This document shows, one piece after another, positions 1-64,000 of a stretch of 64,000 nt of DNA. The stretch covers positions 930,001 to 994,000 of the forward strand of contig NZ_CP119802.1 of NCBI RefSeq assembly GCF_029338355.1, in the 5' to 3' direction. Origin of the DNA: Halosegnis marinus. Lineage in GTDB: Archaea > Halobacteriota > Halobacteria > Halobacteriales > Haloarculaceae. Position 1 is the first letter of the stretch; each line of letters begins with the position of its first letter. Below the pieces are notes generated by a model. It did not search any database, was not told where the DNA came from, and saw only the letters and a list, made by a program, of their open reading frames with translations. Position numbers and translations under genes: made by a program.

Positions 1-12
1 CGAACCCCGACC

Positions 13-945
13 GTGACCGACCGACCCGACACGCTCGACCCCGACCTCGCGGCCGTCGTGGAGGCGTTCGAGGCCTCGGGCGTCCCCGAGTGGCACACCC
101 TCGACATCGAGAGCGCCCGCCGGCTGGAGGACGACCTGTTCGGCGCCGACCGGACGACCCCGGTCGCGTACACCCGCGACGTCGCCGTCGAGGGACCGAA
201 CGGTCCCGTGTCGGTGCGGGCCGTTCGACCGGAAGCGGCGGGGGAGTTGCCCGTCGTCGTCTTCTACCACGGGGGGCTGTGGGCGCTCGGCACCCTCGAC
301 TCTGTGGAGGACATCTGCCGGGAACTGGCCGACCGCGTCCCCGCGGTGGTGCTCGCCGCCGACTACCGTCTCGCGCCCGAACACCCGTTCCCCGCGGGGC
401 TGGACGACTGCGTCGCCGCGTACGAGTGGGCGCGCGAGCACGCCGACGCGTTCGGCGGCGACACCGACCGGGTGAGCGTCGCGGGGACGAGCGCGGGCGG
501 CAACCTCGCCGCCGGGGTCGCGCGCCGCTGCCGGGACGGCGGCCTCCCCGCGCCCGAGCGGCAGGCGCTCCTCTACCCGATGGTCGACGACGACTTCGAC
601 CGGCCCTCGTACCGCGAGAACGCCGACGGGCCGCTCCTCACGCGCGACGCGGTCGAACACTTCTGGGGCGAGTACGTCCGCTCGCCCGTGGACCGCGCGA
701 ACCCTTACGTCGCGCCGCTGCGGGGCGACGCCTCGGGGCTCGCGCCCGCGACCGTCGTCACGGCCGGCTTCGACCCGCTGCGCGATGAGGGGACCGCCTA
801 CGCCGAGGCGCTCGCGGGGGCTGGGGTCGCGGTCGACCACCGCCACTACCCGTCGATGTGCCACGGCTTCCTCTCCCTGACCGACGAGGTGGCCGTCGCC
901 GACGGGGCGATGGCCGACCTCGCGGCGGACCTCGGCGGCGAGTAG
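13..945 (+). CDS. alpha/beta hydrolase, HSL-type esterase/lipase
   Basis: A 310-residue cytoplasmic carboxylesterase-like protein of the hormone-sensitive-lipase branch. The oxyanion-hole motif HGG is at residues 86-88. The nucleophile elbow GTSAGG places the catalytic Ser at 160, and the likely Asp and His are near 254 (GFDPLRD) and 284 (CHGF). Length and domain cover are complete for the family. The start is a GTG 12 bases into the window, so its promoter lies outside and a longer start cannot be excluded. The substrate is unknown; a short-chain acyl ester is typical of the family. No operon partner is evident; the next gene begins about 200 bases downstream. Confidence 0.85.
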   Translation: MTDRPDTLDPDLAAVVEAFEASGVPEWHTLDIESARRLEDDLFGADRTTPVAYTRDVAVEGPNGPVSVRAVRPEAAGELPVVVFYHGGLWALGTLDSVEDICRELADRVPAVVLAADYRLAPEHPFPAGLDDCVAAYEWAREHADAFGGDTDRVSVAGTSAGGNLAAGVARRCRDGGLPAPERQALLYPMVDDDFDRPSYRENADGPLLTRDAVEHFWGEYVRSPVDRANPYVAPLRGDASGLAPATVVTAGFDPLRDEGTAYAEALAGAGVAVDHRHYPSMCHGFLSLTDEVAVADGAMADLAADLGGE

Positions 946-1143
946 TCGCGCGGACCCGAAACGCTCCCCTCGACCCCGTGACGCCGCCGAGCGACCGTGT
1001 TCGGCAACGAACGGGCCACTCCCGCCCCCGCACTCGTGTTCCGCCGTCCGCCGCCGGGGCCGTTTTCGTATCCCCACATACGGTTTACCGCTCGGCGACG
1101 GCGCTACGCGGCCCTTTTGCGTCTCCGGCCTGTTAGCCGTCCT

Positions 1144-2049
1144 ATGGTCCAGAACGTCGCTCCGCTGATGGCGGAGCTGGAGTCCGAGGACTTCTATCTG
1201 CTCTCCGGGCTCGAACAGGGGATGCGCTTCTCGCGGTGGGTCGCCCGGGGGAAGCTCTCGGAGTTCTCCCGGCTCGACGACGAGGAGGTGTCCCACCGGC
1301 TCGACCGCTGTGAGCGCCGGGGGCTGATCGAGCGCAAGACCATCCAGTACACCGGCTTCCGGCTGACGTTCGAGGGGTACGACGCGCTCGCGCTGCGCAC
1401 CTTCTCCGAGCGCGACAGCATCGAGGGCGTCGGCGCGCCGCTGGGCGTCGGCAAGGAGTCCGACGTGTACGAGGCGCGGTCGTACAAGCCGCTCGCGCTG
1501 AAGTTCCACCGCGAGGGGTACACGAACTTCCGCGAGGTGAAACGCGAGCGCGAGTACACCGCCGACCGGAACCACATCTCGTGGTTCTACACCGCGCGCA
1601 AGGCCGCCGAACGCGAGTACGAGGCCCTGCGGACGGTGTACCCGCAGGTGTCGGTCCCCCGGCCCGTGGACCACAACCGCCACGGCGTCGTGATGGAGAA
1701 ACTGGAGGGCGTGGAGCTGTCGAAGGCCGCGCTCGACCCCGAGCAGGCCGTCGGCGTCCTCGACCTGGTGCTCGACGAGGTGGCCGAGGCGTACGCGCAG
1801 GGGTACGTCCACGCCGACATGTCCGAGTACAACGTCTTCGTCGCCAGCGACGGCGTCACCGTCTTCGACTGGCCGCAGGCCGTCCCCGTGGACCACGAGA
1901 ACGCCGACGAGTTCCTCGAACGCGACTGCGGGAACGTCGTGAGCTACTTCGCCCGGAAATACCCCTCCGAGACGCCCGATATCGACGTTTCGGCGCTCGC
2001 CGACGCCGTTCGCGCCGGGGAGTTCGACGGCGTCCGCGCGCTGGCGTAA
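1144..2049 (+). CDS. rio2: RIO2-type serine/threonine protein kinase
   Basis: A 301-residue atypical kinase. In archaea and eukaryotes Rio2 acts in maturation of the small ribosomal subunit. The first ~90 residues form the winged-helix domain typical of Rio2. The kinase domain follows, with glycine-rich loop GVGKESDVYEA, ATP-binding Lys in LALKFHREG, catalytic loop HADMSEYN and metal-binding motif in FDWPQ. An upstream in-frame start would add 49 arginine-rich residues unlike the family. ATG 1144 is preferred because a T-rich box at about 1112-1120 sits about 27 nt upstream, as for other leaderless genes here. Ribosomal protein L15e lies close downstream on the same strand, which fits a translation role. 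Confidence 0.95.
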   Translation: MVQNVAPLMAELESEDFYLLSGLEQGMRFSRWVARGKLSEFSRLDDEEVSHRLDRCERRGLIERKTIQYTGFRLTFEGYDALALRTFSERDSIEGVGAPLGVGKESDVYEARSYKPLALKFHREGYTNFREVKREREYTADRNHISWFYTARKAAEREYEALRTVYPQVSVPRPVDHNRHGVVMEKLEGVELSKAALDPEQAVGVLDLVLDEVAEAYAQGYVHADMSEYNVFVASDGVTVFDWPQAVPVDHENADEFLERDCGNVVSYFARKYPSETPDIDVSALADAVRAGEFDGVRALA

Positions 2050-2109
2050 ACCGCCCGTTGCGATACGAAATCCCGACACCGCTTTGCCATCCCGCCCCCA
2101 GCCCCGAGC

Positions 2110-2406
2110 GTGTACCTCGTCACCTTTCGGCTGCGCCCGGGCGAGTACGACGACGAGTTCCGGGAACTGAACGCGGCCGTCGAGCGCGCCGCGGAGACCA
2201 CGCCCGGCTACGCGGGCCGGCGCGTGTGGGAGTCGCCCGACGGCGCGGAGACGCTGGTGGTCTATCGCTGGGAGACCCTGGAGGCGCTGGCCGCCTTCGC
2301 CGCCGACGAGGACCACCGCGAGGCGAAGCGTCGCTGGGCGGAGTGGTACGAGGAGTACGAGGTGACCGTCGCAGAGGTGGTGGACACGTACGGGAACGGG
2401 AGGTGA
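2110..2406 (+). CDS. ABM-type antibiotic biosynthesis monooxygenase domain protein
   Basis: A 98-residue single-domain protein of the dimeric alpha/beta-barrel (ABM) fold: beta-strand YLVTFRLRPG, helix, GYAGRRVWESPDG, then LVVYRWETLEALAAF and a C-terminal helix with HREAKRRW. Family members include quinol-oxidising and haem-degrading monooxygenases, but many are uncharacterised and small size prevents an exact call. GTG 2110 lies about 26 nt after a TATA-like CTTTGCC at 2082-2088, so the mRNA is probably leaderless. It is 60 bases downstream of rio2 with no sign of functional linkage. Confidence 0.7.
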   Translation: MYLVTFRLRPGEYDDEFRELNAAVERAAETTPGYAGRRVWESPDGAETLVVYRWETLEALAAFAADEDHREAKRRWAEWYEEYEVTVAEVVDTYGNGR

Positions 2407-2546
2407 GATTCGACGCCCTTTTGCCCGCGAACGGGGAAGTGAGTCCAAGCACGTCGGCTCGCGGGCCCCGACGGGCACCTGCTACGGCAGGACGGGATGT
2501 GACACGGCGGCCGTGTTGAACCACGCAACGCCCGCGGAGACAACAA

Positions 2547-3137
2547 ATGGCACGAAGCTTCTACTCGCACATCGCGGAGGCCTGGCAGTCCCCGAAGGAG
2601 GGGAAACTGGCCGAACTCCAGTGGCAGCGACAGCAGGAATGGCGAAAGCAGGGCGCTATCGAGCGCGTCGAGCGACCGACCCGACTCGACCGGGCGCGCT
2701 CGCTCGGCTACAAGGCGAAGCAGGGCGTCGTCGTCGCCCGCGTCGCCGTCCGCAAGGGGAGCGCGCGCAAGCAGCGCTTCAAGGCGGGCCGCCGCTCGAA
2801 GCGGCAGGGTGTGAACAAGATCACCCGCCGCAAGTCCATCCAGCGCATCGCCGAGGAGCGGGCCTCCCGGAAGTTCCGCAACCTCCGCACGCTGAACAGC
2901 TACTGGGTCGGCGAGGACGGCTCGCAGAAGTGGTTCGAGGTCATCCTGCTCGACCCGGAGCACGGCGCCATCCAGTCCGACGACGACCTGAACTGGATCT
3001 GTGACGACAGCCAGCGCGGCCGCGCGTTCCGCGGCAAGACCAGCGCGGGCCAGCAGGGCCGCGGGCTGACGACGCGCGGCACCGGCACGGAACACACCCG
3101 CCCCTCCATCCGCTCGAACAACGGGCGCGGCAAGTAA
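2547..3137 (+). CDS. rpl15e: 50S ribosomal protein L15e
   Basis: A 196-residue large-subunit ribosomal protein of the archaeal/eukaryotic L15e family, full length. The N-terminus [13 protein letters not shown] and the basic block around residues 55-100 ([18 protein letters not shown], then [19 protein letters not shown]) are diagnostic. The C-terminus is rich in Arg/Gly/Ser and ends SNNGRGK. The protein is strongly basic, unlike the acidic proteome around it, as expected for rRNA binding. It starts at ATG 2547 about 140 bases after the ABM gene and appears monocistronic or cotranscribed with the SUI1 gene 49 bases downstream. Confidence 0.98.
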
Positions 3138-3186
3138 CACCCGGACCGCCCGGGCACGCTTTCTCCTCGCGGCGCGTAGCTCTCGC

Positions 3187-3465
3187 GTGAACGACACCGA
3201 CGGGTTCGACGAGTTCGACCCGATGGACGACCTCGACCGCGCGGAAACCACGCTCTCGATACGCGTCGAGTCGCGCCGCTACGGCAAGCCGATGACCGTC
3301 GTCGAGGGGTTCGGCGACGGGACGGACCTGAGGGCGCTCGCCTCGACGCTGAAGAAGCGCATCGGGACCGGCGGCACCGTCGAGGACGGGACGATAGAGC
3401 TCCAGGGCGACCACCGCGACCGCCTGCCGGAACTGCTGGAGAAGGAAGGGTACGCCGTCGCCTAG
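3187..3465 (+). CDS. SUI1/eIF1-family translation initiation factor
   Basis: A 92-residue protein. After an acidic N-terminal extension of ~20 residues it carries the SUI1 fold with YGKPMTVVEGF, then LKKRIGTGGTVEDGTIELQGDH, the family's most conserved stretch, and ends in ELLEKEGY. Archaeal aIF1 helps start-codon selection on the 30S subunit. This version could be aIF1 itself or the YciH-like paralogue found in many archaea. GTG 3187 lies about 24 nt after a CTTTCTC box at 3161-3167. Its stop codon TAG shares the palindrome CTAG with the stop of the convergent membrane-protein gene. Confidence 0.85.
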   Translation: MNDTDGFDEFDPMDDLDRAETTLSIRVESRRYGKPMTVVEGFGDGTDLRALASTLKKRIGTGGTVEDGTIELQGDHRDRLPELLEKEGYAVA

Positions 3466-3884
3466 AACGCGGCGCGGCCGACGAGCGGAACGGCGATACC
3501 GACCGCCGCGACGACGTGGAACACGCCGAGAACGACGAGGCCGAGCGTCGTCATGCCGGGCATCGCGGCCGCCCCGGTGACGAGCGGGACGAACGAGAGG
3601 GCCAGCACGAGCGCCGCGAGCGCGAGGAAGTCGCGGGTCGCGGTCTCGCGGGCGGCCAGCAGCGCGTAGACGAGCGTCCCGCCCGCGGCCGCGAGCAGGG
3701 TGACGAGGACGATTGGCGTCCAGCCGAACGGGTCGAGCGCCGCGAGGTCCGGCGCGAGCAGGACGGCGACGAGGCGGACGGCGGCGACGCCCGCGAGGGC
3801 GAACGCCGCGGCGGTGAGGCCCCGGCGCGCCAGCGTGTTTCGGTCGACGCCGGCCGAGCGGGGGACGGTAGTGACGGTAGCCAT
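3462..3884 (-). CDS. four-TM integral membrane protein (DUF6069-like)
   Basis: A 140-residue protein with four predicted transmembrane helices (approximately residues 22-45, 53-75, 84-107 and 112-135) after a short polar N-terminus. Spacing and Gly/Ala/Val-rich helices resemble the haloarchaeal/actinobacterial DUF6069 family, which has no known function. A longer in-frame extension exists, but ATG 3884 is the first start that gives a normal membrane protein. It is convergent with the SUI1 gene; both stops read from the same four bases CTAG (3462-3465). Confidence 0.7.
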   Translation of the reverse strand: MATVTTVPRSAGVDRNTLARRGLTAAAFALAGVAAVRLVAVLLAPDLAALDPFGWTPIVLVTLLAAAGGTLVYALLAARETATRDFLALAALVLALSFVPLVTGAAAMPGMTTLGLVVLGVFHVVAAVGIAVPLVGRAAF

Positions 3885-3962
3885 ACCGACCGTCTTCGCG
3901 CTCCGAGGAGATAACCGCGCCGGCTGCCCACTGTTATAGGGCCGGCGCCCGCACGGTCGGGT

Positions 3963-4367
3963 ATGGGAGACGGAATCGACCGCGTCGATACGGGGAAGCG
4001 AGCGGCGAGCGGGCCGGGGCGACTCGGCCGACTGCTGTTCGGGCTGGGAATGGCGCTGCAGGCAACGGAGGACTTCCGGGACATGGAGGACACGGTGGAG
4101 TACGCCGAGTCGGCGGGCGTCCCCGCCCCCGACCTGCTCGCGCCGCTGGCCTCCGGGATGATGTTCGTCGGCGGGCTGGGCGTCGCGTTCTGGAAGCTCC
4201 CGAAGGTGGCGACCGGCGCGGTGGCGGCCTTCCTCGCCGTCGTGACGCCGACGATGCACGACTTCTGGAACGAGGAGGGCGACGCGAGCGGCGAACGGCT
4301 GGCCTTCTTCGGCAACCTCGCGATGTTCGGCGCGGCGCTCGCGTTCCTGCGCGAGGCCTACAAGTAG
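3963..4367 (+). CDS. DoxX-family membrane protein
   Basis: A 134-residue membrane protein of the DoxX superfamily. It has a positively charged N-terminus, a first helix LGRLLFGLGMALQA, a soluble loop with Asp/Glu, and further helices around residues 58-80, 84-100 and 112-128 with the family's PKVATGAVAAF and MHDFW patterns. DoxX proteins are small inner-membrane proteins linked to respiratory quinone or sulfur chemistry; the exact role here is unknown. The gene is convergent with a TetR regulator and the 3' ends overlap by 10 bases. Confidence 0.75.
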   Translation: MGDGIDRVDTGKRAASGPGRLGRLLFGLGMALQATEDFRDMEDTVEYAESAGVPAPDLLAPLASGMMFVGGLGVAFWKLPKVATGAVAAFLAVVTPTMHDFWNEEGDASGERLAFFGNLAMFGAALAFLREAYK

Positions 4368-4945
4368 AGTTCGGCGGCGAGGTAGCCGTCGACGACCTCA
4401 CGGACCCCGGCGACGAGCGACGGCCGTATCGTGACGCCCCACGTCAGTCCGCCCGACGCGGCCGCGACGAGCATCGTGGCGGTCTCCTCGGGGTCCACGT
4501 CGGCGAAGTCGCCGCGCTCGACGCCGGCGGCGATGACGCCGGCGAAGCCGTCGTGGATGGCCGCGTAGAGGTCGGCGAACCGCTCGGCGTAGGCCGGTTC
4601 GTGGGGGGCCTGCGCGAGCAGTTCCATCACGGCGACGCGGAAGTCGCGGAACTCGTCGTCCATCTCGCGGGGGAGCAGGCCGTCGAGCATCCGTTCGAGC
4701 GCCGCCGGGGGGTCGTCGGCACCCTCGAACTCGAAGGCGGCGCGGAACGCGTCTACGAGGTAGTCGATGAAGTCCCGCAGGATGGCCTCCTTGTCGTCGT
4801 AGTGGTAGTAGAGCAGCGACTTGCTCTTCGGGAACGCGTCCGCGATGGTCTGGACCGTCAAGCCGGCGTAGCCGTGCTCCGCGAGGGCCGCGTAGGTCGC
4901 CTCCATCACCTCCTCCTCCGTCTCGCTGCGGTCGCCCGCGTGCAT
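4358..4945 (-). CDS. TetR/AcrR-family transcriptional regulator
   Basis: A 195-residue one-component repressor. The N-terminal helix-turn-helix covers about residues 12-58 (TYAALAEHGYAGLTVQTIAD, then SKSLLYYHYDDKEAIL), a textbook TetR DNA-binding domain. The rest is the helical ligand-binding and dimerisation domain. ATG 4945 lies 26 nt from a CTTTAGG box at about 4966-4973 on this strand, consistent with a leaderless mRNA. It is divergent from the dUTPase-like gene and convergent with DoxX; either could be a target, but no operator could be assigned. Confidence 0.9.
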   Translation of the reverse strand: MHAGDRSETEEEVMEATYAALAEHGYAGLTVQTIADAFPKSKSLLYYHYDDKEAILRDFIDYLVDAFRAAFEFEGADDPPAALERMLDGLLPREMDDEFRDFRVAVMELLAQAPHEPAYAERFADLYAAIHDGFAGVIAAGVERGDFADVDPEETATMLVAAASGGLTWGVTIRPSLVAGVREVVDGYLAAELYL

Positions 4946-5003
4946 ACCCTCAGGCTGGGGACGCCGCCTAAAGCCGCTTCGGTGCGGAAACGGCCGACAG
5001 CGA

Positions 5004-5010
5004 TTTATCC
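5004..5010 (+). promoter_or_regulatory. TATA box for the dUTPase-like gene
   Basis: The box TTTATCC is centred about 26 nt before ATG 5032, so transcription probably starts at or within a base of the start codon (leaderless mRNA). Confidence 0.6.
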
Positions 5011-5031
5011 GGTGACGCGACAGCCGGGGGT

Positions 5032-5496
5032 ATGTACGAGAGCGGGGCGTTCGTCGCCGCCCACCTCGACCCGGTCGCTGACGAACAGGTCCAGCCCAAC
5101 GGCGTCGACCTGACGCTCGCCGCGGTGGAGCGACAGGTCGAACCCGGCCGCATCGACACGGACGGCAAGCGGGTCGGCGCTCGCGAGACGGTCGAACCGG
5201 ACGACGACGGCGTCTACCGGCTGGAGCCGGGCGCGTACGTCGCCCGCTACGGCGAGGTGATCGCGGTCCCGGACGACCACGTCGGCTTCGTGTTCCCCCG
5301 GTCGTCGCTCATTCGCAACTCCTGTATGCTCAACACGGCGGTGTGGGACGCCGGCTACGAGGGCCGCGGCGAGGGGCTGTTACAGGTGGGTCACACGGTC
5401 GAAATCGAGCGGGGCGCGCGAATCGCACAGTTCGTCCTCTCGACGGCCGACCACGAGGGGCACTACGACGGCACGTACCAGGGCGAGAACCGGTGA
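5032..5496 (+). CDS. dut: dUTP diphosphatase / dCTP deaminase-superfamily protein
   Basis: A 154-residue trimeric-dUTPase-fold enzyme that would hydrolyse dUTP to dUMP, keeping uracil out of DNA, or act as the related dCTP deaminase. Visible motifs are QPNGVDLTL (motif 1-like), the phosphate-binding PRSSLIRNSC, then NTAVWDAGYEGRGEG and the C-terminal EIERGARIAQFVL. Dcd-type enzymes share these; haloarchaeal copies of this size are usually annotated as dUTPase. The start at ATG 5032 is fixed by the TATA box. Two-component genes follow 20-75 bases later on the same strand but are functionally unrelated. Confidence 0.8.
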   Translation: MYESGAFVAAHLDPVADEQVQPNGVDLTLAAVERQVEPGRIDTDGKRVGARETVEPDDDGVYRLEPGAYVARYGEVIAVPDDHVGFVFPRSSLIRNSCMLNTAVWDAGYEGRGEGLLQVGHTVEIERGARIAQFVLSTADHEGHYDGTYQGENR

Positions 5497-5550
5497 CAGG
5501 GGGCGTTCTCACGGCGTGAAACGGCCTCCCGCCTTTATGGTGGGTCGCGG

Positions 5551-5564
5551 TGTACATACGTACA
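5551..5564. promoter_or_regulatory. dyad TGTAC-n4-GTACA at the kinase promoter
   Basis: A 5-bp perfect inverted repeat with a 4-nt spacer lies between the TATA-like TTTATGG (5534-5540) and ATG 5570 of the histidine kinase, covering the expected transcription start. Its position suits a repressor or autoregulatory operator. There is no second copy in the window to support it. Confidence 0.35.
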
Positions 5565-5569
5565 ATAGA

Positions 5570-6592
5570 ATGGCCGCGGGGATGGAACCGGAGTCGTTCA
5601 CCGACCGGGCGTTCTTCGAGGCGCTGGTCCAGAACGGCTCCGACGCGATCGTGACGATAGACACGGAGAGCCGCATCCGCTTCGCGAACGACGCGACGGA
5701 GCGGGTGTTCGGTTACGAGCCGGCCGAACTCGTCGGCGAGCCGCTGACGCGGATCATGCCGGACCGGTTCCACGAGGCCCACCACAGCGCCGTGGACCGG
5801 TACCTGGAGACCGGCGACCGCACCCTCGACTGGGGCGGCATCGAGCTGCCGGCCGAACACGCCGACGGCCACGAGATACAGGTCTCGGTCACCTTCGAGG
5901 AGTACGAGTACGAGGGCGAGACGGTGTTCTCGGGCATCATGCGCGATATCTCCGACCGGAAGGAGCGCGAGCGCAAGCTCGAACAGCAGAACGAGCAGCT
6001 CGAACGGTTCGCCTCCGTCGTGAGCCACGACCTGCGGAGCCCGCTCCAGACGGCGAAGGCGACGCTCGCCGTGGCGCGCGCGAACGACGACGAGGAGGCC
6101 CTCGCCGAACTGGACGACCTGCTCGACCGGATGGACGAACTCGTCGACGACGTGCTCGCGCTGGCGACGCAGGGGCAGGCCGTCGACGACCCCGAGGAGG
6201 TGTCGCTCGCAACCGTCGCCGACGAGGCGTGGCACGTGGCCGGCGGCGACCAGACGTTCGAGACCGACGAGCGGCGGCTGGTGGCCGACCCCGAGCGGCT
6301 CCGGACGCTGCTTGAGAACCTCTTCCGCAACGTCGACGACCACGCCGACGCCGGGAGCGTGCGGGTCGGGGCGCTCCCCGACGGCTTCTACGTCGAGGAC
6401 GACGGCCGCGGGCTCGACGGCGTCGAGACCGACCGCCTGTTCGAGCACGGCTACACGACCGCCGACGAAGGGACCGGCATCGGCCTGAACATCGTCGAGA
6501 CGGTGGCGACGGCCCACGGCTGGCGCGTCGGGGCGGGCGAGAGCGACGACGGCGGCGCCCGCTTCGAGTTCCACGAGGTGGTGACGCGGTGA
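5570..6592 (+). CDS. PAS-domain sensor histidine kinase
   Basis: A 340-residue soluble kinase without membrane segments. A PAS domain spans about residues 10-130 (DAIVTIDTESRIRFAN, then FGYEPAELVGEPL). The dimerisation/phosphoacceptor H-box FASVVSHDLRSPLQ places His at 153. The HATPase domain carries the N-box NLFRNVDDH, G1 VEDDGRGL and G2 GTGIGLNIVETV. It should sense an intracellular redox, light or ligand signal and phosphorylate the response regulator that overlaps its stop by 4 bases. An in-frame start at 5516 exists but lies upstream of the TATA box; ATG 5570 (or 5582) is preferred. Confidence 0.9.
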   Translation: MAAGMEPESFTDRAFFEALVQNGSDAIVTIDTESRIRFANDATERVFGYEPAELVGEPLTRIMPDRFHEAHHSAVDRYLETGDRTLDWGGIELPAEHADGHEIQVSVTFEEYEYEGETVFSGIMRDISDRKERERKLEQQNEQLERFASVVSHDLRSPLQTAKATLAVARANDDEEALAELDDLLDRMDELVDDVLALATQGQAVDDPEEVSLATVADEAWHVAGGDQTFETDERRLVADPERLRTLLENLFRNVDDHADAGSVRVGALPDGFYVEDDGRGLDGVETDRLFEHGYTTADEGTGIGLNIVETVATAHGWRVGAGESDDGGARFEFHEVVTR

Positions 6593-7191
6593 CCGCGGCC
6601 TCGAACGACCGGCTCTCGACGGACGGCGCGGGCGACGACGGCCGCGAGCCGGTCGTCCTCGTCGTCGACGACGAGGAGCGCGTGACGCAGGCGTTCGACC
6701 TCTGGCTCGACGGGTACGACGTGCGCACGGCCACCTCCGGCGAGGCGGCCCTGGAGACGCTCGACGACGAGGTGGACGTGATACTGCTCGACCGGCAGAT
6801 GCCGGGGATGAACGGCGACGAGGTGCTCGAACGGGTGCGCGAGGGCGAGCACTCGCCGCGCGTGGCGATGGTCACCGGCGTCGCGCCGACGTTCGACGTG
6901 GTGGACATGCCGTTCGACGACTACCTGGAGAAGCCCGTCGGGCAGGAGGAGTTGCGGGCGGTCATCGAGCGCCTGCTCGACCGCTCGGCGTACGACGAGC
7001 GCATCGCCGAACTGGAGGCCACGACGCGGAAGGTCGAGCTGTTGCGCGAGCGACACACCGACTCGGAGCTGGCCGACAGCGAGGAGTTCGGCGAGCTGAC
7101 CGACCGGCGCGACCGGCTCCGGTACGAGGCCGACGAACTGCTCGCGGACCTCGGTCCCGAGGAGTTCGCCCGGCTGATGCAGGACCTGTAA
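6589..7191 (+). CDS. HalX-domain response regulator
   Basis: A 200-residue regulator. The receiver domain (about 20-130) has acidic pocket VVDDEE, phosphoacceptor Asp68 in VILLDRQMPG, Thr96 and Lys115 in YLEKPVG. The C-terminal HalX domain (about 130-198), a helical domain seen mainly in halophilic archaea, contains ELEATTRKVELLRERHTD. No DNA-binding domain is visible, so output may be protein-protein. Its GTG start overlaps the kinase stop as GTGA, showing translational coupling and a cognate pair. Confidence 0.92.
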   Translation: MTAASNDRLSTDGAGDDGREPVVLVVDDEERVTQAFDLWLDGYDVRTATSGEAALETLDDEVDVILLDRQMPGMNGDEVLERVREGEHSPRVAMVTGVAPTFDVVDMPFDDYLEKPVGQEELRAVIERLLDRSAYDERIAELEATTRKVELLRERHTDSELADSEEFGELTDRRDRLRYEADELLADLGPEEFARLMQDL

Positions 7192-7207
7192 CCCCGCTAC
7201 AAGGATT

Positions 7208-7432
7208 TCACTCCCCGGTGAGGGAGAGCTCGCGGAGCGCCCGCCGCTCCGCGCGCCGGAGCGTCCGCGCGACGGTCACCGGGTCGGAGCCGACCATCGT
7301 CGCGACCTCGGTGTGGGTCGTCCTCCGCGGCTGTTCGTAGTAGCCGGCGTCGAGAGCGGCCTCGACGACGCGCCGCTCCTCGTCGGTGAGCTTCGGGCCG
7401 CCGTCGCCGCGCACGGCCGCGGAATCGTTCAC
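7208..7432 (-). CDS. small HTH-10 (Bat-type) DNA-binding protein
   Basis: A 74-residue protein consisting almost wholly of the helix-turn-helix domain found at the C-terminus of bacterio-opsin-activator-like regulators: LTDEERRVVEAALDAGYYE, then TTHTEVATMVGSDPVTVARTL and a terminal ALRELS. It lacks the usual sensor domains, so it is either a minimal regulator or a partner protein. GTG 7432 is chosen because a TTCAAAC-like box sits about 26 nt upstream. A much longer open frame upstream is a GC artefact. It faces away from the catabolic block and may regulate it, but this is inferred only from position. Confidence 0.75.
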   Translation of the reverse strand: MNDSAAVRGDGGPKLTDEERRVVEAALDAGYYEQPRRTTHTEVATMVGSDPVTVARTLRRAERRALRELSLTGE

Positions 7433-7500
7433 GCCGACCGTACAGCGCGCGGGGGTTTGAACCTTCCCGTCCGGGAGGCGGCGACAGAATTCTCGCCCGG

Positions 7501-8121
7501 TCAGATACCGCCGACGCCCGTCTCGGCGTCGGGGAGGTCGTACTCGACGACCTCCATGCCGAGTTCCTCGATGGCCGCGCGCATGTGTTCGTCCTCCGCG
7601 TAGTCGGCGCCGTCCTCCTCGCGGAGCCGCTGGGCCGTCGCCAGCACCTCGCCGCGCCGGTCGTCGGGGATCTCGTACTTGTCCGTCGAGAGCTCGATGA
7701 CGAGGCCGTTGTTGTCGCGGGTGTACAGCGAGTGGAAGATACCCCGGTCGAAGACGTTGTAGCCGCGGCCGTCCTCCTCGATGGCCGCCATGACTTCCTC
7801 GAACTCCTCCGGGTCGACGCTGAAACAGAGGTGGTGGACCGCGCCCGTGCTGGTGCGCTGAGCGCGCGCGGAGTCGCGGTCGTCGCTCACGAAGAAGGTG
7901 AGGATGCGCCCGTCCCCGGTGTCGAAGAAGAGGTGCGTCTGCGAGGGGTCGTCGAGGTTCGGCTGGCGGAGCACGAGCGGCATCCCCAAGAGGTCGCGGT
8001 AGAAGGCGACGGTGTCCGCCTCGTTCGACCCCCAGACGGTGATGTGATCGGTACCGGTGGTGTGGAACGGGGCCTCGGGCAGGTCGGCGGTGACGGGCGG
8101 CCGGTCGGACTGCTGTGACAT
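7501..8121 (-). CDS. VOC (glyoxalase/dioxygenase superfamily) metalloprotein
   Basis: A 206-residue protein with one VOC pair: HTTGTDHITVWGSNEADTVAF near the N-terminus, then TGAVHHLCFSVDPEEF and LVIELSTDK. The His in DHITV, the His in VHHL and the Glu in IELS form the usual metal triad. A charged C-terminal extension of about 50 residues follows. Substrate is unknown; extradiol dioxygenases and glyoxalases share the fold. ATG 8121 lies 26 nt from a CTTATGC box on this strand. It heads a run of minus-strand redox and catabolic genes. Confidence 0.85.
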   Translation of the reverse strand: MSQQSDRPPVTADLPEAPFHTTGTDHITVWGSNEADTVAFYRDLLGMPLVLRQPNLDDPSQTHLFFDTGDGRILTFFVSDDRDSARAQRTSTGAVHHLCFSVDPEEFEEVMAAIEEDGRGYNVFDRGIFHSLYTRDNNGLVIELSTDKYEIPDDRRGEVLATAQRLREEDGADYAEDEHMRAAIEELGMEVVEYDLPDAETGVGGI

Positions 8122-8259
8122 ACTCCCCCTTCGCGCGCCGCCGGCATAAGCCGTCGCGGACACCCGTGTCCACGGGTGACGGGGGTGTCACCGCCGGGTC
8201 GCGGCGCGGTTTCCTCGGCCGGCGATGCCGGCCTCGTGTTCCGTCGCTCGTGGAGCGAC

Positions 8260-8976
8260 CTACTCCACGAACGGCCCGCGCTGACGTATCGGCTCGCCGT
8301 GCGGCCGGCCCGCGATACAGGCGACCCGGAGCCCCTCGCCGTCGAAGGCCGTCTCGCCGCCGCCCTCCACGTCGATGAAGTCGCCGCCCCCGAACGCCTC
8401 CCCGTCGGCGGTCCCTTCGCCGTCGATACCGTAGGCGAAGCCGTTCCAGCCCTCGGGCACCGACCACGTCCACGCGCCGGAGAGCGCGGCCACCTCGTAG
8501 GAGACGGGCGTGTGGAGCGACAGCGGCGACCCCTCGCCGACGACGGTGGTGACCGTCGCGCCGTCCGTCTCGCGGACGGGGAGCTCCTCGGCGCTCGCGT
8601 CCTCGTAGCTCGGCTCGACCGTCTTCTCGTCGCGGGGGAGGTTCACCCACAGTTGGAGGCCGTTACAGGCCGCGCCCTCGTCGGGCATCTCGGAGTGGCG
8701 CATCCCGGAGCCGGTGGTGACGCGCATCGCGTCCCCCTCGCGGGCGACGCTCTCGTGGCCCATCGAGTCGGCGTGTGCCATCGCGCCCTCCAGCATGTAC
8801 GAGATTATCTCGAAGCCGCGGTGCGGGTGGGTGTCGAACCCCTGGTGGGGCTCGATGTAGAAGCGCTCGAAGACGACGAACGGGTCGAGGTGGTCGCGGG
8901 CGCCGGTGGGCATCACGCGGCTGGCGTTCATCCCGCCGGGGTGGACGACGCGCTCGGCGGCGCGGGGGTCGGACAT
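8260..8976 (-). CDS. pirin-family bicupin protein
   Basis: A 238-residue pirin homologue. The N-terminal cupin holds the conserved metal-binding cluster: FDTHPHRGFEIISYMLEG (His at two positions), then HSEMPDE, with preceding HLDPFVVFERF. The C-terminal cupin is more divergent. Bacterial pirins oxidise flavonols such as quercetin or modulate pyruvate dehydrogenase; the archaeal role is not established. ATG 8976 fits a CTTTCC box about 26 nt upstream. Neighbouring dioxygenases suggest work on aromatic or quinone substrates, which is inference. Confidence 0.88.
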   Translation of the reverse strand: MSDPRAAERVVHPGGMNASRVMPTGARDHLDPFVVFERFYIEPHQGFDTHPHRGFEIISYMLEGAMAHADSMGHESVAREGDAMRVTTGSGMRHSEMPDEGAACNGLQLWVNLPRDEKTVEPSYEDASAEELPVRETDGATVTTVVGEGSPLSLHTPVSYEVAALSGAWTWSVPEGWNGFAYGIDGEGTADGEAFGGGDFIDVEGGGETAFDGEGLRVACIAGRPHGEPIRQRGPFVE

Positions 8977-9027
8977 ACCGGAGGGAGGGGACGGCGCCGG
9001 AAAGCCGTCGCGGTCGCGGCGGTTCCG

Positions 9028-9981
9028 TCAGTTGGTTTCGAGCGGCGGGAGCTGTTCCTCGATGTACTCGAGGTCCACGTCGAGCCACTCGGGGACGACG
9101 AGGTTCTCGCCGAGTTCCTCCTTGGGCTCGTCCACGTCGAAGCTCCCGTCGGTCGTCGCGAACTCGAAGACCGCGCCGCCCGGCTCCGAGATGTACCGCG
9201 AGCGGAAGTAGTCCCGGTCCTTCCGCGAGGTCGGGATGTGGCCGTTCGCCTCCAGCGCCTCGGCGACGGTGTCCTGCTCCCAGTTGTTCGGGACGCGGAA
9301 CGCGACGTGGAGGTACGTGCCGATGCCCTGCCGGCCCTCCGGGGCGTTGGGCCGGATGAGCACGTCCACCACGTTCGCGTGCGCGCCGTCGACCGGCGAG
9401 CGGTAGCGGACGATGTCGGCCGCCTGGAAGTGTTCGTGCATCCCGACGCGCTCCCAGCCCATCGTCTCCAGCACGTCGATGGTGCCGGCGGGGTCGGCCG
9501 ACAGCAGCGCGACGGAGTGGAAGCCGCGGATGCCGTGTTCCTCGGGCACGTCGCCGCCGTCCCACGGCTCGATGGAGGACTCGCCCGTGACGAGTTCGTA
9601 CGGGGTGCCGTCCGGGTCGGTGAAGGCGACGGCCGTCTCGTCGAACCGCTCGCTCACGGCGTACTCGACGCCGTGGTCGTCGAAGCGGTCGGTCCAGTAC
9701 TCGACCGACCCCTCGGGGATGACGAGCCGGGTCGACTCCATCTGCCCCTTGCCGACCTGTCCCTGGCCCATCTCCATGTTGGACATCGGGAAGTAGGTCA
9801 CGACGGTGCCGGGCGTGCCGTCCTCGTCGCCGTAGTAGAGGTGGTATATCTTCTCGGGCACGTCGAACCGCACCGTCCGCTTCACGAAGCGGAGGCCGAG
9901 CACGTTCGTGAAGAAGTCGTAGTTCTCCTGCGGGTCGTCCGAGAACGCCGTCACGTGGTGGATGCCGTCGACTGCTACCAT
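9028..9981 (-). CDS. ring-cleaving dioxygenase, VOC type (MhqO/LinE-like)
   Basis: A 317-residue two-module VOC enzyme of the family that includes hydroquinone dioxygenases (PcpA, LinE) and the Bacillus quinone-responsive MhqA/E/O proteins. Module 1 starts with GIHHVTAFSDDPQENYDF and contains GLRFVKRTVRFD; module 2 starts IRGFHSVALLS and holds YLHVAFRVPN. Likely metal ligands are the His in IHHV, His in YLHVAF and a Glu in AVFEFAT. Expected reaction: Fe(II)-dependent ring cleavage of a dihydroxy-aromatic. An imperfect dyad overlaps its promoter, hinting at repression. Confidence 0.88.
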   Translation of the reverse strand: MVAVDGIHHVTAFSDDPQENYDFFTNVLGLRFVKRTVRFDVPEKIYHLYYGDEDGTPGTVVTYFPMSNMEMGQGQVGKGQMESTRLVIPEGSVEYWTDRFDDHGVEYAVSERFDETAVAFTDPDGTPYELVTGESSIEPWDGGDVPEEHGIRGFHSVALLSADPAGTIDVLETMGWERVGMHEHFQAADIVRYRSPVDGAHANVVDVLIRPNAPEGRQGIGTYLHVAFRVPNNWEQDTVAEALEANGHIPTSRKDRDYFRSRYISEPGGAVFEFATTDGSFDVDEPKEELGENLVVPEWLDVDLEYIEEQLPPLETN

Positions 9982-9988
9982 GATACAC

Positions 9989-10012
9989 CCACGGGTACGA
10001 CCGATACCGTGG
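9989..10012. promoter_or_regulatory. imperfect dyad over the dioxygenase promoter
   Basis: CCACGG(G)TA and TACCGTGG face each other across 7 bases (8 bp with one bulged G). The dyad covers the TATA-like GGTATCGG of the minus-strand dioxygenase starting at 9981. This position is ideal for an operator. A weaker TACCG/CGGTA pair flanks the TATA box of the second ring-cleaving dioxygenase (13977-13999). Confidence 0.4.
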
Positions 10013-10059
10013 ACAGCGTTGTCATAGGGGAGGATTCCCGCGGTATCTCGCGTGTTTAT

Positions 10060-10827
10060 CTACTCCCCGCCGCCCGTGTACACCCCGTCGGGGTCGAGTT
10101 CCTCCCGGATGAGCCGCAGTTCCTCGTCGGTCGGGACGGGCGTCTCGGCCACCTCGTCGGCGAACGAGATGTCCCAGCCGGTGGCGTCGCGGACGTCCTC
10201 CCGGGAGACGCCGGGGTGGAGCGACGTGACGTACATTTCGCCGGCGTCGTCGAACTCCATGACCGCCTTGTCGGTGATGACGGCCTCGGGGCCGCCGCGC
10301 AGGCCGAGTTCCTCGCGGCCCTCGCGCCCGCCGACGTAGCCCGGACTCGTCACGAAGTCCACCTCCTCGGGGAACCGTCGCTCGCTGTGGGGGGTGATGA
10401 CGAGCGTGCGCTCGGTGTTGCTCGCTATCTCGCAGGCCCCGCCGCTCCCCGGCAGGCGCACGTCCGGGTCGTCGTAGTCGCCGATGACGGTGGAGTTGAT
10501 GTTGCCGTGTTTGTCTATCTGCGCGCCGCCGAGGAAGCCCACGTCGATGCGGCCCGCCTGGAGGTAGTAGCCGAAGCCGTCCACCATCGGCACGACGCTG
10601 CGCGCGTTCGACGCGAGGACGGGGTCGCCGATGGAGAGCGGGAGCGACGAGGGGTCCGAATCGACGGTGCCCGACTCGTATATCATCCGCAGGCCGGGCG
10701 CGCCCGTCCGCTTGGCGAGGTTGCAGGCGATGTTCGGCACGCCGACGCCGACGAGGACGGTGTCGTCGTCGCCGAGTTCCTGGGCGGCGCGGGCTATCAT
10801 CAGTTCGGTGTCGGTGTAGTCGGCCAT
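10060..10827 (-). CDS. CoA-transferase family I, beta subunit
   Basis: A 255-residue subunit B of a family I CoA-transferase (glutaconate/3-oxoacid type). The catalytic Glu is expected in LRMIYESGTVDSD, matching the ESG of glutaconate CoA-transferase B rather than the ENG of acetoacetate enzymes. Conserved GVGVPNIACNLAKRTGAP and GFLGGAQIDKHGNINST also fit. Forms a heterodimer or heterotetramer with the A subunit, whose stop lies one base before this ATG. Substrate acid is uncertain; context with a maleylacetate-reductase-like enzyme allows 3-oxoadipate. Confidence 0.88.
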   Translation of the reverse strand: MADYTDTELMIARAAQELGDDDTVLVGVGVPNIACNLAKRTGAPGLRMIYESGTVDSDPSSLPLSIGDPVLASNARSVVPMVDGFGYYLQAGRIDVGFLGGAQIDKHGNINSTVIGDYDDPDVRLPGSGGACEIASNTERTLVITPHSERRFPEEVDFVTSPGYVGGREGREELGLRGGPEAVITDKAVMEFDDAGEMYVTSLHPGVSREDVRDATGWDISFADEVAETPVPTDEELRLIREELDPDGVYTGGGE

Positions 10828-10828
10828 C

Positions 10829-11740
10829 TCAGTACCCCCCCATGTCCACCGGCGTCGCGTAGTTCCGCTTCGGCAGGAGGTCGAGCAGGCGTTCCGCGCC
10901 GAGTTTCTCCATGTACTCGCGGCGGTTCTCGACGCCGTGGACCCACTCGTCGAGCCACGCCAGCGTGTCCTCGTGCGTGCCCGACACCTCGTCCCACTCC
11001 AGGTAGGCGTCGTTGTCGCGGTCGTAGAACCCCTGCGCGTAGGAGGGGTGCGCGCCGAACGGCTCCTCCACGACGAAATCGACCGCGTCGTCCGGGATGA
11101 CGGTCCGGTTCGGGTCCGAGCGCACGACCGACTCGTCGACCACCTCCTCGACCGTGAGGACGACGGTGTCGGCGGCCATCGCGGCCTCGACGATCTCGCC
11201 CTGGATGCCCCATATCTGCGCGTTACCGTCCTCGTCGGCGCGCTGGGCGCTGACGACGGCCACGTCCGGCTTCAGCGGCGGCACGACGGCCACCTCCTCG
11301 TCGGGGTCGTAGGGGTTCTCCACGACGCGGATGTTGTCGTTCACCTCGGGGTAGTCCGACCCGAGGAACGTCCGCAGGGGAACGAACGGGAGGTCCCGCG
11401 CGCCGGCGGAGAGCCGCGAGGTCAGCCCGAAGTGGGAGTACTCGTCTATCTCGACCTCGTGGGGGACCCCGTCCTCGACCGCGCGGCGGAACGCCCGGAG
11501 GCTCCCGACGCCGGGGTTGCCAGCCCACGAGAAGGTGACCGCGGTCGCACACCCGGCGGCGATGAGCTGGTCGTACACGAGGTCCGGGGTCGCCCGGACC
11601 AGGTGGAGGTCGTCGTACCCCTGCCGGATTATCTCGTGGCCGGCCGCGAAGGGGATGAGGTGGGTGAACCCGCCGAGGTAGAGGCTGTCGCCGTCCGAGA
11701 GCGCCCCGTCTATCGCCGTCTCCATGTCGACGACGGTCAC
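10829..11740 (-). CDS. CoA-transferase family I, alpha subunit
   Basis: A 303-residue subunit A with the CoA-binding glycine motif SLYLGGFTHLIPFAAGHEII and the AGNPGVGSLRAFR loop. It contains KPDVAVVSAQRADEDGNAQ typical of the glutaconate type. Two starts compete: GTG 11740 and ATG 11725. GTG is preferred because it overlaps the TGA of a 10-codon mini-ORF as GTGA and the promoter is placed for that mini-ORF. An in-frame extension to 11923 crosses the TATA box and is unlikely. Translationally linked to the beta subunit one base downstream. Confidence 0.85.
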   Translation of the reverse strand: MTVVDMETAIDGALSDGDSLYLGGFTHLIPFAAGHEIIRQGYDDLHLVRATPDLVYDQLIAAGCATAVTFSWAGNPGVGSLRAFRRAVEDGVPHEVEIDEYSHFGLTSRLSAGARDLPFVPLRTFLGSDYPEVNDNIRVVENPYDPDEEVAVVPPLKPDVAVVSAQRADEDGNAQIWGIQGEIVEAAMAADTVVLTVEEVVDESVVRSDPNRTVIPDDAVDFVVEEPFGAHPSYAQGFYDRDNDAYLEWDEVSGTHEDTLAWLDEWVHGVENRREYMEKLGAERLLDLLPKRNYATPVDMGGY

Positions 11741-11769
11741 GGTGCCGGCCTCCGCGCGTCTGCTGTCAT
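11737..11769 (-). CDS. leaderless 10-aa mini-ORF coupled to the CoA-transferase
   Basis: ATG 11769 begins MTADARRPAP and ends TGA at 11739-11737, overlapping the GTG start (11740) of the CoA-transferase alpha subunit as GTGA. The TATA box at 11793-11801 lies about 28 nt before this ATG, so the mRNA would start at the mini-ORF and ribosomes would reach the enzyme by termination-reinitiation. Too short to judge from composition. Confidence 0.4.
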   Translation of the reverse strand: MTADARRPAP

Positions 11770-11792
11770 GACCGGAGGTGGGGCGCGGACGC

Positions 11793-11801
11793 ACATATAA
11801 A
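11793..11801 (-). promoter_or_regulatory. TATA box for the CoA-transferase operon
   Basis: Reads TTTATATGT on the minus strand. It stands about 28 nt from ATG 11769 of the mini-ORF but 57 nt from the GTG of the alpha subunit, favouring a transcript that begins at the mini-ORF. Confidence 0.6.
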
Positions 11802-11837
11802 CCGCCGGCGGCGGCGGTTCTCCCGCCTGCGACCACG

Positions 11838-11844
11838 CTTATCC
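11838..11844 (+). promoter_or_regulatory. TATA box for the iron-containing alcohol dehydrogenase
   Basis: CTTATCC is centred 26 nt before ATG 11867. It is divergent from the CoA-transferase TATA box, leaving about 37 bases between the two, so a single bound regulator could control both. Confidence 0.6.
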
Positions 11845-11866
11845 CGGTGCCGCGCCGACCGCCGGC

Positions 11867-13096
11867 ATGGAGACGGACCCGGCGCCCGGCTTCGAGTTCG
11901 ACTACGCCGCGGGGAAGATACACAGCGGCCCCGGCCGCGTCGCGAGGCTCGGCGACGAACTCGACGCGCGCGGCTACGAGCGCGCGCTCGTCGTCACGGG
12001 CCGGACGGTCGGGTCGACCCCGGCGGTGATGGGGCCGGTGCGCGACGCGCTCGGCGACCGCCTCGTCGGGGAGTTCGCGGGGACGACGCCCGGCAAGTAC
12101 CTCGCGGAGGCGCTCTCCGCGGCCGAGCGCGTGCGGCGCGAGGACGCGGACGCGCTCGTCGCCGTCGGGAGCGGCAGCAGCCTCGACGTGGCGAAGGCGG
12201 CGGCGGCGCTGTGTTCACACGACGGCCCGCTCCGCGACACCGCCGAACGGATGGTCGCCCGCGGCGAGGTGGTCGTCGCCCCCGACGGCGGCGCGACGCC
12301 GACGCTCACCGTCCCGACGACGCTCGCGGGCGCGGACCTGTCGGCCATCGCCGGCTCGAAGCTCGCGCTCGACCCCGAGGCCGCGCCCGACGACGAACTC
12401 CCCAACGGCGACATCGCGGACCGCCGGCTGATGCCCGAGGCGCTCTTCTACGACACGGACCTGTTCCGCGAGACGCCCGCGGGCGTGCTCGCGGCGTCGG
12501 CGATGAACGGCTTCGACAAGGCCGTCGAGGCGCTGTACTCGCCGTACTCGACACCCATCACCGACGGCACCGCCTCGCGCGCCGTCGGACTGGTGACCGA
12601 CCACGCGGGCGCGCTGGCCGGCGGCGACCCGTCGGACGAACAGCTCGCGGCGGCCGTCGACGGCGTTCTGCTCGCGCAGTACGGCATCTCGACGCCGGGC
12701 CGCTACCGGGTGTCGGTGATACACGCCTTCGCGCACGGCTTCTCGCACGACTACGAGGCCCACCAGGGGACGGCCCACGGGATACTCGCGCCCCACGTCC
12801 TCCGGTACGTCTTCGAGCACGTCGACGGCCGCCGCGAACTGCTCGCCGAGGCGTTCGGGGCCGACGCCGCCGCGCTGTCGCCGGACGAACAGGCGGAGGC
12901 GGTGGTCGCGGGCGTCGAGTCCGTCCGCGACGCGCTGGACCTGCCCGCGCGACTGCGGACGCTGGAGGGGTTCTCGCGGGGGGACATGGGGGCCGTCGCG
13001 GCCGAGATAGCCGACGACCGCCTGCTCGACGCCGCGCCCCGCGGGCTCGACCTCGACACGGCCGCCATCGAGTCCGTCCTCGAACGGGCGTGGTGA
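11867..13096 (+). CDS. iron-containing alcohol dehydrogenase (maleylacetate reductase-like)
   Basis: A 409-residue group III dehydrogenase. The NAD(P)-binding motif is VGSGSSLDVAKA near residues 101-112, followed by TVPTTLAGADLS. The metal site uses Asp and His residues including HAFAHGFSHDYEAHQGTAHG. Overall pattern is close to maleylacetate reductases, which reduce maleylacetate to 3-oxoadipate in hydroquinone and hydroxyquinol pathways. Divergent from the CoA-transferase, whose possible product would be 3-oxoadipyl-CoA. Substrate remains inferred. Its stop directly abuts the convergent hydrolase stop. Confidence 0.82.
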   Translation: METDPAPGFEFDYAAGKIHSGPGRVARLGDELDARGYERALVVTGRTVGSTPAVMGPVRDALGDRLVGEFAGTTPGKYLAEALSAAERVRREDADALVAVGSGSSLDVAKAAAALCSHDGPLRDTAERMVARGEVVVAPDGGATPTLTVPTTLAGADLSAIAGSKLALDPEAAPDDELPNGDIADRRLMPEALFYDTDLFRETPAGVLAASAMNGFDKAVEALYSPYSTPITDGTASRAVGLVTDHAGALAGGDPSDEQLAAAVDGVLLAQYGISTPGRYRVSVIHAFAHGFSHDYEAHQGTAHGILAPHVLRYVFEHVDGRRELLAEAFGADAAALSPDEQAEAVVAGVESVRDALDLPARLRTLEGFSRGDMGAVAAEIADDRLLDAAPRGLDLDTAAIESVLERAW

Positions 13097-13915
13097 CTAC
13101 AGCGAGTCGAGGAACGCCCGGAGCTCGTCGTTGAAGCGGTCGGGCGCCTCGGCGAAGGGGGAGTGGCCGACGCCCTCGTACACCGAGCGCTCGGCGGTGG
13201 GGAGGAGGTCGGCGTGGTGCGCCTCCGTCTCGGGGAGGACGACGGCGTCCTCGCTCCCGTGGGTGAACAGGACGGGCACCTCCAGCCCGGCGAGGGTGTC
13301 CTCGCGGTCCACCGTCCGCGACCGGAGCGCGTCGCGCACGTGCGGCGGGACGGCGGCGGTGTACCCCATCTCCAGGTACAGCTCCTCGGGGGACGGCTCC
13401 CCGGCGCGACAGACGCGCACGAGCCCCTCGACGCCGGCCATCGACGCCTCGGCGTCCGTCGCGGTCAGGTCGCCCATCAGCCCGACGTACTCCTCGCCGA
13501 GGCGGGCGGTCGCCTCGGGCGACCCGATGCTCGACACCGCGCCGACGAAGTCGACGCCCGCGACGCGGTCCGTCCCCCGCTCCGCGAGGTAGTCGAGCGC
13601 GACGAGGCCGGCGTACGACCACGCGACGACGGCGGCGTCCTCGGCGCCGAAGGCGTCGAGGACGGCTTCGATATCGGCGGCCCACAGCGCCGGGTCGTCG
13701 TAGGCGTCGCGCGGCTTGTCCGAGGCGCCGTGGCCCCGGAGGTCGACGCACAGCAGTCGGTAGTCGTCGGCGAGCGACGAGCGGTACTGTCCGCGCCACG
13801 CCAGCCGGCACTGCGAGTAGCCGTGGAGCATGAGGACGGGCCGGGCGTCGGCGGGACCGTACGCGTCGACGCGGATGTCGACGCCGCCCCCGCCGGCGAC
13901 GGTTCGCGAGTCCAT
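13097..13915 (-). CDS. alpha/beta-fold hydrolase
   Basis: A 272-residue hydrolase with LMLHGYSQCRLAWRGQYRSS (oxyanion region), DLRGHGASDKP, nucleophile elbow VAWSYAGL (Ser in W-S-Y-A-G), acid in THGSEDAVV and His in VGHSPFAEAP. It belongs with the haloperoxidase/dienelactone-like hydrolases of family AB_hydrolase_1. The cluster position next to ring-cleavage genes would suit hydrolysis of a ring-fission product or lactone, but this is inference. ATG 13915 is the only family-consistent start. Convergent, with zero bases between stops, to the alcohol dehydrogenase. Confidence 0.85.
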   Translation of the reverse strand: MDSRTVAGGGGVDIRVDAYGPADARPVLMLHGYSQCRLAWRGQYRSSLADDYRLLCVDLRGHGASDKPRDAYDDPALWAADIEAVLDAFGAEDAAVVAWSYAGLVALDYLAERGTDRVAGVDFVGAVSSIGSPEATARLGEEYVGLMGDLTATDAEASMAGVEGLVRVCRAGEPSPEELYLEMGYTAAVPPHVRDALRSRTVDREDTLAGLEVPVLFTHGSEDAVVLPETEAHHADLLPTAERSVYEGVGHSPFAEAPDRFNDELRAFLDSL

Positions 13916-13983
13916 ACCCGACGGAGCCGCGGGGGCGCCTTCGCTGTTGCGGCGCGACCGGTGACGCGCGTGTCGCTACCGTA

Positions 13984-13990
13984 CTTATCC
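13984..13990 (+). promoter_or_regulatory. TATA box for the second ring-cleaving dioxygenase
   Basis: CTTATCC lies 26 nt before GTG 14013. TACCG (13977-13981) and CGGTA (13995-13999) flank it as a short inverted repeat. Confidence 0.6.
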
Positions 13991-14012
13991 GGCGCGGTAC
14001 CCAACTCCGGAC

Positions 14013-14918
14013 GTGCGACCGACCGTCCGCGGCATCCACCACGTCACCGGCATCGTCCGCGACGCGGGGGCGAACGTCGGCTTCTACGCCGACACGCTCG
14101 GCCTCCGCTTCCTGAAGCGGACCGTCGACCTGGAGGACCGCTTCTCGTATCACTTCCACTACGGCGACGCGACCGGGAGCGCGGGGAGCGTGCTCACCTC
14201 CTTCCCGTTCCCGGACGAGGCCGACGGCCGCGTGGGCCGCCCGCAGATAGCCGACGCCTCGCTCGCGGTGCCGGCGGGGTCGCTCGGCTACTGGCGCGAC
14301 CGCCTGGCGGACGCGGGCGCCGAGGTCGGGGCGGTCGAGGAACGCTTCGCGGAACGCGCCCTCCCCGTGCGCGACCCGGACGGCACCCGGCTGGAACTCG
14401 TGACCGCCCGCGCCCACGCGGAGCCGTGGGACGGCGGCGACGTGCCCGCGGAACACGGGATTCGGGGCGTCGCGGGCGTCTCCCTGCTCTCGGCCAGCCC
14501 GTTCGTCACCGCCAGCCTGCTGGAGACGTTCGGGTTCGAGCGCGGCGGCCAGGAGGGCGACCGCGTGCGCTACGAGACGGGTCGCGGCGTCGTGGACCTC
14601 CTCGACCGGGAGGCCCCGTTCGGCCGCGAGGGCGCCGGGACGATACATCACGTCGCGTTCGGCGTGGAGAGCGACGAGGCGCTCCACGAGTGGCGCGACG
14701 TGCTCGCCGACCGCGAGGACGCGCGCGTCTCCTACGTGAAGGACCGGGAGTTCTACCGCTCGCTGTACGTCCGGGGCGCGGGCGGTATCCTGTTCGAACT
14801 CGCGACGGAACCGACGGACCTCACGGCGGGCGACCCAGCGCCCGGCGAGCACCTCTACCTCCCCGACCGCTTCGAGGAGGACCGCGACCTCATCGAGTCG
14901 CAGTTGCCCCCGCTATGA
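14013..14918 (+). CDS. ring-cleaving dioxygenase, VOC type (second copy)
   Basis: A 301-residue paralogue of the 9028-9981 enzyme. It has the same two VOC modules: GIHHVTGIVRDAGANVGFY with LGLRFLKRTVDLE, then IRGVAGVSLLS and TIHHVAFGVES. Both copies share DGTxYELV/DGTRLELV followed by EPWDGGDVP and EHGIRG. Likely an Fe(II) extradiol-type dioxygenase acting on hydroquinones or detoxifying quinone adducts. GTG 14013 is set by the TATA box. Its stop overlaps the ATG of a carboxylesterase-family gene (ATGA); the same gene pairing occurs in Bacillus mhqED. Confidence 0.87.
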   Translation: MRPTVRGIHHVTGIVRDAGANVGFYADTLGLRFLKRTVDLEDRFSYHFHYGDATGSAGSVLTSFPFPDEADGRVGRPQIADASLAVPAGSLGYWRDRLADAGAEVGAVEERFAERALPVRDPDGTRLELVTARAHAEPWDGGDVPAEHGIRGVAGVSLLSASPFVTASLLETFGFERGGQEGDRVRYETGRGVVDLLDREAPFGREGAGTIHHVAFGVESDEALHEWRDVLADREDARVSYVKDREFYRSLYVRGAGGILFELATEPTDLTAGDPAPGEHLYLPDRFEEDRDLIESQLPPL

Positions 14919-15562
14919 GCATCGACCCGCACGCCGACGAGCCGATACGGACCGCCGGCGCGCCCCCGCAGGCGGCGGAGGCGGCCGTCGTCCTCCTCCA
15001 CGGCCGCGGCGACTCGCCCGAGGGAATCCTGCGGCTCGTGGACGACGTGTACCGTCGAGGGGTGCTCTACGTCGCCCCCGCCGCCGCGGGCCGCGTCTGG
15101 TACCCCGGCGGGTTCGCCGAACCCGTCACGGAGCGGCGCGAGGCGTTCGTCGAATCGGCGCTCGGGCAGGTGGAGCGGGCGCTCGCCCTCGCCGCCGAGA
15201 CGGGTATCGCCCCCGACCGGACCGTCCTCGCCGGGTTCTCGCAGGGCGCGGCCGTCGCCGCCGAGTACGCGACCCGGCGGCCGGAACGGTTCGGCGGCCT
15301 CGGCCTGCTTGCGGGGGGCCTGCTCGGCCCGACGGACGCGCTCGACCCCCGCGACGGGTCGCTCGCCGGCACGCCCGCGTTCCTGGGTGTCGGGGACGAG
15401 GACCCGTACGTCGGCCCGGCCCACGTCGCGGCGACGGCCGACGTGCTCCGCGCGATGGGCGCCGAGGTACGGGCCGAGACGTACCCGGACCTCGGACACG
15501 CCGTCGGCGACGGGGAGATAGCGGGGCTGAACGACCTCGTCGGGGGCGTCGCGCCGGAGTGA
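14915..15562 (+). CDS. phospholipase/carboxylesterase-family hydrolase (MhqD-like)
   Basis: A 215-residue alpha/beta hydrolase of the lysophospholipase/carboxylesterase family, with VVLLHGRGDSPEG, nucleophile elbow LAGFSQGAAVAAEYA, Asp in GVGDEDPYV and His in YPDLGHAV. Family members cleave acyl or aryl esters; Bacillus MhqD belongs to the same superfamily and is cotranscribed with a ring-cleaving dioxygenase. Here ATG 14915 overlaps the dioxygenase stop by 4 bases, so the two proteins are made together. Substrate unknown. Confidence 0.85.
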   Translation: MSIDPHADEPIRTAGAPPQAAEAAVVLLHGRGDSPEGILRLVDDVYRRGVLYVAPAAAGRVWYPGGFAEPVTERREAFVESALGQVERALALAAETGIAPDRTVLAGFSQGAAVAAEYATRRPERFGGLGLLAGGLLGPTDALDPRDGSLAGTPAFLGVGDEDPYVGPAHVAATADVLRAMGAEVRAETYPDLGHAVGDGEIAGLNDLVGGVAPE

Positions 15563-15571
15563 GGGGGAGAA

Positions 15572-18124
<2,553 letters not shown>

Positions 18125-18216
18125 TGGTCCGAGCTAGCCGCTCGGGAGGTATTAATCCGGCTGCTACGAAACGGGGCTCCGAGACTAAGGACTAGTAATT
18201 CTGTGCCTTTCGATTG

Positions 18217-19191
18217 TTAATCCGCGCCGCCTTCGACCGCGACGCTCCGCCCCTCCCCGGCGAGTATCGCGTCCACGACCCGCTGCACGCGGTTCGCCTC
18301 GCGGAAGGAGACGAGGTCGCCGCCCTCGCCCTCTATCTCGGCGACGAACGCCTCGACCAGCGCGGCCGTCGTGGACGAGCGCTCGTCGACGAGGACGCGC
18401 TCGTCGTCGGTCCCGCGGTCGGCGACCAGCCGGTACCAGTCCGTCAGGGCGAGCGAGCCCTCCGTGCCGGTGACCTCGATGACGTTCTCCTCGGGCACGT
18501 CGCAGTCGCACAGCAGGTCGAACGTGCCGGCGACGCCGCCGGCCTCGAACGTCGCGACGACGGACTCCTCGTACGTGTCGGGGCCGCTGTACTCGACCTC
18601 GGCGGCGACCCGCTCGACGGGGCCGAACAGCTCCTGCACGCCGAACAGGAAGTGGGTGCCGACCTCCCTGACGGGGCCGCCCTGCTCGCGGCCGCGGAGC
18701 CAGCCCACGTCCTGCCACTCGCGGGGCCACCGCGGGAACCGGAAGTCGAGTTCGACGCGCCGGGGGTCGCCGACGTCCCCGGCCCCGACGCGCTCGCGCA
18801 GCTCGACGAACCCCTCGGTGTAGCGGAACGGGAGGTTCACGGCGGTGACACAGTCGCTCGCCTCCGCGGCGGCGACGAGGGATTCCCCCTCGTCGGCGTC
18901 GGGCGCGAGCGGCTTCTCGCAGATGGTGTGGAGGCCCGCGTCGAGCGCGTCGGTCGCTACCTCGCGGTGGGCGACGGGCGGGACGCCGACGTAGGCGATA
19001 TCGAGGTCGGCGTCCGCGAACATCGCGGCGTGGTCGGTGTAGGCGGCACAGTCGTAGTCGGCGGCGAAGCCGTCGGCCCGGTCGGGGTCGCGGTCGCAGG
19101 CGGCGGCCACGCGCGTCGCGTCGTGCGCGGCGAACGTCTCCGCCAGCCGGGTCCCGATGACGCCGCAGCCGACGAGTCCAACGTCGTACAC
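18217..19191 (-). CDS. Gfo/Idh/MocA-family oxidoreductase
   Basis: A 324-residue NAD(P)-dependent sugar or inositol dehydrogenase-like protein. The N-terminal Rossmann motif is VGLVGCGVIGTRLAETF. The catalytic-type motif is HTICEKPLAPDADEG, containing the EKP signature. The C-terminal GFO_IDH_MocA domain follows. Substrate is not predictable. GTG 19191 is supported by a TTACGG-like box (GTAAGCC on this strand) about 26 nt upstream. Divergent from endonuclease III with about 84 bases between starts. Confidence 0.88.
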   Translation of the reverse strand: MYDVGLVGCGVIGTRLAETFAAHDATRVAAACDRDPDRADGFAADYDCAAYTDHAAMFADADLDIAYVGVPPVAHREVATDALDAGLHTICEKPLAPDADEGESLVAAAEASDCVTAVNLPFRYTEGFVELRERVGAGDVGDPRRVELDFRFPRWPREWQDVGWLRGREQGGPVREVGTHFLFGVQELFGPVERVAAEVEYSGPDTYEESVVATFEAGGVAGTFDLLCDCDVPEENVIEVTGTEGSLALTDWYRLVADRGTDDERVLVDERSSTTAALVEAFVAEIEGEGGDLVSFREANRVQRVVDAILAGEGRSVAVEGGAD

Positions 19192-19275
19192 ACGGGGTCG
19201 TCGGCCCCGGCGGGCTTACGGCTACGGGTTCGCCGCGAGCGCGGCGTTGAAACCGCGCGCGGTCGTCGTTCGAGC

Positions 19276-19962
19276 ATGACCGAGTGGGACGCGGCGGCCG
19301 TCGAACGGCTCCACGACGACCTCGTCGACCTCCACGGACCCGCGGAACGCGACGGGGAACACGGCAGCGACGCCGCGCCCGGCGACGGCGTGCGCCAGCT
19401 TTTGACGACCATCCTCTCGCAGAACGTCGCCGACGAGAACACCCGCCGGGCGGCGAACAGCCTGTTCGACCGCTACGCCGACTTCCGGGCCATCGAGGAC
19501 GCGCCGCACGACGAACTCGCGGAGACGATACGGGTCGCGGGGCTGCCGGACACGAAGGCCGAGCGCATCCAGCGGGCGCTCGCCGCGGTGCGCGAGCAGA
19601 CCGGCGGCGCGTACTCGCTCGCCTTCCTCGACGCGATGCCGACGGACGAGGCGAAGGCGTGGCTCACGGACATCAAGGGCGTCGGGCCGAAGACGGCGAG
19701 CGTCGTCCTGAACTTCCACTTCGGCAAGCCGGCGATGGCCGTCGACACCCACGTCGAGCGCGTCTCCAAGCGGTTCGGACTGGTGGCCGAGTCGGCCTCG
19801 AACGCGCGGGTCCACGACCTGCTCGACGACCTGGTGCCGGACGACCTGAAGTACCCGCTGCACGTGCTGCTCATCACCCACGGCCGGGAGTTCTGCACGG
19901 CGCGGTCGCCCGACTGCGACAACCCCGTCTGCGCGACCTACTGCGACTGCGACGGCTGCTAG
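19276..19962 (+). CDS. nth: endonuclease III (DNA glycosylase/AP lyase)
   Basis: A 228-residue base-excision repair enzyme removing oxidised pyrimidines. The helix-hairpin-helix is DIKGVGPKTASVVL with the catalytic Lys in GPKTA; the catalytic Asp is in MAVDTHVERVSKRFG. The C-terminus has six Cys: C-x6-C-x4-C-x3-C-x1-C-x2-C. The classical 4Fe-4S spacing is C-x6-C-x2-C-x5-C, so the loop between the second and third ligands is two residues longer, and one Cys pair is extra. ATG 19276 is chosen because longer frames upstream run into the divergent oxidoreductase gene. Confidence 0.93.
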   Translation: MTEWDAAAVERLHDDLVDLHGPAERDGEHGSDAAPGDGVRQLLTTILSQNVADENTRRAANSLFDRYADFRAIEDAPHDELAETIRVAGLPDTKAERIQRALAAVREQTGGAYSLAFLDAMPTDEAKAWLTDIKGVGPKTASVVLNFHFGKPAMAVDTHVERVSKRFGLVAESASNARVHDLLDDLVPDDLKYPLHVLLITHGREFCTARSPDCDNPVCATYCDCDGC

Positions 19963-19972
19963 CCGGCGTACA

Positions 19973-19978
19973 CTTATC
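19973..19978 (+). promoter_or_regulatory. TATA box for the acyl-CoA synthetase operon
   Basis: CTTATC stands 27 nt before GTG 20003, only 10 bases after the endonuclease III stop. Confidence 0.55.
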
Positions 19979-20002
19979 GGCGCGGGGGGCGAGTGGTCGC
20001 GC

Positions 20003-22120
20003 GTGCAGGAGAACACCGAGACCGAGCGCCGGGACGCGCTGTTCGCCCCCGAGCGGGTCGCCGTCGTGGGCGCGACGGACCGGGAGGGCTCGGTCGGCCG
20101 CGCCGTGTTGTCGAACCTCGACGGGTTCGACGGCGACGTGGCCGCCGTGAACCCCGGCCGCGACAGCGTGCTGGGCTACCCGTGTCACCCCGACCTCGCG
20201 AGCGTCCCCGGCCGCGTGGACCTCGCGGTGGTGGTCGTCCCGCCCGACGCCGTCCTCGACGTGGTCCGCGAGGCCGGCGAGCGCGGCGTGCCGGCCGTCG
20301 CCGTCATCACCGCCGGGTTCGGCGAGGCCGGAGCCGAAGGGGCCGCCCGCGAGCGCGACCTCGTCGCCGCCGCCGAGGCGTACGGCATCGACCTCGTCGG
20401 GCCGAACTCGCTGGGCGTGATGAGCACCCGGTCGGGGCTGAACGCCACCTTCGGCCCGGCGATGGCGACGCCGGGGTCGGTCGCGTTCATGAGCCAGTCG
20501 GGCGCGTTCATCACGGCCGTCCTCGACTGGGCGAACGACGAGGGGTTCGGCTTCTCGGACGTGGTGAGCCTCGGCAACAAGGCCGCGATGGACGAGACGG
20601 ACTTCGTGCGCCGGTGGGACCGCGACCCCGACACGAACGTCGTGCTCGCGTACCTCGAATCCGTCGTGGACGGCCGCGCGTTCATCGAGGCCGTCCGCGA
20701 GTCGGACACCCCGGTCGTCGCCGTGAAGTCCGGCCGCACCGAGGCGGGCGCGCAGGCCGCCTCCAGCCACACGGGGGCCATCGCGGGGAGCGAGGCGGCC
20801 TACGAGGCCGGCTTCGAGCAGGCGGGCGTCCTCCGCGCGGGGAGCGTACAGGAACTGTTCGACGTGGCGCAGGCGCTCGACGGCCTCCCGCTCCCCGAGG
20901 ATTCGACCGTCGGGGTCGTCACGAACGCGGGCGGGCCGGGCGTGATGACGACGGACGCCGTCGGCGACAGCGACCTCTCGATGGCTTCCTTCGCGGACGC
21001 GACGCGCGACCGCCTCGCCGAGCGCCTGCCGGCGAACGCGAACGTCCACAACCCCGTGGACGTCATCGGCGACGCGGACGTGGAGCGGTTCGCGACGGCG
21101 CTCGACGCCGTGCTCGACGACGACGGCGTGGGCGCGGCCGTCGTCGTCAGCGCCCCCACCGCGGTGCTCGACTACGGCGACCTCGCGGACGCGGTGGTCG
21201 AGGCCCGCCGCGAGCACGACAAGCCCGTCGTCGCGGCGTTCATGGGCGGCGAGCGTACCGCCGCGCCCGCCGACCGACTGGCCGAGGCCGGCATCCCGAA
21301 CTACTTCGACCCGGCGCGGGCCGTGGACGGCCTCGACGCGCTAGCCCGCTACGCACGGCTCGACGCGAGGGAGTTCGACGCCCCCCGCGAGTTCGACGCC
21401 GACCGCGAGCGCGCGAGGGAGATACTCGAACAGGTGCGGGAGCGGGAGACGAACGCGCTCGGCGTGGAGGCGATGGACCTGCTCGACGCGTACGGCATCC
21501 CGACGCCGGCGGGCGGTATCGCCGACTCGCCGGGCGAGGCCGAGGCGCTCGCGGCCGAGTTGGGTGAGGACGTCGTGATGAAGCTCGTCAGCCCCGACAT
21601 CCTCCACAAGTCCGATATCGGCGGGGTGCGGGTGGGCGTCGCGCCCGACGACGTGCGCGACACCTACGAGGACCTCGTCAGCCGGGCCTATCGGTATCAA
21701 CCGGACGCGACGGTGCTGGGCGTGCAGGTGCAGGAGCGGATCGACACCGACGACGGCGTCGAGACCATCGCCGGGATGAACCGCGACCCGCAGTTCGGCC
21801 CGCTCGTCGTGTTCGGCCTCGGCGGTATCTTCGTGGAGGTGCTGGAGGACACCACGGCGCGGGTCGCCCCGCTCTCGAACGACGAGGCGACCGAGATGCT
21901 GTCGGAGATACGCGCCGCACCGCTGTTGCGCGGCGTTCGCGGCCGGCCGGCCGTCGACCGCGAGGCGCTCGCGGAGTGTCTCGAACGGCTCTCGGCGCTC
22001 GTCTCCGACTTCCCCGCGATACTCGAACTGGACATCAACCCGCTCGTGGCCCGACCCGCAGACGCGGGCGGGCCGCTGGCGCTCGACCTGCGGCTCACCA
22101 TCGACCCCGAGAAGCTATGA
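20003..22120 (+). CDS. acd: acetate--CoA ligase (ADP-forming), fused alpha-beta
   Basis: A 705-residue ADP-forming acyl-CoA synthetase: acyl-CoA + ADP + Pi to acid + CoA + ATP, the main acetate-forming, ATP-yielding step in many haloarchaea. It begins with a CoA-binding Rossmann domain (VGATDREGSVGRAVLSNL), then the succinyl-CoA-ligase-like domain with the phospho-His loop ASSHTGAIAGSEAAYEAGF, and a C-terminal ATP-grasp domain (KLVSPDILHKSDIGGVRVG, LELDINPLV). The alpha and beta parts are fused, as usual in haloarchaea. The stop overlaps the next ATG as ATGA. Confidence 0.92.
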   Translation: MQENTETERRDALFAPERVAVVGATDREGSVGRAVLSNLDGFDGDVAAVNPGRDSVLGYPCHPDLASVPGRVDLAVVVVPPDAVLDVVREAGERGVPAVAVITAGFGEAGAEGAARERDLVAAAEAYGIDLVGPNSLGVMSTRSGLNATFGPAMATPGSVAFMSQSGAFITAVLDWANDEGFGFSDVVSLGNKAAMDETDFVRRWDRDPDTNVVLAYLESVVDGRAFIEAVRESDTPVVAVKSGRTEAGAQAASSHTGAIAGSEAAYEAGFEQAGVLRAGSVQELFDVAQALDGLPLPEDSTVGVVTNAGGPGVMTTDAVGDSDLSMASFADATRDRLAERLPANANVHNPVDVIGDADVERFATALDAVLDDDGVGAAVVVSAPTAVLDYGDLADAVVEARREHDKPVVAAFMGGERTAAPADRLAEAGIPNYFDPARAVDGLDALARYARLDAREFDAPREFDADRERAREILEQVRERETNALGVEAMDLLDAYGIPTPAGGIADSPGEAEALAAELGEDVVMKLVSPDILHKSDIGGVRVGVAPDDVRDTYEDLVSRAYRYQPDATVLGVQVQERIDTDDGVETIAGMNRDPQFGPLVVFGLGGIFVEVLEDTTARVAPLSNDEATEMLSEIRAAPLLRGVRGRPAVDREALAECLERLSALVSDFPAILELDINPLVARPADAGGPLALDLRLTIDPEKL

Positions 22121-23172
22121 CATCCACCACACTCGTCGCCTCGACCGAAGCCAGCACCGGGAAGACGGCCGTCGCGCTCGCGCTCGCGACCGCGGCCCGC
22201 GACGCCGGCCGGTCGGTCGGCTACATGAAACCGAAGGGGACGCGCCTCTCGTCGGCGGTCGGCAAGACCCTCGACCGCGACCCGCTGCTCGCGCGCGACC
22301 TGCTCGACCTCGACGACAACACCGGCGACATGGAGCCGGTCGTGTACTCGCCCACCTTCGTCGCGGAGGCGATGCGCGGCGGCACCGACCCCGACGCGCT
22401 CCGCGACCGGGTGCGCGAGGCGTTCGACACCCTGTCCGAGGGCCGCGACGCGATGGTCGTCGAGGGGGCCGACGCGCCCGACACCGGCCGCGCCGTCGAG
22501 CTGGACGAGCGGGCCGTCGCCGACCTGCTCGACGCGGAGGTCGTGCTGCTCGCCCGCTACACGGAACCGCGCGACGTGGACACCGTCCTCGCGGCCGCCG
22601 ACGCGCTCGGCGACCGGCTGTCGGGCGTGCTGTTCAACGCCGTCGCCGACGCCGAGTACGACACGGTCGCCGAGGAGGTGACCCCGTTCCTCGAACGCCG
22701 CGGCGTTCCGGTCCTCGGCGTCGTCCCCCGGGAGCCGTCGCTGGCCGGTGTCACCGTCGCCGAACTCGCGGAGGAACTCGGCGGGCGAACCGTGACGGAC
22801 GGCGCGACGGACGCCCGCGTCGAGCGGTTCCTCGTCGGCGCGATGGGCGGCGAGTCCGCGCTGGCGCACTTCCGCCGGACGAAGGACGCCGTCGTCGTGA
22901 CGGGCGGCGACCGCGCGGACATCCAGACGGCCGCGCTCGACGCGCCTGGCGTCCGGGCGCTCGTCCTCACGGGCGGCTACGAGCCGTCGGGGTCGGTCGC
23001 CGGCCGCGCCGAGCGCGAGGGCGTCCCCGTCGTCGTCGTGGACGGCGACACCCGCGGCACCGTCGAGCGGACGGAGGCGCTGTTGGAGGGCGGGCGGACC
23101 CGCGACGCCGAGGCGGTGGCCCGGATGCGCGACCTGCTCGCGGCGCACGCGCCGACGCTGTTGCCCGAGTGA
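22117..23172 (+). CDS. Pta-N-like P-loop protein with DRTGG domain
   Basis: A 351-residue protein resembling the N-terminal half of long phosphotransacetylases but lacking the catalytic PTA domain. Its P-loop region is STEASTGKTAVALALATAA (dethiobiotin-synthetase-like), with EGADAP and an ALGDRLSGVLFNAV strand. The DRTGG-type domain lies at about residues 215-330. In Pta this half senses metabolites. Its ATGA overlap with the ADP-forming synthetase suggests a regulatory role in acetate or acyl-CoA metabolism. No enzymatic activity is assigned. Confidence 0.85.
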   Translation: MTSTTLVASTEASTGKTAVALALATAARDAGRSVGYMKPKGTRLSSAVGKTLDRDPLLARDLLDLDDNTGDMEPVVYSPTFVAEAMRGGTDPDALRDRVREAFDTLSEGRDAMVVEGADAPDTGRAVELDERAVADLLDAEVVLLARYTEPRDVDTVLAAADALGDRLSGVLFNAVADAEYDTVAEEVTPFLERRGVPVLGVVPREPSLAGVTVAELAEELGGRTVTDGATDARVERFLVGAMGGESALAHFRRTKDAVVVTGGDRADIQTAALDAPGVRALVLTGGYEPSGSVAGRAEREGVPVVVVDGDTRGTVERTEALLEGGRTRDAEAVARMRDLLAAHAPTLLPE

Positions 23173-23173
23173 G

Positions 23174-24388
23174 TCAGGCCGTCCGGCGGAGCCACCGCTC
23201 GAAGGCGACGCCCGCCGCGACGCCCGCGACGGCGGCGGCGACGAACTCCCACATCAGCGCCGTCTCGACGGCCGCCTCGGGGACGCCGGGCGCGAGCAAC
23301 AGCCCCGTGTCGAGCCACAGGTCGAGCGCCCACCGGACGAGCGCCCAGACGGCGGCCGCGGAGAGCGTCGTCGCGACGACGAACGCGACGGCGAGGCCGG
23401 GGGTCATCTCGACCGGCGTGAACGCGTGGAGTTCGACGGCGACGACGAGCGCGACGGCCGCCACGGCGAGGTAGGCGACCGGGGCGGACGCGAGCCACGG
23501 CCGGGCGAGCGCCGTCGCCGCCGCGGGGAGCGCCGCGAGCGCGAGCAGTCGCCACGGGAGCATCGCCCGGCGGTCGCGGACGGCGACCGCGGGCACCAGC
23601 GCGAGCGCGAGGACGCCGCCAGCCGCGACCGCGGGAAGGAGAGCCCCCGTCGAAAGCGACGCCGCGCCGGCCGCGACGAGGCCGGCGAGGACCAGCCACG
23701 ACCGGCGGGCGTTCGCCGGGTCGCGCCGGACCAGCGCGTCGAGGCCGGGGCCGCGGTCGCCGTCCCCGCCGCGCTCGTCCAGCCGGGCACGGACCGCGTC
23801 CACGAGGCCGCCGACGGAGCCGGGGCCGAGCGCCGCGGCGACGGTCGCCCCGACGGCGTCGAACAGCAGGTCCGCGAGGGTGTCGTCCAGCCCGTACTGG
23901 ACGAGCACCGGCTCCGCGCCGACGAGGGCGGCCGCCCCGCGGGCCGCGAACTCCAGCAGTTCCCAGACGACGCCGAGCGCGAGCGTGGCGAGGAGGACGA
24001 GGACGACGGTGAACTCCGGCGGGAGGACGACGCGGTCGTCGTGGTCGGCGAGCGCGCGGACCGCGACGTAGCCGACCCCGGCGACGAGCGTCGCCGACAG
24101 CGTGTGCGTCAGGTGGTCGTACCACCACACGTCGCCGTAGAGGCCGAGCATCCCGAGCGTGTGGAGGAAGAGCGCGAAGGCGACGAACAGGGTGAGCCAC
24201 GCGGGCGGGTTCGTCCGGAGGTCGCGCGCGACGGCCGCGGGGAGGAAGGTCGCGGCCAGCGAGAGGGCGGCGTTCACCACCACGGCGAGGTTGGCGGTCG
24301 CGACGCCGACGGCGAGCATCGCCGCGATGGCCGCCTGCAACAGCCGCGTTGCTCCGCGCTGGACCCGAGGGGCGGCGAGCCGCGTCAT
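23174..24388 (-). CDS. polytopic membrane protein (YjdF/DUF2238-like)
   Basis: A 404-residue protein with about 10 hydrophobic segments. The N-terminal half has the DUF2238/YjdF-like pattern: WWYDHLTHTLSATLVAG, then VVWELLEF and DTLADLLFDAVGATVAA, with conserved Asp/His that may bind a metal. The C-terminal half holds five more helices. Function unknown. ATG 24388 is preferred over 24415 because the latter lies inside the TATA-like TTTATG (24413-24419 region), which is 26 nt from 24388. Convergent with the Pta-N-like gene, one base between stops. Confidence 0.75.
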   Translation of the reverse strand: MTRLAAPRVQRGATRLLQAAIAAMLAVGVATANLAVVVNAALSLAATFLPAAVARDLRTNPPAWLTLFVAFALFLHTLGMLGLYGDVWWYDHLTHTLSATLVAGVGYVAVRALADHDDRVVLPPEFTVVLVLLATLALGVVWELLEFAARGAAALVGAEPVLVQYGLDDTLADLLFDAVGATVAAALGPGSVGGLVDAVRARLDERGGDGDRGPGLDALVRRDPANARRSWLVLAGLVAAGAASLSTGALLPAVAAGGVLALALVPAVAVRDRRAMLPWRLLALAALPAAATALARPWLASAPVAYLAVAAVALVVAVELHAFTPVEMTPGLAVAFVVATTLSAAAVWALVRWALDLWLDTGLLLAPGVPEAAVETALMWEFVAAAVAGVAAGVAFERWLRRTA

Positions 24389-24472
24389 GGGTCGGTGGGG
24401 GGTCGCGACTGACATAAACCGTGTCGCCGGGCGGCCGACAGCGCGATAGGGGTCGGGAACGTACGGCCGCCG

Positions 24473-25078
24473 ATGATGGCAACGACCCACGCGCTGGCGG
24501 GGATGGCGCTCGCGGCCCCCGTCGCGCTCGTGGCCCCCGAACTCGCCCCCGTCGCCGTGGCGGCGGGCGCGGCCGGCGGCGTGGTGCCCGACCTCGACCT
24601 CTACGGGGACCACCGGCGCACCCTCCACTTCCCCGTGTACTACCCGCTCGCCGCGGCGCTCGCGGCCGCGCTCGCGAGCGTCGCGCCCGGCACCGCGACG
24701 GTCGCCGCCGCGGTCGCCCTCGCGGCCGCGGGACTCCACTCGGGGATGGACGCGCTCGGGGGCGGCCTCGAACTCCGGCCGTGGGAGGGGACCTCCGAGC
24801 GGGCGGTCTTCGACCACTACCGCGGGCGCTGGCTCGCGCCGCGGCGCTGGGTCCCCTACGACGGCGCGCCCGAGGACCTCGCGCTGGCGGCCGTCCTCGG
24901 CGTCCCGACGCTCGCGGTCGCGCCGGCGTTCGAGCCGGTCGTTCTCGGCCTGCTCGCGGTATCGACGGCGTGGGTGCTCGTCCGCAAGCCGGTGGCGCGG
25001 CTCACGGAACGGCTGGTGCGGCTGCTCCCGTCGGGGCTCGCGGCGCGGCTCCCCGCGCGCTTCACCGGGGGCCGGTAG
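24473..25078 (+). CDS. YdjM/DUF457-like membrane-bound metal-dependent hydrolase
   Basis: A 201-residue membrane protein. Conserved residues of the family are visible: THALAGMALAAP, GGVVPDLDLYGDHRRTLHF and GLHSGMDALGGGLELRPWEG, supplying His and Asp for a metal site. About four membrane helices. Family members are annotated as membrane-bound metal-dependent hydrolases from phospholipase C-like motifs, but no activity is proven. The start could be either of two adjacent ATG codons. It shares a divergent promoter region with the preceding membrane protein. Confidence 0.75.
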   Translation: MMATTHALAGMALAAPVALVAPELAPVAVAAGAAGGVVPDLDLYGDHRRTLHFPVYYPLAAALAAALASVAPGTATVAAAVALAAAGLHSGMDALGGGLELRPWEGTSERAVFDHYRGRWLAPRRWVPYDGAPEDLALAAVLGVPTLAVAPAFEPVVLGLLAVSTAWVLVRKPVARLTERLVRLLPSGLAARLPARFTGGR

Positions 25079-25243
25079 TCAGGGCCGGCCCCACTCGTAG
25101 AACCACCACGCGGCGCCGTACAGCATCAGCCCCGCGCCGAGCGCGGAGGTGGCCGGCTCCGGGAACACGAACAGCAGGAAGCCGGCGACCATGAGCGTCG
25201 AGGGGGCTATCTCGTCGGTCCACTCCGCCGGGATGGAGACCAT
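25079..25243 (-). CDS. 54-aa small membrane protein
   Basis: A short gene read from ATG 25243 to TGA 25079. It begins MVSIPAEWTDEIAPS, has two hydrophobic segments (LMVAGFLLFVF and ALGAGLMLYGAAWWFYEW) joined by PEPATS, and ends GRP. Its stop directly follows the stop of the convergent YdjM-like gene. The clean two-helix hairpin, aromatic belt and lack of rare codons support a real gene. No family recognised. Confidence 0.65.
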   Translation of the reverse strand: MVSIPAEWTDEIAPSTLMVAGFLLFVFPEPATSALGAGLMLYGAAWWFYEWGRP

Positions 25244-25290
25244 GGCGAGGGGTCGGCTCCGGCGGGCAAAAGCGTGGGGGCGACCGAACC

Positions 25291-25298
25291 GTTATCCG
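25291..25298 (+). promoter_or_regulatory. TATA box upstream of mini-ORF and hydrolase
   Basis: GTTATCCG is centred 26 nt before ATG 25320 of a 7-codon ORF, and 46 nt before GTG 25340 of the hydrolase. Confidence 0.6.
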
Positions 25299-25319
25299 CG
25301 CGCCGCGCGCCCCGAGGGT

Positions 25320-25343
25320 ATGGACACGGAGGAGTCGCCGTGA
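25320..25343 (+). CDS. leaderless 7-aa mini-ORF coupled to the hydrolase
   Basis: ATG 25320 encodes MDTEESP and stops at TGA 25341-25343, overlapping GTG 25340 of the hydrolase as GTGA. The promoter is spaced for this ATG rather than the GTG. The frame differs from the hydrolase, so it is not an N-terminal extension. Confidence 0.4.
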   Translation: MDTEESP

Positions 25344-26053
25344 CGACGTTCGTCCTCGTTCACGGCGCGTACCACGGCGCGTGGTGCTGGCACGAGGTCG
25401 TCCCGCGGCTCGCGGACCGCGGCCACGAGGCGGTCCCGGTCGAGCTACCCGCCCACGGCATCGACACGACGCCGCCCGACGCGGCGACGATGGCCGACTA
25501 CGTCGCGGCCGTGACCGCGGCGATAGACGAGGCCGACGGCGAGGTCGCGCTCGTCGGCCACAGCATGGCCGGGATGGTCGTCAGCGCCGCGGCGGAGGCG
25601 CGCCCCGACGCCGTCGGGACGCTCGTCTACCTCACCGCCTACCTGCCCGCGGACGGCGACGCGATGTTCGACCACCGGGTGCCGGGGTCGCCCATCTCGC
25701 GCGCCTTCGTCCGCGACGAGGACGCCGGCGTGGGGCGCGTCGAGCGCGACGCGCTCGCGGACCTGTTCTACGCCGACTGCTCGCCGGCCCAGGTCGCGCT
25801 CGCCCGGTCGCTCGTCCGGGGCGAACCTCTCGGCCCGCTCGCGGAGCCGGTCGCGCTCACCGACGCGGGCCACGGGAGCGTCCGCCGCGTCTTCGTCCGG
25901 TGTACCGAGGACCGCGTCATCACGCCGGAGAAGCAGGCCGCGATGGTCGACGCGCGGGGCGTCGACGCGGAGTACGAGCTCCCCGCGAGCCACTCGCCGT
26001 TCCTCTCGATGCCCGAGCGGCTGGTCGAGACGCTCGCGGACGCCGCGGCGTGA
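25340..26053 (+). CDS. alpha/beta hydrolase, SABP2/methylesterase-like
   Basis: A 237-residue hydrolase similar to plant salicylate-binding-protein-2, methylesterase and hydroxynitrile-lyase proteins: FVLVHGAYHGAWCWHEVVP, nucleophile elbow ALVGHSMAGMVV, acid in VRCTEDRVITPE and His in LPASHSPFLSMPE. The triad is complete. Bacterial and archaeal members are ester hydrolases of unknown substrate. GTG 25340 gives the family-typical N-terminus MTTFVLVHG. A longer in-frame GTG at 25274 would lie upstream of the TATA box. The stop overlaps the start of a small membrane protein. Confidence 0.87.
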   Translation: MTTFVLVHGAYHGAWCWHEVVPRLADRGHEAVPVELPAHGIDTTPPDAATMADYVAAVTAAIDEADGEVALVGHSMAGMVVSAAAEARPDAVGTLVYLTAYLPADGDAMFDHRVPGSPISRAFVRDEDAGVGRVERDALADLFYADCSPAQVALARSLVRGEPLGPLAEPVALTDAGHGSVRRVFVRCTEDRVITPEKQAAMVDARGVDAEYELPASHSPFLSMPERLVETLADAAA

Positions 26054-26247
26054 CCCCCGACCCGGACTTCGCGCTGTTCGTCGGCGGCTTCGTCGCCGCG
26101 CTGTTCGTCCTCGCGGCCGGCTTCCTCTACCTGCTCGGCGGGGGCGCGGGCGCGACCCTCGGGCTGGCGGGCGCGCTCGCGGCGCTCGGCGGCGTCTTCC
26201 TCGTTCTCGGCCTCGTCGGCGCCGGACTGCTCCGGCTGGCGGGGTGA
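26050..26247 (+). CDS. 65-aa two-TM membrane protein
   Basis: GTG 26050 overlaps the hydrolase stop as GTGA. The product begins MTPDPDFALF and has two hydrophobic helices (FVGGFVAALFVLAAGFLYLL and AGALAALGGVFLVLGLVGAG) separated by a Gly-rich turn. No family recognised; coupling implies coexpression with the hydrolase. Confidence 0.7.
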   Translation: MTPDPDFALFVGGFVAALFVLAAGFLYLLGGGAGATLGLAGALAALGGVFLVLGLVGAGLLRLAG

Positions 26248-26262
26248 CGCGCCGACCGACGG

Positions 26263-26270
26263 GTTCATCC
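26263..26270 (+). promoter_or_regulatory. TATA-like box for candidate ncRNA
   Basis: GTTCATCC is centred about 27 nt before A26294, the first base of the outer stem of the RNA candidate, the same spacing as at protein-coding promoters here. Confidence 0.5.
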
Positions 26271-26293
26271 GCGTGCGGGCGCTCGACTCGCGT

Positions 26294-26365
26294 ACAGTGA
26301 CCTAATACGCAGGTTTCAACTCCTGCGGGCCGGGTTCCTTCGACAGTTTCCCGGCCTATCACTGT
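26294..26365 (+). ncRNA. candidate three-way-junction structured RNA
   Basis: A 72-nt segment folds by simple pairing. Outer stem ACAGTGA (26294-26300) pairs with TCACTGT (26359-26365). Hairpin 1 is CGCAGG/CCTGCG (26308-26313, 26322-26327) with an 8-nt loop. Hairpin 2, directly abutting it, is GGCCGGG/CCCGGCC (26328-26334, 26350-26356) with a 15-nt loop. AACT in loop 1 can pair with AGTT in loop 2. A TATA-like box precedes it and a hairpin follows it. It is tRNA-sized but has no T-arm or anticodon arm. I recognise no known family. Confidence 0.6.
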
Positions 26366-26374
26366 GTTCTACAC

Positions 26375-26393
26375 CGCGAGCCGTGCGCTCGCG
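26375..26393. terminator. hairpin between ncRNA candidate and convergent gene
   Basis: CGCGAGC (26375-26381) and GCTCGCG (26387-26393) form a 7-bp stem with a 5-nt loop just before the stop of the minus-strand gene at 26397. It may end the RNA, the convergent mRNA, or both. No long T-tract follows. Confidence 0.35.
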
Positions 26394-26396
26394 CGT

Positions 26397-26672
26397 CTAC
26401 TCCCCGTCGAGCGCCGCGGCGAGCGTTTCGAGGTCCGCCTTGCGGAACGGCCGGGCCGCCGCCTCGGGGTCGTCCTCCAGCCCCGCGACGCGGCGACGGA
26501 TACCCGCGCGCATCTCCGCCTTGGGCGGGAGGGGCGCGCCGCCCGCGTCCCCGCCGACGGCGTCGAGGACGGCCGCGAGCGCCTCCTTCGTGAACGCGGT
26601 GGACTCGACGCGCTCGTAGCGCCCGACGGCGACGCGTATCTCGTTGCGGAGGTCGTCGACAGTGGGTGACAC
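26397..26672 (-). CDS. conserved haloarchaeal hypothetical protein
   Basis: A 91-residue acidic protein without membrane segments. Notable stretches are LRNEIRVAVGRYERVES, TAFTKEALAAVLDAVG, KAEMRAGIRRRVAG and a C-terminal FRKADLETLAAAL. The helical, repeated pattern of TKEAL/RKADL suggests two similar helical halves. It resembles haloarchaeal proteins of unknown function. GTG 26672 is the first start giving this compact protein; upstream reading becomes Arg/Ala-rich noise. It runs towards the ncRNA candidate, ending 31 bases after its outer stem. Confidence 0.65.
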   Translation of the reverse strand: MSPTVDDLRNEIRVAVGRYERVESTAFTKEALAAVLDAVGGDAGGAPLPPKAEMRAGIRRRVAGLEDDPEAAARPFRKADLETLAAALDGE

Positions 26673-26815
26673 ACCCGCGATGGCGGCCGCGGGGGCGTGT
26701 AGCTTCCGGTCGCGGCGGGCGAGCGTGCCCGCCGTGCGGTCGCGTCCACAGCCCCGGACGGTCCGCGAGCGCGGCCACGTCGGTTTAGTGGCTGTCGTCC
26801 GGTAGCAACGGACGA

Positions 26816-27640
26816 ATGCGGAACCGAACCGCCGGCCTCCTGATCGCGGGGCTCGCAGCGGTGTGTCTGGCGCTCGTTTGCTCCGTCGCGTACCCGTTCT
26901 CGTTCGCCGAGCCACACGGCGCGAACCCGTCCGGCGAACGGTTCGGCGTCGGCGACGCGGACGCGTACAGCGCGACCGGCCGCATCGTCGTCGAGGGGGA
27001 GACGCGGCTCGCGTTCGAGGGCGCCGTGGCCGCCGACGGGGCGTGGTACCAGCGGGTGGTCCAGAACGGCGTCGCGTCGGAGAGGTACCGGTCCCCGAAC
27101 GGGTCGGTGTACCGGCGGTTCACCGTCCGAGGAGTCGAGGCCGCCGAGGAGCGCCGGGCGGAACTCGCCGAGTCCGAGCGCGTGACCCTCCTCCGCGAGT
27201 CCCGCGACGGGGACTGCGTGACGTTCGTCACCGAGCGCACGACGGGCCCAGAGGGGGAGCCGGTCACGGGGACCGCGTCGGTCTTCGTCAACAACCTCTG
27301 GGTCGCGGGGTACGAGGCCACGAGCACCGACGCGTCGGACGTGACGACGTACCGACCCCGCGCCGACTGGTACGGAGAGCGGGCCCCGTACCGGCTGACG
27401 GACGTCTCGGGAACCGTGCGCGCCGACCCGGAGACGGACGCGGTCGTCGCGGCGAACGTCTCGTGGCGGCTGACGCGGGCCGACTCGTACGCGCAGTACC
27501 TCCTGGCCGGGGTGCTTGGGACGGGGACGACGGCGTCGCGGACGACCTTCGCGTACGACGCGACGACGCCCGAACTGGAGCGGCCGGCCTGGGCGACCGA
27601 GGAGGGAGCGAACGCGACGAGCGTGCCGGGCGGCTGTTGA
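26816..27640 (+). CDS. predicted secreted/membrane-anchored protein, unknown
   Basis: A 274-residue protein with one N-terminal hydrophobic segment (about residues 6-30, TAGLLIAGLAAVCLALVCSV) and no lipobox at a proper position. The rest is a beta-rich extracellular-type domain with DAYSATGRIVVEG, FVTERTTGPEGE and a Thr/Ala-rich C-terminus ending GGC. The layout resembles haloarchaeal surface proteins that bear an outer-membrane-lipoprotein-like fold, but I cannot name a family. A TTTAGTG box at about 26783-26789 precedes ATG 26816. Confidence 0.7.
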   Translation: MRNRTAGLLIAGLAAVCLALVCSVAYPFSFAEPHGANPSGERFGVGDADAYSATGRIVVEGETRLAFEGAVAADGAWYQRVVQNGVASERYRSPNGSVYRRFTVRGVEAAEERRAELAESERVTLLRESRDGDCVTFVTERTTGPEGEPVTGTASVFVNNLWVAGYEATSTDASDVTTYRPRADWYGERAPYRLTDVSGTVRADPETDAVVAANVSWRLTRADSYAQYLLAGVLGTGTTASRTTFAYDATTPELERPAWATEEGANATSVPGGC

Positions 27641-27791
27641 TTCGTGAGCGGCGGTGCTGCGGTCTGGGAGCAGTGGGCGTGTTTCGTGAGAGAGCGGCGA
27701 GAGCGAGCGACCGACTCCGCCGAAATCGGGTCGAATCGGTGCCCTACATGCCGGAACTGATTGGTCGCAAAACGGGCGGTAGAAGGACGAG
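27641..27791. other. non-coding spacer before the tandem repeat
   Basis: About 150 bases between the secreted-protein stop and the first 74-bp repeat. I see no gene, hairpin or promoter that I can support. Confidence 0.5.
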
Positions 27792-28161
27792 CCCGACGGG
27801 AGCGAGCGGAGCCGGAGGCTCCGCGAGCTACGGCGGGCGAGTGACGAGCGAAGCGAGGAAGCGAGCCCGACGGGAGCGAGCGGAGCCGGAGGCTCCGCGA
27901 GCTACGGCGGGCGAGTGACGAGCGAAGCGAGGAAGCGAGCCCGACGGGAGCGAGCGGAGCCGGAGGCTCCGCGAGCTACGGCGGGCGAGTGACGAGCGAA
28001 GCGAGGAAGCGAGCCCGACGGGAGCGAGCGGAGCCGGAGGCTCCGCGAGCTACGGCGGGCGAGTGACGAGCGAAGCGAGGAAGCGAGCCCGACGGGAGCG
28101 AGCGGAGCCGGAGGCTCCGCGAGCTACGGCGGGCGAGTGACGAGCGAAGCGAGGAAGCGAG
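27792..28161. repeat. five exact 74-bp tandem repeats at the 3' end of tRNA-Arg
   Basis: Units begin at 27792, 27866, 27940, 28014 and 28088; a sixth start at 28162 runs into the tRNA gene. All copies read as identical. Each contains an 8-bp-stem hairpin (27806-27824 in copy 1, GCGGAGCC-GGA-GGCTCCGC). Each also repeats the last 14 bases of the tRNA gene plus flanking bases, and on the minus strand CCGTAGCTC, a match to the tRNA's 5' region. 74 is not a multiple of three, so reading frames shift from copy to copy and it is not coding. No spacers, hence not CRISPR. Confidence 0.9.
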
Positions 28162-28230
28162 CCCGACGGGATTTGAACCCGCGGCATCCTGGTCCGGAAC
28201 CAGGTACTCTGTCCACTGAGCTACGGGCCC
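28158..28230 (-). tRNA. tRNA-Arg (anticodon CCG)
   Basis: 73 nt on the minus strand. The acceptor stem GGGCCCG pairs with CGGGCTC with one G-U pair. The D-arm contains TAGCTCAGTGGACAGAGT, the anticodon arm is CCTGG-TTCCGGA-CCAGG (anticodon CCG, reads CGG), and the T-arm is GCGGG-TTCAAAT-CCCGT. Discriminator G; CCA not encoded. Its 3' end is duplicated in the adjoining tandem repeats. Confidence 0.97.
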
Positions 28231-28253
28231 TCATCCGAACCAGCCGGGCGACC

Positions 28254-28262
28254 CGTTTAACC
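28254..28262 (-). promoter_or_regulatory. TATA box for tRNA-Arg
   Basis: Minus-strand GGTTAAACG lies about 28 nt before the tRNA 5' end at 28230. Confidence 0.6.
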
Positions 28263-28275
28263 GTTGTGACACGCG

Positions 28276-29193
28276 TCAGGCGACGACGCCGAGGGCGCGG
28301 ACGACGACGAAGAGGGTGGCGACGGCCCCGACGGTGGTGGCGACGACGGTGGCCGACGCGAGGTCGCGGTCCCCGCCGAGTTCGCTGGCGTAGATGTACG
28401 TGGAGACGGCCGTCGGCATGGCGAGCATGAGGACGCCGGCGCGGACGGTGGTCGGGGCGGCCCCGAGCGCGAGGAAGACGGCGAGCGCGACGACGGGCAT
28501 CGCGAGCAGTTTCACGGCCGCGACGGCGCCGACCGCGGGCGGGTCGACGAGGCCGCCCTCCGTCGAGAGCGACGCGCCGACGGCGAGGAGGGCGACGGGG
28601 AGCGCGAGGGTACCGACCGCCGAGAGCGCGTCCGCGGCGAGCGTCGGCACCTGGACGCCGACCGCCGACCCGGCGAGGCCGAGGAGGAGCGCGATGAGGA
28701 CCGGGTTGCGCGCGACGCCGCGCAGTTCCGCGGCCACGTCGGCCTCGGCGCTCGTGATGCGCGTGAGCAGGAGGACGGTGAGCGTCACCTGGACGAGCGA
28801 GCCGATGCCGAGGACGACGCTGGCCTTCCCGGCGGTGACGCCGCCGAAGGTGGCGGCGACGAACGGGACGCCGAGAAAGCCCATGTTGCAGTGGTACGAC
28901 TGGACGACGGCGACGCCGCGCCGGGCGGGGTCCGCGCGCCGGCGGTGGACCAGCCAGCCGAGCGCGGCGGCGGCGAACAGGACGACGACGACGCCGACGA
29001 GCAGCCGCCAGACGAGCACCTCCTCGAGCGCGCGGCCGACGGTGGACTCGAAGACGAGGGCGGGGAGCGCGACGTAGAAGGCGGCGGCGGTGAGCGCGTC
29101 GCGGCGGTCGGGGGTGAGGACGCCGACCGCGCGCGCCCCCGCGCCGAGCGCGAGGAGCGCGAGCATGTAGCCCAACTGCGTCGCGACGCTCAT
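28276..29193 (-). CDS. AEC-family transporter (auxin efflux carrier/malate permease type)
   Basis: A 305-residue membrane protein with about 10 helices in two five-helix halves. Family features include the N-terminal GYMLALLALGAGARAVGVLT, the central QSYHCNMGFLGVPFVAATFG with the conserved Asn-x-Gly-x-x-Gly-x-P, and LPVALLAVGASLS in the second half. Members export auxin, malate or other organic acids by secondary transport; direction and substrate here are unknown. It stands alone between tRNA-Arg and a glycosyltransferase transcribed in the same direction 56 bases upstream. Confidence 0.88.
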   Translation of the reverse strand: MSVATQLGYMLALLALGAGARAVGVLTPDRRDALTAAAFYVALPALVFESTVGRALEEVLVWRLLVGVVVVLFAAAALGWLVHRRRADPARRGVAVVQSYHCNMGFLGVPFVAATFGGVTAGKASVVLGIGSLVQVTLTVLLLTRITSAEADVAAELRGVARNPVLIALLLGLAGSAVGVQVPTLAADALSAVGTLALPVALLAVGASLSTEGGLVDPPAVGAVAAVKLLAMPVVALAVFLALGAAPTTVRAGVLMLAMPTAVSTYIYASELGGDRDLASATVVATTVGAVATLFVVVRALGVVA

Positions 29194-29248
29194 TACCGGA
29201 ACCGGGCCGGCGGGCGGGGATGGGCGTTCCGGTCCGCGCCGGGCTTGC

Positions 29249-30469
29249 CTACTCCTCGGCGCCGACCTTCGTCGTCACGCGGAAGCCGTCCGGCGGGGCG
29301 AGGATGCCCGCGACGGTCCCCATCGAGTGGACGACGGTGACGAGCGGCGCGAGCGGCGTCGCCAGCGCGAGTTTCGCCGCGTCGCGGCCGTACGCCAGCG
29401 CCCCGCGGAGGTACCACAGGAACGTGAACGCCGCGAGCACCGCCGACAGCAGGACGAACAGGCCGCCGTAGACGACCACGCCGAGCAGCGACAGCGGCAC
29501 GGCGACCAGCGTCACGACGGGCGAGAGCGCCCACGCGTAGTTCCGGAGCCGCGTCAGTATCCGGTAGCGCGCCGGCAGCATCGAGGCGGCTTCGAGGTTG
29601 CCCGCGGCCCACCGGCGGCGCTGCTGGGCGATCTCGTACAGCGACGGCGGGGCCTCGTTGCGCGCGACGGCGTCGGCGAGCGCGAACTCGGGGTCGTACT
29701 CGTCGAACGCGGCCCACACGAACGCGGTGTCCTCCACGAGCGTCTCGCGGTCCCACGTCACCGCGTCCTCCAGTTCCGTGCGGACGGCGATGCCGCCGCC
29801 CCACGCGAACAGCGGCACGGAGAGGCGCGCGAACGCGCGCTGTTCGAGCTGGACGCCCATCCGGTACACGTCGGCGAGGTACGACAGCGCCGAGCCGGTG
29901 CGGCGCGGGCGCTCCTGGAACTGCACCACGTCCGCGTCGGGCATCCCGTCGAAGTCCTCCAGCAGGCTGTCCTCGTCGAGGTAGAGCACGAACTCGCGGT
30001 CACAGGCGAGTTCGCGCCGCGCCCACTCGATGGCGCGCCCCTTCCGGACCGCGTCGCAGTCGAAGCCGTCCGGGACGACGTGGACCGCCGCGCCGGGCAC
30101 GTCCATCGCCCCCTCGGCGACGACGTGGACGTCGTCGAGCGCGTCCGGGAGCGCCGCGACGGTGTCGCGGACCACGGACTCGGCGTCGACGGTGAGGATA
30201 CGCACCTGGACCTCCTCGGGACCGTACGCCGGCTCCGGCGGCTCGTAGCCCGCGCCCACGACGTAGGTGAGGACGAGCCACAGCCCCGCGACGGCGGCGA
30301 ACAGCGCGAGCGTTCCCCACAGGACCCACTCCAAGAGGGGCGGATACGTCGTCGTGCTGGCCGCGCCGGACGGCGCGTTGCCCGGCCCCGCGCCCGTCGC
30401 GAGCGCGAGGACGGCACCGACGAGCAGCAGCGCGCCGACGCCGACGAGGCCGATGCGTTCGAGGTTCAT
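29249..30469 (-). CDS. membrane glycosyltransferase, family 2
   Basis: A 406-residue enzyme. Two N-terminal helices (about 7-28 and 48-70) precede a cytoplasmic GT-A domain. Motifs are EFVLYLDEDSLLED (the metal-binding DxD equivalent), LVEDTAFVWAAF (catalytic ED) and QQRRRWAAGN (processive-type QxxRW-like). Two or three C-terminal helices follow. This layout fits GT2 enzymes that build polysaccharide or glycolipid, such as cellulose- or hyaluronan-synthase-like proteins. Sugar donor unknown. ATG 30469 gives the family N-terminus; an upstream start adds basic noise. Confidence 0.87.
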   Translation of the reverse strand: MNLERIGLVGVGALLLVGAVLALATGAGPGNAPSGAASTTTYPPLLEWVLWGTLALFAAVAGLWLVLTYVVGAGYEPPEPAYGPEEVQVRILTVDAESVVRDTVAALPDALDDVHVVAEGAMDVPGAAVHVVPDGFDCDAVRKGRAIEWARRELACDREFVLYLDEDSLLEDFDGMPDADVVQFQERPRRTGSALSYLADVYRMGVQLEQRAFARLSVPLFAWGGGIAVRTELEDAVTWDRETLVEDTAFVWAAFDEYDPEFALADAVARNEAPPSLYEIAQQRRRWAAGNLEAASMLPARYRILTRLRNYAWALSPVVTLVAVPLSLLGVVVYGGLFVLLSAVLAAFTFLWYLRGALAYGRDAAKLALATPLAPLVTVVHSMGTVAGILAPPDGFRVTTKVGAEE

Positions 30470-30560
30470 CGTACTCGGTCGGAGGAGCCGCGCCCCCTTC
30501 AACGGGGAACGCCGTTCGGCCCGTTGGGGCCCGTTCACGGGCGATAAACGGTCTGAACGG

Positions 30561-32000
30561 TCAGTCCGTGGCGGCCGCGCCCTCGCCCGCCTCGTCCTCG
30601 ACGACGGTGTTCTTCCACGTGCCGCGGGTGAACCACGCCGTCGCGCCGATCGCGCCGACGATGTTGCCGAGCGCCATCCCGATCCAGATGCCGCGGGGGC
30701 CGAGGTCCGCGACGAACGCGAGGAGGTAGACGGTCGGGACGCGCCCGACCCACAGCGCCATCAGCGAGAAGACGAGCGCGGTCTTGGTGTTGCCCGCGCC
30801 GCGGTACGCGCCGAGGACGACCTGCAACACGCCGATGAAGGCGAACTCCACCGTCCGGATGCGGAGGTAGTCGACGCCCTGCGTCACCGTCTCGACGGCG
30901 TCGGCGGTGGTCGCGGAGATGAACACGCCGACGATGGGCTCGGCGAAGGCGAGCGCGACGAGCGCGACGAGGAACATCACCCCGGCGCCGACGCTGGCGG
31001 CGAGCTTCACCGCCCGCTCCGCGCGGTCGGCGCGGTCGGCCCCGAGGTTCTGCCCGACCATCGTGTTCGTCGCCCGCCCGAGCCCCATCGCGGGGAGGAA
31101 GACGAGCGAGATGAGCCGGTTCCCGAGGCCGTAGGCGGCGACGACCGGCGGGCCGAACGTGGCGACCATCGCGGTCAGCGTTATCATCGCCAGCGCGCTC
31201 GTGGACTGTTCGAGCGCGGAGGGGGCGCCGATGTCCACGATCTTCCGCACCCACTCCAGTTCGAGGTTCAGGTGTTCGGGCCGGATGTCCGGGCCGGCCG
31301 AGAGGCCGAACAGGACGTACAGGCCGATGGCGGTGGCGACCACGCGGGACAGCAGGGTGGCGACGGCCGCGCCCTCCACCCCCATCGCCGGGAAGTCGAG
31401 GGGACCGACGTCCCACCCGAAGATGAACAGCGGGTCGAGGACGACGTTGAGGACGACGGTGACGAGCATCACCCGCATCGGCGTCCGGGTGTTGCCGTAG
31501 CCGCGCATCAGCGCCGAGAAGACGAAGAAGCCGAAGAGGAACGGCGTCCCGAGGAAGAACACCCGCATGTACTCGGAGGCGAGCGGGATGACGACCCGCG
31601 CCGTCTCCGGGTCGGCGGGGAGGAGACCGAGCAGCGCGTCGGTGCCGAGATAGCCGATGGCCCCGACGACGACGGCCAGCACGGTGACGAACGCGAGGGT
31701 CTGGCCCGCGGCCTTCCCCGCGGACTCCTCGCCGCCCGCGCCGGTGTACTGCGCGACGAGCGTCGAGCCGGCGACGGTGAAGCCGCCGCCGACGGAGAGC
31801 AGGAGGAAGATGAGGGGAAACGCGAGGCTCAGCGCGCCCACGGCGGCCGCGGGTTCGGCGGTCCGGCCCAGCCAGATGGTGTCGGCGATGTTGTACGCGA
31901 CCTGCAACAGCTGGGTGACGACGATGGGCCACGCGAGGGTGAACAGGGGCCTGACGAGGCTCCCTTCCGTGATGCTGCTCTCGGTGGAGGGGCCTGACAC
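30561..32000 (-). CDS. MATE-family multidrug/metabolite efflux transporter
   Basis: A 479-residue protein with 12 predicted helices. The N-terminal half has SLVRPLFTLAWPIVVTQLLQ and YNIADTIWLGRTAEPAAAVG; the second half repeats it as ALEQSTSALAMITLTAMVA and GLGNRLISLVFLPAMGLGRA, a duplication typical of MATE. Exports cationic or neutral drugs and metabolites in exchange for Na+ or H+. GTG 32000 is 26 nt from a CATATC box at about 32022-32027 on this strand. No regulator adjacent. Confidence 0.92.
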   Translation of the reverse strand: MSGPSTESSITEGSLVRPLFTLAWPIVVTQLLQVAYNIADTIWLGRTAEPAAAVGALSLAFPLIFLLLSVGGGFTVAGSTLVAQYTGAGGEESAGKAAGQTLAFVTVLAVVVGAIGYLGTDALLGLLPADPETARVVIPLASEYMRVFFLGTPFLFGFFVFSALMRGYGNTRTPMRVMLVTVVLNVVLDPLFIFGWDVGPLDFPAMGVEGAAVATLLSRVVATAIGLYVLFGLSAGPDIRPEHLNLELEWVRKIVDIGAPSALEQSTSALAMITLTAMVATFGPPVVAAYGLGNRLISLVFLPAMGLGRATNTMVGQNLGADRADRAERAVKLAASVGAGVMFLVALVALAFAEPIVGVFISATTADAVETVTQGVDYLRIRTVEFAFIGVLQVVLGAYRGAGNTKTALVFSLMALWVGRVPTVYLLAFVADLGPRGIWIGMALGNIVGAIGATAWFTRGTWKNTVVEDEAGEGAAATD

Positions 32001-32090
32001 AGTCGTTCCTCGATACGCCCCGATATGTGCCCTTCGTTACGGGCGCGTGTGGACGGGTGACGCACCGGCCCCGTGCCGGGCGGCCCGCCC

Positions 32091-34247
32091 TCAGAACGCG
32101 AGCCGTTCCGCGAGCCGGCGGAGGAACCCCGGCCGGTTCCGGTCGTGGAGGTGGAGCGTCAACACCGGCTCCGGGCGCGCCTCGTCGAGCGGGTGGTCGG
32201 CGCTCACGAGCGTGAGGTCGGGCGCCGACTCCCGGCCCCCGTCGGGCCGGGCCACCACGGTCCGGCCGGGGCTCTCGACGACGTCGCGGACCTCGCCGTG
32301 GTAGGCGTCGATGGCGTCGGCCCGGCGGTCGGTCGTGCGGCGGCCGAGCCGGTACTCCAGGTGGAGGCGGGCGTCGTTGGCGCTCGCGAGCGCGTCGCCC
32401 AGCGCCAGCTTGACCGGGTCGTACGGGCCGCGCCCGGTGACGACGCGGATGTCCCGCACCTCGCCGACCGGGCCGCCCGCGAGCGTCCCGACGTCGCAGG
32501 GCGCGCGGTCGCGTATCCACCCGACGTCGTCGCGGAGCGGGCTCCCCGCGAAGCTCGGGTCGTCGGCCGGGAGGAGCACGAGGTCGGCGTCGTGGTCGGC
32601 CGCGACGTTGACCACGGCGTGGGCGGCGTCGTGGCTGACGACCTCGCCGAAGCTCACCGGCACGTCGGTCTCGGCGGCCAGTTCCCCGGTGAACGCCTCG
32701 AAGGCGTCGTCGCCGGCCGAGGAGACCTCCGCCGCGTACGTCAGCGGCACCTGGTCCGGCTCGACGTCGAAGCGGACGACGGAGACGCCGCCGTCGTGTG
32801 CCCGGGCGGCGTCGGCGGCGACCCGGACGAGGTCGCGCTCGCGCTCGGGGGGCGTCCGCTCGCCGACGGCGACGAGGACCTCGTAGCCCGGCTGGGCGAG
32901 CGCCTCGCGGGTCGCGCGGACGCGCTCGTCGCCGACGCGCCGACGGAGCGCCGAGACGGCCACGCCCTCGCGCTCGGCGCGGTGGCGGGCGTAGGTGAGG
33001 TACCACGCCAGGCCGGCGACGACGATGGCCGCCGCGCCGACCAGCGGGACGGTCCCCATCTGCGTGAGCAGGACGACCCCGGTCACGACGCCGAAGACCT
33101 GCACCCACGGGTACAGCGGCGCGCGGAAGCTCGGCTCGTACTCGGCGTGGCCCTCGCGGAACGCGACGACGGCCGCGTTGATGAGCACGAACACGAGTAT
33201 CTGGAACGCGCTCGCGAGCTTCGCGATCTCCATGATGGGGACGAACGCGATGAGCACGAGCAGGACGGCCCCGGTGAGCGTGATGGCCGGCGCGGGCGTG
33301 CCGAGCCGGTCGCTGACGGCCCCCAGCGAGTCGGGGACGAGCCGGTCGCGCGCCATCGCGAAGGGGTACCGCGAGGACGACAGGATGCCGGCGTTCGCCG
33401 TCGAGACCAGCGCGAGGACGGCCGCGGCGACGACGGCGGCGACGCCGAGCGGGCCGAGGGTGACCGCCGCCACGTCCGCCATCGGCGTGAGCGTCTCCCC
33501 GATGGTCGAGAGGTCCGCGACCCCGACCATCACCGCGACGATGAGGACGTACAGCAGGGTGGTGAAGGCGAGCGAGCCGAGGATGCCGAGCGGGATGTTC
33601 CGGTCGGGGTCCTCTATCTCCTCGGCGACGCTGGCGACCTTCGTGACGCCAGCGTAGGAGACGAAGACGAGCCCCGTGGCGGCGACGAGGCCGCCCGGCC
33701 CCTCCGCGAAGAAGCCGGCGAAGTTGGCGCTCCCCACGTCGGGCGCGCCGCCGGCGACGAACCAGCCCAGCACCGCGAGCATCACGGCGACGATGACGAC
33801 CTGGAGGCGGCCCGTGAGCTTCGCGCCGACGAGGTTGATGCCCACGAGGGCGGCGGCCAGCCCGAGCGTCAGCGGCAGGACCCACGCGTCGGGGACCGTC
33901 ACGAGCAGGAGGACGTACGGGACGCCGCCGACGAGCGCCAGCGCGCCCTTGAACGACAGCGAGAACCACGTCCCGAGGCCGGCGATGGTGCCGAGCAGCG
34001 GGCCCATCCCGCGCTCGATGTAGACGTACGAGCCGCCGGATTCGGGCATCGCCGTCGCCATCTCCGCCTTCGAGAGCGCCGCGGGGAGGACGAGGATTCC
34101 GGCGACGAGGTACGCGAGCACGACCGCCGGGCCCGCGATGCCGACGGCCAGCGCGGGGAGGATGAAGATGCCGCTCCCCACCATCGCGCCGATACTGATG
34201 GCAACCACGCTCGCCAGCCCGAGGTCGCGTTCGAGCGTCTTCCCCAT
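32091..34247 (-). CDS. APC-family amino-acid permease fused to USP-like domains
   Basis: A 718-residue fusion. Residues about 1-420 form a 12-helix APC permease (SIGAMVGSGIFILPALAVG, the family's helix-1 motif; EEIEDPDRNIPLGILGSLAF between helices 6 and 7). Residues about 440-718 form a soluble region with two universal-stress-protein-like modules (YEVLVAVGERTPPERE, HDADLVLLPADD and a later DIRVVTGRGPYDP). The tail may bind nucleotide and regulate transport. ATG 34247 overlaps the TAA of the upstream gene by one base (TAATG), so the two are coupled. Confidence 0.9.
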   Translation of the reverse strand: MGKTLERDLGLASVVAISIGAMVGSGIFILPALAVGIAGPAVVLAYLVAGILVLPAALSKAEMATAMPESGGSYVYIERGMGPLLGTIAGLGTWFSLSFKGALALVGGVPYVLLLVTVPDAWVLPLTLGLAAALVGINLVGAKLTGRLQVVIVAVMLAVLGWFVAGGAPDVGSANFAGFFAEGPGGLVAATGLVFVSYAGVTKVASVAEEIEDPDRNIPLGILGSLAFTTLLYVLIVAVMVGVADLSTIGETLTPMADVAAVTLGPLGVAAVVAAAVLALVSTANAGILSSSRYPFAMARDRLVPDSLGAVSDRLGTPAPAITLTGAVLLVLIAFVPIMEIAKLASAFQILVFVLINAAVVAFREGHAEYEPSFRAPLYPWVQVFGVVTGVVLLTQMGTVPLVGAAAIVVAGLAWYLTYARHRAEREGVAVSALRRRVGDERVRATREALAQPGYEVLVAVGERTPPERERDLVRVAADAARAHDGGVSVVRFDVEPDQVPLTYAAEVSSAGDDAFEAFTGELAAETDVPVSFGEVVSHDAAHAVVNVAADHDADLVLLPADDPSFAGSPLRDDVGWIRDRAPCDVGTLAGGPVGEVRDIRVVTGRGPYDPVKLALGDALASANDARLHLEYRLGRRTTDRRADAIDAYHGEVRDVVESPGRTVVARPDGGRESAPDLTLVSADHPLDEARPEPVLTLHLHDRNRPGFLRRLAERLAF

Positions 34248-34705
34248 TAGCCGCGGAGCCTCGTTCGTTCGCGACCCTCGGCGGCCTCGGTGGCCTCGGT
34301 GGAGGGCAACGCGGCGTCGAGGACGACGGACTCGGCGGTCGCTCTGGCGACGGCCTCGGAGACGCAGACGGTCTCGATGCCGGCGTCGTCGAACGCCGCC
34401 CGCCGGTCGGGGTCGTTGAGGAGCGCGACGACCGTGTCGGCCCCGAGTTCGCGGGGCGCGGCCGCCGCGAGCAGGAGGTTCCGCGCGTCCGAGTCCGTCG
34501 CGACGACGACGGTTTCGACCGGGGCGTCGACGGCCGACGCGGCCGTTTCGAGCGTCGATTCGTGGGCGGTCAGGCCCGCCGCGCGTGCGCGGGTCGCCAT
34601 CGCGGCGCCGTCGACGAACGCGACGGACGGGTCCCGCTCCGCCAGTGCTGCCGCGAGCGCGAGACCGAGCGGTCCGCCCCCGAGGACGAGTGTGTCGTGG
34701 GTCAT
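34247..34705 (-). CDS. TrkA-N/RCK-like NAD-binding protein
   Basis: A 152-residue single Rossmann domain. It has the dinucleotide motif LVLGGGPLGLALAAAL, an acidic residue after strand 2 (VAFVDG), and VVVATDSDARNLLLAAAA typical of TrkA-N/KTN domains. There is no C-terminal TrkA-C domain. In haloarchaea such proteins are found beside APC permeases and may gate or sense for them; here the stop overlaps the permease start. An upstream start at 34786 would add basic residues and is rejected. The promoter is in the AT-rich spacer upstream. Confidence 0.82.
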   Translation of the reverse strand: MTHDTLVLGGGPLGLALAAALAERDPSVAFVDGAAMATRARAAGLTAHESTLETAASAVDAPVETVVVATDSDARNLLLAAAAPRELGADTVVALLNDPDRRAAFDDAGIETVCVSEAVARATAESVVLDAALPSTEATEAAEGRERTRLRG

Positions 34706-35065
34706 GGTGTATGGCCCCGAGCCACCCCGGCGGGGGCGACGACCGGTGGCTACCCGCCGATAACCGCCCACCCGACATAAGCACATCGATATAATACACT
34801 ATTCAGCGATTTTTGCTCGTTGTAAATCGAATAATCACGAATATCGACGTTATTTCGTAATTGGTTTCAGTTCCGTCGGGCGTGGGGGCGGCCGTCGAAC
34901 CGCGCCGCTCCGGGGTCCGACGGGGGACGAAACCGAGTCACTGTGGCGGGGGGACGGCGACGCCGCTCGCCACGAGTCGAGAAGGGGAACGCGAGGGGGA
35001 GACGGGTGTCGGAGGGCGGAGCGGCCGCTAGGGGCGCGGGGAACGAAGAGAACGGAGGTGAGAGC
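34706..35065. other. 360-base non-coding spacer with AT-rich island
   Basis: No gene supported on either strand. Bases 34777-34871 are strikingly AT-rich for this genome and contain TCGATAT (34786-34792) and ATATCGA (34841-34847) as an inverted repeat. GTTATCGG (about 34757-34764) and CTTATG (about 34774-34779) on the minus strand could be TATA boxes for the gene starting at 34705, giving a short leader. 34880-35065 is ordinary GC-rich 3' flank of the ferredoxin gene. Confidence 0.6.
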
Positions 35066-35647
35066 CTACGGCGTCTCGCGCGTCTCGAGCGAGAGGTCGG
35101 CGACGGGGTAGGCGACGCAGGTGAGCGTGTACCCGTCGTCGAGTTCGGCCTCGCCGAGCATCGACTGGGTGTGGTGTTCGACGTAGTCCTCGGAGTTGCC
35201 GCCGTTCGTGATGTGGCCGGCACAGGAGACGCACTGTCCCTCGCGGCAGGCGTACGGCAGGTCCCAGTCCTGCTCCTCGCCCGCCTCCAGGAGGGTGGTG
35301 TTCTCCTTGACCTCGATGGTCGAGCCCTCCTTGACGTACTCCACCTCGAAGACCTCGGCCTCGTCGTCCGGGATGGCCGCGGGGTCGTCGTCCACCTCGG
35401 CCTCCGCCTCGGCGAGTTCGCCCTCGGCCTCGCCCTCGGCGACCGCGCCGGCGGCGACGCCGCCCCCGCCGATGGAGCGGTTCATCGGTTCGGGGAAGTC
35501 CGTCTCGGGCACGCTCTCGGCGCGCCGTTCGAGGACCTCCTGCGAGATGTCGTCCGGGGTCGCGTACTCGGTTCCCCGGGCGAAGTGCAGGGCGACGACG
35601 GCGAGCGTGAGGAACGCGCCGACGGCGATGCCCAGCGTTTCTACCAT
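35066..35647 (-). CDS. membrane-anchored 2Fe-2S ferredoxin
   Basis: A 193-residue electron-transfer protein. An N-terminal helix (about residues 4-23, LGIAVGAFLTLAVVALHF) anchors it. A highly acidic linker rich in Glu and Ala follows (about 60-100). The plant-type ferredoxin domain holds the cluster ligands in YACREGQCVSCAGH and LTCVAYP (C-x4-C-x2-C ... C). Haloarchaeal soluble ferredoxins lack the anchor, so this one probably serves a membrane-bound electron donor or acceptor. No partner oxidoreductase adjacent, although aldehyde dehydrogenase lies upstream on the same strand. Confidence 0.9.
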   Translation of the reverse strand: MVETLGIAVGAFLTLAVVALHFARGTEYATPDDISQEVLERRAESVPETDFPEPMNRSIGGGGVAAGAVAEGEAEGELAEAEAEVDDDPAAIPDDEAEVFEVEYVKEGSTIEVKENTTLLEAGEEQDWDLPYACREGQCVSCAGHITNGGNSEDYVEHHTQSMLGEAELDDGYTLTCVAYPVADLSLETRETP

Positions 35648-35738
35648 ACGCGCACTTTGGAGACGGGATTCAATAGCGTTGCGATTGGCACGAAGCGGGG
35701 CGGCGTGGTGCGGTCCGGCCGCATCGCCGGGCCCGCGC

Positions 35739-37253
35739 CTACCGCGAGCGGTTGATGGTCTTCGTCTGCTGGTAGTGGTCGAGCGTCTCCTCGCTCAGTT
35801 CGCGGCCGATGCCGGACTGCTTGTAGCCGCCGAACGGGAGCCCCGCGACGAGGTCGTGGTAGGTGTTCACCCAGATGTAGCCCGCCTCGATGTCGCGGGC
35901 GGTCCGGTCCGCGGCGTCCATGTCGTCGGTGACGACGCCGCCCGCCAGCCCGTAGTCCACGTCGTTGGCGAGCGCCATCATCTCGTCGTAGTCGTCCCAG
36001 CGGAACACGTCGAGGACGGGCCCGAATATCTCCTCCTGGACGGCCTCGTGGTCGTGGTCCAGCCCCTCGACGAGCGTCGGCTCGACGTAACAGCCGTCGG
36101 CGAGCCCGTCGTCGTCCGGGACGCCGCCGCCGGCGAGGAAGCGGCCGCCGCCGGCCTCGGCGCGGTCGAGGTAGTCGAGCGTCCGGTCCACCTGCTCGCG
36201 GGACACCTTCGGCCCGAGGTCCGTCTCGCGGAGCAGCGGGTCGCCGACGTTCATGTCCTCGACGGCCGCCGCCAGCCCCGAGAGCACATCGTCCGCGATG
36301 TCGTCGTGGACGAACAGCCGGGAGCCGGCCTCACAGCACTCGCCCGTGTTGTAGAAGATGGCCTGCGAGACGAGCCGGACGGCCTTCTCCGGGTCCACGT
36401 CGGGGTGGACGACGACGGGGCTCTTCCCGCCGAGCTCCAGCGTCACGTCGGTGACGTTGTCGGCCGCCGACTTCATCACCTGCTTGCCGACCGCCGTCGA
36501 GCCGGTGAACGCGACCTTGCGCACGTCCTCGTGGCCCGTGAGCGGCGGGCCGGCCTCCTCGCCGTAGCCGGGGACGATGTTGACGACGCCGTCCGGGACC
36601 ACGTCGTCGATGAGCTCCGCCAGCCGGAGCGCCGACAGCGGGGTCTGTTCGGCCGGCTTCAGGACCGAACAGTTCCCGGCCGCGAGCGCCGGGGCGAGCT
36701 TCCACGACGCCATCAGCAGCGGGAAGTTCCACGGGATTATCTGCCCGACGACGCCGTACGGCTCCTTGAGCACCTGCCCGAGCCGGGAGTCCTCGTTCAT
36801 CGTGCTCCCGGCGTTGCCGCGGACGATACCCGCGAAGTAGCGGAAGTGGTCCGCGGCCAGGTACACGTCGGCCCCGGACTCGGAGACGGGCTTGCCGTTG
36901 TCCAGCGACTCCAGCTGTGCCAGCTCCCCGGAGTGCTCGTCGATGGCGTCCGCGATGTCGAGGAGCACTCGCTGGCGCTTCCCGGCGGAGTAGCCCGACC
37001 ACGTCGACTCGTAGGCGTCCCACGCCGCCTCGACGGCGCGGTCGATGTCGGCCGCCGTCGCGCCGCCGACCGAGGCGAGCACCTCGCCCGTCGTCGGGTC
37101 TATCGTGTCTATCGTGCCGCCCTCGGCCGGCTCGACGAACTCGCCGCCGATGTAGAGGCCGGTGTTGTCGGGAACGACCTGCTCGGCCGTCTCGCGGTGT
37201 CGTTCGCGTACCTCCGCGCGTCGCTCGTCGCCGGACCGCGTCTCGCTCGACAT
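35739..37253 (-). CDS. NAD(P)-dependent aldehyde dehydrogenase
   Basis: A 504-residue ALDH-superfamily enzyme oxidising an aldehyde to the acid. Motifs are PWNFPLLMASWKLAPALAAG (cofactor-binding), FTGSTAVGKQVM, catalytic Glu in TLELGGKSP, catalytic Cys in NTGECCEAGSRL, and EEIFGPVLDVFRW. Length and order are standard for betaine-aldehyde/succinate-semialdehyde-type ALDHs; exact substrate cannot be fixed. ATG 37253 lies close after a CATATCC box at about 37282-37288 on this strand. It is followed by the ferredoxin gene about 90 bases downstream. Confidence 0.92.
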   Translation of the reverse strand: MSSETRSGDERRAEVRERHRETAEQVVPDNTGLYIGGEFVEPAEGGTIDTIDPTTGEVLASVGGATAADIDRAVEAAWDAYESTWSGYSAGKRQRVLLDIADAIDEHSGELAQLESLDNGKPVSESGADVYLAADHFRYFAGIVRGNAGSTMNEDSRLGQVLKEPYGVVGQIIPWNFPLLMASWKLAPALAAGNCSVLKPAEQTPLSALRLAELIDDVVPDGVVNIVPGYGEEAGPPLTGHEDVRKVAFTGSTAVGKQVMKSAADNVTDVTLELGGKSPVVVHPDVDPEKAVRLVSQAIFYNTGECCEAGSRLFVHDDIADDVLSGLAAAVEDMNVGDPLLRETDLGPKVSREQVDRTLDYLDRAEAGGGRFLAGGGVPDDDGLADGCYVEPTLVEGLDHDHEAVQEEIFGPVLDVFRWDDYDEMMALANDVDYGLAGGVVTDDMDAADRTARDIEAGYIWVNTYHDLVAGLPFGGYKQSGIGRELSEETLDHYQQTKTINRSR

Positions 37254-37346
37254 GTGGTCCCCGCTCCGGGTCGGCCGAGGATATGCCTTCGGGATGCGAC
37301 GGGCGCGGCGTAAGCACTCCACGTTACTATTTCACACGCTGCGCGA

Positions 37347-37363
37347 TTCGGGGAAACCCCGAA
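37347..37363. terminator. hairpin after 6-phosphogluconate dehydrogenase
   Basis: TTCGGGG-AAA-CCCCGAA, a perfect 7-bp stem with a 3-nt loop, starts 7 bases beyond the gnd stop (minus strand). It may mark the 3' end of that transcript. Confidence 0.35.
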
Positions 37364-37369
37364 CCGTTG

Positions 37370-38263
37370 CTACTCGCGCGCGACCTCGTGGCGGCCGAAG
37401 CCGTAGCGCAGGCGGTTCGCCAGCCGTCTGGAGAACTTCGCGCGGGTCCGCGAGTCGAACCGCTCGCCGAGCGCGGCGTAGATGAGCGGCACGGCCACCT
37501 CCTGTTCGAGCGCCTCCTGCACGGTCCACGTCCCCGTGGAGCCGCCGGCAACGTGGTCGGCCACGTCGCCGAGGTCGGTTCCCTCCTCGCGGAACGCCTC
37601 CTCGCACAGTTCCAGCAGCCACGAGCGGATGACCGCGCCGTTGTTCCACGTCCGGGCGACGGCTTCGAGGTCGAGGTCGTACCGCCCCTCGTGGAGCAGT
37701 TCGAACCCCTCGCCGTAGGCCTGCATCAGCGCGTACTCGACGCCGTTGTGGACCGTCTTGACGTAGTGGCCCGCGCCCGACTCGCCCATCCGGTCGTGGC
37801 CGTCCGGGCCGGTCGCGACGGCGTCGAGGACGGGCGTCATCTCCTCGTAGGCGTCCGCGGGGCCGCCGACCATCAGCGAGAAGCCCAGTTCCGCGCCCGC
37901 GGGGCCGCCCGAGGTGCCGCAGTCGAGGTAGCGGGCCGTGGTTTCGTCCGCCCGGCGCGTCGAGTCGGAGAAGTGGCTGTTGCCGCCGTCCACGACGATG
38001 TCCTCCCCCGAGAGGTGCGGTTCGAGTTCGTCCAGCGCGGCGTCGACCGGGTCGCCCGCGGGGACCATCAGCCAGATGCGCTTCTCCTCGCCGAGGGCGG
38101 CGGCGAGGTCGGCAAGCGACTCGGCGGGGTCGATGCCCGCCTCGGCCGCGTCGGCGAGCGCCTCGTCGCTCACGTCGAAGGCCGTCACGTCGTGGCCCGC
38201 CGCCGACACGCGGTCCGCGACGATACGCCCCATCCGCCCGAGTCCGACGACTCCCAGGTGCAT
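37370..38263 (-). CDS. gnd: 6-phosphogluconate dehydrogenase, decarboxylating
   Basis: A 297-residue enzyme of the short (about 300-residue) GND type, oxidising 6-phosphogluconate to ribulose 5-phosphate. Visible: Rossmann start HLGVVGLGRMGRIVADRVS, then VVDGGNSHFSDSTRRADET, CGTSGGPAGAELGFSLMVGG with the substrate-binding GGPAGA loop, and GHYVKTVHNGVEYALMQAYG with the catalytic Lys. In Haloferax the oxidative pentose phosphate pathway depends on a related enzyme. ATG 38263 is 26 nt from a CCTTACC box on this strand. Confidence 0.93.
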   Translation of the reverse strand: MHLGVVGLGRMGRIVADRVSAAGHDVTAFDVSDEALADAAEAGIDPAESLADLAAALGEEKRIWLMVPAGDPVDAALDELEPHLSGEDIVVDGGNSHFSDSTRRADETTARYLDCGTSGGPAGAELGFSLMVGGPADAYEEMTPVLDAVATGPDGHDRMGESGAGHYVKTVHNGVEYALMQAYGEGFELLHEGRYDLDLEAVARTWNNGAVIRSWLLELCEEAFREEGTDLGDVADHVAGGSTGTWTVQEALEQEVAVPLIYAALGERFDSRTRAKFSRRLANRLRYGFGRHEVARE

Positions 38264-38388
38264 ACGCGGGAGTCCGCGGGTCGGCAGGTAAGGCTCCCGG
38301 TCCGGGGCGGCGTAGCCGCGGGCTACGCCCCGACGCGCGGCGGGGTAGCGTGTGCATTCTCTAATGCCGGGGCGGGGAGACTCGGACG

Positions 38389-39477
38389 ATGAGCCAGTTC
38401 GCGGCGGAGAGAGAGACGTACGCGTACCGCCCGTACGAGGCGGGGGACGCCGAAGGGTTCCTCGACCTGTACCGATCGGTGTGGGGGCGCGAGCGGACGA
38501 CCGAGTGGTTCCGGTGGCGGTTCGAGGAGAACCCCTACACGGAGGCGGTGCCGATGGTCGTCGCCGAGCGCGACGGGGAGCTCGTCGGCGCGGAGCCGTG
38601 TCTCGCGATGCGGGTCTCGGGGGGCGGGACGGGGGCGCTCGCGCTCCAGCCGGCCGACTGGATCGTCCACCCGGACCACCGCCGGCGCGGGGTGTTCTCG
38701 GGGATGACCGAGTCGCTCCTCGACCGCTACGCCGACCGCGCGGCGCTGTTCTTCAACTTCCCCTCCGAGGCGCTCGTCCCCGGCGTGGAGAAGTTCGGCT
38801 GGACGGTCGGGCCGGGGCCGGTGGACCACTACCGGGTACACGACCCCGGGGCGCTGCTCGGCGAGGAGGGGCGCGGCGGGCGGCTGGGACGGCTCGCTGC
38901 TCCGTTCGCCCGGGGGTACGCCCGCGCCCGGACGCGGCTCGCGCGGACCGACCCCGAGGTGTCCGTCGAGCGGCGCGAGACGGTGCCGGCGGAACTGCTC
39001 GCGGACCTCGACGCCGGCGTCCCGGGGTCGGTCCACGTAGTTCACGACGAGGCGTTCTACCGGTGGCGGTTCGCCAACCCCGCGTGGGCGACGACGACCT
39101 ACCTCGCCCGCCGGGGCGGGGAAACGGTCGCGGCCGCCGTCGCCGTCCGGGAGACGGTCGGCGGGGTCGCGCGGACGAACCTGCTCGCGGTCGCGCCGCG
39201 CGACGGGAGCGCCGACGCGGCCGCGCTCCGGGCGCTCGTGGCCGCCGTCGTCACGGACGCGGCCGACGACGACGCGGTGCGGGTCGCCGGCGACGCGATA
39301 CCGGCGCGCGTCCTCCGGTCGTTCGGCTTCGTCGCCGGGGACGCGTTCCCGCTCTCGACGGCCGCGCGACGGTGCCGGCTGGCCGTCCGGACCCCCGACG
39401 GCCGGCGGCTCGACGGCTGTGACCCTACTGACTTCGGGGCGTGGTCGCTGTCGATGGCCGACCGGGACGTGGCCTGA
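38389..39477 (+). CDS. GNAT-family N-acetyltransferase
   Basis: A 362-residue two-domain acetyltransferase. The N-terminal GNAT domain shows YAYRPYEAGDAEGFLDLYRS, VVAERDGELVGAEPC and the CoA pyrophosphate loop in IVHPDHRRRGVFSGM (the Q/RxxGxG/A variant). The second half has a similar fold with FYRWRFANPAWATTTYLARR. The double-GNAT build is seen in haloarchaeal and eis-like acetyltransferases. Acceptor unknown. ATG 38389 is about 27 nt after a TCTAATG box. Confidence 0.82.
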   Translation: MSQFAAERETYAYRPYEAGDAEGFLDLYRSVWGRERTTEWFRWRFEENPYTEAVPMVVAERDGELVGAEPCLAMRVSGGGTGALALQPADWIVHPDHRRRGVFSGMTESLLDRYADRAALFFNFPSEALVPGVEKFGWTVGPGPVDHYRVHDPGALLGEEGRGGRLGRLAAPFARGYARARTRLARTDPEVSVERRETVPAELLADLDAGVPGSVHVVHDEAFYRWRFANPAWATTTYLARRGGETVAAAVAVRETVGGVARTNLLAVAPRDGSADAAALRALVAAVVTDAADDDAVRVAGDAIPARVLRSFGFVAGDAFPLSTAARRCRLAVRTPDGRRLDGCDPTDFGAWSLSMADRDVA

Positions 39478-39532
39478 GCCGGCTACCTGACGCTGGGGGG
39501 GATTTAAGCGGCGGCGCGCGCCACTGGCGCGT

Positions 39533-39970
39533 ATGTTCGACACGGTCGTCATCGCCACCGACGGCTCCGAGAGCGGCCGGCGGGCCGTCGAGGCCGCGCT
39601 CGACCTCGCGGCGACGTTCGGGGCGGCGGTCCACGCGCTGTACGTCGTCGACGAGTCGCGGGTGGACGCGCTCCCCGAGGACGTCCACGAGGAGGTGCAC
39701 GCGGCGCTGGAGTCGCAGGCCGCGGAGTCGCTGGCGGCCGTCCGCGGGGCGAGCGACCGCGAGGTCACCGTCGCCGTCCGCGAGGGGCGCCCCGCCACGG
39801 AGATAACGGCCTACGCCCGCGAGGTCGAGGCCGACGTGGTCGCCACGGGGACGCGCGGGCGGGACGGGGAACACTCCTTCCTGCTCGGCTCCGTCGCGGA
39901 GGCGGTCGTCCGCACCTGTCCGGTGCCCGTGCTCACGGTCCGGCAGCTGGAGGCCGGCGTCGAGGGCTGA
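39533..39970 (+). CDS. universal stress protein, UspA family
   Basis: A 145-residue single-domain USP. It opens MFDTVVIATDGSESGRRAVE and has the ATP-binding motif G-x2-G-x9-G-S in GTRGRDGEHSFLLGSVAEAV followed by CPVPVLTVR. ATP-binding USPs form dimers and respond to stress. GATTTAAG at 39501-39508 lies about 27 nt before ATG 39533 (leaderless). It is 43 bases upstream of a DHH phosphoesterase on the same strand. Confidence 0.95.
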   Translation: MFDTVVIATDGSESGRRAVEAALDLAATFGAAVHALYVVDESRVDALPEDVHEEVHAALESQAAESLAAVRGASDREVTVAVREGRPATEITAYAREVEADVVATGTRGRDGEHSFLLGSVAEAVVRTCPVPVLTVRQLEAGVEG

Positions 39971-40013
39971 GCGGAATCCGGGCTTTCTTGCCGGCCCACC
40001 CCGCACGGAGGGC

Positions 40014-41105
40014 ATGAACGACCGACTCATCGACGACGAGCGGCTCTCGACGGAGCGGAAGTCGCTGCTCCCCGGCGCGGGCTTCTTCACGCCCGACTCC
40101 TTCGACGCCGAGAAGGCGGAGCGCGAGGCCCGCGAGACGCTCGACGGCGCCGACACCGTCGTCGTCGCCGACCCCGACGCCGACGGCCTCGGCTGCGTCG
40201 CCCTCCTGCGCGAACACCACGGCGAGGCGGCGCTGATACCGGCCGGGCCGCACCAGCTGGACGAGGCCGTCGCGCGGCTGGCCGAGTACGCCGAGGCGGG
40301 CGCGACGGTGTACGTCTGCGACCTGTGCCCCGACGACCGCGACGACCTCGACGGGCTGGAGACGCTGGTCGAGCGGGCCGACTCGGTCTCGTGGTTCGAC
40401 CACCACCAGTGGGCCGACGCGGACGCCGAGCGCGTCCGCGACGCCGGGGTCCGCCTCGTCGTCGGCGACTCCGACGAGGAGTGTACGACGGACGTGACGC
40501 TGCGCTCCGTCGAGGCCGACTTCCCGGCGCGGTTCGCCGAACTCGCGGCCGTCACCCGCGACCACGACCTGTGGCTGCGCGAGGACCCCCGGTCGGACGA
40601 CCTCGCGGACTACGCCCACTGGGAGGACCCCGAGGAGTACGTCGCGGTCGTGCGCGAGCACGGCGCGGACCTCCCCGAGGCCGTCCTCGACTACCTCGCC
40701 GAGCGCCGCGTCGAGAAGGAGGCGCTCGTCGAGAAGGCCGTCGAGCGCGCCGAGATAGAGGAGATAGACGGCGTCACGGTCGGCGTCACCTACGGCCGGT
40801 GTTCGCAGAACGAGGTGGCCGAGGCGCTGCGCGAGCGGGGCACCGACGCCGCGGTCGTCGTCAAGCCCGCCGGCTCCGCCTCCATCCGCGGCACCGACGC
40901 CTTCGAGCGGTGCCACGAGGTCGCGGCGCAGGTGAACGGCGGCGGCCACCCGAAGGCCGCCGGCTGCAAGCCCGACATCTACGACGACATGCTCGACTAC
41001 GCGACCCACTGGACGACGCGGGGCGCGGTGGCGAAGCAGGTCATCCTCGACGGGTTCCGGAACCTCCCGGACGAGGAGGAGGAAGGGACCGAAACGGAGC
41101 TATAG
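40014..41105 (+). CDS. DHH-family phosphoesterase (RecJ/NrnA-like)
   Basis: A 363-residue enzyme. The DHH domain has VADPDADGLGCVALL (metal-binding motif I), VCDLCPDDRDDLD and the signature SWFDHHQW. The DHHA1 domain has the substrate motif VNGGGHPKAAGC. Family members degrade nanoRNA, cyclic dinucleotides or single-stranded DNA with Mn2+. Which applies here is unclear; haloarchaeal proteins of this type are often called DHH-family or RecJ-like nucleases. The 3' end overlaps the convergent phosphotransferase by 6 bases. Confidence 0.88.
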   Translation: MNDRLIDDERLSTERKSLLPGAGFFTPDSFDAEKAEREARETLDGADTVVVADPDADGLGCVALLREHHGEAALIPAGPHQLDEAVARLAEYAEAGATVYVCDLCPDDRDDLDGLETLVERADSVSWFDHHQWADADAERVRDAGVRLVVGDSDEECTTDVTLRSVEADFPARFAELAAVTRDHDLWLREDPRSDDLADYAHWEDPEEYVAVVREHGADLPEAVLDYLAERRVEKEALVEKAVERAEIEEIDGVTVGVTYGRCSQNEVAEALRERGTDAAVVVKPAGSASIRGTDAFERCHEVAAQVNGGGHPKAAGCKPDIYDDMLDYATHWTTRGAVAKQVILDGFRNLPDEEEEGTETEL

Positions 41106-42152
41106 CGCGTCGGCGACCGCGTCGCGGTGTTGCCGCTCGCGCTCGTCCTTCTCCTCGGCGGTCGCGTCCTCGAGCCACAGCGGCAGACACGCCATCGCCT
41201 CCGCCCGGCACTTCAGCAGGTACGTCTCCATCCGCGACTCGACGGCGGGGGTGAACGTCCAGCCGTCGCGGGCCGCGGCGTACGACTCGCGGAACAGCGC
41301 CCGGAGGTCGGCGGCGCGCTCGGGGCCGTCGGCCTGCGCGTCGAACAGGTGCGACTCGACCTTCGCGAGGTTGTAGGCCGGTTCGGCCGCGGTGAGGTTC
41401 GCCCAGTCGAGGACCGCGCGCGTCTCGCCCGTGTCCGGGTCCACGAGGAGGTTCCCGTAGCGGTAGTCCCAGTGGCAGTAGCGGGGCGGTTCGGGCTCCC
41501 GAAGCGCGTCGGCCCGCTCGCGCAGCGCCGCGCGGAGAGGGTCGGCGAGGTCGGCGAAGCGGTCCGGCTCGTCGGCGCGGTCCGGGAAGTAGGTGCCGTC
41601 GGCGAGCGCGTCGCACGTCTCCTCGACGCCCCGCGCGAAGTGCGCCCGGAAGTCGTCGGCCGGGCCGTCGTCGTAGTCGAGGACGGCGAGGTCGCCGTCC
41701 CGGACCCCGACCCGGCCGACGCGGGGGAGTTCGCCGACGGCGTGGAGGTCGGCGAGGTTTCCGCCCGCCTCGCGGACGACCCGCTCGCGGGCGGCGTCGG
41801 GGAGCGCGCTCGGGTCGTCCTCGTAGTTCTCGCCGGGGGCGTACGCCATGAGGTAGAAGGGCGCGGGGTACTCGTCGTGGTCGTCCGCGAAGCCGTACAC
41901 CTCGGGGACGGGAATCGAGGTCTCGCGACCGACGAGCGCGAGCAGGCGCGGCTCCGAGCGGGCGATTTCCGGGCGGACGAAGCCGGCGGTCGTCGCTTTC
42001 AGCACGGCGGTGCGGTCGCCGTCGGGCGTCGCGCAGTCGACGACGGCGACGAAGTCGGTTCCCTCCTCGGCGCGCTCGTAGCCGCGGAGTTCCCACTCCG
42101 GGGCGCAGGCGCGGACCATCCCGGCGACGGCGTCGGCGTCCACGTCGGTCAC
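41100..42152 (-). CDS. APH-family phosphotransferase
   Basis: A 350-residue aminoglycoside-phosphotransferase/choline-kinase-fold protein. Key motifs are the catalytic loop YCHWDYRYGNLLVD (HxDxxxxN) and the metal motif AVLDWANLTAAEP; the N-lobe has TAVLKATTAGF with the ATP-site Lys. It probably phosphorylates a small hydroxylated molecule; real antibiotic resistance is unlikely in an archaeon. GTG 42152 is 26 nt from a TTTTACC box on this strand, so leaderless. Upstream are the DUF5807-like genes in the same direction. Confidence 0.85.
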   Translation of the reverse strand: MTDVDADAVAGMVRACAPEWELRGYERAEEGTDFVAVVDCATPDGDRTAVLKATTAGFVRPEIARSEPRLLALVGRETSIPVPEVYGFADDHDEYPAPFYLMAYAPGENYEDDPSALPDAARERVVREAGGNLADLHAVGELPRVGRVGVRDGDLAVLDYDDGPADDFRAHFARGVEETCDALADGTYFPDRADEPDRFADLADPLRAALRERADALREPEPPRYCHWDYRYGNLLVDPDTGETRAVLDWANLTAAEPAYNLAKVESHLFDAQADGPERAADLRALFRESYAAARDGWTFTPAVESRMETYLLKCRAEAMACLPLWLEDATAEEKDERERQHRDAVADAL

Positions 42153-42207
42153 GTCCCGTCCGAGTCGTGTCGCCGGTAAAAGTCTCGTGTCGGCGTGTGA
42201 GGGGTCG

Positions 42208-42633
42208 TCAGTCGTCGAGGACCCACTTGTCCGAGTAGGTCTGGCCGCAGGCGCAGGCGGCGTACGCGTGGAGGACGTCGCCCTCGGCGTAGAGGCCGCC
42301 GACCTCGGGGTTCTCGGCCTCGGTGAACGCGAAGACGAACCGCACGCGGTGGGCGTCGCCGGTGCCGGCCGGGCAGTCGCCGCCGGTGCAGTCGCGGCGG
42401 ATGTCCCCCTCGGTGTCCATCGCCGCGCCGGCGAGGTCCATCGGGTCGATGCCGACCACGTCGGAGACGACCTCGCTCCCGCGGTCGCCGGGGAGGACGA
42501 GGACGTAGCCCGTGCCGACCTCTTCGGCGACGCCGGCGAGCGAGCCGGGGTCGCCGACGGCGTCGTCGTCGATGAACAGCAGGATGTCGTCGTGGCGCTC
42601 GCCGGCGAGGAACGCCTCGTAGGGGGTGCTCAT
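42208..42633 (-). CDS. DUF5807-like haloarchaeal protein
   Basis: A 141-residue acidic soluble protein: YEAFLAGERHDDILLFIDDD, GIDPMDLAGAAMDTEGDI, RFVFAFTEAENPEVGGLYAEG and the Cys pair in YAACACGQTYSDKW. I recall this pattern as the haloarchaeal DUF5807 family, of unknown function. Two Cys in CAC plus those in CTGGDC could bind a metal. Its ATG overlaps the stop of the upstream gene as ATGA, making it third in an operon headed by ribosomal protein S6e. Confidence 0.8.
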   Translation of the reverse strand: MSTPYEAFLAGERHDDILLFIDDDAVGDPGSLAGVAEEVGTGYVLVLPGDRGSEVVSDVVGIDPMDLAGAAMDTEGDIRRDCTGGDCPAGTGDAHRVRFVFAFTEAENPEVGGLYAEGDVLHAYAACACGQTYSDKWVLDD

Positions 42634-43064
42634 TCGTCCCCCTCCGTCCGCCGGGCGATGTCGGCGAGTCCCTCGTCCGGGCGGTCGGGGACGCGATAGA
42701 CGGCGCGCTCGCCGGGGGCGCGCAGGCCGTAGAAGAAGTCCTCCTCGACCACGTCGAGGTGGACGGTGCGGCCGAAGTCGAGCCCCTTCTCGTCGGCCCA
42801 CTCGGCGAGGCGGTTCGGGCCCTCGCCCTCGCGGGCCATGCGGGCGTTGTCGTACGCGCCGCGTATCTCCAGGCTGTCGTCGATGGCGAGTTCGACCGTC
42901 GCGTGGCGGACCGCGCCGCCGAGCGAGAGCCGGACGACCTCGCCGCGCGGGAAGCGGTCGCGGGCCGCCTCGGGGACGGTTACCTTCGGGCGGTCGGTAC
43001 GACCCGCGCGTTCGAGGGTGGCGCGCACGCTGTCCACGGCGTCGCTGGGAACTGACTCGGGCAT
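42630..43064 (-). CDS. haloarchaeal conserved protein (DUF7112-like)
   Basis: A 144-residue soluble protein without catalytic motifs that I can name. Landmarks are KVTVPEAARDRFPRGEVVRL, then LEIRGAYDNARMAREGEGPN, DEKGLDFGRTVHLDVVEEDF and GERAVYRVPDRPDEG. The last part resembles a small beta-barrel. It lies 12 bases after rps6e and overlaps the DUF5807-like gene by 4 bases, so it belongs to the same transcript. A role near ribosome function is only inferred from that. Confidence 0.72.
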   Translation of the reverse strand: MPESVPSDAVDSVRATLERAGRTDRPKVTVPEAARDRFPRGEVVRLSLGGAVRHATVELAIDDSLEIRGAYDNARMAREGEGPNRLAEWADEKGLDFGRTVHLDVVEEDFFYGLRAPGERAVYRVPDRPDEGLADIARRTEGDE

Positions 43065-43075
43065 GAAGGGGTCGG

Positions 43076-43477
43076 TTACTCGTCGTCGCCGTCGTCGCCC
43101 GCGCCGAACGCGGCGGCCACGTCCGCGTCGCCGGCGTCGATTACCTTGACGTTGATCTGGCGCGTCTCGTCGGAGACCTCGGCGCCGCGGACGGTGACGC
43201 GGCGGCGCTCGCCGTCGCGCTTGGGCTCGTAGCCCGTGCCGCCGGTGAGCAGGACCGCCTTCGTGCTCGTCCCCTGCACGTCGGCGCGCATCGGCCGGCC
43301 GGAGGTGTCGGAGCCGCCCGTGATCTCGAGCGTCGCGCCGTCGAGCCCGACCGCGCCGCCGTCGACCTCCTCGCCGATGGAGCGGCCGACGAATCGGTTC
43401 GCGTCCTGTCCGTCAACTTCGAGCTGGTACGTCGCGCCCTCCTCGGGGTCGGCGACGACGACCTGAAAGTCTGCCAT
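43076..43477 (-). CDS. rps6e: 30S ribosomal protein S6e
   Basis: A 133-residue small-subunit protein of the archaeal/eukaryotic S6e family: [20 protein letters not shown], then [30 protein letters not shown] (the most conserved block) and [20 protein letters not shown]. It ends with an acidic haloarchaeal tail. Archaeal S6e is shorter than the eukaryotic one and lacks its phosphorylated tail. A CTTTTCATC box at about 43500-43509 on this strand stands 26 nt from ATG 43477. First gene of a three-gene operon. Confidence 0.97.
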
Positions 43478-43562
43478 ACGGTGTGAGTATCGGCGCGCGA
43501 TGAAAAGGGTATTGAAACCGCCGTGTCCCGGATTCGGCCGAGTGGCGGGCGAGCGCGGGGGT

Positions 43563-44321
43563 TCAGTCGGCCGCGGTCGGCCCCCCGGAGCCGACGACGT
43601 ACTCGCGGGTGACGTCCACGAGCGCGCGCCGGTACTCCGACTCGTCGGGGTCGGCGGCCAGCGACCGGAACGTCCGGCGGAAGGTGTCGAGCGACACCGC
43701 CGGCGCGTCGCTGGCGGCCGCCCGCGCGAGGTCGTACAGCCGGTGGTCGTCGGCGATGGCGTCGTGCCGCTCCAACAGCGCGAGCGCGAAGGCAGCGTTG
43801 ACGACCGTTATCTCCGGGTCGGCGGCCTCGCTGGTCCGGGTCCACCCGCCCGGGGCGGCCGCGGGGCGGTCGGCCACCGCGGCGGCGAGCGACGACTCCA
43901 TGAAGGCGACGAGTTTGTCCGCCGGCGCGAGCGCGAGCGTGATGTCGTCGGCGTAGATGTCCTTCATGTGGTTCGCTATCTGATAACAGTGCGCGAGCTT
44001 CCGCCGCTCGACGGAGCGACCCGCGAGCGCGAGGAAGAGCGCCTCCTCCGTCTTCATCGTGTGGGAGGGGTGGGACTCCTCGTGGCGGGCCATGTGGGCG
44101 AACTCGTGGAGCGCGAGTTCCCGGGCCATGGCGCTCGTGGCCGCCTGCGCGCTCATCACGAGCACGTGGTGGTCGTCGTAGTGGCCGGTGAGCGTCCGTT
44201 CGTCCGGGTCCTCGCGGACGTCGACCTCGACCGGGAGCGTCAGTTCCTGTTCGGTCTCGAAGAGGTCCCGGGCCGAGAGAAACGGCTCCGACGGCCCGCT
44301 ACCCTTCACGCGCAAATCCAT
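43563..44321 (-). CDS. DUF5781-like protein with HExxH-related motif
   Basis: A 252-residue soluble haloarchaeal protein. It carries [20 protein letters not shown], which contains H-E-F-A-H, a zinc-metallopeptidase HExxH motif, preceded by [14 protein letters not shown] later block is [20 protein letters not shown]. The family (DUF5781-like) has no proven activity. ATG 44321 (MDLRVKG) is favoured over GTG 44336 because the TATA-like box at 44350-44358 then gives a short leader. Divergent from a J-domain membrane protein. Confidence 0.82.
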
Positions 44322-44406
44322 GCGTACTGTTGACACAGTGTGCCGCCCGCTTGAGCCTTGCGGCGCCGGGAGTTGGATTTACACCGCCCGCGGGCGTACG
44401 TCGGTC

Positions 44407-45015
44407 GTGGACACCGCGTGGCCGCTGTTCGTCGCGGCGTTGGCGCTGGCGGCGCTGGCGACCCTGCTTGCGCTCCTCGGCTTCGGCTCCCCGCCGATGC
44501 TCGTCGGGGCGGTCGTCGCCGCCGCCGGGAGCTACGTCTGTCTCCGCCGGAGCCACCGCGAACTCTCCCGGCGGGCCTACGCCCGCGTCGGCGTGGAGCG
44601 CAACCCCGACGGGACGGTCGGCCGGGAGGGGCGGGCCGCGCGGCGCTCGCGGTCGGCCGACATCGACTACGAGCCGCGCGACTGGGACGACCCGGACGAC
44701 TGGCCGTTCGACGACCCGTTCTGGACCGGCACCGACGAGGAGGACGACCCGCCCGGCCCCGAGGAGGGCCCCGGCGAGTGGTGGGAGCGCCGGACCGGCC
44801 GCACCCCGTCGCGCGACGGCGGCGCACAGGTGGTGGCGCCCCGCGAGCGGGAGGCGTGCGACGTGCTCGGGGTGGACCACGACGCCGACGCCGAGACGGT
44901 GACGGCCGCCTACCGCGAGCGCGTGCTGGAGACGCACCCCGACCACGGCGGCGACGAGGAGTCGTTCAAGCGGGTCCGGTGGGCCTACGAGTATCTCAAG
45001 GAACACCGGGAGTGA
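44407..45015 (+). CDS. membrane-anchored J-domain (DnaJ) protein
   Basis: A 202-residue protein with two N-terminal helices (about residues 3-25 and 27-45), an acidic Asp/Trp/Pro-rich linker and a C-terminal J-domain. The domain begins EREACDVLGVDHDADAETV and holds the HPD tripeptide in LETHPDHGGDEESFK, the Hsp70-stimulating site. It lacks Gly/Phe and zinc-finger regions, so it is a type III J-protein recruiting DnaK to the membrane. GTG 44407 lies 27 nt after TTTACA (44378-44383), so earlier in-frame starts are rejected. Confidence 0.88.
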   Translation: MDTAWPLFVAALALAALATLLALLGFGSPPMLVGAVVAAAGSYVCLRRSHRELSRRAYARVGVERNPDGTVGREGRAARRSRSADIDYEPRDWDDPDDWPFDDPFWTGTDEEDDPPGPEEGPGEWWERRTGRTPSRDGGAQVVAPREREACDVLGVDHDADAETVTAAYRERVLETHPDHGGDEESFKRVRWAYEYLKEHRE

Positions 45016-45128
45016 CCCGCTCCCGGAGGGCAGTTCGCCCGCGTGGGCCGCGTTACCACGGAATCGCGCGGTTTCGGTAGCGGTGAAACACTACCCTTTT
45101 GTCGCTGGTATCGCTACGCTCCTGCATA

Positions 45129-47315
45129 ATGGGCCGACGTAAGAAGATCGTACAGGAGTGTGAGAAGCTGATGGACAAACCGGACCAGATCCGGAACATC
45201 GCCATCGCCGCTCACGTCGACCACGGGAAGACGACGCTGACGGACAACCTCCTCGCGGGTGCGGGCATGATCTCGCAGGACACCGCGGGCCAGCAGCTCG
45301 CGATGGACACGGAGGAGGACGAGCAGGAGCGCGGCATCACCATCGACGCGGCCAACGTCTCGATGACCCACGAGTACGAGGGCACGAACCACCTCGTCAA
45401 CCTCATCGACACGCCGGGCCACGTCGACTTCGGCGGCGACGTGACCCGCGCGATGCGGGCCGTCGACGGCGCGCTCGTCGTCGTGGACGCGGTCGAGGGC
45501 GCGATGCCCCAGACCGAGACGGTGCTGCGCCAGGCGCTCCGCGAGGGCGTCAAGCCGGCGCTGTTCATCAACAAGGTCGACCGCCTCATCTCCGAGCTCC
45601 AGGAGGGGCCCGAGGAGATGCAGGAGCGGCTCCAGAAGGTCATCGGCGACGTCAACGACCTCATCCGCGGGATGACGGACGACATGGACGACGTCGACGA
45701 CTGGACCGTCTCCATCCAGGACGGCACCGTCGGGATGGGCTCGGCGCTGTACAAGTGGGGCATCTCGATGCCCTCCATGCAGCGGACGGGCATGGACTTC
45801 GGCGAGATCATCGACCTCGAACAGAACGACGAGCGCCAGGAGCTCCACGAGCGGACGCCCCTGTCGGACGTCGTGCTCGACATGGTCTGTGAGCACTTCC
45901 CGGACCCGCTCGACGCCCAGCCCCGCCGTATTCCGCGCGTCTGGCGCGGCGACGCGGAGTCCGACCTCGCCATCGACATGCGCGAGGTCGACCCCGAGGG
46001 CGAGGTCGTCCTGATGGTCACCGACATCGGTATCGACCCCCACGCCGGGGAAATCGCCGCCGGGCGTGTGTTCTCCGGCACCATCGAGAAGGGCCAGAAC
46101 CTCTACGTCTCGGGTACCGCGGGCACGAACCGCGTCCAGTCCGTCGGCATCTACATGGGCGGCGAGCGCGAGGAGGTCGACCGCGTGCCGGCCGGCAACA
46201 TCGCGGCCGTCACGGGCCTGAAGGACGCCATCGCCGGCTCCACCGTCTCGTCCGTCGAGATGACCCCGTTCGAGTCCATCGAGCACATCTCCGAGCCGGT
46301 CATCACGAAGTCCGTCGAGGCCCAGAACATGGACGACCTCCCGAAGCTCATCGAGACGCTCCGACAGGTCTCGAAGGAGGACCCCACCATCCGCATCGAG
46401 ATCAACGAGGACACCGGCGAGCACCTCATCTCGGGGCAGGGCGAACTCCACCTGGAGGTCATCACCCAGCGTATCGAGCGTAACCAGGGCATCCCGGTCA
46501 TCACCGGCGAGCCCATCGTCGTCTACCGCGAGTCGCCGACGGCGCAGTCGCGCGAGGTCGAGGGTATCTCGCCGAACCGCCACAACCGCTTCTACATGTC
46601 CGTCGAGCCGCTCTCGGAGGACATCGTCGAGCTGCTGAAGCTCGGCGAGGCGACGATGGACATGCCGGAACTGGAGCGCCGCGAGGCGCTGATGGAGGCC
46701 GGCATGGACAAGGACACGGCTCAGAACGTCGAGCACATCTACGGCTCGAACATCCTCATCGACGACACGAAGGGGATTCAGCACCTCAACGAGACGATGG
46801 AGCTGGTCATCGAGGGGCTCGAGGAGTCGCTCGACGACGGCCCGCTCGCCGCGGAGCCGGTCGAGGGCGCGCTGCTGCGCCTCCACGACGCCCGGCTCCA
46901 CGAGGACGCCATCCACCGCGGCCCGGCGCAGGTCATTCCGGCGACCCGCGACGCGGTCCACACCTCGCTGATGGACGCCGAGATCCGGCTGCTCGAACCC
47001 ATCCAGAACGTCCGCATCGACGTGCCCAACGAACACATGGGCGCGGCGTCGGGCGAGATCCAGGGTCGCCGCGGCCGCGTCGACGACATGTACCAGGAGG
47101 GCGACCTCATGGTCGTGGAGGGCATCGCGCCCGTCGACGAGATGATCGGCTTCTCGTCGGACATCCGCAGCGCGACGGAGGGTCGCGCGTCGTGGAACAC
47201 GGAGAACGCCGGCTTCCGCGTGCTGGCCGACAACCTCCAGCCCGACATCATCCACGAGATCCGCGAGCGCAAGGGTATGAAGACCGAACTGCCCGAGCAG
47301 ATCAACTACCTGTAA
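45129..47315 (+). CDS. fusA: translation elongation factor 2
   Basis: A 728-residue archaeal EF-2 that drives ribosomal translocation. GTPase motifs: AHVDHGKTT (G1), GITID (G2), DTPGH (G3) and NKVD (G4). The diphthamide His lies in the C-terminal [15 protein letters not shown]. Domains II-V are complete. ATG 45129 gives the canonical start [15 protein letters not shown]; a T-rich box at about 45094-45101 precedes it by about 30 nt. The gene is followed by a pyrimidine tract (about 47322-47347) that may help termination. Confidence 0.98.
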
Positions 47316-47365
47316 CCCGGCCCGTCTCTCCTCTCTCTCCCGTTCTCCACCCCGCCCAGCCGCGG

Positions 47366-47584
47366 CTACCGGCCCGGCAGTAGCGTGTCGTAGGCGTCGT
47401 CGATGGCCTCGTTCACCTCGTCGCCGTTACCGCCCCACGGGTTCCGCGAGAAGTAGTAGAGGCCGGCGAACAGCACGCCGACGTCGGTGGCGACCGCCGG
47501 CGCGACCGCCGAGAGGCCGAACGCGGTGATGCCGGCGAGGACGCCGGCGGCGAGGATATCGAGCACCTGGTACGCGAAGCTCAT
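47366..47584 (-). CDS. 72-aa small membrane protein
   Basis: Two hydrophobic helices (about residues 6-28, LDILAAGVLAGITAFGLSAV, and 31-47) followed by a polar tail SRNPWGGNGDEVNEAIDDAY. Start ATG 47584; a much longer open frame upstream opposes two real genes and is rejected. No family recognised. It is convergent with EF-2. Confidence 0.65.
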   Translation of the reverse strand: MSFAYQVLDILAAGVLAGITAFGLSAVAPAVATDVGVLFAGLYYFSRNPWGGNGDEVNEAIDDAYDTLLPGR

Positions 47585-47646
47585 ACCCGGCCTCGGGCCG
47601 CGAACGGTTTCGCGGTTACGGCCGCGGAGTTTGTGATGGACGGGAG

Positions 47647-47654
47647 GCTTATGC
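47647..47654 (+). promoter_or_regulatory. TATA box for the ACT/homoserine dehydrogenase operon
   Basis: GCTTATGC is centred about 26 nt before ATG 47677 of a 7-codon ORF, 46 nt before GTG 47697 of the ACT gene, the same geometry as at 25291-25340. Confidence 0.6.
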
Positions 47655-47676
47655 GCGGCGGGGTGTACGACCGGGT

Positions 47677-47700
47677 ATGACCGGGGTGACCGCGTCGTGA
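47677..47700 (+). CDS. leaderless 7-aa mini-ORF coupled to the ACT-domain gene
   Basis: ATG 47677 encodes MTGVTAS and ends TGA 47698-47700, overlapping GTG 47697 as GTGA. Length and spacing equal those of the mini-ORF at 25320. It contains no run of Thr, Ile or Met codons, so a classical attenuator peptide sensing homoserine-derived amino acids is not evident. Confidence 0.4.
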   Translation: MTGVTAS

Positions 47701-48218
47701 GCGACGCCGTACACGCGTACACCGTACGGCTCGAACTCGTGGACGAACCGGGCGAGCTACTGCGCACGCTCGAACCCATCGCGGAGAACGGGGGGAACCT
47801 CCTCTCGATATTCCACGAGCGCGGGAACCTCACACCGCGGGGCCACATCCCCGTGGAGGTGGACGTCGAGGCGACGCCGGAGCGGTTCGAGGCCATCGTC
47901 GAGGCGCTGCGCGACTCGGGCGTCAACGTCGTACAGGCGGGGGAGGAACGGTACAGCGAGGAGGTGACCGTCGTGTTGACGGGCCACCTCGTGGACACGG
48001 ACCTCTCGGACACGCTCCGGCGGGTGCAGGACTGCGGGCGTGCGTCGGTGACGGACGTGTCGCTGTCGGCGCCGGGCGGCACCGAGGACGTGTCGTCGGC
48101 GCGGCTCCGGCTGGCGGCCGAACAGGGCGGGACGACCGAGGCCCTCGACGCGGTGCGCGCCGTCGCCGCGGAGAAGGACCTGCAGGTCATCGCGCCGCTG
48201 GCGGGGGGCGAGGCGTGA
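47697..48218 (+). CDS. ACT-domain amino-acid-binding protein
   Basis: A 173-residue regulatory protein with an N-terminal ACT domain (AYTVRLELVDEPGELLRTLEPIA, then GGNLLSIFHERGN) and a second ACT-like half. ACT domains bind amino acids. It is followed by homoserine dehydrogenase with a 4-base overlap (GTGA). That dehydrogenase lacks its usual C-terminal ACT domain, so this protein is probably its separate allosteric subunit sensing threonine or methionine-family products. Confidence 0.88.
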   Translation: MSDAVHAYTVRLELVDEPGELLRTLEPIAENGGNLLSIFHERGNLTPRGHIPVEVDVEATPERFEAIVEALRDSGVNVVQAGEERYSEEVTVVLTGHLVDTDLSDTLRRVQDCGRASVTDVSLSAPGGTEDVSSARLRLAAEQGGTTEALDAVRAVAAEKDLQVIAPLAGGEA

Positions 48219-49162
48219 GGCTGGCTCTCGCCGGGGCGGGCGCCGTGGGCGCGAGCACGCTCGAACTCGCGGGCGAGTACGGCCACGAGGTCGTCGCTAT
48301 CGCGGACTCGTCGTCCGCCGCGGTCTCGGAGGAAGGGCTCGACCCCGAGACGGTTCTCGACCGGAAACGGGAGACGGGGAGCGTGGGAGAAGCCGACCCC
48401 GAGGCGCTGTTCGCGGCCGACTACGACGCCCTCGTGGAGGCGACGCCGACGACGCTCGGCGACGCCGAACCCGGCTTCTCGCACGTGAAGCGGGCGCTCG
48501 AAGCCGACCGGCACGTCGTGCTGGCGAACAAGGGACCGGTCGCCGAGCGGTACGCCGACGTGCGCGACCTCGAAGCCGGAAGCGACGGCGAGGTACTGTT
48601 CGAGGCGACGGTCGGCGGGGCGATTCCCGCGCTCTCGACCATCACCGACGTGGGGCCGGGGCGGGTGACCGCCGTCCGGGGCGTGCTGAACGGGACGGCG
48701 AACTTCGTGCTGTCGCGGATGGCCGCGGAGGGGCTCGGGTACGAACACGTGCTCGCGGAGGCACAGGACCTCGGCGTCGCGGAGGCGGACCCGAGTTTCG
48801 ACGTGGAGGGAACCGACGCGGCCCTGAAGTGCGTCATCCTCGCGAACGTGCTGTACGACCGCGAGTACACGCTCGCGGACGCCGAAGTGGCGGGTATCGA
48901 GGGAGTTCCGGGGAGCGCGCTCGAACTCGCCGCCGAGGACGGCCGGACGGTGCGGCTCGTCGGCGAGGTGGCCGACGGCGAGGTCCGGGTCGGCCCGCGG
49001 CTCGTCCCCGAGAACGGGACGCTCGCGGTGACGGGCACCCGCAACATCGTCCAGCTCGACACCGAACACGCCGGGCGACTGAACATCTCGGGGCGGGGGG
49101 CCGGCGGCCACGAGACGGCGAGCGCGGTACTCGCCGACGTGGGGCGGCTCGCCAGGCGATGA
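48215..49162 (+). CDS. hom: homoserine dehydrogenase
   Basis: A 315-residue enzyme reducing aspartate semialdehyde to homoserine for Thr and Met synthesis. It has the Rossmann start RLALAGAGAVGASTLELAG, VVLANKGPVAE, FEATVGGAIPALSTI, RGVLNGTANFVLSRM and AEADPSFDVEGTDAALK, all typical of the catalytic domain with its conserved Lys and Glu. The C-terminal ACT domain of bacterial enzymes is missing; an ACT protein is encoded immediately upstream and overlaps by 4 bases. Confidence 0.94.
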   Translation: MRLALAGAGAVGASTLELAGEYGHEVVAIADSSSAAVSEEGLDPETVLDRKRETGSVGEADPEALFAADYDALVEATPTTLGDAEPGFSHVKRALEADRHVVLANKGPVAERYADVRDLEAGSDGEVLFEATVGGAIPALSTITDVGPGRVTAVRGVLNGTANFVLSRMAAEGLGYEHVLAEAQDLGVAEADPSFDVEGTDAALKCVILANVLYDREYTLADAEVAGIEGVPGSALELAAEDGRTVRLVGEVADGEVRVGPRLVPENGTLAVTGTRNIVQLDTEHAGRLNISGRGAGGHETASAVLADVGRLARR

Positions 49163-49228
49163 GCCGGCGCGTGTGACCGGGTGGCAAACCGCCTGAGGCG
49201 GCCGTATTCGGTGGATTCTTTCGAAATC

Positions 49229-49237
49229 GTTTTACGG
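49229..49237 (+). promoter_or_regulatory. TATA box for EF-1alpha
   Basis: GTTTTACGG, preceded by a BRE-like CGAAAT. The start would be near 49259, giving a leader of about 27 nt with a small GCGC-CTTA-GCGC hairpin (49261-49272) before ATG 49286. This is one of the few leadered genes in the window. Confidence 0.5.
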
Positions 49238-49285
49238 GCGAGTATCGAAGAAATCGCACAGCGCCTTAGCGCGTGAGATACACCA

Positions 49286-50551
49286 ATGAGCGACAAACCC
49301 CACCAGAACCTGGCCGTCATCGGCCACGTCGACCACGGGAAGAGTACGATGGTCGGGCGGCTCCTGTTCGAGACAGGGTCCGTACCCGAGCACGTCATCG
49401 AGCAGTACCGCGAGGAGGCCGAGGAGAAGGGCAAGGGCGGCTTCGAGTTCGCCTACGTCATGGACAACCTCGCCGAGGAGCGCGAGCGCGGTGTCACCAT
49501 CGACATCGCCCACCAGGAGTTCGACACCGACGAGTTCTACTTCACCATCGTCGACTGTCCGGGCCACCGTGACTTCGTGAAGAACATGATCACGGGCGCC
49601 TCGCAGGCCGACAACGCGGTGCTCGTCGTGGCGGCGGACGACGGCGTCCAGCCCCAGACCCAGGAGCACGTCTTCCTGGCCCGCACGCTCGGTATCAACG
49701 AGCTCATCGTCGCGGTCAACAAGATGGACCTGGTCGACTACCAGGAGAGCCGCTACAAGGAGACCGTCGAGGAGGTCACGAAGCTCCTCAAGCAGGTCCG
49801 CTTCAACACGGACGACGCGGAGTTCATCCCGACGTCGGCCTTCGAGGGCGACAACGTCTCGGAGTCCTCCGAGAACACGCCGTGGTACGACGGCGAGACC
49901 CTGCTGGAGGCGCTCAACAACCTGCCGGAGCCGCAGCCGCCGACGGACGCGCCGCTGCGCCTCCCCATCCAGGACGTCTACACCATCTCGGGCATCGGGA
50001 CGGTCCCGGTCGGCCGTATCGAGACCGGTACCATGAGCCCGGGCGACAACGTCTCCTTCCAGCCGTCGGACGTCGGCGGCGAGGTGAAGACGGTCGAGAT
50101 GCACCACGAGGAAGTCCCGCAGGCCGGCCCCGGCGACAACGTCGGCTTCAACGTCCGCGGCGTCGGTAAGGACGACATCCGCCGCGGCGACGTCTGCGGC
50201 CCCGCCGACGACCCGCCGTCCGTGGCGGAGACGTTCGAGGCCCAGATCGTCGTCATGCAGCACCCGTCCGTCATCACGGCGGGCTACACGCCGGTCTTCC
50301 ACGCCCACACGGCGCAGGTCGCGTGTACCATCGAGTCCATCGACGCGAAGATCGACCCCTCCTCCGGCGAGATCGCCGAGGAGAACCCGGACTTCATCCA
50401 GTCGGGCGACGCCGCGAAGGTCACGGTGCGCCCGCAGAAGCCGCTCAGCGTCGAGCCGTCCGAGGAAATCCCGGAGCTCGGGAGCTTCGCCGTCCGCGAC
50501 ATGGGTCAGACCATCGCGGCGGGCCGCGTCCTGAGCGTCAACGAGCGATAG
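49286..50551 (+). CDS. tef1a: translation elongation factor 1-alpha
   Basis: A 421-residue GTPase that delivers aminoacyl-tRNA to the ribosome. Motifs: GHVDHGKST (G1), GVTIDIAHQ (G2), [12 protein letters not shown] (G3) and NKMD (G4). Domains II and III are complete ([26 protein letters not shown]-type [15 protein letters not shown]). Archaeal type, not bacterial EF-Tu. The stop TAG is immediately followed by the ATG of S10, the standard haloarchaeal arrangement. Confidence 0.98.
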
Positions 50552-50860
50552 ATGCAGCAGGCACGCGTCCGCCTCGCGGGCACCGCCCCCGAGGACCTCG
50601 ACAGCATCTGCGGCGACGTCCGGGAGATCGCGGACAAGACCGGCGTCCAGCTCTCGGGTCCGGTGCCGCTCCCGACCAAGAAGCTGGAGGTCCCGTCGCG
50701 CAAGTCCCCCGACGGCGAGGGGACGGCGACGTGGGAGCACTGGGAGATGCGCGTCCACAAGCGTCTCATCGACATCGACGCCGACGAACGCGCGCTCCGC
50801 CAGCTAATGCGTATCCAGGTCCCGAACGACGTCTCCATCGAGATCGTCCTCGAGGACTGA
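50552..50860 (+). CDS. rps10: 30S ribosomal protein S10
   Basis: A 102-residue small-subunit protein: [20 protein letters not shown], then [20 protein letters not shown], the long loop that contacts rRNA, and [18 protein letters not shown]. The ATG directly abuts the EF-1alpha stop, so the two are cotranscribed. Full length for archaeal S10. Confidence 0.98.
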
Positions 50861-50958
50861 GCGGGCGTCCGCGACGCGGCGCGTGACACTCTCACGCGCT
50901 TTTCGACCGAGGGCGAGAACGTAAGCTACAAACGACCGTCCGGTGTACGGACCACTGC

Positions 50959-51030
50959 GGGCGAGTAGATCAGCGGCAGATCGCTTCCTTCGCAAGGAAG
51001 AGGCCCGGGGTTCAAATCCCCGCTCGTCCA
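50959..51030 (+). tRNA. tRNA-Ala (anticodon CGC)
   Basis: 72 nt. The acceptor GGGCGAG pairs with CTCGTCC, with one G-U pair. The D-arm contains TAGATCAGCGGCAGA, the anticodon arm is CTTCC-TTCGCAA-GGAAG (anticodon CGC, reads GCG), and the T-arm is CCGGGG-TTCAAAT-CCCCG. Discriminator A; no encoded CCA. Confidence 0.97.
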
Positions 51031-51070
51031 TTTCCGACTCTCACCCCGTCGAGCGGCGCGTCCGACGCGG

Positions 51071-51077
51071 TTTTATC
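51071..51077 (+). promoter_or_regulatory. TATA box for the 67-aa membrane protein
   Basis: TTTTATC lies about 28 nt before ATG 51103, indicating a leaderless mRNA separate from the tRNA transcript. Confidence 0.55.
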
Positions 51078-51102
51078 ACGCTGCCGGACACAGAGTACCG
51101 AT

Positions 51103-51306
51103 ATGGACGGGTCGGCGTGGCGGGGGCTGCTCGCGGTTATCGTCGTGGCGGCCGCCTCGTTTATCTTCGGCAGGGTCGTCCGGGCGGGCCTGCTCCTCGC
51201 CGGCTACCGGGGGTACTACGCCGCCGACGTCGGGGGACTCGTCGCGCTGGTCGTCTTCCTGCTCGCGGTCGCGGTCCTGCTGTTCCGCCGGTTCTCGCCC
51301 TTCTGA
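51103..51306 (+). CDS. 67-aa small membrane protein
   Basis: Two hydrophobic segments (about residues 7-27 and 42-60) with an Arg/Tyr loop between (RVVRAGLLLAGYRGYYAADVG) and a basic C-terminus FRRFSPF. A clean promoter stands in front. No family recognised; similar two-helix proteins are common in haloarchaea. Confidence 0.7.
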   Translation: MDGSAWRGLLAVIVVAAASFIFGRVVRAGLLLAGYRGYYAADVGGLVALVVFLLAVAVLLFRRFSPF

Positions 51307-51345
51307 CGCACGGGCTTATCCGTCGCCCGCCCGTACCCGAACGCG

Positions 51346-51789
51346 ATGGAGGTCACCGGCGACTGGACGCGGGCCGAGGCCGAGGCGTTCCTGACGAGCG
51401 AGGCCGGGCGCGTCCCGCTCCGGGTCGCGTGCCGGACGCCCGCCGGGGGGCTGTGGATGCTCTCGTTGTGGTACCGGTGGCGCGACGGGGGACTGGAGTG
51501 TGCGACGAGCGCCCACGCCGACGTGGTGGAGTACCTCGACCACGACGACGGCGTGGCGTTCGAGGCGTCGGTGAACGACCCGCCGTACGTCGGCGTCCGC
51601 GGGAGCGGGCGGGCGAGCGTCTCGCCCGACGGGGACAAACAGCTGTTGCGCGCGCTCCTCGACCGGTACCTCGGCGGCACGGACTCCGGGCTGGCCGAGC
51701 GGCTCCTCCGGCCGGAGCGCGAGGAGGTCCGGGTCCGTATCGACCCGGCGAAGCTGTACACGTGGGACTTCGGCGACCGGATGGACTAG
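51346..51789 (+). CDS. pyridoxamine 5'-phosphate oxidase-family protein
   Basis: A 147-residue split-barrel flavin-binding-type protein: RAEAEAFLTSEAGRVPLRVA, LWMLSLWYRWRDGGLECATS, VVEYLDHDDGVAFEASVND and YVGVRGSGRASVS. Members bind FMN or F420 and reduce or oxidise small molecules; many are uncharacterised. Its stop TAG shares the palindrome CTAG (51786-51789) with the stop of the convergent SRPBCC gene. Confidence 0.82.
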   Translation: MEVTGDWTRAEAEAFLTSEAGRVPLRVACRTPAGGLWMLSLWYRWRDGGLECATSAHADVVEYLDHDDGVAFEASVNDPPYVGVRGSGRASVSPDGDKQLLRALLDRYLGGTDSGLAERLLRPEREEVRVRIDPAKLYTWDFGDRMD

Positions 51790-52292
51790 GCGAGGTCGGG
51801 AACGCGGTGGACCTCGATGTCCACGGGGCGGCGTTCGCCCTCGATGTCGGCGACCATACCGGCGACGACCGTCTCGGACTCGCGGGCGACGACCGGGGCG
51901 AGGCGGTCCACGAGCGCGTCGAGCGGGAGCAGCCGCGTCACCCGCCCGCCGCGCATCGACTCGGGGTCGAACTCGATCCGCAGCCGTAGCTCCGTGGCCT
52001 CGCCGTCCTCCAGCGGGTCGAGGAGCCACGACCCGGTCGCGCGCACCCCGTCGGTGGAGCGCCAGTCGATGCGCTCGTTCTCGACGAGGTCCGTCACCCG
52101 CTGTTCGGCGGTGTAGGAGAGCTTCCACCACGAGACGGTGATGCGGTAGTCGGTCCCGGGCCCGCCGTCGCCGTACTGGCGCACGGCGTCCACATGGTCC
52201 GAGTACACCTCCGTGCCGGAGAAGTCGCGGATGTACGCGAACACCTCGGCCGGCGGCGCGTGCACGACGGTCGAGGCCTCGACGGCGTCCAT
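51786..52292 (-). CDS. SRPBCC-family protein (polyketide cyclase/START-like)
   Basis: A 168-residue helix-grip-fold protein: DAVEASTVVHAPPAEVFAYI, FSGTEVYSDHVDAVRQYG, then WKLSYTAEQRVTDLVENERI and GSWLLDPLEDGEATELRLRI. Such proteins bind hydrophobic ligands in a cavity and may act as cyclases or lipid carriers. ATG 52292 is 26 nt from an ATATTAGG box on this strand. Convergent with the oxidase-like gene, sharing stop bases. Confidence 0.85.
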   Translation of the reverse strand: MDAVEASTVVHAPPAEVFAYIRDFSGTEVYSDHVDAVRQYGDGGPGTDYRITVSWWKLSYTAEQRVTDLVENERIDWRSTDGVRATGSWLLDPLEDGEATELRLRIEFDPESMRGGRVTRLLPLDALVDRLAPVVARESETVVAGMVADIEGERRPVDIEVHRVPDLA

Positions 52293-52370
52293 ACGCGAGG
52301 GAGGGGCGCCGACCTAATATGTTCGGCGTCAGGTTCGTCCTTCGAACGTCCATCCTCTCGTCTGCATCCG

Positions 52371-52835
52371 ATGACCGCAGCGACCCCACGCGCCGCGACC
52401 CTCGCCCGGGAACTCCGCGACCGTCTCGCCGCCGCGCGGCCGATGGCCGCCGGCGGGCTGGCGACCCTGCTCGCGGTGAACCTCGCGGCCGGCGGGAGCG
52501 TCCACGGGGCGATACGCCCCGTCGAGTACGCCCTGCTCGCCGTGTTCCTCGCCGACCTCGGGCTGGACGCGCTCGTGGAGGGGCTCTCCCGCCCGCGGCT
52601 GGCGGAGGCGGCGGTGGTCGTCCCGTACGCGGCGCTGGTCGTCGGGGCGGTCGTCGGCCGGTGGCTCGGCTGCGGGCTCCCGCCCGCCCTTCGTCCCCTC
52701 GCCGGGACGCTGGAGTGGCTCCACGGCGCGACGGCCGTCTGCCGTGAACTGGTCCCCCTGGAGGTCGTCGCCGGCGCGGGCGTCCTCACCGAACTGTCGC
52801 TGTCGGTCGTCGAGGAGGTGGAGTTCGAGGCCTAG
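52371..52835 (+). CDS. unrecognised membrane protein, 154 aa
   Basis: A protein with an amphipathic N-terminus (TAATPRAATLARELRDRLAA), then helices at about residues 25-45, 52-70, 78-100 and a hydrophobic C-terminal stretch ending SVVEEVEFEA. I recognise no family. The start is ATG 52371; upstream in-frame sequence overlaps the divergent gene. Its TAG shares CTAG (52832-52835) with the stop of the convergent ABC permease. Confidence 0.6.
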   Translation: MTAATPRAATLARELRDRLAAARPMAAGGLATLLAVNLAAGGSVHGAIRPVEYALLAVFLADLGLDALVEGLSRPRLAEAAVVVPYAALVVGAVVGRWLGCGLPPALRPLAGTLEWLHGATAVCRELVPLEVVAGAGVLTELSLSVVEEVEFEA

Positions 52836-53959
52836 CCCCGCAGCGCCTCGACCGGGTGGAGGTTCGCCGCCTTCCACGCCGGGTAGAGCCCGGAGACGAG
52901 CGCGACCGCGACCCCGAAGCCGAACGCGAGGACGAGATACGGGACGTTCGACGGGTCGAGCACGACGGCGAGCGTCACCTCCGAGAAGTAGTAGAGCCCC
53001 CAGACGGCGACGAGCGACAGCGCCAGCCCGACCAGCCCCCCGGCGACCCCGAGCAGGCCGGCCTCCACGACGAGCGTCCGGAGCACGTCGCCCTTCTGGA
53101 CGCCGACGGCCCGCAGGACGCCGATCTCGCCGCGCCGCTCGTTCGTGCTCATCAGCATCACGTTGAAGATGGCGACGCCGGCGACGACGAGCGACAGCCC
53201 CGCGAGCGAGAGCAGGAACGTGTTGAGCAGGCCGAAGAACTCGGAGATGGTGTCCACGATGGAGGAGAGTTCGAACACCGACACCCGCTGTTCGCGGGCG
53301 TTGACCCGCTCGCGTATCTCGGCGGCCGCCGCCGAGGCGGCCTCGCGCCCGTTCGCCTGAATCACGACCTGCGACGGCTCCGTGTCGGCGAACTCCGCGG
53401 GCGGGAGGACGACGGCGCGGTCGGGGCTGACCGCGGAGATACCCTCCGCCTCGGCGAGGACGGCGACCACCCGGTAGCGGTTCCCCTCTATCTCGATGGC
53501 GCTTCCCACCCTCAGTCCGAGCGCGTCCGCGACGCCGCTGCCGACGACCGCGCCGCTCCTGAGCCGCGGCGGCACCGTCCCCTCGGCGGCGTCGAACAGC
53601 GCGTCGGGGTTCTCGGTGCCGTACAGCTGTGCCGCGGTGCTCGCGCCGTTCCCCCGAACGAGCGCCCCGCCCGTGATGAGCGGGACGACCTCGCCGCGGC
53701 CCTCCGCCGCCCGTCGGATGGTCGCGAGGTCGCGCTCGGTGAACGACTCGACGCCCGCGTCGGCGGCGGGCGACACCGTGACCTGGTTGCCGATGCCGCC
53801 GAACGAGTCCGTCGCGGACAGCTGGAGGACGTTGCCGAACACGCCGAGAGTGGCGATGGCGAGCACGCCGATGACGATGCCGAGCGCCGCCAACACGGTA
53901 CGAACGCGGTTGCGGTTGAGGTTGCGGACCGCCAGCCGGACCGCCGGCAGTCGGCTCAC
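52832..53959 (-). CDS. MacB/FtsX-type ABC transporter permease
   Basis: A 375-residue permease. It has an N-terminal helix (RTVLAALGIVIGVLAIATL), a large periplasmic-type extracellular domain (about 45-245, MacB_PCD) and three C-terminal helices with the FtsX signature LMSTNERRGEIGVLRAVGVQ. Type VII ABC systems of this kind use mechanical motion to export lipoproteins or peptides, or to signal through the envelope. Overlaps the ATPase gene upstream as ATGA. The C-terminal PAWKAANLHPVEALRG is the usual family ending. Confidence 0.92.
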   Translation of the reverse strand: MSRLPAVRLAVRNLNRNRVRTVLAALGIVIGVLAIATLGVFGNVLQLSATDSFGGIGNQVTVSPAADAGVESFTERDLATIRRAAEGRGEVVPLITGGALVRGNGASTAAQLYGTENPDALFDAAEGTVPPRLRSGAVVGSGVADALGLRVGSAIEIEGNRYRVVAVLAEAEGISAVSPDRAVVLPPAEFADTEPSQVVIQANGREAASAAAAEIRERVNAREQRVSVFELSSIVDTISEFFGLLNTFLLSLAGLSLVVAGVAIFNVMLMSTNERRGEIGVLRAVGVQKGDVLRTLVVEAGLLGVAGGLVGLALSLVAVWGLYYFSEVTLAVVLDPSNVPYLVLAFGFGVAVALVSGLYPAWKAANLHPVEALRG

Positions 53960-54642
53960 CGCGCCACCTCCTCCTCCTCGCGGGAGAGGTGCCCGTCCAC
54001 CAGCCGCACGGTCCGGTCGGCGTAGTCCGCGACGAGCGGGTCGTGGGTGACGGTGACGAGCGAGACGCCCCGCTCCGTGATGCGGTCGAACTCCGCGAGC
54101 ACCTGCTCGCCCGTCTCGCGGTCGAGGTTCCCGGTCGGTTCGTCGGCCAGTACGACCGAGGGGCCGTTGACGAGCGACCGGGCGATAGCGACGCGCTGTT
54201 TCTGTCCGCCCGACAGCTCGTCGGGCGTGTGGTCCAGCCGGTCGCCGAGCCCCACGCGCGAGAGCAGGTCCGCGGCCCGCTCGTCGGCGTCCGGGTCGTC
54301 GTGGAAGACGGTGGGGAGCGTGACGTTCTCCAGGGCCGTCAGCGACGGGATGAGGAAGAAGCTCTGGAAGACGAAGCCGACGTGTTCCTTCCGGGCGCGG
54401 GTGCGCTCGGGGTCGGTCATCGTCGTCGCGTCACGGCCGTTCACGAGGACCGTCCCGCGGGTGGGCACGTCGAGCAGGCCGAGCGTGTTGAGCATCGTGG
54501 ACTTGCCCGACCCCGAGGGGCCGACCACGGAGACGAACTCCCCGGGCTCGACCCGGAAGTCGACGTCGGCGAGCGCCGTCACGACCTCGCCGCCCCCGTC
54601 GTACTCCTTGACGACGCCGCGCAGTTCCAGCGGCGCGGTCAT
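53956..54642 (-). CDS. MacB/LolD-type ABC transporter ATP-binding protein
   Basis: A 228-residue ATPase: Walker A GPSGSGKST, signature LSGGQKQRVAIARSL, Walker B VVLADEPTGNLD and a switch His in VTVTHDPLVAD. TGNLD is characteristic of the LolD/MacB subfamily, matching the FtsX-type permease next to it. Its start overlaps the upstream CARDB-like gene stop by 4 bases and its stop overlaps the permease start, so three coupled genes form one transcript. Confidence 0.95.
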   Translation of the reverse strand: MTAPLELRGVVKEYDGGGEVVTALADVDFRVEPGEFVSVVGPSGSGKSTMLNTLGLLDVPTRGTVLVNGRDATTMTDPERTRARKEHVGFVFQSFFLIPSLTALENVTLPTVFHDDPDADERAADLLSRVGLGDRLDHTPDELSGGQKQRVAIARSLVNGPSVVLADEPTGNLDRETGEQVLAEFDRITERGVSLVTVTHDPLVADYADRTVRLVDGHLSREEEEVAR

Positions 54643-56189
54643 CGCTCGCGGCGCGCGACGAACACGGCCCCGCCCGCGACGGTCGCCAGCGCGAGGACGA
54701 GCGCGCCCGCGACGGCGGCGTTGGCCCCGGTCGTCTCGGGCTCCTCGCGCGGTTCGACCCCCTCGACGGGGAGCGAGACGACGCGGCTCCGCTCCTCGCC
54801 GCCCGCGCGGTAGGTCACCTCGACGGGGACCGACGTCGCGTTGGCGGCGTCGACGCGGGCGGTGAGTTCGAAGGGCGCGAACTCGCTCCCCTCGACGGTG
54901 CCGACGAAGTAGTCGCGGCTCGGGTACGCCGGCTCGACCCCCTCGGCCGCGAGGAGGCGCACGACGACGCCCGTCACCTCGCCGTCGCCGACGTTGCCGG
55001 CGTTGCCGGTGACGACGAGTCGCCCGTCGACGAGCGAGAGGTTCACCCCGGTGAGGCGTATCTCGCCGGCCGGCGGCCGGTAGTCGTAGCTCCCCGCCGC
55101 GGTGCCGGTCCGCCCGGCGGTCGCGTACTCGACGGTCGCGGTGACGTTCGCCGGGCCGCGGAGCGCGGCGAGGCTCACCTCGACCGTGGTCGACTCGCCG
55201 GGCGCGAGCGTCCCGACGGCGACGCGGGGGAGCCGCCGGTCCTCGGTCGTCGGGACGACCACGGCGTCGCGTATCGGGGCGTTGCCGAAGTTCGTCACCT
55301 CGACGGCGAGCGCGTCGGGCGCGCCCGACCCCTCGTCGGTGCCCTGCGACCGGAGCGTGTCGCCGCCGGTCGGGGCCGCCCCGCCGCCGAGCAGCCCCTG
55401 AATCCCGCCCGCCGCGGCCTCGCCGCCGGCGTCGTCGGCCGCGGGCGAGACGGCCACGCCCACGTCCTCGCGCAGGGGCGCGACGCCGACTGTCTCGGCG
55501 TACTCGCCGGCGCGCTCGATGCCGGTGTTCGTGACGTACTCGACGCGGGCGGCGAGCGTCGTATCGCCCGCAGGCGCGGTGTACGTGAAGTTCAGGGTCG
55601 CGTCCGCGCCGCCGGCGAGCGAGGCGAGCGTGCGCCGCTCGACGCCCGTGCCGGGCGCGTCGAGCGTCACGACGAGGTTCCGGTACGCCTCGGTGTTGGG
55701 GTTCGAGACGGTCACGGAGAGGTTCGTCTCCGCGCCCGCGACGGGGTCGGTGCGCTCGAACTCCACGAGCGGGTCCGCCTGCTCGACGACGACCGTGAGC
55801 GGCCGGCGGACGGTGACCGTCTCGTTGTCGGCGTCCTCGCCGACGGCGACGACGGCGAGTTCCTTCGTGCCCGCCGTGGTGAACGCGCGGGTCAGGTCGA
55901 CGGCGAGCGTGTCGCCGGGGGACAGCGCGCCGGGGCCCTCGGTCGTCGCGAGGACCGTCCCGCCGTCGCGGTTCACCAGCCGTACCTCGGTGAGGTTCAC
56001 GGCGGAGTTCGAGCCGCCGGAGTTGCGTACCGTCGCGGTGACGGTGACGGGTTCGCCGACGGTCGGGGTGGCGGGCGCGACCGTCAGGTCGGAGACGGCG
56101 AGGCGCGCGTCGGGAACGGTCGCCGCCGCCGGCGCGACCGCCGGGGCGACGAGGACGAGGGCGAACAGGACGGCGAGGAGGCGGCGCAT
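54639..56189 (-). CDS. secreted CARDB-domain surface protein with C-terminal anchor
   Basis: A 516-residue exported protein. A signal peptide (RRLLAVLFALVLVAPAVAPA, AAA cleavage region) is followed by at least three CARDB/COG1361-like beta-sandwich repeats (TPTVGEPVTVTATVRNSGG; VAGAETNLSVTVSNPNTEAY; PDALAVEVTNFGNAPIRDAV), an acidic Gly-rich linker, and a C-terminal helix plus basic tail VAGGAVFVARRER. It is first in an operon with the MacB-type ATPase and permease, so it is probably the extracellular partner of that ABC system. ATG 56189 follows a short leader. Confidence 0.85.
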   Translation of the reverse strand: MRRLLAVLFALVLVAPAVAPAAATVPDARLAVSDLTVAPATPTVGEPVTVTATVRNSGGSNSAVNLTEVRLVNRDGGTVLATTEGPGALSPGDTLAVDLTRAFTTAGTKELAVVAVGEDADNETVTVRRPLTVVVEQADPLVEFERTDPVAGAETNLSVTVSNPNTEAYRNLVVTLDAPGTGVERRTLASLAGGADATLNFTYTAPAGDTTLAARVEYVTNTGIERAGEYAETVGVAPLREDVGVAVSPAADDAGGEAAAGGIQGLLGGGAAPTGGDTLRSQGTDEGSGAPDALAVEVTNFGNAPIRDAVVVPTTEDRRLPRVAVGTLAPGESTTVEVSLAALRGPANVTATVEYATAGRTGTAAGSYDYRPPAGEIRLTGVNLSLVDGRLVVTGNAGNVGDGEVTGVVVRLLAAEGVEPAYPSRDYFVGTVEGSEFAPFELTARVDAANATSVPVEVTYRAGGEERSRVVSLPVEGVEPREEPETTGANAAVAGALVLALATVAGGAVFVARRER

Positions 56190-56236
56190 TCGGATGGGTT
56201 TGACTAGGCGGTCAGCCCGCAAAAGGGTTGGCGTGG

Positions 56237-56956
56237 CTACGTCTCCGCGCCGCCGACCGAGAGGTACTCCTCCAGCAGGTCCTCCCGCTCGTTCAGTTCC
56301 TCGACGGTTCCCTCCCACGCGTTCGCGCCCTTGTCGATGATGTAGGCGCGCTCGGCGAGGTCGAGCGCGAAGTCGACGTTCTGCTCGGTGATGAGGACGG
56401 TCACGTCCTCGGCGACGACCTCCGAGAGCACGTCGTAGAGGTCGTCGACGATGACCGGAGCGAGCCCCTCCGTCGGCTCGTCCAGCAGGAGCAGGTCGGG
56501 GCTCTGGATGAGCGCGCGCGCCACCGACAGCATCTGCTGTTCGCCGCCCGAGAGGTTCCGGCCGCGGTTCTGCCGCAGTTCGCCGAGCACCGGGAAGATG
56601 TCGTACATCTCCTCGACGGGCCGGGGCTCGCGCCCGCGGCACATGTCGTGGGCCACCTGTAGGTTCTCGTTGACGGTGAGCGTCGGGAACACCCGCCGCT
56701 CCTCGGGCACGAGCTTCACGCCCGCGTTCGAGATGCTGTTGACCGACGCGGCGGAGATGTCGTCGTCGCGGTAGGTGATGGTGCCCTCCCGGCGCGGGAT
56801 GGTGCCGGTGATGGTGCGCAGCGTCGTCGTCTTGCCCGCGCCGTTGCGGCCGAGCAGCGCGACGACCTCGTTCTGCTCGATGTCCATGTCGAGGTCGAAC
56901 AGGACGTGGCTGTTGCCGTAGAAGGCGTTCACGTCCCGCAGTTCGAGGACGCTCAC
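56237..56956 (-). CDS. livF: branched-chain amino-acid ABC transporter ATPase LivF
   Basis: A 239-residue ATPase of the LivF type: VNAFYGNSHVLFDLDMDIEQ at the N-terminus, Walker A GRNGAGKTT, signature LSGGEQQMLSVARAL, Walker B LLLLDEPTEGLAP. LivF lacks the long LivG insertion. The ATG overlaps the livG stop as ATGA. Last gene of the minus-strand livHGF operon; imports hydrophobic amino acids or related substrates. Confidence 0.94.
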   Translation of the reverse strand: MSVLELRDVNAFYGNSHVLFDLDMDIEQNEVVALLGRNGAGKTTTLRTITGTIPRREGTITYRDDDISAASVNSISNAGVKLVPEERRVFPTLTVNENLQVAHDMCRGREPRPVEEMYDIFPVLGELRQNRGRNLSGGEQQMLSVARALIQSPDLLLLDEPTEGLAPVIVDDLYDVLSEVVAEDVTVLITEQNVDFALDLAERAYIIDKGANAWEGTVEELNEREDLLEEYLSVGGAET

Positions 56957-57786
56957 GCCGTCTCACCCCCGTCGGCCCCCTCGTCGGTCTCGCCGAGTCC
57001 GTCCTCGGCCAGTTCCTCGTCGTCGTCGAGCCCGAGGTACGCCTCGCGGACGCGCTCGTCGGCCATCACCTCGTCCGGCGTCCCGTCCGCGATGAGCGCG
57101 CCGTTGTCGAGCACGAGGATGCGGTCGGAGATGCCGAGCACGACCTCCATGTCGTGTTCGGTCACGACGAACGTGGTGTCCGTCTCCTCGTCCAGCCGCT
57201 CGATGAGTTCGACCATCCGGCGGGTCTCGGTGGCGTTCATCCCGGCGGTCGGCTCGTCAAGCAGCACGACCGAGGGGTCGGTGCCGAGCGCGAGCGCGAT
57301 CTCCACCTTCCGCTTGTCCCCGTGCGAGAGGTTTTCACAGACCGTGTCCGCGATGTCCTCCAGCCCGACGAGCTCGATTATCTCCCACGCGCCGTCGGTG
57401 AGTTCGGGGTCGCTCTTGGCGACCGCCGTCAGGTCGAGGGTGCGCCCCTCGCGGCTGATGCGCGCGATGCGGATGTTCTCCAGGACGGTGAGCCCGTCGA
57501 ACACGTTGTTGATCTGGAACCCCCGCGACAGCCCGAGGTTGGCTATCTCGTTGGCCGAGCGGTTCGTGACCTCGACGAGGTCGCCGCCGCGCTCGCGGAG
57601 GTGGACGGCGCCCGAACTGGGCGCGAGCCGCCCGGTCAGGAGGTTGTAGAACGTGGTCTTGCCGGCCCCGTTCGGGCCGATGATGCTCGTTATCTCGCCG
57701 GACTGGATGTCCACGGACACGTCGTCGACCGCGACCAGCCGGCCGAACTGCCGGCGCAGATCCTCCGTCTTCAGGACCGTCGTCAC
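56953..57786 (-). CDS. livG: branched-chain amino-acid ABC transporter ATPase LivG
   Basis: A 277-residue ATPase: TEDLRRQFGRLVAVDDVSVD, Walker A GPNGAGKTT, the LivG-type loop ANLGLSRGFQINNVFDGLTV, signature NLSHGDKRKVEIALALG (variant LSHG), Walker B VVLLDEPTAGMN. The C-terminal acidic tail is long. GTG 57786 gives the family N-terminus. A longer in-frame GTG (57882) would place 32 odd residues in front and overlap livH; instead a 29-codon mini-ORF bridges the two genes. Confidence 0.9.
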   Translation of the reverse strand: MTTVLKTEDLRRQFGRLVAVDDVSVDIQSGEITSIIGPNGAGKTTFYNLLTGRLAPSSGAVHLRERGGDLVEVTNRSANEIANLGLSRGFQINNVFDGLTVLENIRIARISREGRTLDLTAVAKSDPELTDGAWEIIELVGLEDIADTVCENLSHGDKRKVEIALALGTDPSVVLLDEPTAGMNATETRRMVELIERLDEETDTTFVVTEHDMEVVLGISDRILVLDNGALIADGTPDEVMADERVREAYLGLDDDEELAEDGLGETDEGADGGETA

Positions 57787-57872
57787 GCGGACCACCCCGT
57801 GTGGGCCGCGTGAGTAGGCCACTCGCAGCCCGCGAGGGAGCGTCCCGAGCAGGAACGTGTGGACGTAGTCAT
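57783..57872 (-). CDS. 29-aa bridging mini-ORF between livH and livG
   Basis: ATG 57872 overlaps the livH stop as ATGA. The ORF encodes a peptide starting MTTSTRSCSGRSLAG and ending in HTGWSA, and its TGA (57785-57783) overlaps GTG 57786 of livG as GTGA. It links the two genes by continuous translational coupling across the 82-base gap. Basic, Ser/Arg-rich composition suggests the act of translation matters more than the peptide. Confidence 0.45.
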   Translation of the reverse strand: MTTSTRSCSGRSLAGCEWPTHAAHTGWSA

Positions 57873-58771
57873 GCTTCGGCACCCCCGAACAGGCCCTCGG
57901 GCTTGACGAGCAGGACGACGATCATCGCCACGAAGGGGATGAGTTGGCCCGCCCCGGCCACGTAGATGCTCCCGACGGCGATGGAGACGCCGACGAAGTA
58001 GGCGCCGACGAACGCGCCGGTGAAGGAGCCGAGACCGCCGATGACGGCGATGACGAAGGCGTTGATGATGACCTGATTGCCGAGGCTCGGCGTCACCGAC
58101 TGGGTCGGGATGGCGAGCGCGCCACCTAACCCGGCCAGCGCCGCGCCGACGAAGAAGACGAGCGTGTACAGCCGCGGCACGTTCACCCCGAGCAGCGCGG
58201 CCATGTCGCGGTCCGAGGAGGTCGCCCGCACCAGCCGCCCGATGTTCGTCGTTCTGAGGACGACGAAGAGCGCGGCGAGCACGACGATGGACATCGCGAT
58301 GAGGAAGGCGCGGTAGGTGGGGAGCGAGAGGCCGCCCGAGATGACCAGGTCGCCCTGGAGCAGCGCGGGCGGGCGGACGACGTTCGACCCCGTCCCGAAC
58401 GTCGTCCGGATGGCGTCGGTCAGCATCAACACGAACGCGAACGTCAGGAGCAGTTGGTCGAGGGGTTCCCTGTCGTACACGCGCCGGATGAACACCCCCT
58501 CGATGAGCGCCCCGATGAGGCCGGCGACGAGCAGGCCGACGACGACGCCCGGCCAGAAGCCGATGCCGAGCGCGCCGAGGAACGGCACCGAGACGACCCC
58601 GAGCGCCCACAGTGCCGCGTACGCGCCGATCATGTACAGGACGCCGTGCGCGAAGTTCAGGACGTCGAGGACGCCGAAGATGAGGCTCAACCCGACCGCG
58701 ATGAGGAACAACCGGCCCCCGATGGAGAGGCCGGTGATTATCTGATCGAAGAGCAAGCCCTGTGATACCAT
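57869..58771 (-). CDS. livH: branched-chain amino-acid ABC permease LivH
   Basis: A 300-residue membrane permease with about 8 helices: LLFDQIITGLSIGGRLFLIA, GVLDVLNFAHGVLYMIGAYA (the LivH EAA-like segment), RRVYDREPLDQLLLTFAFVL, and VIGGLGSFTGAFVGAYFVGV. ATG 58771 is preferred over GTG 58783; TTTAATCC (58794-58801) lies 26 nt upstream of it. It is divergent from the substrate-binding protein, and partner permease LivM is in that other operon. Confidence 0.93.
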   Translation of the reverse strand: MVSQGLLFDQIITGLSIGGRLFLIAVGLSLIFGVLDVLNFAHGVLYMIGAYAALWALGVVSVPFLGALGIGFWPGVVVGLLVAGLIGALIEGVFIRRVYDREPLDQLLLTFAFVLMLTDAIRTTFGTGSNVVRPPALLQGDLVISGGLSLPTYRAFLIAMSIVVLAALFVVLRTTNIGRLVRATSSDRDMAALLGVNVPRLYTLVFFVGAALAGLGGALAIPTQSVTPSLGNQVIINAFVIAVIGGLGSFTGAFVGAYFVGVSIAVGSIYVAGAGQLIPFVAMIVVLLVKPEGLFGGAEA

Positions 58772-58793
58772 ACCGAACGACACCGATAGACAG

Positions 58794-58801
58794 GGATTAA
58801 A
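58794..58801 (-). promoter_or_regulatory. TATA box for livHGF
   Basis: Minus-strand TTTAATCC is about 26 nt from ATG 58771. Only about 55 bases separate it from the oppositely oriented livK-type TATA box, so the two liv operons share one control region. Confidence 0.6.
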
Positions 58802-58855
58802 CCTTACGACGACGGCGGCGGCCCTTCCCCCCTATAGTGGTACGTTTGACCCAGC

Positions 58856-58865
58856 ATATTTATGG
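58856..58865 (+). promoter_or_regulatory. TATA box for the substrate-binding protein/livM operon
   Basis: ATATTTATGG, a strong consensus-like box, gives a start near 58886, 5-6 nt before ATG 58892. Another AT-rich motif (CATAATAGG) overlaps the expected start. Confidence 0.6.
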
Positions 58866-58891
58866 GGGTTGTTCATAATAGGGAATCAGGT

Positions 58892-60250
58892 ATGTCGAAC
58901 GACCACACGGACCAGGGTACGAACGGTTCCTCACGGCTGACGACGGGCATCGACAGACGGAAGTTCCTGACCGCGACCGGCGCGGGGGCCACGGCGGCCG
59001 TCGCGGGCTGTTCGGGCCTCACCGGTGGCGGGGGCGACACGATCAAGATCGGCGGGGTGTACCTGCTGTCGGGCATCGCGTCGGCGCTGGGGACGGCCTC
59101 GGCGAACGCGGCGCGGGTGGCGGTCGAGCAGATCAACGAGGACGGCGGTATCGACGGCCAGGAGGTCGAACTGGAGGTCCGCGACCACGGCGAGGACCCG
59201 CAGGCGCAGATCCGCAGCGTCGCCCAGGAGTACAACGCCGACGTGATGATCGGCCTCACCTCCTCGGGCGTGACGCTGGGGTCGGCCCCGACCATCGAGT
59301 CGCTGGGGGTGCCGTTCACCCTCACCGACATCGGGACGCCGTACATCACCGAGTACGACACGGACGCGTACGGCGACTACTTCGAGGCCGACGACGGGAA
59401 GGCCGCGTTCACGCCCAACATGTTCCGGGCGAACTCGATGACCTCCCACATGACGTACGCCATCGCGAAGTACGTCGCCGACAACTACGGCGCGATGCGC
59501 GTCGCGAACATGGGCCCGAACTACGCCTACGGCCAGCAGTGCTGGGAGTACTTCCAGGCGTACTCCGAGGGCCTCGGCGTCGACCACGAGTACGTCGCGA
59601 GCGAGTTCCCCGAACTCGGCGCGAGCGACATGACGCCGCAGATCAACTCCGTGCTCAGCGCCGACCCGGACCTCGTGTTCACGAGCTTCTGGGCGGGCGA
59701 CACGACGACGTTCATCTCGCAGGCCGCCGACCAGGGGCTGTTCGACGAGGTCGAGGACGTCTTCGACACCATCGGCGCGGACCCGACGGTGTACGAGGCG
59801 CTCGGCGACACCACGCCGGAGGGCATCCACATGTCCGGCTGGTACTGGCCGACGGCGTACGACAACGAGAACAACCAGGCGTTCCTCGACGCGTACGAGG
59901 AGCGGTTCTCCAGCGACGACACCACGCCGAACATCCCGGGCTTCACCGGCGGGAGCACGTGGGCGGCCATCTACATGTACAAGCAGGCCATCGAGGCCGC
60001 CGGCTCCACGAACGCCGACGACATCATCTCGGAGATGGAGGGGCTCACCCTCGAGGAGGACCCCCGCGGCCCGGTGACCATCAACGAGGACAGCCACCAG
60101 GCGAACGCGCCGTGTGTCATCGGCGAGACGAGCTTCGACGTCGACGTGCCGTACGACGGCGCGGGGCTCGCCAACACCCAGACGTACACGCTCACGCGGA
60201 GCCGGGCGGAGGAACTGCTCGAGGGCAGCGGCCTCGGTCCCGGTATCTAG
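58892..60250 (+). CDS. branched-chain amino-acid ABC substrate-binding lipoprotein (LivK-type)
   Basis: A 452-residue periplasmic-binding protein fold. The N-terminus has a Tat signal (GIDRRKFLTATGAGATAAV) and a lipobox ending AVAGC, so it is exported folded and lipid-anchored, usual for haloarchaea. The mature part begins IKIGGVYLLSGIASALG and follows the type I (LivJ) pattern with MIGLTSSGVTLGSAPTIE. It delivers branched-chain amino acids, amides or similar to LivHM. ATG 58892 is chosen over 58862 because the latter lies in the promoter. Confidence 0.93.
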   Translation: MSNDHTDQGTNGSSRLTTGIDRRKFLTATGAGATAAVAGCSGLTGGGGDTIKIGGVYLLSGIASALGTASANAARVAVEQINEDGGIDGQEVELEVRDHGEDPQAQIRSVAQEYNADVMIGLTSSGVTLGSAPTIESLGVPFTLTDIGTPYITEYDTDAYGDYFEADDGKAAFTPNMFRANSMTSHMTYAIAKYVADNYGAMRVANMGPNYAYGQQCWEYFQAYSEGLGVDHEYVASEFPELGASDMTPQINSVLSADPDLVFTSFWAGDTTTFISQAADQGLFDEVEDVFDTIGADPTVYEALGDTTPEGIHMSGWYWPTAYDNENNQAFLDAYEERFSSDDTTPNIPGFTGGSTWAAIYMYKQAIEAAGSTNADDIISEMEGLTLEEDPRGPVTINEDSHQANAPCVIGETSFDVDVPYDGAGLANTQTYTLTRSRAEELLEGSGLGPGI

Positions 60251-61471
60251 ATGAGCTACGGGGCCAGCGAACGACTGCCGATTCCCGAGAGCCGGACCCG
60301 CATCGTCGGGTTCGCCGTCGCAGCGGTCGCGCTGCTCGCCGCGCCGTTCGTCCTGGGCGGCTTCCAGACGGACCTGCTCGCCAGCACGCTCATCTTCGCC
60401 GTCTTCGCGACGGCGTTCAACCTGCTGTACGGCTACACCGGCCTGCTGTCGTTCGGCCACGCGATGTTCGTCGCCGCGTCCGGCTACACGGTCGCGAAGG
60501 TCGTCCAGCAGGTGGTGCCGGCCATCGGTCTCGAAGGGGTGTTCGGCGGCGCGACGCTGCTCGTCGTGTGGCTGCTCGCGCTCCTCCTTGGCACGATCGC
60601 CGCGGCGCTGCTGGCCGTGGGCATCGGCTACCTCTCGGTTCAGCTGGAGGAGATCTACTTCGCGATGATCACCCTGTCGTTCTCGATGGCGATCTACGTC
60701 ATCGTGAACCAGGACATCATCGGGACGGTGCTCGAACAGCTCGGCATCGGGGGCGGGACGTTCACCAACGGCTCGGACGGCCTGACCTTCCGGCTCGGGG
60801 AGGTGAACCTGTTCGGCTTCGAGTTCCGGCTCGTCGATATCGCCGACCCGACGGCGTACTACTTCCTGACGCTCGTCGTGTTCGCGGTCGGGATGTACGC
60901 GCTGTACCGGGTCGTCAGCTCCCCGTTCGGGACGACGTGTCGGGCCATCCGTGAGAACCCGGAGCGCGCCCGCGCGCTCGGCATCGACACCCGCTACCAC
61001 TCGTGGATGACGTTCATCATCTCCGGGGCCTTCTCGGGGCTGGCCGGCGCGGCGCTGGTGATGCTGGAGACGAGCATCCTCCCGGCCGACGCCTTCTGGA
61101 CGGCGTCGGCGACGCCGGTCGTGATGACCGTCATCGGCGGCCCGTACTCCTTCTTCGGGCCGCTCATCGGCGCGTTCACCTACGAGTACCTGCGGTGGTT
61201 CATCCGGCAGTTCCCGCTGCTGGAGGAGTTCTGGGAGTTCAGCTTCGGCTTCCTGCTGCTGATAGTCGTGCTGTTCTTCGACAACGGCGTCTCCGGCGGC
61301 GTCACGCGCTTCCGCGCGTGGCTCGGCGTCGCCCGGACCCGCTACCGCGAGGACGGCGCGGGCGGCGTCGCGTCGCTCGTCGGCGAGACGGTCCGCAAGT
61401 GGGCGCGCGCGTTCGTCGAGACGGTCGCGGACGCGCTCCGCTCGCTCGCGTCGCGGCTCAACCCCTCGTAA
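60251..61471 (+). CDS. livM: branched-chain amino-acid ABC permease LivM
   Basis: A 406-residue permease with about 9-10 helices: FATAFNLLYGYTGLLSFGHA, QLEEIYFAMITLSFSMAIY, CRAIRENPERARALGIDTRY (the LivM EAA-like loop contacting the ATPase) and FIISGAFSGLAGAALVMLE. The C-terminal 60 residues are a charged helical extension not needed for transport. Its ATG directly follows the stop of the binding-protein gene. Works with LivH, LivF and LivG encoded divergently. Confidence 0.93.
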   Translation: MSYGASERLPIPESRTRIVGFAVAAVALLAAPFVLGGFQTDLLASTLIFAVFATAFNLLYGYTGLLSFGHAMFVAASGYTVAKVVQQVVPAIGLEGVFGGATLLVVWLLALLLGTIAAALLAVGIGYLSVQLEEIYFAMITLSFSMAIYVIVNQDIIGTVLEQLGIGGGTFTNGSDGLTFRLGEVNLFGFEFRLVDIADPTAYYFLTLVVFAVGMYALYRVVSSPFGTTCRAIRENPERARALGIDTRYHSWMTFIISGAFSGLAGAALVMLETSILPADAFWTASATPVVMTVIGGPYSFFGPLIGAFTYEYLRWFIRQFPLLEEFWEFSFGFLLLIVVLFFDNGVSGGVTRFRAWLGVARTRYREDGAGGVASLVGETVRKWARAFVETVADALRSLASRLNPS

Positions 61472-61525
61472 CGCGGGGGACCGGCCGGCGCGGTCTTCTT
61501 TGTGACCGGGTCCCTACCCGCGGGT

Positions 61526-62365
61526 GTGTCACGCGCGCTCCTCGTCGCCGTGCTGCTCGTCCTCGCCGGCTGTAACGCGCCGGCCGGGGAGCCGACGGTC
61601 GGCGAGTCGGTGACGGCCGCGCCCGTCCCGGAGGTCCCGACGACGGCGACCCCGGCGGGCCGGTTCGCCCCCGGCGTGCGCGACGACGGCGTGGACGGGA
61701 CCCGCCTCGCCGACGCCCACGAGCGGGCGCTCGCGAACGCCTCGTACACGGTGAACCAGACGCTCGTCCGGCGGTACGCGAACGGGTCGCTCCGGTGGCG
61801 CTACGTCACCGTCGGGCGGTTCGGGGCGACGCCGGGCCGCTTCGCCACCGTCCTCGACCGGACCGACCGCGAGGACGGCGCGCTCCGGACGCGGACGGTC
61901 CGGCGCTACGGCGACGGCGAGCGCGCCTATCAGTCGGTGACCGAGGGGAACACGACGACTGCGGGCCTGCTCCGCTGGCCCGAGGGGGACCCGCGCGACC
62001 CGGGCGACGTGTACCCGGACCGCCTCACCAACGCCCGCGCGATAGAGCGGGTGTTCACGCTCGTGGAGACCCGGCGGACGGGAACCGTCGTCGTGAACGG
62101 GACGCGCTACGCCCGCATCGAGAGCGTCGCGAACGCCTCGGTCCCGCCGCTGTGGAACGTCACCGTCACGGCGCTCGTCTCCCCCGAGGGGCTGGTCCGC
62201 GAGTACCGGGTCGCCTACGACGTGACCCGCGACGACGGGAGCGTCCGCAGCGTCGTCGCGCTGTCGTACACCCGCGTCGGGGAGACGAGGGTGACCCCGC
62301 CGCCGTGGGTCGAGTCGATACGGAACGAGACGACCGAGCGGCGGCCGCTCCGGCCGCTTTCGTGA
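61526..62365 (+). CDS. predicted lipoprotein of unknown function
   Basis: A 279-residue exported protein. The signal peptide SRALLVAVLLVLAGC ends in a lipobox, giving a lipid-anchored Cys. A Thr/Pro-rich linker follows (EVPTTATPAGRFAPG). The folded part resembles the haloarchaeal outer-membrane-lipoprotein-like beta fold: ANASYTVNQTLVRRYANG, RRTGTVVVNGTRYARIESVA, VSPEGLVREYRVAYDV. It is similar in layout to the secreted protein at 26816-27640. GTG 61526 gives a normal signal peptide; GTG 61502 adds eight residues. Role unknown. Confidence 0.75.
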   Translation: MSRALLVAVLLVLAGCNAPAGEPTVGESVTAAPVPEVPTTATPAGRFAPGVRDDGVDGTRLADAHERALANASYTVNQTLVRRYANGSLRWRYVTVGRFGATPGRFATVLDRTDREDGALRTRTVRRYGDGERAYQSVTEGNTTTAGLLRWPEGDPRDPGDVYPDRLTNARAIERVFTLVETRRTGTVVVNGTRYARIESVANASVPPLWNVTVTALVSPEGLVREYRVAYDVTRDDGSVRSVVALSYTRVGETRVTPPPWVESIRNETTERRPLRPLS

Positions 62366-62370
62366 CTCGG

Positions 62371-62432
62371 TCGCACTGACGGACGGCTCGCGTGTCGCTC
62401 CGCTCCCGCTCGCACTGACGGACGGCTCGCGT
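62371..62432. repeat. two 23-bp direct repeats
   Basis: TCGCACTGACGGACGGCTCG plus CGT occurs at 62371-62393 and 62410-62432, 39 bases apart, filling the short space between a lipoprotein gene and the convergent acyl-CoA synthetase gene. The second copy ends in the synthetase stop codon. A GC-rich simple-sequence stretch separates them. Confidence 0.7.
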
Positions 62433-64000
62433 TACTCGCCGTCCCGCAGCTTCCGGCGCTGTATCTTCCCCGTCGTCGTGGTGGGTAGCGCCTCGACGAA
62501 CGCGATCTCTCGGGGGTACTCGTGTTTCGCCAGCGAGTCGCGCACGAGCGCCCGGAGTTCCTCGCGCAGGTCGTCGTCGCCCGCGACGCCGGCGACCGGC
62601 TGGACGAACGCCTTGATTATCTCGCCGCGGAGGTCGTCGGGGACGCCCACGACGCCGACCTGCTCGACCGAGGGGTGTTCGAGCAGCGCGCTCTCCACCT
62701 CGCCGGGGCCGACCCGGTAGCCCGCGGTGATGATGACGTCGTCGTCGCGCGCCTTGAACCAGAAGTAGCCGTCCTCGTCGCGCCGCCCGAGGTCGCCCGT
62801 GAGGTGCCACGACCCGCCCGCGTCGTCCTCGACGGTGGCGGCCGCGGTCTTCTCCGGGCGGTTCAGGTACTCGTGGAAGACGACGGGGTCGGGTTCGCCG
62901 CTCGGGGCCGTCCGGCGCACGGCGAGGTGGCCGACCTCGTCGTCGGGCTTCCGCTCGCCGGTGTCGGGGTCGAGGACCGCGACCTCGTGACCGGGCGCGG
63001 GCTTGCCCATGCTCCCCGCTCGCGCGTCGAACCACCGCCGGCAGTTCGTCACGAGGAGGTTCGCCTCCGTCTGTCCGTACAGTTCGTTGACGGGGACGCC
63101 GCCGAGTTCCTCGTCGGCCCACGCCAGTATCTCGGGCGTGAGCGGTTCGCCGCCGGAACAGACGGCTTCCAGCGCGAGGTCCCACTCGTCGGGGTCCTCG
63201 TTCATCAGCATCCGAATCGCGGTCGGGGGGAGGAAGGCGTTGGTGACCGCCTCCCGGGCGAGCACGTCGTAGGCCTCGCGGGCGTCGAACGACCCCATCG
63301 GGTAGCCGACCACCGGCTGTCCGTAGTGCCACGCCGGGAAGAGCAGGTCGCCGAGCGCGCCGATCCACGCCCAGTCGGCGGGCGTCCAGAACGTCCCCTC
63401 GGTGTCGAGTTCGAAGTACATCGAGAACGCCGGACAGTGGCCGAGCCACACGTCGTGACCGTGGAGCACACCCTTCGGCGGCCCCGTCGAGCCGCTGGTG
63501 TACATGACGATAGCGGGGGTCTCCGGTGTCGTTTCGACCCGGTCGAACGCCGCGGGCGCGTCGAGCAGGGCGTCGAACGCGTCGAGTCCGTCGGCGACCC
63601 CCTCCCCGCGCCAGTCCACCTCGACGTGGTGGGCGAGCGCGTCACACGCGGCCGCGGCCTCGCGCACCGCCGCCCGGCAGTCCGTGTCCGCGACGACGGC
63701 GACGGCCCCGGAGTCGTCGAGGCGGCTCTCCAGCCCGTCGGGGCCGAACAGCACGGAGAGGGGAAGCGACACGGCGCCGAGTTTCCAGCAGGCGAGATGG
63801 GTCAGCGGGTTCGCCGGCACCTGCGGCAGAACGACGGCGACGGTGTCGCCCGCGCCGACGCCCCGGGCCGCGAGCGCGTTCGCCACCCGGTCGGAGGCGG
63901 CGTCGAGGTCGGCGAAGGAGTACGTCTCCGCGCGCCCGTCCGGGTAGCGCTGGCGCAGCGCCGGCGCGTCCGTGTCGTCGTGTTTCCGCAGGAGGTCCGC
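62432..64000 (-). CDS. AMP-forming acyl-CoA synthetase (5' end outside window)
   Basis: At least 522 residues of an ANL-superfamily adenylating enzyme, running off the window with the frame open to base 64000. Motifs are IVMYTSGSTGPPKGVLHGHD (A3, P-loop), NELYGQTEAN (A5), YFWFKARDDDVIITAGYRVG (A8) and TTTGKIQRRKL (A10 with catalytic Lys). It activates a carboxylic acid to its CoA ester with ATP to AMP + PPi. The WTPADWAWIGALGDLLFPAW stretch fits the medium-chain/ACSM-type. TAA stop at 62432. The true start is outside this window. Confidence 0.92.
   Translation of the reverse strand, partial: ADLLRKHDDTDAPALRQRYPDGRAETYSFADLDAASDRVANALAARGVGAGDTVAVVLPQVPANPLTHLACWKLGAVSLPLSVLFGPDGLESRLDDSGAVAVVADTDCRAAVREAAAACDALAHHVEVDWRGEGVADGLDAFDALLDAPAAFDRVETTPETPAIVMYTSGSTGPPKGVLHGHDVWLGHCPAFSMYFELDTEGTFWTPADWAWIGALGDLLFPAWHYGQPVVGYPMGSFDAREAYDVLAREAVTNAFLPPTAIRMLMNEDPDEWDLALEAVCSGGEPLTPEILAWADEELGGVPVNELYGQTEANLLVTNCRRWFDARAGSMGKPAPGHEVAVLDPDTGERKPDDEVGHLAVRRTAPSGEPDPVVFHEYLNRPEKTAAATVEDDAGGSWHLTGDLGRRDEDGYFWFKARDDDVIITAGYRVGPGEVESALLEHPSVEQVGVVGVPDDLRGEIIKAFVQPVAGVAGDDDLREELRALVRDSLAKHEYPREIAFVEALPTTTTGKIQRRKLRDGE

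Follow-up and report, generated by a model that had tools for sequence, protein, structure and literature searches.

A candidate small RNA with a predicted kissing-loop fold shared by two haloarchaeal genera

The intergenic unit described here is probably a genuine, though rare, RNA gene without a match among the known RNA families, since a second genus keeps its promoter spacing, its shape and its loops while many letters of its stems have changed in pairs. Judging from the sequence comparison, we consider that it would be a small RNA that is rare, has its own transcription and belongs to a new family; it would be encoded on the + strand and act in trans via its rigid conserved loops. We put the probability of this reading at roughly 0.7. 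An earlier, sequence-only reading of the same DNA had claimed a novel structured RNA, and that claim now has the backing of a homologue that shows compensatory changes and keeps the loops and the promoter spacing, and of the lack of an Rfam match.

Results

The window, that is, the whole 64,000-nt stretch of DNA that was analysed, covers contig positions 930001-994000 of a haloarchaeal chromosome and has a GC content of 72%. The candidate RNA sits between a + strand ORF for a small membrane protein, which ends at 26247, and a convergent gene of 91 aa. In window coordinates, the features are:

26255-26273, + strand: promoter-like element ACCGACGGGTTCATCCGCG at the BRE/TATA position; Halorarius litoreus has the same base at 18 of the 19 positions
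26291-26369, + strand: structured RNA core of 79 nt, a three-way junction (fold z-scores of both copies, pair changes, column shuffle)
26293-26300/26359-26366, + strand: outer stem P1, 8 bp including a terminal U-G (MFE)
26302-26307, + strand: unpaired junction segment CTAATA, part of CTAATAC, the final C of which pairs in P2; invariant between the genera
26308-26327, + strand: hairpin P2, 6 bp (stem 26308-26313/26322-26327), 8-nt loop TTTCAACT (MFE, alignment)
26328-26356, + strand: hairpin P3, 7 bp (stem 26328-26334/26350-26356), 15-nt loop TTCCTTCGACAGTTT (MFE, alignment)
26318-26321 with 26345-26348, + strand: loop-loop contact of AACT with AGTT, 4 bp (compensatory change in Halorarius)
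26375-26393, + strand: trailing hairpin, 7 bp (stem 26375-26381/26387-26393), loop CGTGC (counterpart in Halorarius)
26397-26672, - strand: 91-aa haloarchaeal gene, function unassigned, convergent with the RNA and adjoining it in both carriers

P2 directly adjoins P3, with 0 nt between the hairpins. All the stems that had been claimed are present, although the outer stem, given earlier as 7 bp (26294-26300/26359-26365), has 8 bp by MFE. The window copy folds with a z-score of -3.9. Since 1 of 150 random 111-nt stretches from the window folds as well (~0.7%), the fold of this single sequence is only suggestive and no proof. As to the earlier claim that such a structure is hard to explain by chance, the fold of one copy suggests it, and the comparison of the two genera is convincing.

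The homologue was found in another genus, in Halorarius litoreus BND22, just past the 3' end of the same 91-aa gene, when the stretch following this gene was read in 30 relatives; the same Halorarius sequence was recovered by a pattern scan across the genome collection. A BLAST search of the family with the DNA of the RNA gave only short chance matches and missed this copy. Similarity between the two carriers starts at ACCGACGGGTTCATnCGCG and extends through the core into the trailing hairpin, and the DNA upstream of the promoter-like element shows no likeness between them. On its own, the Halorarius copy folds into the same shape (z -5.3, or -4.6 with the trailing hairpin). The 79-nt cores differ at 18 positions (~77% identical), and the single-stranded parts CUAAUAC, UUUCAA and UUCnUUCGACAnUUU are nearly invariant.

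Thirteen of the 18 differences fall in paired columns, and ten of these make up five pairs that have changed on both sides: two in P1, one in P2 (G-C to U-G in Halorarius), one in P3 (G-C to U-A) and one in the loop-loop contact. P1 has in addition one pair changed from C-G to U-G; its terminal U-G is lost in Halorarius, where an additional inner U-G takes its place. The contact, proposed earlier from the window alone, gains support from its C-G pair in the window becoming U-A in Halorarius, with the remaining three pairs the same. Elsewhere the P3 loop TTCnTTCGACAnTTT is invariant between the genera, as is the portion TTTCAA of the P2 loop. The trailing hairpin carries one further double-sided change, the sixth overall.

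Only 1 of 50 pair cells is broken (98% standard pairs), as against 27-48% pairing in a control in which the partners were slid by 1-3 columns. The column-shuffled consensus fold of the two sequences has a z-score of -8.2, and under a null model in which equally many changes fall at random on the paired columns, one broken pair or fewer has P = 0.002. In a partner-shuffle control, 34 of 500 shuffles matched the observed covariation, a result that is not decisive at n=2; since only two sequences exist, the covariation lies beyond statistical testing of the R-scape type. A covariance model and a search for compensatory changes had been suggested as the check on the fold, and the outcome, five double-sided changes in the core with 98% of cells paired, is favourable.

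Promoter-like letters, GGGTTCAT at 26261-26268, lie ~27 nt ahead of the outer stem. The distance from TTCAT to CTAATAC is exactly 38 nt in both genera, and this constancy fits a promoter with a fixed start ~27 nt downstream. In the published haloarchaeal motifs, TATA reads TTWT and BRE reads CGAAA (PMC4983044). Since the present element matches these weakly and would be a poor TATA box alone, the argument for a promoter is one of conservation and spacing. The idea of an own promoter draws on a conserved element at identical spacing in the second genus, but the TATA box itself is weak. No U-run follows the trailing hairpin in either species, and the earlier view of this hairpin as a terminator in the usual sense thus lacks support; no terminator-like site was found. 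It is possible that it marks the 3' end or is a stability element.

The + strand is favoured by the G-U pairs and by the side on which the promoter-like element lies. Over the two sequences, one pair is broken on the + strand versus three on the - strand, and the consensus energies are -32.0 and -22.9 kcal/mol, respectively. The 79-nt core has stops in five of six frames; the single open frame, on the + strand, has 3 synonymous versus 9 non-synonymous changed codons, and in the window it lacks a start codon. None of the frames fits a protein and the RNA is non-coding, so that the earlier statement that the region has no ORF was right in effect: a frame does run open across the RNA, with no start codon and with mostly non-synonymous changes.

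Searches with the covariance model placed the RNA in 2 of 146 family genomes. No copy was detected in the other five genomes of the window's genus or in the second genome of the Halorarius genus, an odd absence from congeners since the sequence is so strictly conserved. Only chance matches came from the order and class samples, which overlap heavily and in which strict filters may lose diverged copies, and from two further haloarchaeal families. An unfiltered model search beyond the 91-aa gene in its remaining hits revealed nothing convincing. Weak model matches of 20-23 bits in other genomes were rejected, as they look like coding sequence or pieces of tRNA; hairpin 1 is similar to T-arms, and this accounts for some of the weak matches. 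There was no similar DNA in the plasmid and phage collections beyond chance pieces, viral contigs gave one chance fragment, and the window's genome has a single copy. From this narrow distribution it follows that the RNA is rare, having been either widely lost or horizontally moved.

The 91-aa gene has homologues in 94 of the 146 family genomes, and a Pfam search with its protein gave no match. It is the only neighbour common to both carriers: upstream of the RNA there is a MATE-like transporter gene in Halorarius versus a hydrolase and the membrane ORF in the window. Common synteny was rejected as the reason for the co-location, since the carriers and their relatives have different genes around the 91-aa gene.

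Other features of the same genome were recorded in passing. A 74-bp tandem repeat (5.2 perfect copies, window 27788-28171) runs into the end of a tRNA-Arg(CCG) gene (28157-28230, - strand), and the perfection of the repeat suggests recent amplification or an assembly feature. In the Rfam scan, window positions 2478-2527 (+ strand) matched the eL15-Euryarchaeota ribosomal protein leader. Contig 2 of the genome (78805-79620 and 89962-90777) carries a CRISPR array, whose repeat is GTTACAGACGCACCGTAGAGGGGTTGAAGC, as well as a type I-B Cas7 gene; a search for Cas1 in this genome found none.

Discussion

We infer that a promoter, weak yet conserved, would start transcription most likely near 26292 and give an RNA product of ~75-105 nt. 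In the three-way junction, the two adjacent hairpins would be held side by side through the 4-bp loop-loop contact, and the short trailing hairpin may serve to define the 3' end or to shield it. Since RNAs that present a binding surface typically combine invariant loops with variable stems, the nearly invariant single-stranded parts may be the working surface, which would most probably bind a partner RNA or a protein in trans; action in trans is compatible with the data. If expressed, the RNA would be small and defined with a nearly invariant loop surface, which should allow its partner to be recovered in a pull-down. Since the RNA is so scarce among relatives, one may ask how a sequence this strictly conserved comes to be gained or lost. 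A bolder view, which we offer tentatively and regard as rather doubtful, is that it represents a new class of compact RNAs in archaea, in which a three-way junction complete in itself and locked through kissing loops, with its own transcription, would serve as a trans-acting sensor or protein-binding scaffold unrelated to catalogued families.

An antisense effect on the convergent gene had been put forward earlier beside a trans-acting role. Here the transcript would enter or pair with the 3' end of the 91-aa mRNA and so regulate this gene in cis, a possibility raised by the convergent arrangement in both carriers and by the window hairpin, which ends 3 nt from the complement of the stop codon. 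We consider it unlikely, since the Halorarius unit stops ~75 nt short of the 91-aa gene. The conserved parts are, furthermore, folded stems and loops outside that gene, and nearly all of the genomes that have the gene are without the RNA.

It is likewise improbable that the structure belongs to the - strand as a 3' untranslated element of the 91-aa mRNA, for example one for stability or termination. The location past the stop codon in both genomes would suit such an element and the minus strand of the window folds well too, but that of Halorarius loses the outer stem; pairing and energy favour the + strand, and the conserved element resembling a promoter is found upstream on the + side.

We also give little credence to the view that the RNA belongs to a mobile element or its remnant, spread horizontally and selected for the benefit of the element. 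The very patchy occurrence, in two genera but not in their other sampled species, would agree with this, as would a core that is more alike over its 79 nt than the neighbouring 91-aa proteins of the two carriers (64% identical). Against it are the negative plasmid and phage collections, with the viral contigs giving only the one chance fragment, the single copy in the window's genome and the same gene neighbour in both carriers.

It is very improbable that the unit is an orphan riboswitch or the cis-leader of a + strand gene located downstream. A three-way junction with kissing loops does resemble some riboswitches, but the next + strand gene in the window starts ~420 nt away, past the opposed 91-aa gene, and it encodes a protein unrelated to the AI-2E-type transporter found at this position in Halorarius. 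As remarked earlier, the unit is not upstream of a same-strand gene, and a cis switch is unlikely for that reason; with the next + strand genes distant and unrelated between the species, membership of the cis-regulatory riboswitches was rejected.

A CRISPR-derived or CreTA-like RNA, in which the core is likened to a repeat on the minus strand (GTCGAA...TTGAAAC), is largely refuted and exceedingly improbable: half of the Halorarius core looks like the CRISPR-DR54 repeat (RF01367), with a weak full-length match of 18.6 bits (gathering 39; E 0.09), and an array and a Cas7 gene are present on the second contig of the window's genome, but the match is below threshold and is not shared by the window copy, Halorarius has no match to Cas1 or type I-B Cas7 (the two Cas types searched), the host genome's own repeat differs from the RNA core, and the conserved fold extends across the repeat-like limits.

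The preferred reading, a trans-acting small RNA of a new family, can be set against the catalogued RNAs. With Rfam 15 there was no match at the gathering threshold, permissive searches gave only sub-threshold ones, and neither ARAGORN nor the Rfam tRNA model reported a tRNA at the RNA site. Like the archaeal H/ACA and C/D guide RNAs, the candidate would be a small stable archaeal RNA with hairpins. An H/ACA guide was rejected on the alignment, which by eye has no conserved ACA or kink-turn, and on the negative Rfam result; unlike the C/D guides, the candidate has no C and D boxes by eye and no Rfam match. A role as a modification guide is disfavoured.

Purine-type riboswitches have a closing stem, two side-by-side hairpins, a loop-loop contact and conserved junction letters. 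The candidate shares with them, in the sense of working alike only, the closing stem, the paired hairpins with their loop-loop contact and the conserved junction. It differs in having no Rfam match, 0 nt between its hairpins, a 15-nt second loop and no same-strand gene downstream. To our knowledge, evolutionary support for the structure exists for few small RNAs of haloarchaea, and for fewer still does a compensatory change support a tertiary contact.

Haloarchaeal intergenic sRNAs are numerous and have been mapped by dRNA-seq (PMC4983044); sRNA132, likewise intergenic, occurs only in Haloferax (PMC6560208). The candidate resembles such RNAs in being a short independent intergenic unit with a putative promoter of its own and a narrow phylogenetic range. 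It is set apart from them, by description rather than by sequence comparison, in being compact with nearly invariant loops, features that point more to a rigid surface for binding than to a tail for pairing. In kind, the candidate stands among the haloarchaeal intergenic small RNAs, but its compact kissing-loop junction is distinct and is matched by no catalogued family.

Follow-up and report, generated by a model that had tools for sequence, protein, structure and literature searches.

In the window, the 64-kb stretch of DNA analyzed here, the gene for tRNA-Arg(CCG) is followed by a tandem array, which lies downstream of the tRNA on the tRNA's own (minus) strand. Tandem Repeats Finder reported the array at 27788-28171 with period 74, 5.2 copies, 100% matches, 0% indels and a score of 768, the highest of its 16 rows for the window. 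An exact scan located six copies of the 14-mer TCCCGTCGGGCTCG, one in the tRNA gene and one closing each of five units. An earlier note on this DNA had described five exact 74-bp units directly 3' of the tRNA gene, each containing the last 14 tRNA bases. Indeed, the exact scan placed five such units at 27788-28157 and confirmed the 14 bases in each; the recent tandem expansion tied to this tRNA gene that the note had proposed is likewise supported. The features are as follows:

28158-28230, minus strand: tRNA-Arg(CCG), the host gene, 73 nt (Rfam RF00005, 65.2 bits; ARAGORN, whose call is one base longer than that of Rfam)
28158-28171, minus strand: last 14 bases of tRNA-Arg(CCG)
28084-28157, minus strand: unit 1, whole (exact scan)
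28136-28157, minus strand: spacer of unit 1
28128-28135, minus strand: inverted partial copy of the tRNA 3' end in unit 1
28094-28127, minus strand: hairpin core of unit 1, GTAGCTCGCGGAGCC-TCC-GGCTCCGCTCGCTCCC
28084-28097, minus strand: direct 14-base copy in unit 1
28010-28083, minus strand: unit 2, identical; 14-base copy at 28010-28023 (Tandem Repeats Finder, exact scan)
27936-28009, minus strand: unit 3, identical; 14-base copy at 27936-27949 (Tandem Repeats Finder, exact scan)
27862-27935, minus strand: unit 4, identical; 14-base copy at 27862-27875 (Tandem Repeats Finder, exact scan)
27788-27861, minus strand: unit 5, identical; 14-base copy at 27788-27801, followed by ordinary flank (Tandem Repeats Finder, exact scan)

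On the tRNA strand, a unit runs from the spacer CTTCCTCGCTTCGCTCGTCACT through the left arm CGCCCGCC, which is mostly complementary to the tRNA 3' end, and GTAGCTC to an 8-bp stem with the loop TCC, and then through TCGCTCC to the end CCGTCGGGCTCG, which is part of the 14-base copy of the tRNA 3' end. By eye, none of the three overlapping ORFs (40 aa or longer) spans the array as a repeat protein, and the period of 74 is not a multiple of 3; a reading of the repeat region as a small basic protein thus fails. At the array locus, the tRNA alone matched Rfam at gathering score. Elsewhere in the 2.8-Mb genome, the 74-mer had just two weaker matches, beside tRNA-Ala(GGC) and tRNA-Arg(CCT). At another place in the window, 2478-2527 (plus strand), Rfam identified an eL15 ribosomal protein leader of Euryarchaeota (RF03144, 43.9 bits).

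Related units behind haloarchaeal tRNA genes

The last 16 bases of all 44 tRNA genes found with Rfam in this genome were compared with 300 nt on each side at a cut-off of at least 14/16. Of the 44 genes, 11 have a copy of their own 3' end downstream, none has one upstream (best 11/16), and none has an inverted downstream copy at this cut-off. In the T-tract and folding tests, a further locus, L046 (12/16), was included among the units on the basis of its anatomy, giving 12/44 there. The units end 74-164 nt behind the tRNA, and two classes of downstream region stand out: type A, to which the window's units belong, and the longer type B, in which an inverted T arm is followed by T arm and acceptor end. 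At L040 (G000:C1:1040297, tRNA-Arg TCT) and L056 (G000:C1:76273, tRNA-Arg CCT), a type B unit comes first behind the tRNA and a type A unit second, both closed by a tRNA-end copy. At L099, 62-130 nt behind tRNA-Arg(CCT), a 23-bp repeat occurs three times, each time with the tRNA's last bases (GCCACGTCCG) and without the hairpin core. The window's other tRNA, tRNA-Ala(CGC) at 50959-51030 (plus strand), has no downstream end copy (best 10/16).

The first approximately 54 kb of the chromosome contig (G000:C1) are repeated at its end with small indels, as in an untrimmed circular long-read contig; this extent was deduced from matching end stretches (1-3000 with 2593309-2596309, and 2645546-2647546 with about 52246-54270; 99.97% and 98.6% over the tested stretches). 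Because of this redundancy, tRNA-Leu(TAG) is counted twice among the 44 tRNA genes.

With a cut-off of at least 13/16, downstream copies were found at 9 of 30 tRNAs in three other haloarchaea, the sample being the best-scoring tRNAs and thus a subset of all, at 1 of 3 tRNAs in one further genome of the order, and at none of 24 tRNAs in seven genomes labelled only as the same phylum; upstream copies were found at none of the 57 sampled tRNAs. A set of 29 tRNA-Arg loci, drawn from as many genomes, contained 15 with a downstream copy and none with an upstream copy, a figure biased high because the loci were drawn by an array-containing query (one locus had a flank of 44 nt only). Tandem repeats in general were not enriched behind tRNAs (9/166 downstream versus 12/166 upstream), so the tRNA-end units alone are special.

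The type A core pattern was present in 27 of 96 genomes of the family, with 38 matches compared to 3 for the reversed control pattern. At 30 type A loci that were read, a same-strand tRNA lay at most 300 nt upstream in 25 and about 320 nt upstream in two more, while three had none. A stricter core pattern retrieved 36 stretches from the GTDB r220 collection (84,980 species), 34 of them in haloarchaeal records. According to the earlier note, a unit found widely at non-tRNA sites would be a generic repeat; in GTDB r220, however, 34 of 40 core matches were located within 600 nt downstream of a same-strand tRNA. The six matches without tRNA comprised two bacterial ones, L127 (non-palindromic), L133, L151 and L152, and at L133 a tRNA shows up once introns are allowed. 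The core had no matches in IMG/VR. The core opens with GTAG, although most such cores were selected by a GTAG pattern; as most units were retrieved by the core pattern, invariance of the pattern columns is no evidence.

Two genomes of the window's genus have matching flanks at tRNA-Arg(CCG), but one of them carries exactly one 75-bp unit more than the other, the difference starting at the repeat. They thus show an empty and a filled site, that is, the gain or loss of one unit. Tandem expansions were also found behind tRNA-Arg(CCT) of Natronococcus amylolyticus (77 bp, 2.1 copies, 88%) and of Natronobiforma (162 bp, 1.9 copies, 99%), and the Arg(CCG) array is the longest and most uniform of the expansions examined. 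We conclude that haloarchaea have a family of hairpin units at tRNA 3' ends and that the array is one such unit expanded in tandem. In open-licence papers, we found no account of tRNA-matched hairpin units in haloarchaea.

Arms, spacers and stems

The arms of the units follow the host tRNA. For the 48 type A units that have a host tRNA, agreement of the right arm averaged 8.65/10 with the last 10 bases of the host and 5.37 with those of other isoacceptors, and agreement of the left arm averaged 8.17/10 with the complement of the host's last 10 bases and 5.05 with that of other isoacceptors; L108, which has a wrongly trimmed tRNA end, was kept and lowers these averages. When the tRNA ends were permuted within 28 Arg(CCT) units, values as high were reached in 3 of 10,000 permutations for the right arm and in 0 of 10,000 for the left arm. 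In a sign test without L108, 14 left arms were nearer to the tRNA, 5 nearer to the hairpin partner and 28 equally near to both, so the left arm is not the closer match to its partner. A recurring mismatch in the left arm (CGGCCG) is retained.

Spacer likeness had a mean score of 21.5 for the same genus and same tRNA (n = 34), 14.2 for the same genus and different tRNAs (n = 60), 12.1 for different genera and the same tRNA (n = 383) and 9.6 when neither was shared (n = 648), the pairs not being independent. Hence, spacer and core can be near-identical behind different tRNA genes of a genus, with arms that differ and are matched to each tRNA. Many genera share the core with its internal loops, a conservation partly built in by the search patterns. 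L201 and L208 were found without core patterns, yet have a similar core.

The stems covary strongly. In an alignment of 36 of the 48 units, changes on both sides were found in 16 of 22 pairs (in 106 cells, a value reached by 0 of 500 shuffles). The 12 excluded units were near-duplicates, one containing an N, and three (L110, L115 and the second unit of L146) whose right arm is damaged and whose inclusion would lower the pairing figure. Furthermore, G-U occupied 4 of approximately 712 paired unit cells but 23 of 429 in the acceptor and T stems of the 36 host tRNAs (Fisher p = 3.7e-7), a comparison between different helices of related sequences. The sequence C-GNA-G forms unusually stable DNA mini-hairpins. 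Of 36 distinct cores, 28 carry a GNA triloop on one of their strands, compared to 48 of 196 other hairpins (p = 1.8e-9), these 36 being distinct combinations of core and tRNA and a different set from the alignment; 22 of the loops were on the strand opposite the tRNA and 6 on the tRNA strand. The predicted DNA fold was -22.1 kcal/mol for the strand opposite the tRNA (z = -3.42; 0/200 shuffles) and -18.4 kcal/mol for the tRNA strand (z = -2.42; 4/200 shuffles). The RNA fold of the hairpin had a z value of -3.20.

If tRNA and unit were cotranscribed, the acceptor stem is predicted to be kept in 1 of 12 combinations of a tRNA with its own unit, in 72 of 132 with the unit of another tRNA and in 46 of 120 with a foreign plain flank. 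It was kept in 18 of 32 genes without units and in 4 of 29 type A loci. This predicted competition with tRNA folding argues against a simple helpful trailer, though a regulatory switch is conceivable.

Possible origins of the units

The strong covariation almost without G-U, together with the GNA tips, points to hairpin copying at the DNA level rather than to selection on RNA. According to the part of PMC8794818 considered here, template switching in DNA replication can create and maintain hairpins and yields double substitutions without wobble intermediates. We infer that the units live at the DNA level, and we tentatively favor, at somewhat short of even confidence, a model in which they arise, acquire their tailored arms and multiply through hairpin template switching combined with slippage between the 14-bp direct repeats. 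Next to a strongly transcribed tRNA gene, single-stranded DNA would fold into hairpins, and the polymerase would switch template there, writing inverted copies of the tRNA end and mending the two arms of the stem in a single step. Whole units would then be duplicated or deleted when the 14-bp direct repeats, one at the tRNA end and one at the unit end, slip or recombine unequally, and in this genome the duplication step would have run to five identical copies. Gene conversion may spread spacer and core among the tRNA genes of a genome; haloarchaea are polyploid and undergo gene conversion. A selected function for the units is not required, although they may have one.

The model is favored by the exact units bounded by 14-bp direct repeats, the one-unit difference between two genomes, the covariation, the rarity of G-U, the GNA loops and the host-matched arms. 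Several observations count against it. Core and internal loops are conserved across genera, while pure mutation would let unpaired bases drift; the CGGCCG mismatch is retained, while hairpin repair should remove it; and the sign test did not place the left arm nearer to its partner. Moreover, since spacer and core are common to different tRNA genes within a genus beyond expectation, a copying step is needed which the model merely names. The conserved core and the spread between tRNA genes are its weak points, and would be better explained by a dedicated recombinase.

In that alternative, which we regard as possible but rather unlikely, such a recombinase moves hairpin cassettes, the tRNA 3' end is the attachment site, and each cassette ends in a new copy of the site, leading to integron-like accumulation. 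It is consistent with unit types in varying order, each closed by a tRNA-end copy (e.g., L107 and L118), with the precise gain or loss of a unit, and with spacers alike at different tRNAs of a genus with rematched arms. SNJ2-type attachment sites also comprise about 13 bp at the tRNA 3' end, as described in the part of PMC8371274 considered. However, the arms could match their hosts only with a tRNA-specific donor or some form of templating, and the core was not found in IMG/VR. Furthermore, this genome has no match to PF01797 (IS200-like Y1 transposase), and across the 96 genomes an IS200-like transposase was present in 18 of 27 with the core and 43 of 69 without it (hand count), showing no association. 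HUH/RAYT transposition was therefore rejected as a requirement. All integrase matches in this genome were either on contig 2 or no closer than about 29 kb to a tRNA gene, and none was found in the fetched neighborhoods, a weak negative based on eight ORF queries from two stretches of this genome. The serial recombination at an attachment-type site that the earlier note had considered may have taken place, but no integrase was found near tRNAs here or in the fetched neighborhoods (limited query set). In a broader version, haloarchaeal tRNA 3' ends would be active sites at which hairpin DNA cassettes land or are copied; the cassettes would pass from one tRNA gene to another and have both arms recut to the new host, building integron-like, gene-free arrays through a putative recombinase or hairpin-primed copying, with the present array as a recently amplified case; we consider this version doubtful.

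A role at the RNA level, with units transcribed as tRNA trailers that act as terminator, processing signal, small RNA or tRNA-folding switch, is also unlikely. Every counted tRNA-linked unit is downstream on the same strand, the covariation is strong, and a matched unit competes with its tRNA in silico, all of which would suit such a role. However, G-U pairs are nearly absent, the tips are DNA-type GNA loops found more often opposite the tRNA strand, 32 of the 44 tRNA genes here are without units, and competition with tRNA folding looks harmful unless regulated. As to a terminator in particular, T-tract distances, censored in most genes, did not differ, and this candidate was dropped.

Remnants of integrated viruses or plasmids are a very improbable source. 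Integration does leave 3' tRNA fragments in archaea, according to the parts of PMC9897764 and PMC3119063 considered, but the units are short (approximately 70-170 bp), structured and recurrent, and their inverted arm is not predicted by integration. No integrase is nearby, and the features of an integrated-element scar (attL/attR) are absent, with neither integrase nor kilobase-scale cargo between the tRNA and the 3' copy. Among the matches listed (20 of 29 and 20 of 22 records), none from a virus or plasmid reached the unit part; plasmid and phage matches covered the tRNA part only (query 1-83 at most), and with no match in IMG/VR, viral or plasmid carriage was rejected.

Finally, amplified, internally deleted tRNA copies, as suggested by the earlier note, or an assembly error are hardly tenable and already largely ruled out. 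The 14 tRNA bases per unit and the 9-mer CCGTAGCTC common to tRNA and unit had favored deleted copies; CCGTAGCTC, however, is not a piece of the tRNA 5' end but consists of inverted tRNA 3' bases followed by the hairpin core GTAGYTCGC, and the identical core recurs behind tRNA-Gly, whose 5' ends presumably lack this element, and behind several Arg tRNAs, so this reading was dropped. The units hold the inverted tRNA end and no 5' acceptor strand, and belong to a hairpin family with its own core that occurs singly behind other tRNAs and in relatives. An assembly error is unlikely, since single units and other tandem units exist in other genomes and the terminal redundancy of approximately 54 kb is typical of untrimmed long-read contigs.

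Comparison with known systems

The family points to an undescribed way of copying and rebuilding tRNA ends. A haloarchaeal class of units with direct and inverted copies of the end of each tRNA would provide a natural record of the duplication, repair or protection of tRNA ends, and would make hairpin template switching in archaea accessible to genetic tests. Since the covariation of the units is almost free of G-U pairs, they also illustrate that stem covariation alone is no proof of a functional RNA.

The 178-bp repeats of E. coli tyrT (rtT RNA/Tpr) are arranged in tandem downstream of a tRNA, each with a short 3' terminal piece of it, encode a small basic protein and give rise to a processed small RNA. 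The array units share the tandem arrangement, the position and the 3' terminal tRNA bases. In contrast, they are half as long, form a hairpin with an inverted tRNA arm and encode no credible protein, and the haloarchaeal units occur behind many tRNAs with arms matched to each.

Small DNA hairpins are also known from REP/RAYT systems, with GTAG at the 5' foot, and from integron attC sites, which form serial arrays. The units are likewise small DNA hairpins and, as attC sites, can stand in series; GTAG opens their core as well, but most of these cores were selected by a GTAG pattern. Unlike REP/RAYT, there is no Y1 transposase in this genome and the arms follow the tRNA, and unlike integron cassette arrays, there are no cassette genes, as the 74-bp units hold no gene. 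In MITEs the terminal inverted repeats are fixed and independent of the target, whereas the arms of the haloarchaeal units follow the host tRNA. The 3' ends of tRNAs are classic docking sites of mobile DNA. The repeats resemble SNJ2-type attachment sites (about 13 bp at the tRNA 3' end; part of PMC8371274), but no element or integrase lies between the repeats here.

In Methanopyrus kandleri, a palindrome with the short fixed motif CGTTA N9 TAACG is located approximately 10 bp downstream of many tRNA genes (PMC5217627, in the part considered). It is similarly archaeal and placed behind many tRNA genes, but the haloarchaeal arms copy the end of the individual tRNA and the units stack in tandem. 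As in the hairpins made by template switching (PMC8794818, likewise in part), the stems show double substitutions without G-U intermediates. Those hairpins are inside RNA genes, whereas the haloarchaeal units are derived from tRNA, are intergenic, and undergo gain, loss and tandem expansion.
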